From Candidatus Bathyarchaeota archaeon (GTDB lineage: Archaea; Thermoproteota; Bathyarchaeia; Bathyarchaeales; Bathycorpusculaceae), in NCBI GenBank assembly GCA_003133625.1, contig PKYH01000122.1:1-41998 (forward strand): a stretch of 41,998 nt of DNA, given 5' to 3'. The notes beneath the pieces are model-generated. The model saw nothing but the letters and a program-made list of their open reading frames with translations, made no database searches and was not told where the DNA came from. Below, one piece after another: positions 1-41,998 of this stretch. Each line of letters starts with the position of its first letter. Within the stretch, counting starts at the first letter, position 1. The translations under genes were made by a program, and so were the position numbers.

Positions 1-399
1 CATATTAACAAGGTACGTAGTTATTAAGTAGCTTGCCCCAAGCCAGAAAACAATGTTTTCAACAGTTTCAGCTTTCCTTGCGACAGGCGAATGCAGCAAA
101 ACCCTAAGCGCTAATACTATGATTTCTAAAAGTCCTATGCCCAGACTAAACTGAAAAGCAGCAATGTAAAGCTCCGTATAAGCAGCGGGATTCGCAGGCG
201 CAGGCAAAGATATACTAGTAGCGCCTGGAACTTGAGCGAGAGTAAGAGAACTGAAAAAATTAACTATGCTGTCCCAAATGCCAGTATGGATGAAGTAAAT
301 CACGGCAATTAGAATAAAAATGGCGCCTATGTATATGGCGGTAACCAAGCCTTCTTTTCTCTTATCAGTTAACGATTGCGTGTTCAAATCTTTAATCAA
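1..399 (-). CDS. hypothetical multi-pass membrane protein, truncated by the window edge
   Basis: Minus-strand frame open from a TTG at 399-397 behind a GAGGAGAG SD-like stretch. It translates as LIKDLNTQSLTDKRKEGLVTAIYIGAIFILIAVIYFIHTG...LGIGLLEIIVLALRVLLHS... and runs off the left edge. Confidence 0.6.
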   Translation of the reverse strand, partial: MIKDLNTQSLTDKRKEGLVTAIYIGAIFILIAVIYFIHTGIWDSIVNFFSSLTLAQVPGATSISLPAPANPAAYTELYIAAFQFSLGIGLLEIIVLALRVLLHSPVARKAETVENIVFWLGASYLITTYLVNM

Positions 400-514
400 G
401 GCTGTCTCTCCTCATTCGAGTATAGAACGTTGAGCACATATATTTTTCTCTTTAAGCAAGGAAGTGCATGTTTTAAATACTCAGAGATGATAAAATAAAG
501 AAAGGAGAGATTGC

Positions 515-919
515 ATGTCGTATTGTCCGAAATGCGGCAATAAAGTTGACGAGACAATGACTTTCTGCCCACGCTGTGGAGCAACGTTAAAAGGCGCAAC
601 ACCAAGTCAACCAGCACCCGCCGAATCCTATCGGAAGTATGAAAAAGCCGAAAAGAACGAGAAACAAGAAAAGCAAGAGAAGAATGAGCATCCTGAAAAA
701 GGTGAAAAACAGGAGAAAGGCGAATATGGCTTTGTCGGCTTTCTGATTGGCGGTTTAGTCCTGATTGTTTTCGGTCTATTTAGTTTGCTGCGTTTCAGTG
801 GCTATTTTACTGATGGACAAGGCTGGGCTATAATGCTGTTACTAATCGGCATAATAATCATAGTTGGCGCAGTTTACGTGGCAGTTATTTCGCGGAAACA
901 TTTTCCTGAGCCTCGTTAG
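515..919 (+). CDS. zinc-ribbon membrane protein with an EK-rich linker
   Basis: N-terminal CPKCGNKVDETMTFCPRCG double CxxC zinc ribbon, low-complexity EK[NQG] stretch, then two TM segments. AAAGAAAGGAG upstream. Confidence 0.75.
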   Translation: MSYCPKCGNKVDETMTFCPRCGATLKGATPSQPAPAESYRKYEKAEKNEKQEKQEKNEHPEKGEKQEKGEYGFVGFLIGGLVLIVFGLFSLLRFSGYFTDGQGWAIMLLLIGIIIIVGAVYVAVISRKHFPEPR

Positions 920-2106
920 ATCAGCCATCCTAAGAACATTCGGTAAAGCCTATGCTCTAAAAGCGTTAATGCATTTTGTCTTCCGAATACTCGGTAATAG
1001 TTTTTTCCCGCGGCTTCAATGAAATCGCCGATATCGTATCGGGGGAACATGCATGAAGAAATTATCAGCTTTCCCCATTCGCCCCGTTTAAGTTCATGAA
1101 GCATTTTCACGCCTTTACCAGTTACAACTTCAAAAAGGTATGAGTCATAATTGGGCGTCATGTAAGGTAAATCGTCAAGTTGTTGGGCAAAAACGCCTTC
1201 TGTAGCAGTGTACATTTCCACAATTGGCACGTCACCGAAGTACCTTTGTAATATTGGACCATACTTGAATTGTATTTTGCGTACGCTGGTGCAGAAAAGA
1301 GCTTGAAGCTTCCATAAGTCAGCTGGTTTTTTCCCGTGCTTACGTTTGACATATTTGGCGAAAGCCAAAATTACAGGAGTTACACCCATGGTGGCAGTGA
1401 CATCCTGGTTTAGAGCCTGTTGATAAACAATCTCGAACCGTTTCTCCCAATCTTTCCTTCTGATTTCTGAACCCAAAACATCTATTTCTTCTTGGCGAGG
1501 CAGAAGACTCAACCTATCGAACATTGGGTTAAGCCTAGCATAGGTTCCTGAGCTGTAACCGTAGGTGACTTCTTTACCGTCACAGTTCATGGTGTGGACG
1601 CTTGAAGGAAAATTCAGGTTAAGAATTGCGCCTGTGAAAACTTCAAAGTTCTTTTTTCTGATCGCGTAATTTATTAGAGCTCTTGCTCCGCAAGAGAAAA
1701 TTTGTTTTAGATGCGTTTGTGTTGCTGGCAGGACCTTTGATTTTCCTGTTGAGCCTCGGGTCATAACCCAGCATTCGGGTGGCTCAGGCAAAAGTGACTT
1801 GTAGCTTCCTTCTCTAACTTGTGCCAGATAAGGTATAAGTCCAGAGTAATTGATGATGGGAAAATTTGTTTGGTAATCGGAGAGGCATTTCACCTGCAAG
1901 GCGTGATGGCTTAATCCATATTCGGTGGAACTGTACTTCTTAACCAAATCGTTCAGTACTTGCTCTTGCGCTTTCTGCGGATTCTCAAGTGACTCATACC
2001 AAGGACCAATTATTGGTTTTAGAATACTGTTGATGCCAATTTCATCTGGCAGCATAGCGCTCGCTAACCAATTTGTTATGAATTGGCTTATATGCTTCTC
2101 CATCAA
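916..2106 (-). CDS. GH3-family (auxin-responsive promoter family) acyl-adenylate-forming protein, short form
   Basis: ECWVMTRGSTGKSKVLPATQTH phosphate-binding motif, YTATEGVFAQQ motif and a YRVFGRQNALTLLEHRLYR C-terminal segment. Confidence 0.7.
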   Translation of the reverse strand: MMEKHISQFITNWLASAMLPDEIGINSILKPIIGPWYESLENPQKAQEQVLNDLVKKYSSTEYGLSHHALQVKCLSDYQTNFPIINYSGLIPYLAQVREGSYKSLLPEPPECWVMTRGSTGKSKVLPATQTHLKQIFSCGARALINYAIRKKNFEVFTGAILNLNFPSSVHTMNCDGKEVTYGYSSGTYARLNPMFDRLSLLPRQEEIDVLGSEIRRKDWEKRFEIVYQQALNQDVTATMGVTPVILAFAKYVKRKHGKKPADLWKLQALFCTSVRKIQFKYGPILQRYFGDVPIVEMYTATEGVFAQQLDDLPYMTPNYDSYLFEVVTGKGVKMLHELKRGEWGKLIISSCMFPRYDIGDFIEAAGKNYYRVFGRQNALTLLEHRLYRMFLGWLI

Positions 2107-2150
2107 TAAATTACAAGCCAGAAACGTTTGCCATTTAAGGGTTGAAAATT

Positions 2151-3077
2151 ATGACCGAAACAGTTCGCGTGACAGCGGAAAGGATAAGAAAACTGGAAGT
2201 TCAAGGGGCAAGAAACGTTGCAATAGCCGCCATAAAAGCCCTCCAAACATTAGCAGAGCAGACAAAAGCCAAAAACAAAACAGCATTCTTAAGCGAGCTC
2301 AAAGAAGCGCAAGCTATGCTTTTTGCGTCAAGAGAAACTGAGCCCTTAATGAGAAACGCCATCCGTTGGATAATTACTCAGGTCGAAGACAGCAGCACAG
2401 AAAAAGTTGATGCACTGCGCCAAATGGTTGTTTCAAACGCAAGCCAATTCTTGAAAAATCTTGAGGCGTCAAGAGAGCGTATCGCTGAAATAGGAGCCAA
2501 ACGAATCCGCGACGGCTCTGTGATTTTTACGCATTGCCATTCCTCAACCGTAACCCGCCTGCTTGCTAGAGCCAAAAAAGACGGCAAAAACTTGAAGGTA
2601 ATCTGCACTGAAACCAGACCTGCTTTCCAAGGAAGAATAACCGCAAGAGAAATGGTGGAACTAGGCGTTGAGACCACGTTTATTGTTGATTCAGCCGCTC
2701 GCTCATTTATGGGAAACGTGGACCTCATAATATTGGGAGCGGACGCTATTACCTCGGAGGGGAACGTGGTTAACAAGATTGGCACCAGCACCATCGCAGT
2801 GCTGGCTTACGAAGCTAGGAAACCGTTGTATGTTGTCTCGGAACTGTTAAAGTTTGACCCTGAAACACTTTATGGTGAATACGAGAAAATTGAGCAACGA
2901 AACCCCAGGGAGGTTTGGAAGGAAGCCCCAGAAAAACTGGGGGTGAAGAATCCAGCCTTTGATGTTACTCCAAGCAAGTACATTCACGGCTTAATATGCG
3001 AAGAAGGAGTAATCACTCCTCAATCAATAGTTGAAGTTGTGCATCGAAGATATCCGTGGGTTCTAAAGCACACTTAG
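2151..3077 (+). CDS. ribose-1,5-bisphosphate isomerase (e2b2 family)
   Basis: eIF2B-alpha-like fold motifs (TETRPAFQGR, DLIILGADAITSEGNVVNKIGTSTIAVLA), adjacent to RuBisCO and AMP phosphorylase. An in-frame TTG lies upstream at 2142. Confidence 0.9.
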   Translation: MTETVRVTAERIRKLEVQGARNVAIAAIKALQTLAEQTKAKNKTAFLSELKEAQAMLFASRETEPLMRNAIRWIITQVEDSSTEKVDALRQMVVSNASQFLKNLEASRERIAEIGAKRIRDGSVIFTHCHSSTVTRLLARAKKDGKNLKVICTETRPAFQGRITAREMVELGVETTFIVDSAARSFMGNVDLIILGADAITSEGNVVNKIGTSTIAVLAYEARKPLYVVSELLKFDPETLYGEYEKIEQRNPREVWKEAPEKLGVKNPAFDVTPSKYIHGLICEEGVITPQSIVEVVHRRYPWVLKHT

Positions 3078-4297
3078 GCTTTCCATAGCTCCAATGCGGT
3101 CTTCAGTTCCTTGTGTCTTTTAGCGTATTCTTCCAAGGATAATCCCTTCAATGTGGCATCAACGGCTTGCCGCATTGCCTTTGCACCCGCCACTGTCCCG
3201 TCTGGGTGCCCGTGGATTCCGCCGCCAGCTTGAATAACCACATCATTGCCAAACGTTTCCACTAAAGCAGGCACAAGTCTAGGATGCAGTCCGCCTGAAG
3301 CAACAGGCAAAACAGGCTTTAATCCGCCCAGCTCAGCTTTGCAGGCGTCGATGTTTTCGAGCACTTCAGCTTTAGCCTCAGACATTTTGCCCACTACAGT
3401 GCCTACGTGAAGTTGGTCAACGCCGATTATTCTTGCAACTGTTGCTATTGGACGCATTGAGATGCCGTGCTTTGGGTTCTTGGTGAAAGCAGCATGCCCA
3501 GCTCGGTGGGCGTGGATGACGAGTTTGTAGTTTTGGTTGCGCAGGGTTTGCAGTGCTGACCAGCCGCAGGTTAAAATGTCTACCATGACGTATTCTCCGC
3601 CTTGGTCGAGGACTGTTTGTGCACGTTTTAGCATGGTGTCGGTTTCAGCGGTAATGTTAACCATGTAGACCTTGCGTTCGCCCGTTTCCTCTTGCGCTTT
3701 ATCGCGGCTCTCCAAAGTCTGCGAAAGGCGGTCTTCGAAGGGGTTGAATTTTTGGCTGCTCAGGTTCTCGTCGTCTTTTACTATGTCACAGCCGCCGCTC
3801 CAAGCGTCATAAGCCACTTTTGCATGGTCTTTAGTGTTTAATCCGAGTTTAGGCTTGATTATGGTACCGACAAGTGGACGTTCTGGAACTTTTAGGAGCT
3901 TGCGAATCCCAGCTATGCCATAATTTGGACCTTTGAAACTGTTGACTAGGTCTTTGGGCATTTGGATGTCGAGGAGTCGTAGGTTTTTGAGTGCCTTAAG
4001 CCCGAAAACGTTTCCGGCAACGCTGCTTAGAATGTTGGGCATGTTGGCTGGCTCAAACAGTTCGATGGAATAAGCGATTTTTGCAATGTTGCCTTCTATG
4101 CTGAACACGTGGGCTGCTAGCCGTGTCACGTATGGTTGAGTGGTTGTGAGTTCTGTCCATGTGCCAATGGAACTTTCCGCGGCAACGCCGCCTGCGGCTT
4201 CGTTGAGGCTGATGCCCTCGGGCTCTAAGTAAAAAGTGCAAACCAAGTCGGTTTCTTTTGGCTTGTAAGTTGAATCTACAAAGTCAAGATACTTCAA
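3074..4297 (-). CDS. rbcL: ribulose-bisphosphate carboxylase large chain, archaeal form III
   Basis: GTIIKPKLGL, GGCDIVKDDENLSS (carbamylated-Lys motif), HAHRAGHAAFT and HVGTVVGKMSE (loop 6) are all present. Confidence 0.97.
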   Translation of the reverse strand: MKYLDFVDSTYKPKETDLVCTFYLEPEGISLNEAAGGVAAESSIGTWTELTTTQPYVTRLAAHVFSIEGNIAKIAYSIELFEPANMPNILSSVAGNVFGLKALKNLRLLDIQMPKDLVNSFKGPNYGIAGIRKLLKVPERPLVGTIIKPKLGLNTKDHAKVAYDAWSGGCDIVKDDENLSSQKFNPFEDRLSQTLESRDKAQEETGERKVYMVNITAETDTMLKRAQTVLDQGGEYVMVDILTCGWSALQTLRNQNYKLVIHAHRAGHAAFTKNPKHGISMRPIATVARIIGVDQLHVGTVVGKMSEAKAEVLENIDACKAELGGLKPVLPVASGGLHPRLVPALVETFGNDVVIQAGGGIHGHPDGTVAGAKAMRQAVDATLKGLSLEEYAKRHKELKTALELWKA

Positions 4298-4385
4298 AGC
4301 GTTCCTCTCAGGTTTAGTGTGAACTGGGTTTTCCTTAAAATCTTTAACTATTTCTATAACTAATCAATAATTGATGTGGTCTTGG

Positions 4386-5930
4386 ATGGAGCTCATTGTT
4401 GAATCCTTAAACATTACTACAGGCGGAAGCAGAATCGCCATACTGAGTGAACAAAGCGCCAGCCTGTTAGACGTGCACAGTTCAGACAGAATACGAATAA
4501 CCTATGGCAGTCAACAGATGATTGCTATTGCGAATATAGCGGCTAATTTTCCCCAAAACCGCATTGGACTCTACGATGAAACCGCCTCTGCGCTCGGGGT
4601 GAAGGAAGACGAGACAGTCAATGTGCAGTTGGCTCCGCTTCCTGAATCATTGTTTAACGTTCGAGCAAAACTGCGTGGAGAGCGTTTGCGGGAGAAAGAC
4701 ATCGTGACTATTGTGAATGATGTTGTTGAGAGGCATTTGAGTACGGTTGAAATAGCGGCTTTCTTAACCGCGCTTAGCATTCATGGATTAAGCGCTAGTG
4801 AGAATGAGGCTTTGTCAAGGGCGATGGTTGCCACGGGAAAAACGCTCAGTTTTGGCGAAGCGCCCATCCTAGATAAGCATAGTGTAGGCGGGATACCTGG
4901 CGACAAAACCTCAATGCTGGTCGTGCCCATTGTGGCGGCTGCAGGATTCACTATTCCCAAAACATCTTCACGCGCAATTACTTCGCCTGCTGGAACCGCT
5001 GACCGGGTGGAAACCCTCTGTCCCGTAAACCTATCTATCAACGAGATTAAGGATGTTGTATCGAAAACGAACGGGTGCTTGGTTTGGGGCGGTGCCTTGG
5101 AACTTGCGCCAGCTGATGACTTGTTTATTCAGGTTGAGTACCCGTTGGGAATTGACCCTATGCTTTTACCTTCGATTCTTAGCAAGAAAAAAGCAATAGG
5201 TGCAACGCACGTTGTCATTGACATTCCTACCGGAATGGGTGCTAAAATCAAAACCCGAACCGAAGCGTACACGTTAGCGTCTGATTTTGTGGATTTAGGA
5301 AAGCGTTTAGACTTAAACATTCAATGCGCTTTGACTTTTGGAGACCAACCGTTAGGCTGCAGCATCGGACCTGCCCTTGAAGCCAAGGAAGCGTTAACAA
5401 CTCTTATGGGCGGTGGTCCGCCTGACCTGCGGGAGAAAGCTGTTAGTCTTGCAGGCATGCTTTTCGAGATGGTCGGAGTTGAAAACGGGCGAGCTAAAGC
5501 GGAGGATATGCTTGATTCTGGCAAAGCTGAGAAGAAGATGCGTGAAATCATTGGAGCTCAAGGGGGAAACCCAGCGGTTAAACCTGATGAATTACCTGTC
5601 GGCGCTGAAAAGGCTGAAGTGCGATCTGAACACGCTGGCAAAGTCATATGGCTCAGCACCGAAGACATCGTGAGGATTGCAAGGGAAGCTGGAGCTCCTA
5701 AAGAGAAGGGTGCGGGCATAGTGCTGCACGCGAAGCTTGGTGAAACTGTGCATAAAGACGAAGTGTTGTTTGAAGTGTATGCTGAGAGAAGCAGCAAGTT
5801 GGCTTCGGCGCTGGAGATTGCAGGGCAATTGTTGCCTATTGTGCTGACTAAGAAGCCTGCGGAAAAGATGATTTTGGATCAGGTGCCTGAAAAGCTTTCA
5901 CATGAGAAATCGTTCATGTTAGACAGATAA
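4386..5930 (+). CDS. deoA: AMP phosphorylase (nucleoside 5'-monophosphate phosphorylase)
   Basis: Thymidine phosphorylase-family signature KHSVGGIPGDKTSMLVVPIVAAAG and SRAITSPAGTADRVETL, long archaeal N-terminus, RuBisCO neighbour. Alternative starts at 4371/4374. Confidence 0.93.
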   Translation: MELIVESLNITTGGSRIAILSEQSASLLDVHSSDRIRITYGSQQMIAIANIAANFPQNRIGLYDETASALGVKEDETVNVQLAPLPESLFNVRAKLRGERLREKDIVTIVNDVVERHLSTVEIAAFLTALSIHGLSASENEALSRAMVATGKTLSFGEAPILDKHSVGGIPGDKTSMLVVPIVAAAGFTIPKTSSRAITSPAGTADRVETLCPVNLSINEIKDVVSKTNGCLVWGGALELAPADDLFIQVEYPLGIDPMLLPSILSKKKAIGATHVVIDIPTGMGAKIKTRTEAYTLASDFVDLGKRLDLNIQCALTFGDQPLGCSIGPALEAKEALTTLMGGGPPDLREKAVSLAGMLFEMVGVENGRAKAEDMLDSGKAEKKMREIIGAQGGNPAVKPDELPVGAEKAEVRSEHAGKVIWLSTEDIVRIAREAGAPKEKGAGIVLHAKLGETVHKDEVLFEVYAERSSKLASALEIAGQLLPIVLTKKPAEKMILDQVPEKLSHEKSFMLDR

Positions 5931-6030
5931 AAAAGATAGGCCCACTAAGGAGCATACAGAGGCTTGTTTAAGAAGTGCTTAATGGGAAGGGATAACCTCA
6001 TTTTTGTAAACTTAACTGACCAAGCAAAAT

Positions 6031-6346
6031 GTGCCTACCCCTCCCCACCCTCAATTTGGCTTAATTTTTATCCAATATTGCGCCTACCTACCTGATACCT
6101 CATTTTGATAAAGAAATTCAAGAACAAAAATAACCTTATCCTCTACCCGTACCTACTTTTTAGACATAGTTTCACTAGCTAAAAATAGCCTACCTACTCA
6201 ATTTAATTAGAGAAATTCACTAACAAAATTGACCTACCCTACCTTGGAAACCGCTGAAAAGCTGCTATCAACCACACAAGAAAGAAGGGATACCTGCTTT
6301 TTAACTAGTAAATTAACAAGTAAAAAGAGGCCTACCCCCGCCTGCT
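6031..6346. repeat. degenerate intergenic repeats headed by GCCTACC in a C/T-rich region
   Basis: GCCTACC at about 6033, 6082, 6188 and 6329, with further CCTACC copies at 6087, 6233 and 6238. The tails 6107-6136 (GATAAAGAAATTCAAGAACAAAAATAACCT) and 6205-6235 (AATTAGAGAAATTCACTAACAAAATTGACCT) align. Confidence 0.55.
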
Positions 6347-6388
6347 TGTATGTTGGGCTATGGATAAATAAAGATAAAAAATCTGGTT

Positions 6389-6754
6389 TTATCGTGTGAT
6401 TGCCCCGCCTATCAGGCCGCCAATAGCTGCAACTATACCTGCAAATATCGCTAATATAATCGCTACTACGCCTACTGCTAAACCAGCTAAGCCTCCAAAT
6501 AATGCGCCTGCAATTCCACCAGCGAGTCCTCCAATGATTGCGAGCCCTAAGAAAGCTAGAATTGCTATTATGATGCCGCCGAATATGCCTGCGAGAAAAC
6601 CAGCGACTAAGCCTCTGCCTACGCCTCGAGCTACGAGTCCAGCTACCAAGCCGCCGATGAACCCACCTACCAGGTGACCGACTCCTGGAAAGAGAAAAGC
6701 AAGAACCAGTATTACCAAGAATCCTACGAAGGCGCCTAACCATACGCTTCCCAA
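6389..6754 (-). CDS. Gly/Ala-rich membrane protein (DUF5518-like)
   Basis: Hydrophobic, glycine-rich four-helix-like translation (LVGGFIGGLVAGLVARGVGRGLVAGFLAGIFGGIIIAIL...). Confidence 0.75.
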   Translation of the reverse strand: MGSVWLGAFVGFLVILVLAFLFPGVGHLVGGFIGGLVAGLVARGVGRGLVAGFLAGIFGGIIIAILAFLGLAIIGGLAGGIAGALFGGLAGLAVGVVAIILAIFAGIVAAIGGLIGGAITR

Positions 6755-7045
6755 ATTTTTTCACCACCTTGACAAGTAAATGTTCGGCTGAATGCCTATA
6801 AGTTTTAGCTAAAAGAAAATACAGTTAGCTGTTTAGATAATACTTTGTTGGTGTAGCTAAGCAATAACAAAAAAATCAATAGAGCCTCCTATGCTGACGG
6901 CACGCATATCATAAGATGGCTTATGATTAATATAAAATATCATTTTTTAACCCAAAACATGCGTTAATTATAATAGAGTGATTTTGCAGAATATTTATTA
7001 AAAAAATGAAGTTATAGGGCAGTAGTTTCTAGGGTTTGACATAAA

Positions 7046-7720
7046 ATGGTTGGTTCCATTCGGGTATGGCTAAAAAAAATATTCAGCTTATCATTGATTC
7101 TTAACTCACTCATAACTTTAACCGCCATAGCTGGAATCCTGTATGGTTTTTACCATGCTTTCCCGTACTGGCACCCTTATGCACCCTATCTTATCAACGT
7201 TAACCTTTTTCTGCTGGTAGCTGCAACTGCATTCATCAATATTTTTCCGAGCGCAAGCATAGGCAGAGCTTTGCATACTGGACGACTCGTGTTTCACCAT
7301 TATGTCTACGGCTTTTTTGTTATGCTATCTTCTTCTGTTTTTGTAGTGGCATTTACATCCGTCTCTTTGCTTAGCCTCTTTCTGGTGAACACTTCAAACA
7401 TAGCGGTAAACGCCGGGCGATTTTTTGTCTTAGCCGGGTTAACCTTGCTCTTGGATGACCTTCCGGATGTTTCAAAAAGAGTCGAATCTGCCTTGAACAA
7501 GTTAAAGTCAAGGGCTTATCAGGTGCGAAAAGTAATCCATAGCCTTCAATTGATTACGGGTTTAATTTCGTTCTACATTTTTCTTGCCATTGCCCTCTCG
7601 TCAATCCATAGCCTCTCGTTGACTGTTGCCAACTCCATTACTATGAGCACTTTGCTAATAACTAGCATTACTGCCTTTGCTTGTGTAAAAAGAAAGGCAT
7701 GGCTAAAAATCACCTTGTAA
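7046..7720 (+). CDS. hypothetical multi-pass membrane protein
   Basis: Long ORF with about six hydrophobic segments and no competing ORF of similar quality. Confidence 0.7.
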   Translation: MVGSIRVWLKKIFSLSLILNSLITLTAIAGILYGFYHAFPYWHPYAPYLINVNLFLLVAATAFINIFPSASIGRALHTGRLVFHHYVYGFFVMLSSSVFVVAFTSVSLLSLFLVNTSNIAVNAGRFFVLAGLTLLLDDLPDVSKRVESALNKLKSRAYQVRKVIHSLQLITGLISFYIFLAIALSSIHSLSLTVANSITMSTLLITSITAFACVKRKAWLKITL

Positions 7721-7732
7721 AATAATTTACCC

Positions 7733-8449
7733 TTAGCGTTTTTGTTTGAGGATTTCTTTTCCGATGGCTTCTATTTGTTGGCCGGAGTAGTTGTTAGAGC
7801 TTCCGTGTGTGGTTATGTAGTTGGGTAGTTGAGGAAGTTTGAGGATGGAGACTGTGGGATTGTTCAAGTGAAGAGTGGCATGGTTGTTTGTAAAGACTAC
7901 GATGCCTTCAACCCAAACACCCAGCGACCTAAAAGCCTGCGAAGAATCAATTATGTGTTTTATTTTGGAAGCGTTCCTTTTGACTTGCCGGCTTGGGCTG
8001 CCCTTGAAGTTACGCTTACCGACTCTTTGCCACTCGTCGCCATTGCAGGTTATGTCGCCGCTCCAATTCTTCGTCTCCAAAACAAAGATGCCACTAGGCC
8101 CAAGGACGACATGGTCGATGTCGCCATCGCCGTTATGTAGATACAGGTCGTTCATGAGGATGTAGTCGTCGCTCAGCTTGCTGCTTAGGAGTTTAGCTAC
8201 TTGTTTTTCGCCTTCCCAACCTCCACTGTAAATTCGGTACTTACGCAGGTAAAAATAAAACGCAACTAACGGCACCAGCGAAACCAACAGCCCAGCCTCT
8301 TCAAAAATGCTCAAGCTTAGGGTGAAGAGCACTCTTAAACTTAAAGCGAAAAAGATTAAGCCAAACAAGACTAAGCAAAGAATCGCTTTTGCCAAGTTTT
8401 TTCTGACCTGGTTTTTTAGGTAGTTGCTGGACCCTTTCATCTTTCGCAT
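7733..8449 (-). CDS. NERD-domain membrane protein
   Basis: Two N-terminal TM segments, then GGWEGEKQVAKLLSSKL...DIDHVVLGPSGIFVLETKNWSGDI, the NERD nuclease-like core. Confidence 0.85.
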   Translation of the reverse strand: MRKMKGSSNYLKNQVRKNLAKAILCLVLFGLIFFALSLRVLFTLSLSIFEEAGLLVSLVPLVAFYFYLRKYRIYSGGWEGEKQVAKLLSSKLSDDYILMNDLYLHNGDGDIDHVVLGPSGIFVLETKNWSGDITCNGDEWQRVGKRNFKGSPSRQVKRNASKIKHIIDSSQAFRSLGVWVEGIVVFTNNHATLHLNNPTVSILKLPQLPNYITTHGSSNNYSGQQIEAIGKEILKQKR

Positions 8450-8635
8450 GCATTAACCGCTCTATGGAGGTTTCATTAACCTTGTAACTTATATTACCCT
8501 ATGGCACTCCAACCCATAACTTGCAGAGTAAGAGAGCGCAAGTTTAAGCCTGTTCTTTATGCGGAACGGAGGTGTTCTCTAGGGAGAGCTATAAGACTCT
8601 TGTTTAATCTATCTCGGTTATACGGTGATGCATGT

Positions 8636-9577
8636 ATGACGTTTAAGAGAGTTAAAAGCAGGGTAAAGGTGTTAATGCTATGCTTGCTCATGGCAAGTGT
8701 GCTAAGCCCAATTTTGTTGACAAGTGTAAAAGCGCAAAACAGCGGAGTCACTGTTGGCTATTGGCCTTTAGACGAAGTTAAATCAAGCGGTTACAACGTA
8801 ATAACCCCTGACTCGACAGGTGTAAACCCTGGCATTGTAGCAGGCACTCCTGAGCCTACGCTGGTGGATGGCAAAATTGGCAAAGCTATGCAGTTTAACG
8901 GACAAAACTTCGTGTACATCCCCATAAAATTCATCGTTGGCTTTCCTCCCACACCACAGCCAATCTATATTCCGGTCTCGCCAAACCTTGACATTCAAAA
9001 ATACGTCCAAATTGAAGCATGGATTAACGTTCCAGGATTAAAAAACGCAACCTACAACAACATCGTTGTTAAATGCAACCATCCAGATCAAGCCGCCTCC
9101 TGGCAGAACACCACCAGAGTCCTCGGACTAGCCCTAAGAGCAGGTGCACCTGAAAACGGCGTACAATATGTTGAAGGAGCACTTAGCGGTTTTGTGTCAA
9201 CTGACACTGGAGGATTCAACGAGATAGTGACAACCCAACCAGTTTCTTTGAACCAGTGGATTCAGGTTGAATTTGCTCGGACTTCCACAGGCATGCACCT
9301 CTACATTAACGGTTACGAACAAAGCGTTAATTTGATTCATGGAGTTCAAAACCCGCAAGGCAACATAGTTAATGGAACAGAATACTACTTTGGGCATGAT
9401 GGACTAGCAACCATCGACGACGTTCGCATTGTCGATTTAGATCCCCAAGTTTCAGAGGCTGCGTTTGACATTGGACCTAACATTATGATGGCAATAATAG
9501 TGGTGTCAGTGATTTTTGCAGTAGCGTGGCTATTGCGCAGAGTAATTCAATTGTGGCTGATTCGACCCAAACTCTAA
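8636..9577 (+). CDS. secreted, C-terminally membrane-anchored LamG/concanavalin-like protein
   Basis: Signal peptide (VKVLMLCLLMASVLSPILLTSVKAQ), GYWPLDE...GKIGKAMQFNGQNFVYIP...LYINGYEQ...YYFGHDGLATIDDVRI LamG pattern, C-terminal TM. The 45 codons upstream of 8636 are probably not translated. Confidence 0.75.
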   Translation: MTFKRVKSRVKVLMLCLLMASVLSPILLTSVKAQNSGVTVGYWPLDEVKSSGYNVITPDSTGVNPGIVAGTPEPTLVDGKIGKAMQFNGQNFVYIPIKFIVGFPPTPQPIYIPVSPNLDIQKYVQIEAWINVPGLKNATYNNIVVKCNHPDQAASWQNTTRVLGLALRAGAPENGVQYVEGALSGFVSTDTGGFNEIVTTQPVSLNQWIQVEFARTSTGMHLYINGYEQSVNLIHGVQNPQGNIVNGTEYYFGHDGLATIDDVRIVDLDPQVSEAAFDIGPNIMMAIIVVSVIFAVAWLLRRVIQLWLIRPKL

Positions 9578-9613
9578 AGGCTCCAAAATTTAAGGAAAAA
9601 CGGTGGGGTTGAT

Positions 9614-10786
9614 GTGGGAACCGGACTTAAACTCCTCGAGTTGATGCTTCGGCAAAAACTCTTAGGCAAGGGTCTGGAGGGAGACCCCAACACTCCCCTT
9701 ATTGTATCGTACGCCGTAACTAAAGCCTGCAACCTTCGATGCCTTCACTGTCACGTTTCAGCCAATGAAGCCATGCCAAACGAGCTTAACGTCAGAGAAG
9801 CAATGCACGCCATAGATGAGATGGCGAATCTTGGAACTGAAGCTTTGATTTTCAGCGGCGGGGAGCCTCTTCTCAGAAAAGACTTCGTTTTGACACTTGC
9901 GGAATATTGCGATGACGTCGGCATTATAACAGCTATGCTTTCAAATGGATTGTTGATTAACCATAAAGTAGCCTTGGAACTGAAAGATGCCGGAATTAAA
10001 GCGATAGGCATACCGATTGATTCAATTGACCCTGAAAGCCACGATAAACTCAGAAATGTGCCAGGCACCTTCAAAAAAGCAGTAGCAGCAATCCAAGCCT
10101 GCCTAGACATGGACCTAGAAGTAATCGTCACCACCATGGCGTTGAAAGACACGTTTAACGAAATACCGAAAAGAATAGAATTTTTAGCCAACCTAGGCGT
10201 CGACGAAGTTGCCGTTTACGACTTAGTTCCAGTAGGACGAGGAAAAGACGTCATGGATCAGGCAATGACTCAAGAACAACGAGTCAGCCTAATACGGTAC
10301 CTGCAAGCGAAGCAAGAAGAAACCGAAATGGTCTTCACCATGTCAGGCGGACAACCGCTTTATCCAGAAATCGCCATGGAAATCCACAAGTCACACGACA
10401 CAAAACCAAAAGATTTACTGCTCAAAGAGTTCTGGATACATAACGCAGTCGGATGCCACGCAGGCATACTATACTTCAGTTTGCGCCCGGACGGAGATGT
10501 TTACCCCTGCACTTTTCTGCCAATTAAAGCTGGAAACATCCGGGAGCAAAGCCTAACTGATATTTGGCGCAACTCAAAAATCCTTAACACTCTAAGGCAA
10601 CGAAACGCTTTGAAAGGAAAATGCGGAGCCTGCGAATACAGAGAAACATGCGGAGGATGCAGAGGCAGAGCTTATGCTTGCACAGGAGACTATTTGGAGA
10701 CAGACCCTGCTTGCTTGCACGACTTAATGGTGGAAGAGAATGTTTACCCGAATAATGTGAAGCGTTTCGGATGGTGCGTTGGCTAG
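9614..10786 (+). CDS. radical SAM protein with SPASM domain (heme d1/AhbD/PqqE-like group)
   Basis: CNLRCLHCH radical SAM motif, FSGGEPLLR, and C-terminal CGACEYRETCGGCRGRAYACTGD...DPAC SPASM cysteines. GTG start. Confidence 0.88.
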   Translation: MGTGLKLLELMLRQKLLGKGLEGDPNTPLIVSYAVTKACNLRCLHCHVSANEAMPNELNVREAMHAIDEMANLGTEALIFSGGEPLLRKDFVLTLAEYCDDVGIITAMLSNGLLINHKVALELKDAGIKAIGIPIDSIDPESHDKLRNVPGTFKKAVAAIQACLDMDLEVIVTTMALKDTFNEIPKRIEFLANLGVDEVAVYDLVPVGRGKDVMDQAMTQEQRVSLIRYLQAKQEETEMVFTMSGGQPLYPEIAMEIHKSHDTKPKDLLLKEFWIHNAVGCHAGILYFSLRPDGDVYPCTFLPIKAGNIREQSLTDIWRNSKILNTLRQRNALKGKCGACEYRETCGGCRGRAYACTGDYLETDPACLHDLMVEENVYPNNVKRFGWCVG

Positions 10787-10919
10787 GCTTCTTGCTTGAA
10801 GCTACTTGTAATCCAAAAATTAGTTTATTGAGACTAAAAGAAAAAATGAAAAATCAAAAACAAAATTGATGCTTTTAATAATGGGTGTAAGTCTCAAAAG
10901 AGACTTCTAGTTCAGCGAG

Positions 10920-12344
10920 CTATTTCTTGTTCATTAGGTATTCATGCATTGCTTTTGCTGCGCGTTTGCCTGCTCCCATTGCGCTGATGACTGTTGCTGC
11001 TCCTGTAGCTACGTCTCCGCCCGCGTAAACACCGTCTAAGCTTGTTTTGCCAACTTCGTTAACGCATATTGTTCCGTGTCTTGGGTCGCTTTGTAAGCCG
11101 TCTGTTGTTCGCTGGATAATTGGGTTTGGTGTTTGACCGATGGCAACGATTACTGTGTCAACGTCCATTGTGAATTCTGAGCCTGGAACTTCTTTTACTC
11201 CACGTCTGCCTTTTGCATCAGGTTCAGTGAGTTCCATTGCGATGCATTTCATGCTTTTAACCCAGCCTTTCTCGTCACCGTAAAACTCGAGTGGTGCAGC
11301 AAGGAACTTGCAGACCAAGCCTTCTTCTTCCGCGTTTTCGATTTCTTCGTGTCTTGCTGGCAACTCAGTACGTGAGCGTCTGTAAAGCAAGCAAACGTCA
11401 GCGCCAAGCCGCATGCTGCTTCTTGCGCAGTCCATGGCAACGTTTCCGCCGCCGATGACGACTACGTGTTTGCCGATGCGTATTGGTGTGTCGTACTCTG
11501 GGAAAGCGAAGGCTTTCATCAAGTTAACGCGGATAAGGAATTCGTTGGCTGAGTAAATTCCGCCAAGGTTTTCTCCTGGGCAACCAGTGAACTGGGGCAA
11601 GCCTGCGCCGCTACCGATGAATACTGCCTCATAACCGTCCTTCATGAGTTCTGGAATAGTGTGAATCCTTCCAACCAAGTTGCCAACGCGCAAGTCAACA
11701 CCCAATTTCTGAATGTAAGCAACCTCATTTTGCACGATGGCTTTTGGTAAACGGAACTCTGGAATACCATACGACAACACCCCACCGCCAACATGCAAAG
11801 CTTCAAACATTGTAACGTCATGACCAAGCTTCACCAAGTCAGCAGCAGCCGTTAATCCAGCTGGACCTGCACCAACAATTGCTATTTTTTTGCCTGTTGG
11901 TGGAGCTTTCTGCGGAATCTGAGAGCCGTTATCTCGTTCCCAATCTGCAAGAAAACGTTCTAAGCGTCCGACGCTGATTGGATCACCCATCTTGCCGACG
12001 ACACATTTAGCTTGACATTGTACTTCTTGAGGGCAAACTCTTCCGCAAACAGCGGGCAACGCATTCTTCGCCTTTATGAGAGCTATGCCTTCAGCATACT
12101 TCTTTTCTTTAAGCAGCTTAATGAACGCTGGAATAGGAACATCCACAGGACAACCAGTTATACATTGAGGCTTAGGACACTGCAAACAACGATTAGCTTC
12201 TTCTTGAGCTTCAGCTTCAGTGTAACCTAAAGCGACCTCATTAAAGTTTTTAGCGCGTACTTTTGGATCTTGCTTAGCCATTTCTACGGCTTTCTTGTTT
12301 AATTTTGGTTTAGGCTTTGTTTCTGCCACACTTACAACCTCCAC
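10920..12344 (-). CDS. NADPH-dependent glutamate synthase small-subunit-like / NfnB (SudA) oxidoreductase
   Basis: N-terminal RCLQCPKPQCITGCPV FeS region, GAGPAGLTAAADL FAD motif, GGGNVAMDCARS NADP motif, AGGDVATGAATVISAMGAGK. Confidence 0.9.
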   Translation of the reverse strand: MEVVSVAETKPKPKLNKKAVEMAKQDPKVRAKNFNEVALGYTEAEAQEEANRCLQCPKPQCITGCPVDVPIPAFIKLLKEKKYAEGIALIKAKNALPAVCGRVCPQEVQCQAKCVVGKMGDPISVGRLERFLADWERDNGSQIPQKAPPTGKKIAIVGAGPAGLTAAADLVKLGHDVTMFEALHVGGGVLSYGIPEFRLPKAIVQNEVAYIQKLGVDLRVGNLVGRIHTIPELMKDGYEAVFIGSGAGLPQFTGCPGENLGGIYSANEFLIRVNLMKAFAFPEYDTPIRIGKHVVVIGGGNVAMDCARSSMRLGADVCLLYRRSRTELPARHEEIENAEEEGLVCKFLAAPLEFYGDEKGWVKSMKCIAMELTEPDAKGRRGVKEVPGSEFTMDVDTVIVAIGQTPNPIIQRTTDGLQSDPRHGTICVNEVGKTSLDGVYAGGDVATGAATVISAMGAGKRAAKAMHEYLMNKK

Positions 12345-13155
12345 TCATTTCCCACAACACTGAACTTAATCGTTCTTCGGGAAGCATTGTACGTTGACGT
12401 AGTATCAACTGGTCAAAGTCAGTTTTGTGACCGTCAAATTCTGGACCGTCAACACAGCCAAACATCATTTTGCCATCAACTGTGACACGGCATACTCCGC
12501 ACATGCCCATGCCATCAATCATTATAGGCGTTAAAGTTACAATCGTTGGAATGCCATAAGGCTTGGTGATTTCGCTTACATCCTTCATCAGGATTACTGG
12601 TCCCATAACGATGCAGCGGTCAAACTTTTCCTTCTTGAGTAAGTCTTTAAGGAAATCTAATCCTTTGTAACCTTTTGAACCATCATCAGTTGCTATGTAA
12701 ACTTTGTCGCTCATGGCTTTAGCTTCATCTTCCATCATTATGAACTCCTTTGTCCTAGCGCCGAGAACAGTGGTTACGTTGTTGCCTGCTGCTTTCATGG
12801 CTTTAACCTGCAACAGCAACGGCGCAATCATCACGCTTCCGCCGACACAGAGGACTTTGCCGAAGTTTTTGACTTCAGACGGATTGCCAAGTGGACCTGT
12901 AACGTTATCGATGCATTCGCCTTCGTTTAGTAAGCCAAGCGCTTTTGTGGTTTTGCCAACTTCATGGAAAGCAAACGATACTGTTCCTTTCGCTCTGTCA
13001 TATTCGCAGATTGTCAGGGGTATTCGCTCGCCTGCTTTGCCGTTTATGACTATTACGAATTGTCCAACTTGCGATTTAGCTGCAATGTCGGAAGCTTCAA
13101 CTTCAAACAGCTTAATTTTTGGAACAAGTTCTTTTTTAGTTACTATTTTGTACGT
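12310..13155 (-). CDS. sulfide dehydrogenase beta / NfnA (SudB)-type FAD/NAD(P)-binding subunit, apparent ACG start
   Basis: The frame extends upstream of the listed 12310..12834 ORF as TYKIVTKKELVPKIKLFEVEASDIAAKSQVGQFVIV...ERIPLTI...VGKTTKALG...GPLGNPSE, matching the SudB/PyrK N-terminus. C-terminal CGVCRV..FGCVDGPEFD FeS motif. No ATG/GTG/TTG in the extension. Confidence 0.85.
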   Translation of the reverse strand, partial: TYKIVTKKELVPKIKLFEVEASDIAAKSQVGQFVIVINGKAGERIPLTICEYDRAKGTVSFAFHEVGKTTKALGLLNEGECIDNVTGPLGNPSEVKNFGKVLCVGGSVMIAPLLLQVKAMKAAGNNVTTVLGARTKEFIMMEDEAKAMSDKVYIATDDGSKGYKGLDFLKDLLKKEKFDRCIVMGPVILMKDVSEITKPYGIPTIVTLTPIMIDGMGMCGVCRVTVDGKMMFGCVDGPEFDGHKTDFDQLILRQRTMLPEERLSSVLWEMSGGCKCGRNKA

Positions 13156-14387
13156 TTTGCTTTCGCCTCCACAGCTATTTCACGTCTTGGTAACGCTGAA
13201 ATTTTCTTATAGAAAGCATCCAGTTTCTGATTGAAGTCGCCAGCACATCTTGGTGACTCCTCATAAAGTTCGAATCGATCAAGCAGATTCTTCTTTTTCA
13301 ACACATTCAATAATACGCCCAAGTTGCGCTCTGCAGTGTCTTTGCCTTCTTGAAGTTTGCAGTCTTTAGATGGGCACACGACAGCCATTACACCGTCGAA
13401 ACCGCAGTTTAATGCGTTGACGACGTGAACTGGATCTAAGGATTTGAAGCATGGAACTTCAAGGGCTAACACGTTTTTGCCTGCAAACGCGCTGTTAGGA
13501 TTGTCTAAAGCTGAGAATTCTGACCATTGGCAAACGAACGCAAGAACTGCTGGACCGTGGTTTTTAGCTTTCAATTGTGCAATTGAATTCCCATAACGGT
13601 TTACTACGTTTTCAAACTCGAAGCCTTTCACTTGAATAGCGTGATGTGGACAAACCAGTTGGCATGCGCCACAGCCGACGCATTTCTCTTCGTTTACTTT
13701 TGGAGTAGCAAACGATTCAAACTCAAGCGCTTTATACGGGCAGATAAAGATGCATTTGCCACAGCCCACGCATTCTTGAACATCATAAACCGCTTTGCGG
13801 GAGAACTTTACTATTCTAACTGCGTTTTCATCGAAGCCTAATTGTTTGAGGACATTTCTGGCTAAAACGAGTCTTCGAGTGCTTATTTTTGTGCCTTCTT
13901 TATAGCGGCAGAAGGGATCTTCACATTGAACAGAAACAATATTTTTAATGCCTGAATTAAGGGCATCAAAAACAAAGTCGGTTGGAACTCTGCCTGAACA
14001 TGGCAAACGCAACGCAACGTACTTGCCAACTTTTAACCCTTGCTCTTTAAGGATATCTTGGACTTCGCCTGTGGAAGGCGAGTTTCCTCGGCACATTAAA
14101 ACAAGCGTGTCAGCGCCATCTTTGGCTTTTGCACGTGCCTGTTTAACGTAGTTTGAAAGATTATCGTAAGTGTAATATTGCATTTTAATGGCTGAAACAG
14201 GACAAGCACTGTAGCATATGCCACAAACTTGGCAGTCTTGAGTGTTTACTTCAACTTTTCCGGTTGAGTCGCGTTTTATGGCTTCATAAGGGCAAATTGA
14301 TTGGCAAACATAACACCGGCTACATAAATCTTGATTGATTTCCACTACAGCGAGACATTTTTCGCTCATTCTGAAACCTCTTTTCAT
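13143..14387 (-). CDS. polyferredoxin with duplicated FlpD/MvhD-like domains
   Basis: Four 4Fe-4S motifs (CSRCYVCQSICP, CQVCGICYSACP, CVGCGKCIFICP, CVGCGACQLVCP), each pair followed by an MvhD-like segment (LPCSGR..., VPCFKSLD...VVCPSKDCKLQEG). Confidence 0.85.
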   Translation of the reverse strand: MKRGFRMSEKCLAVVEINQDLCSRCYVCQSICPYEAIKRDSTGKVEVNTQDCQVCGICYSACPVSAIKMQYYTYDNLSNYVKQARAKAKDGADTLVLMCRGNSPSTGEVQDILKEQGLKVGKYVALRLPCSGRVPTDFVFDALNSGIKNIVSVQCEDPFCRYKEGTKISTRRLVLARNVLKQLGFDENAVRIVKFSRKAVYDVQECVGCGKCIFICPYKALEFESFATPKVNEEKCVGCGACQLVCPHHAIQVKGFEFENVVNRYGNSIAQLKAKNHGPAVLAFVCQWSEFSALDNPNSAFAGKNVLALEVPCFKSLDPVHVVNALNCGFDGVMAVVCPSKDCKLQEGKDTAERNLGVLLNVLKKKNLLDRFELYEESPRCAGDFNQKLDAFYKKISALPRREIAVEAKAKRTK

Positions 14388-14483
14388 ACACCGCTGCTAC
14401 TTTAAACCTTAAGCATGTTAACATGCTATTTTAAAGCTTTTGAAAGCTTGAAAAGGGTTTTAGAATGATATAATCCTTTCTCT

Positions 14484-15425
14484 CTATTTTCTGTAATATG
14501 GTCGTCGAATGTAACTGTAAGATTCAAGGGCTGCAGTGATGCCTTGACCCACTGCTGTCCCAACCTGCTTGACTGGATGAGTGGTAACATCGCCTGCTGC
14601 GAAAACTCCTGGAAGATTGGTCCGTTGGCGTATGTCAATTTTGATGTATCCATGCTCATCTGTTTCGACACCACAAGCTTTGGCTAATTGGCTGTTAGGT
14701 GCTTCGCCGATTTGAACGAAAACTGCGTCAACTGCTAGTTCGCTGGTTTTTCCTGTTGTGTTGTCGATCAAAGTGACTTGGGTTACTTGTTTGTTGCCTT
14801 TGATTTCTTGAACTTCCGTATTCCACAAGACCCTAACATTCTGTCTTGAGGAAATATCTGCCACTAAAGATTCTTCAGCGCGGAAACCGCTTTTTCTATG
14901 AACCACAACAACTTCAGAGGCAATGCCTGAAAGATAAATTATGGTGGTAGCCGCCGTATTCCCACCGCCAATAACAAGCACTCGTTTGCCTTTGAAAAAT
15001 GGTCCATCGCAAACGCCACAGTAACTTACACCTTTGCCGCGGAATTCTCTTTCACCTTTGACGCCGATTTCCTTGTAATGTGAGCCAGTGGAAAATATTA
15101 CTGATTTAGCTTCATAGGTTGCTCTTGAAGTTTTAACAATTTTCTTTTCACCCATAAGCTCTAATTCAGTTACAGGTTCCAAATCGTGAATGATTGCACC
15201 AAGTTTTCTGCAGTGCGAAGTCATTTTTTCCGCAAGTTCTCCACCACTAATCTCTGCAAAGCCTGGATAATTCACCACTGTTGGAGCATCAGAGATTGTT
15301 CCTCCAGCAAACTTCTCATCTAAAATTAAAGTTTTTAGTCCGCTTCGAACAGCGTAAATTCCAGCTGCCAAACCAGCGGAACCCGCACCGATTATTATGA
15401 CATCCCAGTTCTCCATAATGTGCAT
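14484..15425 (-). CDS. thioredoxin reductase-like FAD-dependent oxidoreductase
   Basis: DVIIIGAGSAGLAAGIYAVRSG, SYCGVCDGPFF redox CxxC, VIGGGNTAATTIIYLS, FAAGDVTTHPVKQVGTAVGQG. Confidence 0.92.
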   Translation of the reverse strand: MHIMENWDVIIIGAGSAGLAAGIYAVRSGLKTLILDEKFAGGTISDAPTVVNYPGFAEISGGELAEKMTSHCRKLGAIIHDLEPVTELELMGEKKIVKTSRATYEAKSVIFSTGSHYKEIGVKGEREFRGKGVSYCGVCDGPFFKGKRVLVIGGGNTAATTIIYLSGIASEVVVVHRKSGFRAEESLVADISSRQNVRVLWNTEVQEIKGNKQVTQVTLIDNTTGKTSELAVDAVFVQIGEAPNSQLAKACGVETDEHGYIKIDIRQRTNLPGVFAAGDVTTHPVKQVGTAVGQGITAALESYSYIRRPYYRK

Positions 15426-15558
15426 CTCTTTTAAGTGAATAGTGGATTAGGGCAGTTTATGAATTGTTCGATTTTTTTAGCTATCCTTTTGTTTGACCAG
15501 TAGATTCACAAGTGAATTTGATTTTGGAACTATCATTATTTTAAGTCAAATAATATCA

Positions 15559-15771
15559 ATGGAAAAAATTACTACGGAAACTCATTTGAAAGAAATAAAA
15601 GTCTTACTCTCAGAACTTAATAAGAAACTCGATTCATTACTGGAAGAAAAAGACACCTGTGCACTTATGCTCTGGCGGAGAAATCTGGATTTTCTTGAAA
15701 AAGAACCTGACACATATTCTTTTAAAGGTATTAAGGCACAGGGAAACTGTAGACATTCAGTAGTTCCTTGA
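15559..15771 (+). CDS. small coiled-coil hypothetical protein
   Basis: MEKITTETHLKEIKVLLSELNKKLDSLLEEKDTCALMLWRRNLDFLEKEP.... The 3' end overlaps the convergent flavodoxin-like gene, so the C-terminus is uncertain. Confidence 0.45.
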   Translation: MEKITTETHLKEIKVLLSELNKKLDSLLEEKDTCALMLWRRNLDFLEKEPDTYSFKGIKAQGNCRHSVVP

Positions 15772-16330
15772 CGAAGTTTGTGCTCTTTTCGTTAATATCT
15801 TCGCCCGAGACAATTTTCATTGCCGCTTTTATCATTACAGCGCTGCCGTTTGGGAGTGGTGCCACCTCTTTTGCAATTACTTGGGTTGTGTTACCGTCAG
15901 GTTGAATACTTCCGATGCCGAATGCACCAACCGTCGTGTTTTGTGGAGGATTGAAAGCTTTAAGGTAGTTCTGCACTGAACTGGCAGCTTTTCCCATGTA
16001 GCATGGGCCTCCGACAACAATTAAATCGTAGCCTGATGTGGAATAGTTGGTGGCTGCTTGGCTCTTTATGCCTGCTAAGGTAACTTGGTACCCATTATCC
16101 TGTAAGCTACTAGCAACAGCGGTTGCAACGTTTTTTGCATTACCGCTCATGCCTGGGTCAAAAACGACGAGTGCGTTTCCAACCATTGCACCTTTAGCTG
16201 GCAATGTTTGAGAACTGTTGGCGTCGGAAGAGTAGCTTCCCACATCCAAGGCTGCTAAAGCAAAAACTATCACGAGTGCAATTATCAGTATGGCGATTAT
16301 TGCTCCTGCGATTTTAAAGATTTTTCTCAT
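15731..16330 (-). CDS. membrane-anchored flavodoxin-like protein
   Basis: N-terminal TM helix, then NALVVFDPGMSGNAKNVATAVASSLQDNGYQV...YDLIVVGGPCYMGKAASSVQNYL flavodoxin-type fold. Confidence 0.75.
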   Translation of the reverse strand: MRKIFKIAGAIIAILIIALVIVFALAALDVGSYSSDANSSQTLPAKGAMVGNALVVFDPGMSGNAKNVATAVASSLQDNGYQVTLAGIKSQAATNYSTSGYDLIVVGGPCYMGKAASSVQNYLKAFNPPQNTTVGAFGIGSIQPDGNTTQVIAKEVAPLPNGSAVMIKAAMKIVSGEDINEKSTNFVKELLNVYSFPVP

Positions 16331-16461
16331 TTTTCTGACTCCCTATTTATTGAGCTTTGGTTCTTTTGTTGAATTTAAGATTATTTGTCTTAGCCTTTGC
16401 TCGTTTTTATTATCCAATAAACAGATAAGGCTGAAGGCGTTTTAGTTAATATTAGCAGTTT

Positions 16462-18237
16462 TTGAAGGTGCAGATTTTGGCAAGGTACAGGTGCGTAGTT
16501 TGCAATTACGTTTATGATGAAGCAAAAGAAGGAAAGAAGTTTAGTGATTTGCCTAAAGAATGGGTTTGTCCAGTTTGCGGAGCACCTAAAACAGCTTTTG
16601 TGTTGTTAACTGAGCAAGCAGAAGAGAAAAAGGTTGAACACACAGTTTCGGAAGTTCTAATAAACCAAATCGCTGAGTGGGGTGTCCAATACGTTTTCGG
16701 TATTCCCGGAACCTCAACCTTAGGCGTTGTGGATGCCATACGAAAAACCAATGGCAAAGTCAAGTACCTTCAGGTTCGGCATGAGCAGACTGCTGCGTTT
16801 ATGGCTTCAGCTTATGGGAAATTGACTGGACACGTTGCTGCTTGTTTAGGTGTTTCTGGTCCAGGAGCAACGAACTTGGCCACTGGCTTGTATGATGCGA
16901 AGTTAGATCATTCGCCAGTTTTAGCGTTGACTGGTTTGGTAGCTAGGCAACTGATTGGTCCAGGTTCAACTCAGGAGATTGATCAGTACTCTTTTTTTGA
17001 GCCAATTTGCGTTTTTAACAAGATTTTGATGTCTGAGGACCAGACTACTATGCTGGCTACGTTGGCAATTAAGCATGCACTTTTGGATCAGGGTGTTTCG
17101 CATATTGGGATTCCTAATGACGTGCAGAAGTTGCCTTATGAAGCGGAGATTTTGCCGTTTGAGGGCAGAATGCCTAATCTTGCGTATGGACAGGAAGAAT
17201 GGGTGGTTGAGAAGGCAGCGAAGGTTGTTGACCAAGCGGTTAGACCTGTGATTCTTGCTGGTTTCGGAGCGAGAGGGCAAGGCAATAAGCTGTTAAAGCT
17301 GGCGTCTAAAATTAGTGCGCCGATTATTGCAACTTTCAGGGCTAAGGGCGTTGTTGATGAGCATGAATCGTTGTATGTTGGTTGTCATGGTGGCATTGGT
17401 TCAACTGCTGCGGCAGAGCTTGTTAACAAATGCGATTTGCTTATAGCTATTGGTTCTTCGTTTTCTGATCTATCGCAGATTCCACAGAAAAAGACTGTAC
17501 AAATTGATATTAATCCGCTTATGATTGCACGAAGATACCCTGTTGAGGTAGGATTGGTTGGCAACAGTGCAGTGCTAATTCCAAAGTTGACAGAGAAAGT
17601 TCAGGAGAAACAGAACGCGGATTATTTGGCTGAGATTGTAAGGTTGAAGCAGGAATGGCTGAACCAACTGGAAAAAGAAGCTGACGCAAATATGAAGCCG
17701 ATTAGACCTCAATACATAATCAAAGTTTTGAACGATAAAATCGCTGATGACGCGGTGATTTCTTTGGATGTGGGTGAAAACTGCTGGTGGTTCGGCAGGA
17801 ACTTTATGATGCGCAAGTCGCAGAAGATGGTGATGAGCGGTACTTTGGCTACAATGGGGTTTGGTTTGCCAGGCGCCATGGCTGCAGCGTTGGCTTATCC
17901 GAATAGGCAGATTGTTTGTTTGACTGGTGATGGGGGCTTAACGATGGTTTTAGGCGACTTTTTAACCGCGTTGAAGTATAAGTTGCCGGTTAAAGTTTTT
18001 GTCATGAACAATAAGCGGTTGGGAATGATTATGCAGGAGCAAAAGGTTGAGGGTTATGAGGGTTGGCAAACTGATTTGTACGATTTTAGTTTTGCTGATT
18101 TTGCCGAGCATTCTGGCGGCTTAGGCATTAAGGTTACTGAGCCAAGCGAGCTTGAAGCAGCCATTGATAAAGCGCTTTCAACTACTAAGCCAACGATTGT
18201 TGATATCGATACTGACCCAAGAAGATTTCTAGTTTAG
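16462..18237 (+). CDS. rubredoxin domain fused to a ThDP-dependent (acetolactate synthase / pyruvate oxidase-like) enzyme
   Basis: N-terminal [16 protein letters not shown]...[17 protein letters not shown] rubredoxin, then [18 protein letters not shown] catalytic Glu region and [29 protein letters not shown] ThDP motif, in one uninterrupted frame. Non-ATG start (TTG 16462 or GTG 16468). Confidence 0.92.
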
Positions 18238-18247
18238 GTGAAATTTT

Positions 18248-18650
18248 ATGGCTACAAATCAAGGACCGATATTGTCGTATGTTCTGTCGCTGGTTGGAGG
18301 CTTAATTATACTAATAGCTAGCATAGTGAATTTGGTCTGGTTCGGTTCAGGCGCCTCAAACTTTGGTGGATTTGGCGGTTTCATGCGTGGAATGATGGAT
18401 GGTTACCACAATTTCATGGGCAGCTATGGCAGCTCATATGGTTTCTTTGCGGGAATTTCAATATTAAGCCTGATTTGCGGCATAATCGTGATTGTTGGCG
18501 CTGTTATGCTGAGAGCACATGATTTGGGCTACCCTCATCATTGTGTTTTCAGCCGTTAGCTTTGTAGGCATGGGCGGTTACTTCATTGGAGCAATACTTG
18601 GCATCCTCGGCGGAGCTTTCGATTTAAGCATCAGACCAATAAATCCATAG
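18248..18650 (+). CDS. small membrane protein with apparent frameshift near 18513
   Basis: Frame 1 gives MATNQGPILSYVLSLVGGLIILIASIVN...IVGAVMLRA, then garbles to HDLGYPHHCVFSR*. The +1 frame continues the hydrophobic protein as MIWATLIIVFSAVSFVGMGGYFIGAILGILGGAFDLSIRPINP*. Confidence 0.6.
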
Positions 18651-18756
18651 CCGAGTCATAGGCGTACGCACGGCTTGCTAAACAAATTTTTTGGAGCTAT
18701 CAGCGTCTAGTTTGGGTTGCTTTTCATAAACAGGGATTAGTTTGAGCTCTTCTTAT

Positions 18757-18808
18757 CCGTCACGCAAGTACATGGTTACTAGTCACGCATGTTCATAGTT
18801 ATAGGTCA
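18757..18808. repeat. degenerate 23-bp tandem direct repeat
   Basis: GTCACGCAAGTACATGGTTACTA followed directly by GTCACGCATGTTCATAGTTATAG and then GTCAC. Confidence 0.55.
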
Positions 18809-18892
18809 CTGCAGCGCCAAATAGCCCAAACTGGCTCAGTTCCCTTTAGATACTTTGGGCTTGATTAGCCGATAATAAGATCGAGCGATTTT

Positions 18893-18970
18893 GGTAGCGG
18901 GGACTAGATTTGAACTAGTGATCTCTGGGTTATGAGCCCAGCGGGTTAATCCTGGCTACCCCACCCCGCT
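18893..18970 (-). tRNA. initiator tRNA-Met (CAT), encoded CCA
   Basis: Reverse complement AGCGGGG TG GGGTAGCCAGGATTAACCC G CTGGG CTCATAA CCCAG AGATC ACTAG TTCAAAT CTAGT CCCCGCT ACCA folds as a cloverleaf. A1-U72 and GGG/CCC flanking the anticodon loop are initiator hallmarks. Confidence 0.93.
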
Positions 18971-19094
18971 GAATTTTTCCTATAATTGTTCTTTGATGTA
19001 AGCTATTACTTTATTTGTCAAATATTAATAGTTTCTTTTTCAATGTCGGCAAAAGCATTTTAGAGGCGACTAATATTTCTATGGCAAGGATAGT

Positions 19095-19769
19095 TTGCTG
19101 ATGGATAAGCCGTATTTGCGTAAGCTTTCAACTCCGACTCTTGAAAATCCGGTTTTTGTTCAAGGTCTTCCTGGCTTTGGGAATGTTGGCAGGATTGCGG
19201 CTCATCTTCTCATAAAGTTCTGTGATGCTAAGCCTTTTGCAGAGTTGTATTCTCCTTCTTTTCCGGATTACGTTTCCATAAATGCTAAGGGTATATGTCA
19301 CTTGCCCAGATACGAGTTTTATTATGCTTCCATGGAGAAAAACAACCTTGTCATAATGACGGGTGAAATTCAGCCTTCATTTGAGGATGTAGTTGCTCAT
19401 TATCAGGTTTGTGAAGAAGTGATTGATTTTGTTGAAACGTTAGGTTGCCATTTCATTATAACCATGGGCGGCGTACCAATAACTGAGGACAAAGCTCAGG
19501 TTTACATTGCCGCTACATCGCCGGAGTTGGCGACTGAGTTTATGGAAAAAGGCGCAGTTATTTACAGCAAAGGTAGAATCGTCGGTGGAACAGGGCTTAC
19601 CCTGGCGTTGGCGAAGGAAAGAAAAATGGAAGGGGTTAGTTTGCTGGGAACCACCACGGGGTTCAGAGCAGACCGCGAAGCTGGATTTCTTGTTTTTAAG
19701 TTTTTAATGAAGACTTTAGGAAAAGAGATAAAAGAAGGTTTAGGAGAAAACAATGCACCAGAAGAGTAG
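19095..19769 (+). CDS. PAC2 family protein (proteasome assembly chaperone-like)
   Basis: NPVFVQGLPGFGNVGRIAAHLLI...ELYSPSFPDYV...IITMGGVPI...VGGTGLTLALAKERKMEGVSLLGTTTGFRAD. Confidence 0.85.
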   Translation: MLMDKPYLRKLSTPTLENPVFVQGLPGFGNVGRIAAHLLIKFCDAKPFAELYSPSFPDYVSINAKGICHLPRYEFYYASMEKNNLVIMTGEIQPSFEDVVAHYQVCEEVIDFVETLGCHFIITMGGVPITEDKAQVYIAATSPELATEFMEKGAVIYSKGRIVGGTGLTLALAKERKMEGVSLLGTTTGFRADREAGFLVFKFLMKTLGKEIKEGLGENNAPEE

Positions 19770-19775
19770 TTAGGT

Positions 19776-20018
19776 GTGGTCGCAATGACTGAAAATGAAG
19801 AAACCGTAAATGTTGGCGGTATATATTCGAAATTCGGGAGAATTTCACTGGTAGTTATATCAGTACTTTTAATCTTTGCAGGTCCATCTTATGTTCCATA
19901 CGTAATGACGGAGCTTAAAATAAATTTCTTTGCCTCAATAGGCGCTGGTTTCATCCTATTTATAATAGGCATACTATTCATGTTATTCCTTGTCAGAAAG
20001 AAGATAATAACAACGTAA
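19776..20018 (+). CDS. small two-TM membrane protein
   Basis: Directly downstream of the PAC2 gene, with two clear hydrophobic segments. Confidence 0.6.
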   Translation: MVAMTENEETVNVGGIYSKFGRISLVVISVLLIFAGPSYVPYVMTELKINFFASIGAGFILFIIGILFMLFLVRKKIITT

Positions 20019-20197
20019 GTTTGCCTCAGATACCCCAGGGTGCATCATCAATCAGCATTTTGGATTCTTCATCGGCGACTTCTAGAGATGTAACCTGTTT
20101 TATTAACTATTCTTTGAACTTTCGAAAAGAAACCTGACTGTAAATATACTTCCTGAATACACAAGGCATATTAAATATTAACGTAGCAATAGCTTCT

Positions 20198-20785
20198 ATG
20201 CAGGATGCCAACCGAAGAAGCCCTGACGTGCCAAAAGAAAAAAATGAAGAAGCAAAAAGAACAACAATTATTCTTGAAAAAAGCGAACGAGAATTCATTG
20301 AATCATTAATCAAAGAAGGGAAAGAGCCTGGAATCAAACCGCTAATCTCCAAAATGCTTGACATTTACAGAAGCATGATGATTTATGACTGGCGTTTCCC
20401 CGGCGAATACTACTGTGGAATAAGTCGCATAGCTCTTGTTAACGTTGAATTATTTAACATACTAACTCAACAGATTCCTAAGGAAAGATGGCATGAGATT
20501 GGTGAAAAAATGGGTGATGCCCTAAAAGTTTCTATTCAATCAACGATAGGAATCGAAGCAAGTGAACAGGAAAATTGGGAAAAGGTATTCAAACGGTTGA
20601 AAGTGCAAGGATTCGGAGATTTCTATTTGAAAGACAAGTTTTTGCTTTTAAAAACTCCGTTTATTAATGATTGCGAAATTTGGAAGGGCATGATGGAAGG
20701 ATTGTTAAGTGTAGAGTTAGAAACCATAAATTCGGTGCCGCCGCTGGTGTTTGAAATTAAAAAGCGGAAGCCACCTTCAGTTTAG
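20198..20785 (+). CDS. putative ribbon-helix-helix regulator with C-terminal ligand-binding-like region
   Basis: RTTIILEKSEREFIESLIKEGKEPGIKPLISKMLDIY has the strand-helix-helix layout of RHH proteins, followed by about 140 aa of alpha/beta sequence. Confidence 0.6.
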   Translation: MQDANRRSPDVPKEKNEEAKRTTIILEKSEREFIESLIKEGKEPGIKPLISKMLDIYRSMMIYDWRFPGEYYCGISRIALVNVELFNILTQQIPKERWHEIGEKMGDALKVSIQSTIGIEASEQENWEKVFKRLKVQGFGDFYLKDKFLLLKTPFINDCEIWKGMMEGLLSVELETINSVPPLVFEIKKRKPPSV

Positions 20786-20833
20786 TGCCTTTTTCAGAAT
20801 TCGACAGTTAAATATTAGGAAACATGTTTATTA

Positions 20834-20859
20834 GGAAGACAGGCAATCAGGTGTCTTCC
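20834..20859. promoter_or_regulatory. perfect 8-bp inverted repeat upstream of the his operon
   Basis: GGAAGACA-GGCAATCAGG-TGTCTTCC. Confidence 0.5.
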
Positions 20860-20876
20860 AGTGGTAAATGATGAGG

Positions 20877-20913
20877 GATTGCGTTCATACAAGGCGATTG
20901 CGTTCATTACAAG
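20877..20913. repeat. 19-bp tandem duplication in the hisG upstream region
   Basis: GATTGCGTTCATACAAGGC then GATTGCGTTCATTACAAG. The 12-bp core is identical. Confidence 0.6.
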
Positions 20914-21042
20914 TAAAAGCAATCCAAAACGCTCAAGTCTAAAAACCAAAACCTACTTGATATTAGGCGCACTCCTTCAAAAAATCGTTTTATCAAAACA
21001 AAAAACCCTTAGATGTATCTCTAAAAATTTAGGTGAAAAATT

Positions 21043-22044
21043 ATGGACAAAGTAAAATTTGCAATACCAGCAGGCTCCCTATCAAAAGCAACCTTTGAAA
21101 TATTCCAGCGTTCAGGCTACAAAGTCTCAGGTCAAGAACGCACCTACCGACCAACCATAAACGACCCTAAAATTGAATTAAAAATCCTCAGACCCCAAGA
21201 AATCCCGTTCTTTGTCAGCGAAGGCTTGCAAGACTTGGGCATTACCGGGCAAGATTGGATTCGCGAAACCCACGCTGACGTAGAAGTACTGCAGAACCTT
21301 GAATACGGAAAAATCCGCTTAGTCGTGGCTGTACCGAAAAGCATGAGTGAAATCGGCGCTATGTCTGACATAATGGAGGACGTTTGGAGCAGAGGCAAAA
21401 ACTTCCGTGTATCAACCGAGTACCTTAACATTGCTTCTGAGTACATAAAGAGCAATCCATCATATAAGAAACGTTTCGGAGATTCAGACCCTATGATCGT
21501 GACGCCTTGGTGGAAAAAAGGCGACAACCCGAGAGCAAAAATCTTCCTTTCGTTTGGAGCAACCGAGGCTAAACCGCCAGAAAATTCTGACTGCATAATT
21601 GACGTGACAGAAACAGGCTCAACTCTTGAAGCAAATAACCTGAAAATACTTGAAACCGTGATGCAATCATCAGCAGTGCTAATCGCAAACAAGAAAGCAT
21701 TAGAAGACACAGAAAAGAAAGAAAAAATCTACGACATACTCAGTTTGCTTAAAGGTGTGGTTGATGGTTCCAAGAGAATCCACATTTTTGTCAATGTGCG
21801 GAAAGCTAACTTACAGGAGTTGCTCACAAGCCTGCCTGCGTTAAAGAACCCGACAATATCGCCACTGGCTGATGAAGAATGGTGCTCAGTCAACACCGTC
21901 ATCGAAAAAGACTGCTTAATCGAGCTCTTGCCAAAAATCCGTAAACTTGCTCAAGGCCTAGTGGTGTATGAGCCACGGCAGGTGCTGGCTTTAGATGAGA
22001 TTAGTAATAGAGAGGAGAAACCGTGCAAAAGCAAGCCCAAGTGA
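21043..22044 (+). CDS. hisG: ATP phosphoribosyltransferase (long form)
   Basis: FAIPAGSLSKATFEIFQRSGY, LGITGQDWIRE, IIDVTETGSTLEANNLKI. First gene of the his operon. Confidence 0.95.
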   Translation: MDKVKFAIPAGSLSKATFEIFQRSGYKVSGQERTYRPTINDPKIELKILRPQEIPFFVSEGLQDLGITGQDWIRETHADVEVLQNLEYGKIRLVVAVPKSMSEIGAMSDIMEDVWSRGKNFRVSTEYLNIASEYIKSNPSYKKRFGDSDPMIVTPWWKKGDNPRAKIFLSFGATEAKPPENSDCIIDVTETGSTLEANNLKILETVMQSSAVLIANKKALEDTEKKEKIYDILSLLKGVVDGSKRIHIFVNVRKANLQELLTSLPALKNPTISPLADEEWCSVNTVIEKDCLIELLPKIRKLAQGLVVYEPRQVLALDEISNREEKPCKSKPK

Positions 22045-23324
22045 AAATCTGGAAGGCAGAAGCGCTACCGCCTGATTGGTTTAAACGGCAAAAAGCAGAC
22101 AAGAAAGCCACTCAGAAGCTCGAAAGCGACGTTAAAGCCATAATAAGCCAAGTAAAAGAAAACGGCGACAAAGCACTAATAGAATTTGCCGAAAAATTTG
22201 ACAAAGCAAAGTTAACCACAAAAACCCTCAAAGTCAAAGCAGAAGAAATCCAAGAAGCATATAAGAAAACGAGCCAAAAACAAGTTGCCGCTCTAAAATT
22301 CATGCAAGAAAAAGTAAGCGCCTTCCAGAAGCAACAGCTCAATCAAACTGAAACTAAAACTACTAACGATGGCATAACTGTTCAAACGGTTCTGCGCCCA
22401 ATCGAAAGTGTCGGTTGTTATGTTCCAGGGGGACAGGCTGCTTACCCAAGCACTCTAATAATGACGGCAGTGCCCGCCAAAGTTGCTGGCGTCTCAAGAA
22501 TTGTTGTGTGTTCGCCGCCAGACGCTGAGGGCAAAGTTAACCCGCTGGTTCTTGTTGCCGCTGACATCTGCGGGGTAGACGAGGTTTACAAGGTTGGAGG
22601 AGCCCAAGCCATTGCCGCGTTAGCTTACGGAACCGAAACCATAAAGCCCGTGCGAAAAATTGTGGGTCCAGGAAGCAAATACGTGACTGCGGCGAAAGTT
22701 CTCGTTTCGAAGGATGTGGCAATCGACATGCCAGCTGGCCCAAGCGAAGTCCTCGTGTTGGCAGATGAAACTGCTGATGCGCGGCTTATTGCTTATGACA
22801 TGATTTCTCAAGCGGAGCATGGAGGAGACAGCGTTGCAGGACTCATAACCACATCCAACAAAATCGCTATGCAAGTTCAGGATAACCTCTCACGGCTGGC
22901 CGCTTTGGCAGAAAGAGGCGAAAAAATCTCAGAGGCATTAGGGAAATTTGGATTCATAATAGTCTGCGAAAGCATGGAAGAGGCGGCGGGTTTAGTGAAC
23001 AGGTTTGCTCCAGAGCACTTGGAAGTCATGACTGCTAAGCCCAAGGAGATTGCGGAGAAACTTACAGCCGGATTAATCCTAATAGGCGCTTACAGTCCTG
23101 TTGCCTTAAGTGATTATGGCAGTGGAACCAACCATGTACTGCCTACTGGCGGTTTTGCACAGGCTTTCTCAGGCTTATCAGCGTTGGACTTTACAAGGCG
23201 AGTAAGCACAGTTGAAAGCTCAAAAGCGGGCTTAGCGGCTGTGAAAGACAACATCAAGGTTATGGCGGAAGCGGAAAACCTTCCAAATCACTACAAAGCG
23301 ATACAGGCAAGGTTTGAAAAATGA
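22023..23324 (+). CDS. hisD: histidinol dehydrogenase
   Basis: [64 protein letters not shown]. Confidence 0.97.
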
Positions 23325-24439
23325 GCGCATCCTACAGGAAATGGCTAAAAGAAAAACTCTTGAAACTTCAAGCAATAGACTGCTACTCTGCTGGAGCTTC
23401 ACCCGAAACCATAGCGAAGCAAATAGGCATCCCTGCAAAACAAATAATCAAGCTAAATTTCAACGAGAACCTGTTCATTCCAAGAACGAAACAAGCTAAA
23501 CTTGTTAAAGAGTTGGCTGATGAGATTGATTTGCGAATGTATCCTGAGGATGAAGAGGCCAAGTTGCGGGAAAAGCTTACTACGTACATTGGGGCTCCAA
23601 AAGACCGCCTCGTGGTTGGCAACGCAAGCGATGAATTAATCGACCGAATCGTTAGGCTCTTTGTTGAGAAAGGTGAAAATGCGGTTTCGTTTGCGCCAAC
23701 GTTCACTATTCCAAGACTTTGCGTTAAACGGCAAGAAGGCGAATACATTGCGGTGCCGCTTCTAAGCAACTTGCAGCTTGATGTTAAAGGGATGCTGTCC
23801 AAGTTTTCGGATAAAACCAGGCTACTGTACCTTTGTTCGCCCAATAATCCGACTTCAACTCAGTTTAAAATGGAAGATGTTGAAACCTTAGCCAAAGCGT
23901 TCCCGGGGGTTGTCATCTTGGACGAGGCGTACGGTGAATTCTCTGACTACTCACTGGTGCCACGAATAGGTGAGTTTGAGAATATGATTATTCTCAGAAC
24001 GTTCTCCAAAGCCTTCGGTTTAGCTGCGCTGAGGCTTGGTTACGCCGTGGCAAATCCGCAGTTAGCGAAGATTTTGACGGAAAAAACTCCGTTGCCCTAT
24101 CCTGTGAGTGGTTTCACTTTGAGGATGGGTTGCAAGATGCTGGATAATGTTGACTTGATGAAGGAATCCGTGAGGGAACTGAAACGCGAACGGGGAAAAC
24201 TGATAAAGGCACTAAACGAAATAGATGGCGTGCAAGCATTCGATTCACAAGCAAACTTCCTGCTAGTCAACACGCAAAAACCCTGCGACGAAGTTAACGA
24301 GAAGCTACTAAAACGGGGTATAATGCTCAAGAAATGGGGCAAAATCCTCCAATACGAAAACTGCTTCCGAGTAACAGTTGGCTTGCCAGAAATGAACGCT
24401 AAACTAATTGAAGCATTAAAGCAAATTCAAGGTGAATAA
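23321..24439 (+). CDS. hisC: histidinol-phosphate aminotransferase
   Basis: LNFNENLFIP, VVGNASDELIDRIVR, LCSPNNPTSTQF, ILRTFSKAFGLAALRLGYAVA. Confidence 0.96.
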   Translation: MSASYRKWLKEKLLKLQAIDCYSAGASPETIAKQIGIPAKQIIKLNFNENLFIPRTKQAKLVKELADEIDLRMYPEDEEAKLREKLTTYIGAPKDRLVVGNASDELIDRIVRLFVEKGENAVSFAPTFTIPRLCVKRQEGEYIAVPLLSNLQLDVKGMLSKFSDKTRLLYLCSPNNPTSTQFKMEDVETLAKAFPGVVILDEAYGEFSDYSLVPRIGEFENMIILRTFSKAFGLAALRLGYAVANPQLAKILTEKTPLPYPVSGFTLRMGCKMLDNVDLMKESVRELKRERGKLIKALNEIDGVQAFDSQANFLLVNTQKPCDEVNEKLLKRGIMLKKWGKILQYENCFRVTVGLPEMNAKLIEALKQIQGE

Positions 24440-25016
24440 AATGAGGATAGAAGAAGTTTACCGTAAAACCAAAGAAACCGAAGTTCAAGTGAAAGTTAAC
24501 CTTGACGGGGAAGGAAAAGCCAGCGTGAATTCAGGTGTGCCCTTCCTTGACCACATGATAACTTCACTTGCGACACACAGCTTAATCGACATAACCGCGT
24601 CTGTGAAAGGCGATTTGGTGCACCACTCAGTTGAAGACTTAGCATTAGGCTTAGGTGAAGCATTAAACAAAGCCTTAGGCACGCGAGAAGGCATCGCACG
24701 CTTCGGCAATGCAGCTGCACCGATGGATTGTTCCTTGGCGTTTGCAGCCGTGGACTTGGTGAAGCGTCCCTACTTTAAAGTTGACCTTAAGCTTAGGGGC
24801 AAAAAAGTAGAGAACATGCCAACTGAAGACATCAACCACTTCTTTGAATCCTTAGCTACCTCGCTTCAGGCAAACGTCCACGTGTTCGTTGAGTACGGCA
24901 GTAATGACCACCACAAGGCAGAAGCGGCAGTTAAAGCCCTCGCCTTGTCGTTTAGGCAAGCGGTAGCCTTAGACCCAAGACGGAAAGGCGTGTCAAGCTC
25001 AAAAGGAGTCATCTAA
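24432..25016 (+). CDS. hisB: imidazoleglycerol-phosphate dehydratase
   Basis: GVPFLDHMITSLATHSLIDI, HHSVEDLALGLGEALNKALG, DHHKAEAAVKALALSFRQAV. Confidence 0.97.
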   Translation: MNKMRIEEVYRKTKETEVQVKVNLDGEGKASVNSGVPFLDHMITSLATHSLIDITASVKGDLVHHSVEDLALGLGEALNKALGTREGIARFGNAAAPMDCSLAFAAVDLVKRPYFKVDLKLRGKKVENMPTEDINHFFESLATSLQANVHVFVEYGSNDHHKAEAAVKALALSFRQAVALDPRRKGVSSSKGVI

Positions 25017-25621
25017 TGCCAAAAGCAGTAATATTCGACTATGGCGTCGGAAACCTGCTAAGCCTAAAATGCGCCCTAGAAAAAGCAGGCTTAGACACAT
25101 CAATCGGCACTTCTGCACAAGAATTAGCCAATGCAGACGCCATCGCTTTGCCGGGTGTTGGGAACTTTAGCGCTGCCGCCACAAAACTGGACGCAGTAAA
25201 GGAGACGCTCATAAACAAGGTTGAAGATGGCACCCCGCTGCTCGGTATATGCTTGGGCTTACAGCTTTTCTTTGAGGAAAGCGAAGAAGGACCAGGAAAC
25301 GGATTATCGCTTTTCAAGGGAAAAACAGTCCGCCTACCCAGCACTGTAAAGGTACCGCACATGGGTTGGAACACGCTAAACATGGTGAAACAAAACGAGC
25401 TTTTCGACGGCATAGCAGAGGGCTCTTACGTTTATTTCGTGCACTCGCTCTATCCAGTTCCCGCTGATAAAACGATAGTTTGCACACAAACCGAATACGG
25501 AACAACCTTCACTTCAGCAGTAGCCACCAAAAACGTTTATGGCACGCAGTTTCACCCAGAAAAATCAGGCGACCTCGGATTAAAAATCCTAAAAAACTTC
25601 ACTAAAACAGTGGTAAGGTGA
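25016..25621 (+). CDS. hisH: imidazole glycerol phosphate synthase, glutaminase subunit
   Basis: DYGVGNLLSLKCALEKAG, GTPLLGICLGLQLFFEESEE, GTQFHPEKSGDLGLKILKNF. Confidence 0.97.
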   Translation: MPKAVIFDYGVGNLLSLKCALEKAGLDTSIGTSAQELANADAIALPGVGNFSAAATKLDAVKETLINKVEDGTPLLGICLGLQLFFEESEEGPGNGLSLFKGKTVRLPSTVKVPHMGWNTLNMVKQNELFDGIAEGSYVYFVHSLYPVPADKTIVCTQTEYGTTFTSAVATKNVYGTQFHPEKSGDLGLKILKNFTKTVVR

Positions 25622-25627
25622 CTTAGG

Positions 25628-26350
25628 GTGCAGTTAATTCCAGCCATCGACCTTATGAGTGGCAAAATCGTCCGGTTATCCCGCGGCGACCCGAAGACTA
25701 CTAAGGTTTATGACCAGTTTGGAGGTCCCGTGGAAACGGCGAAGCGGTGGCGTGATGAAGGCGCTGGCAAGTTGCATATTATTGATTTGGATGCGGCTTT
25801 CGGTACGGGAAACAATCATGCTGTAATCTCGGAAATTGCAGCGAACATAGCGTTGCCAATCCAAGTCGGCGGAGGAATCCGCAGTTTTGAGACAGCGGCG
25901 AAACTGTTCAAGACGGGGATAAGTCAAGTTATTCTTGGTGCTTTAGCATTCAGCGACCAGTCAGCTATAGGTAGGATTCAGAAACGGTTTGGCGCTGAGT
26001 CAGTTATTGTTGCTTTAGATAATAAGGATGGAAAAATTATGGTTGAGGGCTGGAAAACCGCCACAGCATTAAGCATAAACGAGGCGCTGGAAAAATTCAC
26101 CATGCTTGGCGTTAAAACGTTCCTTATAACCTCAATTGCTAAAGATGGAATGCTTTCTGGTCCAGACCTTGAAACACTCAAGCAAGCATGCCAGTCCCGT
26201 AACGCTAAGGTTATTGCCGCGGGTGGAATAGGCAGCATAAACGATTTAATTGCTCTAAAGCGCATTGGAGTAGAAGGGGCAGTGATTGGAAAAGCCCTTT
26301 ATGAAGGCAGATTCACTCTAAAAGAAGCAATAAACAATGTAGGAGTCTAA
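25628..26350 (+). CDS. hisA: phosphoribosylformimino-5-aminoimidazole carboxamide ribotide isomerase
   Basis: IPAIDLMSGKIVRLSRGD, IDLDAAFGTGNNHAVI, QVGGGIRSFETA, AAGGIGSINDL. Confidence 0.96.
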   Translation: MQLIPAIDLMSGKIVRLSRGDPKTTKVYDQFGGPVETAKRWRDEGAGKLHIIDLDAAFGTGNNHAVISEIAANIALPIQVGGGIRSFETAAKLFKTGISQVILGALAFSDQSAIGRIQKRFGAESVIVALDNKDGKIMVEGWKTATALSINEALEKFTMLGVKTFLITSIAKDGMLSGPDLETLKQACQSRNAKVIAAGGIGSINDLIALKRIGVEGAVIGKALYEGRFTLKEAINNVGV

Positions 26351-26353
26351 AGT

Positions 26354-27157
26354 ATGCCGTTAGCAAAACGTATCGTTCCATGCCTCGATGTTGATCACGG
26401 GAAAGTAGTCAAAGGCATAAACTTCCTTAATCTAAAGCGGGCGGGTGACCCAGTTGAAATGGCGAAACGCTATTCAGATGAAGGCGCGGACGAACTAGTT
26501 TTCCTAGACATTACCGCGTCTTCGGAGAAGCGGGATATTTTGCGTGGGGTTGTGGAAGGCGTAGCCAAAGCAATCAGCATCCCGTTCACAGTTGGCGGCG
26601 GAATACGCAACGTTTCGGACGCAAGGCTGGTGTTGTGCAGTGGCGCCGACAAGGTTTCAGTCAACACGGCAGCAGTTGAAAAACCCAAGGTGATTACGGA
26701 GTTAGCTGATGTTTTTGGTCAGCAATGCGTGGTCATCGCCATAGACGCTAAAAGAAACCCTACGCCAAGCGCAGACAAGATTATGGTTGAAACTGGTGAA
26801 GGCTCAGTGTGGTTTGAAGTTTACACTTACGGGGGAAGAAAACCCACAGGAATCGACGCTATACAGTGGGCATTACAAGCAGAAAAACTTGGAGCAGGCG
26901 AATTTCTGGTTACTTCGATGGATAAGGATGGCACAGAAGACGGCTACGACATTGAATTGACGCGTACAATTTCAGAGAGGGTTCATGTTCCAATTATCGC
27001 TAGCGGCGGCGCTGGAGTTCCCGAGCATTTTCTTGAAGTTTTCACCGATGGAAAGGCTGATGCAGCGTTGGCGGCTTCAGTGTTCCACTATAACAAGTAT
27101 CCTGTTCCAGTTGTGAAGGATTTCTTGCGTAAAGCGGGGGTGATAATTAGACAATGA
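26354..27157 (+). CDS. hisF: imidazole glycerol phosphate synthase, cyclase subunit
   Basis: [65 protein letters not shown]. Confidence 0.97.
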
Positions 27158-27486
27158 CAAAAGCAGAGTTGCTTGAAAAATTAGATTTCAAAAAAGGCAA
27201 CGGGCTTATCCCAGTGGTTGTTCAGGACGCACAAACCAGAGAGACGCTGATGCTTGCTTATGCTAACAGGGAAGCGGTTGAGAAGACGCTTAGCACTGGA
27301 TTTGCCACTTACTGGAGCCGTTCCAGAGGCAAATTGTGGGTGAAAGGTGAAACTTCAGGGCACACGCAGAAAATCTGCTCTGTGTCAGCTGACTGTGATT
27401 ATGATGCTTTATTGTACGTGGTAGAACAGAAAGGAAACGTATGCCACACTGGAGCGGCTACGTGCTTCCACAACAAGTTATTGTAA
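27154..27486 (+). CDS. hisI: phosphoribosyl-AMP cyclohydrolase
   Basis: [42 protein letters not shown]...[28 protein letters not shown]. No HisE domain. Confidence 0.97.
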
Positions 27487-27599
27487 AGGGTAGTCATTTG
27501 CTGCTAAGCAACAAGAGACGTTGAGATTACCCAATTTAATTTTTTTAATTGCTTTTGCTTGAAAAGGCTTAAGTCTGCGCAGTTCTTTAATACAGAATC

Positions 27600-27938
27600 A
27601 TGGAGATTCAAGTTGAAAAGCTGCCCAAAGTGCTGAGGAAAAGAGGTTTAGAAGAAAAGTTAGGTGAGATTTGCAGGAAAAACGATATTGTCTTTTTGGC
27701 AGTGTTTGGATCTTTTGTTAGAGGAGAACAAAATAGAAAAAGCGATATTGATATTGCAATCGAGTTTGACCAGAGCAAAGGGAAAACTCTCTTGGATTTA
27801 GTTCGCTTGGAAGATGAATTGAGTAAATTGTTCAAAAGAAAGGTGGATCTTGGAGTTTTCAGTAGCTTAAACCCTTACATAGCAGAAGACGTGAAGAGAG
27901 AGATGCTTGTTATTTATGAAAAGATAATGTACGGTTAA
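27600..27938 (+). CDS. MNT-type minimal nucleotidyltransferase
   Basis: FLAVFGSFVRGEQNRKSDIDIAIEFD (GSFxRG...SDID) minimal NTase signature. Confidence 0.88.
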   Translation: MEIQVEKLPKVLRKRGLEEKLGEICRKNDIVFLAVFGSFVRGEQNRKSDIDIAIEFDQSKGKTLLDLVRLEDELSKLFKRKVDLGVFSSLNPYIAEDVKREMLVIYEKIMYG

Positions 27939-28030
27939 TTTTTTTCTGGTAAGTGCTTCATAACAAGCCCTTGTAGTTAATGCTTTTAAGAAAAGCCCCC
28001 TTTCTATTCTTTGGGGATTAGTGAGAGATA

Positions 28031-29086
28031 ATGTCACTTCATGAAGCTATGCTTTATGAAAAGCAGAACGAGAACAAAGTAAAATGTTGCTTATGCGCCA
28101 GGCGTTGCCTCATAAGCGAAGACTCAACAGGCTTCTGTTTGGTGAGAAAAAATCAAGGCGGTATACTGTACACGCTTAATTATGGGAAAGCCGTGTCGGC
28201 TGGCGTTGACCCCATAAGCAAAAAGCCACTTTCACATTTCAACCCAGGCTCATTGGTAATGTCGATTGCGGCGGCTGGCTGCAACTTCCGCTGCCAATTC
28301 TGCGATAACTGGATGATAAGCCAAGATAGAGAAGTTGCGGGCAGACCTTTTCCTCCAGAAGAAGTAGTTAAATCGGCTCAGGACAGCAATTGCCAAGGAA
28401 TAAGTTACACTTATACTGAACCGACAATTTTCATGGAGTACGCTTACGACACGGCTAAACTTGCCCGCAAGGCAGGATTGTTTAACACGTTTGTCACGAA
28501 CGGGTACATGACTCCTGAAGCCGTAAAAACCATAGCTCCTTATCTTGATGCAGCAACGGTAGACTTCAAGGGTGGCGGCGACCCAGACTTCTACAAATCG
28601 GTTTCAGCGGTGCCGAACGTTGAACCAATTTATGAAGCGCTAAAAGAACTCAAACTAAACGGTGTTCACATAGAGATTACCAACCTGGTTGTTCCAAAAA
28701 TGGGCGATTCAATGGAGAAAATAAAGCAAATTGCTGACTGGATTAGAGATTATTTGGGGAAAGATACGCCTTTTCACCTGCTACGTTTTCATCCTGACTA
28801 CAAAATGACAACGCTCCCAGCCACAAAAGTTGAAGATATGGAGAGAGCGTACATGACAGCTAAAAACGAGGGATTAAACTACGTTTACCTTGGAAACGTG
28901 CCAGGTCACCCAGCAGAAAACACTTATTGCCCAAACTGTAACGAAGCAGTAATCAAAAGGTACAGCTTCGACATAACCGAATGGAACTTAACGAGTGATA
29001 TGCGGTGTCCTGTGTGTGGACAGCAAATTCCGATAAAAGGCAAATTGCACCAGTCTAGCTTGCGTTTTCCGTACGCATTATTTTAG
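28031..29086 (+). CDS. amrS: AmmeMemoRadiSam-type radical SAM protein (AmrS-like)
   Basis: CCLCARRCLI, GCNFRCQFCDNWMISQ, GISYTYTEPTIFMEYAYD and C-terminal YCPNCNEAVI...RCPVCGQQI zinc ribbon. Confidence 0.88.
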   Translation: MSLHEAMLYEKQNENKVKCCLCARRCLISEDSTGFCLVRKNQGGILYTLNYGKAVSAGVDPISKKPLSHFNPGSLVMSIAAAGCNFRCQFCDNWMISQDREVAGRPFPPEEVVKSAQDSNCQGISYTYTEPTIFMEYAYDTAKLARKAGLFNTFVTNGYMTPEAVKTIAPYLDAATVDFKGGGDPDFYKSVSAVPNVEPIYEALKELKLNGVHIEITNLVVPKMGDSMEKIKQIADWIRDYLGKDTPFHLLRFHPDYKMTTLPATKVEDMERAYMTAKNEGLNYVYLGNVPGHPAENTYCPNCNEAVIKRYSFDITEWNLTSDMRCPVCGQQIPIKGKLHQSSLRFPYALF

Positions 29087-29132
29087 GCAACATAGCGAAA
29101 TAAGCGAATAATCATGCGGAGAATTACAGGGA

Positions 29133-30194
29133 ATGCAGTTCCCTTATGATGAATTAGCAAAGAAGAGTTTAGCTAGGTACTTTGCCATCGTTCATAACAA
29201 GAAAATGGCGAAATTCCTCATAGCTAAAAAAGTCACGGCTGAATTTGACAGCAACGATTCTTCAGAAACGCTTTGGAAACAGCACACGCACTATACGGAA
29301 GAGTTCCTAAGCCTCGAACGCGAAATTGATATGGGCATAGACTTTAATGCTGTTCCTTTGCCTGAGAAATCGTATTTAGATTTGAAGATTAAAATTGCAA
29401 ACAAGATATTTGAGTGCTGCAATTTCTGCAGTCGCAGATGCAGCGTAAACAGATTAGCCGATAGGTTAGGCTTTTGCGGTTGCGGCAAAATCATGAATGT
29501 TTCAAGCATTTTTGCGCATATGGGTGAGGAACCGGAACTTGTGCCTTCGGGAACCGTATTTACTATGGGCTGTACCATGCGGTGTCGCCACTGCCAAAAC
29601 TGGACTATATCGCAATGGAAAGAAGCCCCGATGGAGTACACGCCTGAAGAGTTGGCAAGGGAAGTGGAAAATTTACGTTTAGAAGGCTGCAGAAACGTGA
29701 ATCTGGTCGGTGGAGAACCTACCCCATGGCTTAAGCATTGGCTGGAAACCTTCAAGCACGTAGGCGTAAACGTGCCTGTTGTTTGGAACTCTAATTCTTA
29801 TTATAGCCCAGAAACAGCACAGTTGCTAGCGGGTTTTGCCGACGTTTACCTGCTGGATTTCAAGTATGGCCCTGGCGATTGTGCGGAGAGGATTTCAGAT
29901 GCCCCTGATTATTGGAAGGTCTGCACGCGTAACCATCTTGAAGCAAAGAAATACGGTGAGCTAATAGTGCGAGTGCTAGTTTTGCCAAGCCATTTGGACT
30001 GCTGCACTAAACCGATACTGCAATGGATAGCTGAGAATTTAGGCGTTGAAACCAGAGTTAATGTCATGTTCCAGTACAGGCCTGAATGGCGAGCTTATGA
30101 GGTCCCAGAGTTGCACCGAAGACTCAATAGAGCGGAGATGGAGAAGGCTTTGCAGTTGGCTGAGCAAGCAGGATTAAAGAACCTAGTAACCTAA
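29133..30194 (+). CDS. PflA/AmrS-like radical SAM protein, divergent paralog
   Basis: CNFCSRRCSVNRLADRLGFCGCG, GCTMRCRHCQNWTISQW, NLVGGEPTPWL. Confidence 0.82.
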   Translation: MQFPYDELAKKSLARYFAIVHNKKMAKFLIAKKVTAEFDSNDSSETLWKQHTHYTEEFLSLEREIDMGIDFNAVPLPEKSYLDLKIKIANKIFECCNFCSRRCSVNRLADRLGFCGCGKIMNVSSIFAHMGEEPELVPSGTVFTMGCTMRCRHCQNWTISQWKEAPMEYTPEELAREVENLRLEGCRNVNLVGGEPTPWLKHWLETFKHVGVNVPVVWNSNSYYSPETAQLLAGFADVYLLDFKYGPGDCAERISDAPDYWKVCTRNHLEAKKYGELIVRVLVLPSHLDCCTKPILQWIAENLGVETRVNVMFQYRPEWRAYEVPELHRRLNRAEMEKALQLAEQAGLKNLVT

Positions 30195-30337
30195 CTTAAA
30201 GCCATCATTTACAAGTTTGTAAATCAAAAGTTAAACCTACCTATGAAAGCCTCAAATGTGCTACCAAGACACGATAAAAAGAAGAAAATTAACTCTTATT
30301 AAGATAAAGCGAAACTGTGCATTGTGAAAGAGCCTAA

Positions 30338-31177
30338 ATGACGAAGTACTACGCGTTGGCAGTTGCAACTGGTTACTGGAAACCCAGCGACAACTACACC
30401 GACAAAATAATTGACGCTTTAGAAGACAAAATTGAAAACGGAGATTTCATTGTCATATCAGAAAAGGCAATTTCAACAGCAACAGGCAACATAATAGACG
30501 AAAGCACCATAAAAACAAGCTTAAACGCAAAAGTTATAGCGCGTTTCTGGATGCGAATTGCCTGGGGATACCCTCTTGGAATATTATGCCGATTTGGGCA
30601 ACGACTGCTGCGTAGGTTAAGGGAGTACCCGCTTGAATCTGGAAGCCGCCACAAACAAGTAGCCCTACAACATGCAGGGCTCATGCAAGCGCTCATGTTT
30701 GGTTCTGAAGGAGGAATTGACGGCTCCAACCTACCCTATTCTTATGTAAGCCTGCCATTGGGCAATGCGGCTGAAATAGCGCGGGAAATTCAAAATCAAA
30801 TTCGGCTGAAATTGCGGAAAGATGTTTGCGTAATAATTGCTGACACTGATAAAACTTACAAGTTTAGGAATTTCTTTTTTACTCCAAGACCTAAACCCCT
30901 CAAAGGCATACATTCGTTCGGCGGATTTACCACGTACATCATAGGCAGAGCACTTAAACTCAAAAAAAGTTCAACCCCTTTAGCGGTTGCAGGCTGCAAT
31001 CTTCAAGCCAGCGAAGCATTAAAAATCACCAACATAGCTGACAAAGCCAGAGGCACAGGTTCAGGCGCTACAGTTTGGGATATGGCGGCGAGGTTTCAAG
31101 TGGAAGTTAACGGTGTAAGCTGGGATATGCTGGCTAAAATCAGGCATAACCCATTAGTTATCGTTAGAAAAAAATAA
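30338..31177 (+). CDS. F420-0:gamma-glutamyl ligase (CofE)-like protein
   Basis: ENGDFIVISEKAISTATGN, EGGIDGSNLPYSYVSLPLGNAAEIAREI and IIADTDKTYKF resemble the CofE/F420 ligase family. Confidence 0.75.
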   Translation: MTKYYALAVATGYWKPSDNYTDKIIDALEDKIENGDFIVISEKAISTATGNIIDESTIKTSLNAKVIARFWMRIAWGYPLGILCRFGQRLLRRLREYPLESGSRHKQVALQHAGLMQALMFGSEGGIDGSNLPYSYVSLPLGNAAEIAREIQNQIRLKLRKDVCVIIADTDKTYKFRNFFFTPRPKPLKGIHSFGGFTTYIIGRALKLKKSSTPLAVAGCNLQASEALKITNIADKARGTGSGATVWDMAARFQVEVNGVSWDMLAKIRHNPLVIVRKK

Positions 31178-31209
31178 ACCGTGAAGAATTATTTAAACAA
31201 AAAAACCAA

Positions 31210-31250
31210 GCAAGTTCGATAGTTGCGACTATTGCTGCACGGCGACTTGC
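31210..31250. other. nested stem-loop in a convergent intergenic region
   Basis: GCAAGT(T)CG...CGACTTGC outer arms (31210-31218 / 31243-31250) enclose ATAGT-TGCG-ACTAT (31219-31232). Confidence 0.45.
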
Positions 31251-31327
31251 GACTAAAAAATCTAGTTTAAGCTGCTCTCTGATGCTATGTTAAGTTTGTA
31301 TACTGGCTAAGGCATATTAAAAAAAAA

Positions 31328-32212
31328 TTAAATTTTTACGCCCTGCGTTGGGTCTTCGATTACCTTTTGGAATTCAGCCATTAACTTCTTTGTTACCGGT
31401 CCAAGTTTGCCTGTGCCGATTTGGCGTTTGTTGACCTCACGTATCGGCACCATTTCCATAGCCGTTCCAGTAAAGAAAGCCTCTTCAGCGGTGAACAACA
31501 TAAACGGCGTAAGATTGGTAACTGTTAGTTTTAGACCAAGTTTAACGGCAAGTTTCTCTACGACTTCAGCGGTGATACCAGCAAGTGCACCTGTAGAAGT
31601 AGGCGGAGTCAATAATTCGCCATTTTTAACTATGAAAACGTTTTCGCCGACGCCCTCAGCTACGTAACCGTTACTTTCTAGGCATATGGCTTCGTCAACA
31701 CCGCTGGCGTTTGCTTCGATTTTTGCAAGGACACTGTTCAGGTAGTTGAGTGATTTTATTTCATGCGATGTTGCGTCCACTGGGTTTCGTCTCACCCACG
31801 AGAGCATTGTGGTGATTCCGTTTTCTTTCGCTCCGCTCGCATGCAGTGAAATTGTGTCAGTTATGATTATGACTGAGGGCTTTGGGCATTTCCGCGGGTC
31901 TAATCCAAGGTCGCCTATGCCTCTGGTAACTACCAAGCGAATGTATGAGTCATTCAACTTGTTTTTCCGCAGGGTTTCAACGACGGCTTGAGTCATTTCC
32001 TCTTTGGTTAAGGGAATTTTCAGCGTTATTACGTGTGCTGAACGGTACAGGCGGTCAATGTGCTCTTTGAGTTTGAAGACAATGCCGTTGTACTCGCGTA
32101 TTCCCTCGAAAACGCCGTCACCGTACAGGAGCCCATGGTCGAAGACGGATATTTTAGCCTGCGATTTAGGATAATATGCGCCGTCAATGTAAACTACCAG
32201 TTCATTGTTCAT
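31328..32212 (-). CDS. ilvE: branched-chain amino acid aminotransferase
   Basis: VFDHGLLYGDGVFEGIREYNG, RGIGDLGLDPRKCPKPSVII, IKSLNYLNSVLAKIEA, FFTGTAMEMVPI. Confidence 0.95.
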   Translation of the reverse strand: MNNELVVYIDGAYYPKSQAKISVFDHGLLYGDGVFEGIREYNGIVFKLKEHIDRLYRSAHVITLKIPLTKEEMTQAVVETLRKNKLNDSYIRLVVTRGIGDLGLDPRKCPKPSVIIITDTISLHASGAKENGITTMLSWVRRNPVDATSHEIKSLNYLNSVLAKIEANASGVDEAICLESNGYVAEGVGENVFIVKNGELLTPPTSTGALAGITAEVVEKLAVKLGLKLTVTNLTPFMLFTAEEAFFTGTAMEMVPIREVNKRQIGTGKLGPVTKKLMAEFQKVIEDPTQGVKI

Positions 32213-32294
32213 GCGGTTTTCACTTCTTTATTGATGTTTCATATTATTCGATTATTTGATATAGTTTATGTCAATGATACGTATGATTCGTTTA

Positions 32295-34184
32295 TCAACC
32301 GTGGAACTGAGGCCTCTTGGAAATGTAGAGCGGCAATGGCAAGGGCTTGAAGGGTTTGCCAGCGATTTTCTCAGTAACTTTGGCTATTAATTGGTCAGCT
32401 GTCATGTTTTGCTGTTGACTTTTAAGCTCTCGGTCTCGGACAGACAGGGTTCCTGATTCAATTTCCTTTTCGCCGATAACGATGATGTAGGGTACCCATT
32501 CCTGCTCGGCTTCACGGATTTTCTTCTGCAGAGTTGATGCATTATCGTCAATGTCTACGCGGATGCGATGCGAAGCGATTTGCTTAGCAAGCTCTTCCGC
32601 CTTATCCATAAACTTATCAGATATTGGAATAAGCCGCACTTGAGTTGGCGAAAGCCAAAGCGGAAGCATCGGCGCTTTACCAGCCATCTGATCACGGTAA
32701 GCCTTCTCTAATAGCGCGTAGATGTCTCGCTCAATGGCGCCGCTTGGGGAACAGTGCAGAATTAGCGGGTACTGTTTCTCGCCTTTTTCGTCAACGTAGG
32801 TTATTTCATAGCGTTTAGCGTTTTCTACATCAATCTGGTCTGTGCTGAGGGCTGCGGCTTTGTCTTGGTTGTCAACGAAGTTGATATCCCATTTGAGGAT
32901 GAAATAGAAGAACCGCTCGTTCCACACTTCAGCCAGCATAGGCTGGCCGAAAGTTTTCGCCAATTCAGCAATGAAATCTTTATGTTCATCATAAAAGCCC
33001 TTCGTGAAGCGCATGGCAATTTCATAATCGTCTTTTGTGAAGCCTATGTTGCTTAAGACTTCCACGCAGATGTTAAAGCGTGTTAAGAACTCTTTTTTCG
33101 CCTGCTCTAAGTCTGTGCAGAAAGCGTGGCAGTCAGGCATGGTGAAGGCGCGTAGGCGTTTTAAGCCGACGACTTCGCCGCTTTTCTCTCGTCGGAAGCT
33201 GTATCGTGTTAACTCGTATAGTTTGATGGGCATTTGCTTGTAGCTGAACTGGGCGTCATGAGCCATAAGGAACTGCCCGAAGCAGGCTGCGAACCGCAGG
33301 AAAAGCTCCTTGTCTTCGGATTTCAAGACGTATTGACGGGCTGGAAATCGGTTTAAGTAACTTTTCAAGCTTGGATGATTAAAGTCATACATGATGGGCG
33401 TTTCAACTTCCATGGCGCCGTACGCATTCATCCGACTTGTAACGTACTGTTCAAGCAACGATTTTATCATGCGACCTTTCGGATACCAGCGGATGTTACC
33501 TGGATCGCTGCCTGCTTCATAATCTGCGATTTCCAGCCTCTTCATCAATGTGACATGGGGTGGCATCTGGGTAACTGCCCTAGCTTTCTTAATCTCATAT
33601 TGAGAAAACTTTTGCAGGTTAACATGTCCTTTAAATTTGAATTCTTCAACTGGCACTAACGAGCCATCGGTTAAGATAATGTGCCAGAACGATTGTAGCT
33701 TGTCTTCAGCTTTTAACGCTGCAGAAACAGGCTCTTCTTCTTTTTTGGTTTCGCCCTCAGCCTTCGCTTCTGGTGTAGGCGCGTAAGAGCGTGCCTGCTC
33801 GGCCAGCGGATGTCCTTTAATGGAGATGGTGAATTGTTTGTTCCAGCCGAATGGAGCGCGGTAGGTTTCGATTCCTTTTTCTTTTGCGTAGGCTTCCATG
33901 TCTTTAATGACTTTCAAGGCTTCTGAAGGTTTAGAGAGGTTGCTGCTCAAGTGAGCGAACGGATAAATTAATATGCGGTTAACCTTGAGTTTTCCAAGAA
34001 AAGCTCTAACGTCATCGATTGCTTTCTGCGCCATTGCGGCGTTGTCGCCTTCTTCTATGGCGGTGAATAACACTACAACTTCTTCTACACGATTTTCTTT
34101 TTGCTCTGCTTCTTCAGCAATGGCGATTTCTTTTTGGACGGGTTTGAATACTATAAAGTTAGAGTGTAACTGTAGTATTCGCAT
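32295..34184 (-). CDS. thrS: threonyl-tRNA synthetase (archaeal, with N-terminal editing domain)
   Basis: Class II aaRS motifs (NAYGAMEVETPIMYD, YELTRYSFRREKSGEVVGLKRLRAFTMPDCHAF, PLILHCSPSGAIERDIYALLE) and a DTD-like archaeal N-terminus. Confidence 0.96.
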   Translation of the reverse strand: MRILQLHSNFIVFKPVQKEIAIAEEAEQKENRVEEVVVLFTAIEEGDNAAMAQKAIDDVRAFLGKLKVNRILIYPFAHLSSNLSKPSEALKVIKDMEAYAKEKGIETYRAPFGWNKQFTISIKGHPLAEQARSYAPTPEAKAEGETKKEEEPVSAALKAEDKLQSFWHIILTDGSLVPVEEFKFKGHVNLQKFSQYEIKKARAVTQMPPHVTLMKRLEIADYEAGSDPGNIRWYPKGRMIKSLLEQYVTSRMNAYGAMEVETPIMYDFNHPSLKSYLNRFPARQYVLKSEDKELFLRFAACFGQFLMAHDAQFSYKQMPIKLYELTRYSFRREKSGEVVGLKRLRAFTMPDCHAFCTDLEQAKKEFLTRFNICVEVLSNIGFTKDDYEIAMRFTKGFYDEHKDFIAELAKTFGQPMLAEVWNERFFYFILKWDINFVDNQDKAAALSTDQIDVENAKRYEITYVDEKGEKQYPLILHCSPSGAIERDIYALLEKAYRDQMAGKAPMLPLWLSPTQVRLIPISDKFMDKAEELAKQIASHRIRVDIDDNASTLQKKIREAEQEWVPYIIVIGEKEIESGTLSVRDRELKSQQQNMTADQLIAKVTEKIAGKPFKPLPLPLYISKRPQFHG

Positions 34185-34199
34185 GGCTTTTCACTCTTC

Positions 34200-34409
34200 T
34201 TAGTGACCGTAACGCCACTTATCAAGTGTTTTATCTTTTTTCGTCTTCTTTTTAAATTCTTTATAATGCTCTTTGCAAATGTAAGCGCGTTTTTCGCCGC
34301 TGCCAACATTTAAGCCAGCAGCCCTGGCTTTTTCAGCTGATATTGAACGGGCAGCTTCCCTTCCGCAGCCTGACACGCTGCATTTTACTCCTTTGTCTAT
34401 GCGTCCCAC
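34200..34409 (-). CDS. small archaeal Cys/His protein, putative zinc binding
   Basis: CSVSGCGREAARSIS...AYICKEHYKEFKKK. Directly downstream of a minus-strand gene series. Confidence 0.7.
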   Translation of the reverse strand: MGRIDKGVKCSVSGCGREAARSISAEKARAAGLNVGSGEKRAYICKEHYKEFKKKTKKDKTLDKWRYGH

Positions 34410-34451
34410 AATCTACGCCCCACGCACATTAGTTTACTACGTACATATACG

Positions 34452-35426
34452 CTATTGCTTAAGTTCCTTTTCATACAAAGAATTGGCTCTCCGATAAATT
34501 TCTTCTTTTTTTCCAAAATAAGTGGGACCAATTCCTTCGACAACCAGCGAAGCCGCAGCTGAACCGACGCAAGCACACCATATTGATTCTTTTTGGCGTA
34601 GGTACTCGGTTAAGAAGCCGCCTATGAAAACGTCTCCTGCACCTGTTGGGTCAACTAGGACCTGTGAAGGACACGCTGCAATGTTGTATTGTGCTCCCTC
34701 GATTGAGAGTACTGAGCCTTTAGCGCCCATGGTAACGATGACGGTTTCAACTCCAAAATCGTGAATGGCTTTTATGGCTGGTTTAAGCTCAGTCTGGCCA
34801 GTTAACGCGTAAATTTCGTTTAATGAGGACTTGTAAATGTTAATTAAATTAAATATTCGTTTATCAACCGAAGCGTTTTCTGTTACGTTTCCTGTTTCGT
34901 CGAAGCTTCGAAGTAAACCCTGAGGGTCAAGCGACAGTATATCAGCGCAATGCTTCAAATGCTCGACTACTTCGTATGAGACTTCGTTGGCAATAGGCGC
35001 AATATGAATAGCCTTAGCCCGCAAATCAGCTGGCACATCGGCTAAGTTTATTGGAGATGCCTTACTTTTCAATTTCAGGGTTCTATCAGACAAATCTGCA
35101 TTGTAACCAAGCTCAAAACATGTGGTCTGCTCATCTGCAAGTTTAATTACGCCTGAAAGGTCGATGCCTTCTTGCCTTAGCCACCACAGGTAAGCTTCTG
35201 GAAAATTCCCTCCGACTTTGGAGATTACAGAAGCCGTTGCTTCCAAACGTTTAGCGGCAAATGAAGTGTAGGTTACAGCGCCGCCTAAAACAACAAATGG
35301 GGCAGTTCTGCTGGGCAGTAGAATTGTGTCGATTGAGAAGTGACCAATTACTGCTACATCTACGTTTTGAATCACTGCCCAAGCCCCTTCATGATTAATA
35401 TGGTCATCCAAGATATTAATAACCAT
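34452..35426 (-). CDS. PfkB-family carbohydrate/nucleoside kinase
   Basis: VVLGGAVTYTSFAAKRL N-terminal motif and DPTGAGDVFIGGFLTEYL C-terminal PfkB signature. Start set to ATG 35426 to avoid overlap with NAC. Confidence 0.85.
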   Translation of the reverse strand: MVINILDDHINHEGAWAVIQNVDVAVIGHFSIDTILLPSRTAPFVVLGGAVTYTSFAAKRLEATASVISKVGGNFPEAYLWWLRQEGIDLSGVIKLADEQTTCFELGYNADLSDRTLKLKSKASPINLADVPADLRAKAIHIAPIANEVSYEVVEHLKHCADILSLDPQGLLRSFDETGNVTENASVDKRIFNLINIYKSSLNEIYALTGQTELKPAIKAIHDFGVETVIVTMGAKGSVLSIEGAQYNIAACPSQVLVDPTGAGDVFIGGFLTEYLRQKESIWCACVGSAAASLVVEGIGPTYFGKKEEIYRRANSLYEKELKQ

Positions 35427-35433
35427 TAAGGAA

Positions 35434-35817
35434 TTAGGACTGAAGCAGCAGTATAGCTTTTGCCAAATCCCCTTGGCATTCCTCAAGGGCTTCTTTTGCT
35501 TTCTCTAAGCTTTTGCCAGTTTGATCCGCCACCAGCCTCACGTCTTCTTCAGAAAACGCTGGCTGAACAGACTTGGCGGTTTGCCGTTGAGATGGGGCTT
35601 GCTCTGAAACTTGACCGCCAATAACCTGATACATTTTTTGCCCTTGCACTTCTAAAATTGCCACTTCGGGTTCATCGATAACTATGTCTTTGCCGCTTGT
35701 TTTAATTATGACTTGTTGAACGTCTGGTACAGAATCCATGTTCATACCCATACGTTGCATCAAACGTTTTTGCTCTCGAGGATTCATGCGTTTATGCATA
35801 GACTTCACTTCCACCAA
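35434..35817 (-). CDS. nac: nascent polypeptide-associated complex protein
   Basis: MNPREQKRLMQRMGM...VQQVIIKTSGKDIVIDEPEVAILEVQGQKMYQV...C-terminal UBA (EEDVRLVADQTGKSLEKAKEALEECQGDLAKAILLL). Confidence 0.93.
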   Translation of the reverse strand: MVEVKSMHKRMNPREQKRLMQRMGMNMDSVPDVQQVIIKTSGKDIVIDEPEVAILEVQGQKMYQVIGGQVSEQAPSQRQTAKSVQPAFSEEDVRLVADQTGKSLEKAKEALEECQGDLAKAILLLQS

Positions 35818-35843
35818 GTATTCTGCAGTAGAACTTCATATAC

Positions 35844-36395
35844 TTAACTTTCCTTGCAGCCATGCCGTACCTTAACTGCTACGCCTGTTTTAAAAGCAGT
35901 CATCTCCACGCTTGAAAGCAAGGCACGCCCAACCGCTAAAACATGCTTATCCTCATCTAAAACGATTACTTCATCTTTAGCTCCAACTTCAGCATCAACC
36001 TTGACCACGTGAACGGCAAAAACGTCCCCGCCATCAGCAATAAACCTAGACACATCATTACGCACTGTAACAAAGCATCGGGCAAAAGGCAAATTTTCAG
36101 CCATAAACTTTGCTGCTTTAATGCTTAAAGAAAGCAAGCCGTCAGTTGGACGCAGAGTAGCTAATCTTTCGCCGTTCAAGTTGATGAAGCGTATTCTGCC
36201 TGTTCTTGGAGAATATTGAATTTCTATGTTTTCTGGAAATAGTTTTGCGCCTACGCCTTTTCCAAACTGGTAATCAGCAATGCTTCTCACTTTGCCAAGT
36301 GCGTTCTCCACATTTTCGCCATCAATTAGCTTTTTGTTGTTTCGACAAGTATAAACATAACAAGATAATAAAGACAGTGAAAGGTGAAAGCTCAC
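35844..36395 (-). CDS. PUA-domain protein
   Basis: FINLNGERLATLRPTDGLLSLS... and C-terminal PUA (RFIADGGDVFAVHVVKVDAEVGAKDEVIVLDEDKHVLAVGRALLSS). The real start is probably downstream of 36395, because MBF1 starts at 36397. Confidence 0.8.
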   Translation of the reverse strand: MSFHLSLSLLSCYVYTCRNNKKLIDGENVENALGKVRSIADYQFGKGVGAKLFPENIEIQYSPRTGRIRFINLNGERLATLRPTDGLLSLSIKAAKFMAENLPFARCFVTVRNDVSRFIADGGDVFAVHVVKVDAEVGAKDEVIVLDEDKHVLAVGRALLSSVEMTAFKTGVAVKVRHGCKES

Positions 36396-36396
36396 A

Positions 36397-36921
36397 TTGA
36401 GATGCGAAGTCTGCGGACATAAAATTCACACTGAACCAATAACGGCAGTAATTGAAGGAGCCAAACTAACCGTCTGCGTTGAATGCTCAAAACATGGCAA
36501 AATAATTCATGAAGAAGCAGCCCTTCCCCAACAAGCCCTCAAAAAACCGCAGGCGCCAATTACACTGGTTCAGAAAAAACCAATAGTGGCTAAAGTAGAA
36601 ATTACTCAAGAGATCACAGAAGATTATGCAAATAAGATAAAGCTGGCACGGGAAAAACTAGCGCTTACACATGAGGAACTCGGCAAAAAAATAAATGAGA
36701 AAGCCTCGGTTTTAAGAAACCTTGAAGGTGGGAAAATGGCGCCAAACAACCAGCTAGCCTCAAAGCTTGAGCACATGTTAAAAATCAAGTTGCTTGTTCC
36801 AATCTCTGAAGAAAAAATCACTCAAATTCCTAAATCCGCCAACCGAGAATTGACGTTGGGCGACCTCATGGAATTGAACAAGAAAGGCGGGGAGGAGCCT
36901 ACAGAACGAAAGCCATCATAG
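36397..36921 (+). CDS. archaeal multiprotein bridging factor 1 (zinc ribbon + HTH)
   Basis: MRCEVCGHKIHTEP...CVECSKHG zinc ribbon, then KIKLAREKLALTHEELGKKINEKASVLRNLEGGKMAP HTH_3. Confidence 0.9.
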   Translation: MRCEVCGHKIHTEPITAVIEGAKLTVCVECSKHGKIIHEEAALPQQALKKPQAPITLVQKKPIVAKVEITQEITEDYANKIKLAREKLALTHEELGKKINEKASVLRNLEGGKMAPNNQLASKLEHMLKIKLLVPISEEKITQIPKSANRELTLGDLMELNKKGGEEPTERKPS

Positions 36922-38177
36922 CGCAACGCAGGCTGAACCGTGAAAACTCAAGTTTAGAGGAACTTAAAAGTTTAGCAGAATCCGCCGGATACACAGTTGT
37001 CGCCACATTAGAGCAAACTAGACCGCCTGATGCTCGCTACCAAATAGGCGCTGGAAAAGTAGAAGAACTCGCCGAACTAGTCAAGGAAACCGGCGCAGAA
37101 AAAGTAATTTTTGACAACCAACTAAAAACACGCCAAACCTACAATCTGGCAAAAGCAACACGAGTCGAAGTCATCGACAGGTTTCAGCTTATTCTTGAAA
37201 TTTTCACCAAAAGAGCCACAACAACCGAAGCCCAAATGCAAATCCAACTGGCCACACTGCAAAATGAGCTTAAGCATGCGAAAGAAAAAGTAAGATTAGC
37301 TAAAATGAGAGAGCAGCCTGGCTTTATGGGACTTGGATCTTACGAAGCAGACGTTTACAAGGAAGCCATAAAACTACAAGTTCAAACAATCCTTAAAAAA
37401 CTGAAAAAAATCCGCGAAAAAAGAATCCTGCACCGAGAAAGAAGAACGGAGCTGGGTTTCCTTGCTATTTCACTTGCTGGATACACGAATGCTGGAAAAA
37501 GCTCCCTGTTTAACGCTTTAACCGAAGAAACCGTGCGAGTGGATAAGTCATTATTTACTACTCTTTCAACGACCACGCGGATGGTGGAGTTTTCAAACCG
37601 CAAGTTTCTTTTAACAGACACCGTCGGCTTCATTGACCGATTGCCTTTATCGTTGATTGAAGCATTTCATTCAACCTTGGAAGAAACCATTTATTCAGAC
37701 CTGATAATACTTGTTTTAGATTTAAGCGAGCCCATAGAAACAATCGAGAAGAAAAACAACATCTGCCTGGAGACAATTGACCGCCTTGGAGCATCAGGCA
37801 TACCAACCATAACCGCACTAAACAAAATTGACTTAATCAGCGAAGCTGAAACTAAGCAGAAACTGAAAGCTCTAGAAGAGAAAACGCAAAATCCAATTCT
37901 CCTATCAGCAAAGTGCCAAACAAACCTCGACTTACTAAGACAGGAAATACTCAAAATTCTTGAAAATTACGTGCAAGCCCAGTTCTCTGTTCCGTTAACT
38001 AATAAGGCAATGCCATTTATCTCGTGGGTTCACGAAAAAACAGACATCAGAAAAGAAAATTTCACCAACGATTCGGTTCAAGTAGTCTTTGAAGCTACCC
38101 CAGAATTAGCTGAGCAAGTGAGAAGAAAAGTGGAAGAATTAAATGGCAAATTTGAAACCAACTCAAAAACAAAATGA
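36906..38177 (+). CDS. hflX: HflX-type GTPase, apparent ACG start
   Basis: SLAGYTNAGKSSLFNALTEE, LTDTVGFIDRLPLSLIEAFHSTLEE. The frame extends 110 codons upstream of the first ATG (37236) as TKAIIAQRRLNRENSSLEELKSLAESAGYTVVATLEQTRPPDARYQIGAGKVEELAELV, the canonical HflX N-domain, with no ATG/GTG/TTG. Confidence 0.92.
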   Translation, partial: TKAIIAQRRLNRENSSLEELKSLAESAGYTVVATLEQTRPPDARYQIGAGKVEELAELVKETGAEKVIFDNQLKTRQTYNLAKATRVEVIDRFQLILEIFTKRATTTEAQMQIQLATLQNELKHAKEKVRLAKMREQPGFMGLGSYEADVYKEAIKLQVQTILKKLKKIREKRILHRERRTELGFLAISLAGYTNAGKSSLFNALTEETVRVDKSLFTTLSTTTRMVEFSNRKFLLTDTVGFIDRLPLSLIEAFHSTLEETIYSDLIILVLDLSEPIETIEKKNNICLETIDRLGASGIPTITALNKIDLISEAETKQKLKALEEKTQNPILLSAKCQTNLDLLRQEILKILENYVQAQFSVPLTNKAMPFISWVHEKTDIRKENFTNDSVQVVFEATPELAEQVRRKVEELNGKFETNSKTK

Positions 38178-38178
38178 C

Positions 38179-38733
38179 ATGCCTCAAATTGTTGTCTTAA
38201 GATGGGGGCATAGACCACAGCGGGACGTGCGATTAACTACCCATGTCGCTTTAACTGCAAGGGCGCTATGCGCTTCAGGCTTCATACTTTCAGACGTAGA
38301 GGACCCCAAAATAGAAGAAACCATAATGAAAGTCACCAAGAATTGGGGTGGAACATTCTCTTTTGAAATGGGAACCTCATGGAAAAAGGCTGTTCGTGAC
38401 TGGAAGGCTAAAGACGGCATTGTCACCCATTTAACGGCTTATGGAGAGAACATTCAAACAAGCGACGTTCTAAGCAGAATTAAAAAGCTGAATAAAGACG
38501 TTTTAGTTATTGTTGGAAGCCAGAAGGTTCCAGGCGAATTTTATTCAAGCGATGTATCGGATTTTAACGTGTCTATTGGGAATCAACCCCATTCAGAATG
38601 TGCTGCGCTTGCAATATTTTTAGATCGGTTTTTTGAAGGCAAAGAGTTAGCTAAAGGATTCGAAAAGGCGAAAATAGAGATTGTTCCCAGAGAAAGGGGA
38701 AAAGAAATCAAAAGTGATGTTGAATTTCCTTAA
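38179..38733 (+). CDS. tRNA (cytidine(56)-2'-O)-methyltransferase, Trm56 family
   Basis: VVLRWGHRPQRDVRLTTHVALTARAL...VIVGSQKVPGEFYSSDVSDFNVSIGNQPHSECAALAIFLDR, the archaeal SPOUT aTrm56 pattern. ORF opens at 38143. Confidence 0.93.
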   Translation: MPQIVVLRWGHRPQRDVRLTTHVALTARALCASGFILSDVEDPKIEETIMKVTKNWGGTFSFEMGTSWKKAVRDWKAKDGIVTHLTAYGENIQTSDVLSRIKKLNKDVLVIVGSQKVPGEFYSSDVSDFNVSIGNQPHSECAALAIFLDRFFEGKELAKGFEKAKIEIVPRERGKEIKSDVEFP

Positions 38734-38795
38734 ACTTGTAAGAAGAGTTTTATTACAGCTAGTTTCAATATTATGTATTAAAGGAACATTAGACT

Positions 38796-39308
38796 ATGTT
38801 ATCGACTATTGATGATGCAACCTTAATGAAAGTGGCTTTGGCGTTAGGTGAAGAAGACGCGGTTAAACTTATTGAACACCTCAAAGGCGTAGAAGAAATA
38901 ACGGACGATGAAATCGCGAACAAAACAGGCATCCGCCTCAATTCAGTCCGCAAAATCCTCTACAAATTTTACGATCATTCACTTGTAAGCCTTAGAAGGA
39001 CACGTGATCCAAAAACAGGCTGGTTTATTTTTCACTGGAGACTTCAACCAGACCAGTTGGAAGGGTTTATTTTAAGCCAAAAACGCAGGGTTCTGGAGAA
39101 ACTGAATGTTAGGTTGGAATATGAAAAGAACCATGACTTCTATTACTGCGGTAGTCCAGAATGCAAACGGGTTCCTTTTGAAGAGGCCGTTGAACTAGTT
39201 TTCCATTGTTCCACCTGTAGCAAACCCCTTGTGCATTTTGCAAACGAAAAAATGATAAGTAAACTATCCGAGAAAGTTGATTTGCTAAGGAAGGAACTCG
39301 GTGAGTAA
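38796..39308 (+). CDS. tfe: transcription factor E alpha subunit
   Basis: N-terminal winged helix (DDEIANKTGIRLNSVRKILYKFYDHSLVSLRRTRDPKTGWFIFHWRL) and zinc ribbon YYCGSPECKRV...FHCSTCSKPL. Confidence 0.94.
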   Translation: MLSTIDDATLMKVALALGEEDAVKLIEHLKGVEEITDDEIANKTGIRLNSVRKILYKFYDHSLVSLRRTRDPKTGWFIFHWRLQPDQLEGFILSQKRRVLEKLNVRLEYEKNHDFYYCGSPECKRVPFEEAVELVFHCSTCSKPLVHFANEKMISKLSEKVDLLRKELGE

Positions 39309-39831
39309 CAGGCTTCCTTCAAGGGAGCAAGCAATCGAACTTCTCCGTAAAAACAATTGTCCACCTATAGTCATTAGTCATTGTGAAGCGGTCGCAGAAG
39401 TTGCTTTAGAAACCGCAAATAAACTTGAAAAGAAAGGCCAAAAAATAGACCTTAAACTCGTTGAAGTAGGCGCTCTTTTACATGACCTTGGTCGTTCAAA
39501 AACTCACACTGTGGATCACGCGGTTATCGGTGCTAAGATAGCTGAATCAGCAGGTTTGCCAGAACCCGTGGTTAGGATAATTAAGAGGCATGTGGGCGGC
39601 GGAATCACAGCTGAAGAAGCAGAGAAGTTTGGATGGCCAAAGGATGTTTATGTGCCCCTCACTTTGGAGGAGAAAATTGTTTCATACGCCGACAAGGTAA
39701 TTGAACAGTCAAAGAGAGTTCCGATTGAGTTAGAGATTGAGCAGCTTCGAATGGAGTATAAAGATGAGGCTGCAGAAAGAGTTAGAAAGCTTAATGAAGA
39801 AATAACCAGTTTATTAGGCAATGAGACATGA
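39301..39831 (+). CDS. HDIG/HD-domain phosphohydrolase
   Basis: SHCEAVAEVALETANKL...VGALLHDLGRSKTHTVDHAVIGA...KRHVGGG...KIVSYADKVI. GTG start. Confidence 0.9.
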   Translation: MSNRLPSREQAIELLRKNNCPPIVISHCEAVAEVALETANKLEKKGQKIDLKLVEVGALLHDLGRSKTHTVDHAVIGAKIAESAGLPEPVVRIIKRHVGGGITAEEAEKFGWPKDVYVPLTLEEKIVSYADKVIEQSKRVPIELEIEQLRMEYKDEAAERVRKLNEEITSLLGNET

Positions 39832-40610
39832 CGATTTTAACGTTGCTGGTTAAGGCTTCCAATTCTGGTCAACTAAAACAAATAGGTGACCTGCTGAAAT
39901 CTGAGTTTGAAAATTTAGACTTAGAGGTAAAGGTTTTAGGAAATCCTGTTAACAAGTGGGTTCAAGTTTCCCTTTCAGGAGAAGACGAAGTCATAGCTAC
40001 AAGCTATATCAACAAGAAACTGGGCACCTGCCCCATAAGCATAAAAAACGTGAATAAGTTTTCGGTTTTAAAGGGATACATTTCCAAAGTTGACACTGCC
40101 AAACAAGAATTGAAGGTAGATGTCGGCGTTTTTGAACCCAAGATAACCCAAGCAACCATACCTTTGGCATATTTACAAGCTCAACTTGCGGATGGCAGAA
40201 AGGTTGCTTTGAAAAAAATCTCAGAAATCTATGGTTTCAATGAGAATTTACCATTAAGTATCAAAGTGATTCGCATAAACGGTGAGGAAGACGAGGTGTT
40301 GCAAGCGGAATTATCAATGGAGCAAATCGAAAAAATCCGTTTGTGGCAGCAATCTCTTTTGGACAGGTTAATCATTTTAGGTTCGTCACTTGGCGAAATA
40401 GAAACAGTGCTTGAACGGACTAGGCTAAACAGGGACGTTATTGGCACCGAGGCGTTAGGTATGTTTGAGCACGCTTTAACCTGTAAACTTGGGACAGATG
40501 CAACTGGATTGATTCCGAAAATCGGCAGGTACATGAGGAATGCGGCTTTTATTGTTTTTAACCCTAAGAAAATCATTGGTTTTCTGGGTGAACAAGCATT
40601 AAACTTATAA
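39828..40610 (+). CDS. DUF2110-family protein
   Basis: Typical position downstream of TFE and an HD protein, with DUF2110-like sequence (GYISKVDTAKQELKVDVGVFEPK...). Confidence 0.75.
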   Translation: MTILTLLVKASNSGQLKQIGDLLKSEFENLDLEVKVLGNPVNKWVQVSLSGEDEVIATSYINKKLGTCPISIKNVNKFSVLKGYISKVDTAKQELKVDVGVFEPKITQATIPLAYLQAQLADGRKVALKKISEIYGFNENLPLSIKVIRINGEEDEVLQAELSMEQIEKIRLWQQSLLDRLIILGSSLGEIETVLERTRLNRDVIGTEALGMFEHALTCKLGTDATGLIPKIGRYMRNAAFIVFNPKKIIGFLGEQALNL

Positions 40611-40676
40611 CAGTGTACATTTTTAGTTAAACAATCTATTATCCAAATAAGACTAATAGAAGAGGGGGAGAAGTTC

Positions 40677-40838
40677 ATGAGCCAAGGTGAAGATAAAGAG
40701 AGAAGAAAATATAGAATTGATATAGGCGCTTATGGCAGCATAGGTGTTGAAGCGCCAACCAAGGAAGAATGTTTAGAGCTATTCAAAGAAGTCACTAGAA
40801 CTAAACGTGACTCAAAGATAGACGAAGCCATAAGATAA
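40677..40838 (+). CDS. small hypothetical protein (53 aa)
   Basis: MSQGEDKERRKYRIDIGAYGSIGVEAPTKEECLELFKEVTRTKRDSKIDEAIR with AGAGGGGGAG SD 8 nt upstream. Below the length cutoff of the ORF track. Confidence 0.65.
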   Translation: MSQGEDKERRKYRIDIGAYGSIGVEAPTKEECLELFKEVTRTKRDSKIDEAIR

Positions 40839-40920
40839 CCTTAAGCACTAAATCAATCTGCTTACTTCTATTTTACTTAGCCAGATTAGAGACAAAATTC
40901 TAGCTTGCAAATTTACAGTC

Positions 40921-41157
40921 TTAAAGTACATCGTGCTCTTCTTTACAATGCCGCCTATAATCCTCTCTGTTATCGTATACCTCTTGGTCCAGAGGGCACC
41001 TAAACTTGTTATCTTCGGTCATTTCAGGTTCTGGTACGGTTATGTTCGATTCTCTTCTAGAACGCTTTTCTGATTCATTCAAAACAATCACCTCCAACCT
41101 AAAATTGATCTTTAAAACACCCACCATAGGATAATTATTAAGATTATGTGACTGCAC
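40921..41157 (-). CDS. small zinc-finger-like protein
   Basis: FRCPLDQEVYDNREDYRRHCKEEHDVL resembles a degenerate C2H2 finger. True start probably internal (VLNESEKRS...). Confidence 0.55.
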   Translation of the reverse strand: MQSHNLNNYPMVGVLKINFRLEVIVLNESEKRSRRESNITVPEPEMTEDNKFRCPLDQEVYDNREDYRRHCKEEHDVL

Positions 41158-41269
41158 CTACACGCCAATAGCATTTATAGACTCATGAAGCATTAAAATT
41201 AACTTTTGCTGTTTCTTACATTGATTATTAAGAAAATTTTCCCAATGCTCTAAGATAAGCTAATATAAG

Positions 41270-41680
41270 CTATTGAAATCTTTTCAGTGCCTCTTCAAGC
41301 TGGTCAAAGTTTTTTACAATCATGTCGGAGTGTGCTATAATCCAGGGGCTCAAGCACTCCATTTCCGAAACCACTATGACTTTCTTGCCTTTACGTTTGG
41401 CGTAAAACAGCTCCATACATGCTCCTGCCGAGAGTTTGGGCAAATAAACAATCATGATGCCGCATCTGTCGGCATCGTCTAAGTCTCTTTGAATAAAGTC
41501 AAACGTGGGAACTTTATTCCACCAGCAACCCTCGTCGCCCTTATAGAGGACTTTTTCTCTAAGCCACGGATTGATGACGTCAAATCCCATCCTGACAAGG
41601 ATGTCAGCAATTTTTTCTCGATACCCCTGATTGTTTTCCATGCCCAGAATCGGGCCTGATATGAACACTTGTTTTTTCAT
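41270..41680 (-). CDS. nucleoside 2-deoxyribosyltransferase-like / DUF4406-type protein
   Basis: VFISGPILGMENNQGYREKIADILVRMGFDVINPW...FIQRDLDDADRCGIMIVYLPKLSAGACMELFYAKRKGKKVIVVS. Confidence 0.75.
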   Translation of the reverse strand: MKKQVFISGPILGMENNQGYREKIADILVRMGFDVINPWLREKVLYKGDEGCWWNKVPTFDFIQRDLDDADRCGIMIVYLPKLSAGACMELFYAKRKGKKVIVVSEMECLSPWIIAHSDMIVKNFDQLEEALKRFQ

Positions 41681-41712
41681 GGCGTGCCAACCAACCGTAG
41701 AGTAGTGAACGT

Positions 41713-41757
41713 TTGGAAGTGGCGGACTTGAACCGTCGACCTTTGGCTCGTAGAGAT
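41713..41757 (-). other. tRNA 3'-half-like fragment (T-arm plus partial acceptor)
   Basis: Reverse complement ...CTCTACGAGCCAAAGGTCGACGGTTCAAGTCCGCCACTTCCA contains a GGTTCAAGTCC T-loop. No matching 5' acceptor/D-arm was found upstream on the minus strand within the window. Confidence 0.4.
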
Positions 41758-41998
41758 AGACAACCTATGGTTTTCTTAAACTTTCCCCTTCAGCGTTGAC
41801 AAGTTTGAAGCTCGGGTTACATCCAAGAAAACTATTGGTTTTTTATCTAGGCTCGAAAAAAATGTTTATTAGACCTTAGTCTTTATTATTTGTTGTAGTT
41901 TTATTGTTTTTTTTGGAGTTTTTTAGATAGTCATTGTTCCTGCTATGCGAAAGTTTACCAGCCCGCACACTATGTTCCGTCATGGTATCGTAGTGTTT

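Follow-up and report, generated by a model that had tools for sequence, protein, structure and literature searches.

In a bathyarchaeal order, the gene for HflX, a ribosome-splitting GTPase, almost always begins, as read from genome comparison, with ACG, and in one family with ATA. The best explanation, to which we assign a probability of about 0.85, is that hflX starts at an ACG placed by a Shine-Dalgarno sequence and that this weak near-cognate start has probably been kept by selection. The gene is located in the window, i.e., the whole analyzed stretch of 41,998 nucleotides from a Candidatus Bathyarchaeota archaeon (contig PKYH01000122.1), directly behind the gene for aMBF1:

36397..36921, forward strand: aMBF1 gene (TIGR00270, 141 bits), TTG start, TAG stop at 36919-36921.
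36891..36895, forward strand: Shine-Dalgarno sequence GGAGG of hflX, read from the sequence, with a 10-nt spacer to the ACG.
36906..36908, forward strand: ACG, inferred start codon of hflX; ACG in 106/129 genomes of the order, stop codon directly 5' in six congeners.
36906..38177, forward strand: hflX coding sequence, 423 codons from the ACG (TIGR03156, PF13167, MMR_HSR1; PDB relatives 2qtf, 5ady).

The hflX start is nested inside the end of the MBF1 gene, whose TAG lies 13 nt 3' of the A of the ACG. In the hflX frame, 24 open codons precede the ACG without any ATG, GTG or TTG, and canonical starts begin only with the ATG at 37236, 110 codons 3' of the ACG (ACG being codon 1). This internal ATG was rejected as the true start, as the whole N-terminal domain would go. 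Read from the ACG, the protein matches TIGR03156 (GTPase HflX) with 296.4 bits (cut-off 216.75) in an alignment beginning at residue 8, and contains PF13167 (HflX N-terminal domain, residues 15-100), PF16360 (103-180) and PF01926 (188-307). The full architecture of N-terminal and GTPase domains is obtained only in this reading; from 37236, the PF13167 region is lost. Solved HflX structures (PDB 2qtf, 5ady; the Sulfolobus protein included) align from approximately residue 12-18, as expected with a start near the ACG, and the predicted N-terminus is M-K-A-I-I-A-Q-R-R. The original prediction, made from the window alone, had held that the ORF from 37236 lacks the N-terminal HflX domain and that its frame runs 110 codons further upstream, past no ATG, GTG or TTG, to an ACG standing 10 nt behind GGAGG and 13 nt before the MBF1 TAG; sequence and domain searches agree with it in all these points. 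Gene-finders restricted to ATG, GTG and TTG cut HflX by 110 residues, so that the N-terminal domain is gone, and the same limit will mis-start other genes of this large bathyarchaeal lineage.

A codon-usage scan of the window covered 44 genes. In only two of them, hflX and a gene for a SudB-like protein, does the coding signal extend over more than 100 codons 5' of the first ATG, GTG or TTG; both have the layout GGAGG-N10-ACG. A second case of this kind, nested in its upstream ORF, had been foreseen as well, and it was recovered as follows:

13166..13170, reverse strand: Shine-Dalgarno sequence GGAGG of the SudB-like gene, with a 10-nt spacer.
13153..13155, reverse strand: ACG, putative start of the SudB-like gene; orthologues have ACG, ATG, GTG or TTG at or beside this position.
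12310..13155, reverse strand: coding sequence of the SudB-like flavin/Fe-S reductase subunit, 281 codons from the ACG (PF10418), with 112 coding-signal codons before the first NTG.
13143..14387, reverse strand: upstream 4Fe-4S ferredoxin-like ORF; it ends with a TAG, in a 13-nt overlap with the start of the SudB-like gene.

An Rfam scan of the window gave one tRNA and nothing else. Positions 2142-5930 carry an apparent archaeal AMP-pathway cluster, judged from the translations:

2142-3077, forward strand: ribose-1,5-bisphosphate isomerase-like, from the translation.
3074-4297, reverse strand: RuBisCO-like large subunit, from the translation; the 22 codons 5' of the first NTG show weak coding signal.
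4371-5930, forward strand: AMP phosphorylase-like, from the translation.

Codon 1 of hflX is ACG in 29 of 30 genomes of the same genus or family, and ATT (with ATA before it) in the remaining one; none of these 30 genomes has an in-frame canonical start 5' of this codon. Counted over congeners, ACG is present in 29/31, and in six of them (G003, G006, G015, G023, G024, G025) a stop codon abuts the ACG on its 5' side. The unusual codon is common to more distant relatives as well, as expected for a conserved non-canonical start of the infC type. Among 129 genomes of the order, it is ACG in 106, ACA in nine, ATG in four (G026, which belongs to the same genus, G060, G153, G166), ATA in three, ACT in two, and ACC, GCA, ATT, GTG or AGT in one each; nearly all of the ACG genomes are devoid of in-frame ATG, GTG or TTG 5' of it. 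The genome with GTG is G052, with MBF1 81 nt away. In G034, G054 and G189, the ACG is missing and no AT-type start is clear either, which counts against the reading. ACG accounts for 106 of the 118 threonine codons at this site (vs 12.8% of threonine codons in a congener) and thus exceeds chance. The orthologue comparison suggested with the original prediction speaks for the ACG. Furthermore, dozens of independent assemblies agree in it, and a sequencing error or polishing artefact was rejected as its source. The Shine-Dalgarno sequence is strong and stands at a fixed distance, GAGG-to-ACG spacing being 10 nt in 91 of the 97 ACG genomes where GAGG was found. In the source genome, GGAGG-to-NTG spacing peaks at 7-9 nt, and the 10-nt spacer of hflX is at the long end, another point against the reading.

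In a HflX tree, constructed with a quick method and including some partial sequences, parsimony assigns ACG to the ancestor of the order and requires a handful of losses. In other, more distant orders, hflX begins with ATG, GTG or TTG. Two genomes that fall outside the order, both of family f21, show ATC-ATC at hflX; at one of these loci (L159, G216), ATC-ATC is situated behind GGAGG, there is no in-frame ATG, GTG or TTG, and MBF1 ends 18 nt upstream. This ATC is possibly another near-cognate start.

A departure within the order is family f7, which comprises most of the ACA, ACC, ACT and GCA cases. Here, nine genomes have ATA one codon upstream of the ACG site, with the spacing GGAGG-N7; ATT is found in one genome and ATG in G196.

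f7 genomes with ATA: G049, G055, G194, G195, G197, G199, G200, G201, G202 (loci L073, L081, L196, L201).

In f7, the hflX start seems to have shifted upstream by one codon and changed to ATA, so that a second near-cognate codon would have been fixed at the family level. These starts bear on the idea that C-to-U mRNA editing turns ACG into AUG, as in plastid genes. ACG is the sole non-AUG codon repaired by a single C-to-U change, and several unrelated genes share ACG, both of which favour this idea. However, the ATA starts of f7 and ATA/ATT of G020 are not repairable in this way, and we know of no case of C-to-U mRNA editing in archaea. Editing is in our opinion very improbable.

Each of the 93 loci examined (order and near-order) has MBF1 directly 5' of hflX, and in 92 of these 93 pairs the MBF1 stop lies within -38 to +20 nt of the hflX start, i.e., with the overlap or very short distance expected for translational coupling. 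The distances observed are -38, -26, -20, -16, -13, -1, +1, +2, +3, +4, +8 and +20 nt, which cover all three relative frames; -16 is the commonest overlap, and in 17 genomes the MBF1 stop shares the A of the ACG (TAACG). Where MBF1 ends 8 or 20 nt upstream, hflX still has ACG. Thus, the ACG is independent of the frame of MBF1.

This independence decides on two readings in which the ACG would not be a start codon at all. According to the first of them, ribosomes translating MBF1 slip by -1 at A_CGA_AAG, stimulated by GGAGG, and produce an MBF1-HflX fusion, so that hflX needs no start codon. Indeed, A_CGA_AAG with an upstream Shine-Dalgarno-like element corresponds to the cdd site of Bacillus subtilis (Mejlhede 1999, as cited in PMC5009743), hflX of the window has the -1 frame relative to MBF1, and the heptamer is inside the MBF1 frame in 66 of the 106 ACG genomes. 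However, frameshifting would call for a constant -1 frame with a slip site before the stop, whereas the ACG is kept with MBF1 and hflX in the other relative frames and also where MBF1 stops at or before the ACG (the 17 TAACG genomes; +1 to +20 nt). Nor is the heptamer conserved: codon 2 is AAG, AGA or AGG rather than AAA in 24/106 ACG genomes, which leaves no slippery AAG. Moreover, some orthologues have ATG or GTG at the hflX codon. Frameshifting is therefore quite improbable for the order. A further point in its favour comes from a few genomes of genus g16 (family f6) in which ACG was lost (G054, G048, G106; loci L075, L076, L199). There, MBF1 ends with A_AAA_AAG_TAA, a dnaX-type slippery heptamer that is absent in g16 members with ACG (G101, G104), and in these genomes ACG initiation may have given way to a frameshift fusion.

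The second reading explains the codon through MBF1: CG would belong to an MBF1 arginine codon, an NTG with A behind it would introduce a TGA stop into MBF1, and HflX would start elsewhere. In the common -16 arrangement, NTG+A would in fact shorten MBF1 by four codons. Nevertheless, the ACG persists past the end of MBF1 (TAACG, +8, +20), the C-terminal residues of MBF1 vary freely among relatives, and there is no alternative start upstream, while downstream starts would remove the HflX N-terminal domain. A coding constraint of MBF1 is thus extremely improbable. Stops spread from -38 to +20 nt in all frames exclude both the frameshift fusion and the MBF1 constraint as general explanations.

Initiation at the ACG itself is further supported by other genes. 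At one aligned position, the SudB orthologues have ACG in nine cases, ATG in nine (one of them one codon upstream), GTG in one and TTG in one; such an exchange is direct evidence, by comparison, that ACG fills the role of ATG. A GCS2-family ligase gene has ACG in all nine congeners (L242-L250) and no overlapping upstream gene, and tmk, also without such a gene, has ACG in G006 only and ATG, TTG or GTG elsewhere. Among 1,132 genes, sampled without a systematic orthologue screen, seven cases of ACG starts were convincing (tmk, the GCS2-family ligase, metX, cbiH, DUF1919 and DUF2795 genes, and hflX).

Start zones were analyzed in 1.2 Mb of the congener G006 and 0.8 Mb of G195 (f7). At the gene starts of G006, an in-frame ACG stands 6-10 nt behind GGAGG in six cases, with 0.6 expected from gene interiors (p=5e-5) and 0.2 from the off-frame background. 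It is the top non-NTG codon in these zones and comes next in significance after ATG and TTG. With weaker Shine-Dalgarno motifs the ACG excess is modest (14 vs 7.9 and 28 vs 17), and the internal background is imperfect, as AGA, AGT and ACA rise too. ACA after GGAGG was seen five times near G006 gene starts (0.9 expected), which may be a composition effect or reflect occasional non-AUG starts. In G195, ACG is not enriched (1 vs 0.4); at the low power of this sample, that agrees with hflX having lost its ACG in f7. The genome-wide scan for GGAGG-N9-11-ACG proposed with the original prediction gave no enrichment as a raw count (88 sites vs 127 in the reversed control), but this is the wrong statistic because it is blind to reading frame and gene starts; counted in frame at start zones, the enrichment is present. 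An estimate by unsupervised EM, in which all 64 codons of G006 could serve as starts, was discarded: it was captured by A-rich codons because ~58% of G006 starts carry no Shine-Dalgarno sequence. G006 has an initiator tRNA that looks standard, with a CAU anticodon, A1-U72 and GGG/CCC in the anticodon stem.

Judged by these comparisons, ACG is a minor but genuine general start codon in the genus, beyond coupled pairs. The original prediction had proposed that this lineage uses ACG initiation in translationally coupled gene pairs. Its first half finds comparative support in the fixation at hflX in the order, the SudB interchange and the start-zone enrichment. The restriction to coupled pairs is too narrow, since the GCS2-family ligase in 9/9 congeners, tmk, and hflX at +8 and +20 have ACG without overlap.

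In the proposed mechanism, the strong, precisely spaced GGAGG would put the ACG into the ribosomal P site of the small subunit, where the ordinary Met initiator tRNA presumably reads it with one C.A mismatch. As hflX starts at the end of MBF1, ribosomes finishing MBF1 could add to the supply of HflX. In eukaryotes, MBF1 has a link to ribosome quality control. The weak start would have been kept since the ancestor of the order and swapped in f7 for the near-cognate ATA (once for ATG). Its likely purpose would be to hold the ribosome-splitting GTPase at a level that is low or depends on the stringency of initiation. In Sulfolobus, aIF1 has been reported to disfavour starts other than the canonical ones (as cited in PMC6237735 and PMC8211752), so that the ACG of hflX should be sensitive to initiation stringency.

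The same ACG could also initiate HflX and be merely tolerated, having drifted in behind a strong Shine-Dalgarno sequence without selection for weakness. The general minor use of ACG in the genus and the flips between ACG and ATG among SudB and tmk orthologues fit such tolerance. Yet a single C-to-T transition gives ATG, and only about 5/129 order genomes have ATG starts at hflX; f7, having lost ACG, has another near-cognate in its place. Furthermore, within the genus ACG is found in 29/31 genomes at hflX vs 8/16 at SudB (Fisher p=0.0012, with genomes counted individually and kinship ignored). The contrast between hflX and SudB, the rarity of ATG and the near-cognate replacement in f7 together suggest selection for weak initiation of hflX, and mere tolerance is a possible but rather doubtful reading. 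If weak initiation is selected, hflX, with a product that acts on ribosomes, would be a natural system in which to study how faithfully archaea choose their start codons.

Our literature search, with many subscription papers outside its scope, yielded no description of a working ACG start in archaea, and an earlier report is possible. ACG starts are familiar from eukaryotes (yeast GRS1 and ALA1, AAV VP2), where the ordinary initiator tRNA reads them as Met, as presumed here for hflX. However, eukaryotic ACG codons are reached by scanning and usually give alternative isoforms, whereas hflX has a single, Shine-Dalgarno-placed start in an archaeon. The proximity of mbf1 to hflX is known from Crenarchaeota, with no unusual start codon reported there (PMC3062615); in this order, the two genes form a tight unit with an ACG start. 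The termination-reinitiation pairs of Haloferax volcanii have NTG starts and mostly -4/-1 overlaps (PMC10666635). They resemble MBF1-hflX in consisting of overlapping or close unidirectional genes with the Shine-Dalgarno sequence inside the upstream gene, but differ from it in start codon and overlap, -16 being commonest here. The cdd site of B. subtilis (CGA AAG plus a Shine-Dalgarno-like stimulator) has a layout nearly identical to the common -16 arrangement; unlike at cdd, the relative frames and stop positions of MBF1-hflX vary while the ACG stays.

The closest parallel is found in bacterial genes with AUU or AUA starts, i.e., infC (encoding IF3) and pcnB, and cvfC1 (AUU) and ccpN (AUA) of Staphylococcus aureus, for which reduced or regulated expression was measured, ~10% of that from AUG in reporters (PMC13009471). 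Like hflX, genes of the infC type have a lineage-conserved non-canonical start and a strong or extended Shine-Dalgarno sequence, and some of their products, as IF3, act on the ribosome, as HflX does. They differ in being bacterial, in having AUU or AUA instead of ACG, and in the absence of coupling to MBF1; moreover, lowered expression was measured there and is inferred here. Tentatively, hflX might be regarded as an archaeal counterpart of infC, with a deliberately poor start (ACG or ATA) whose output would report how stringently start codons are selected (aIF1), or how well free subunits and ribosomes finishing MBF1 are supplied, and thereby close a feedback loop on ribosome availability.
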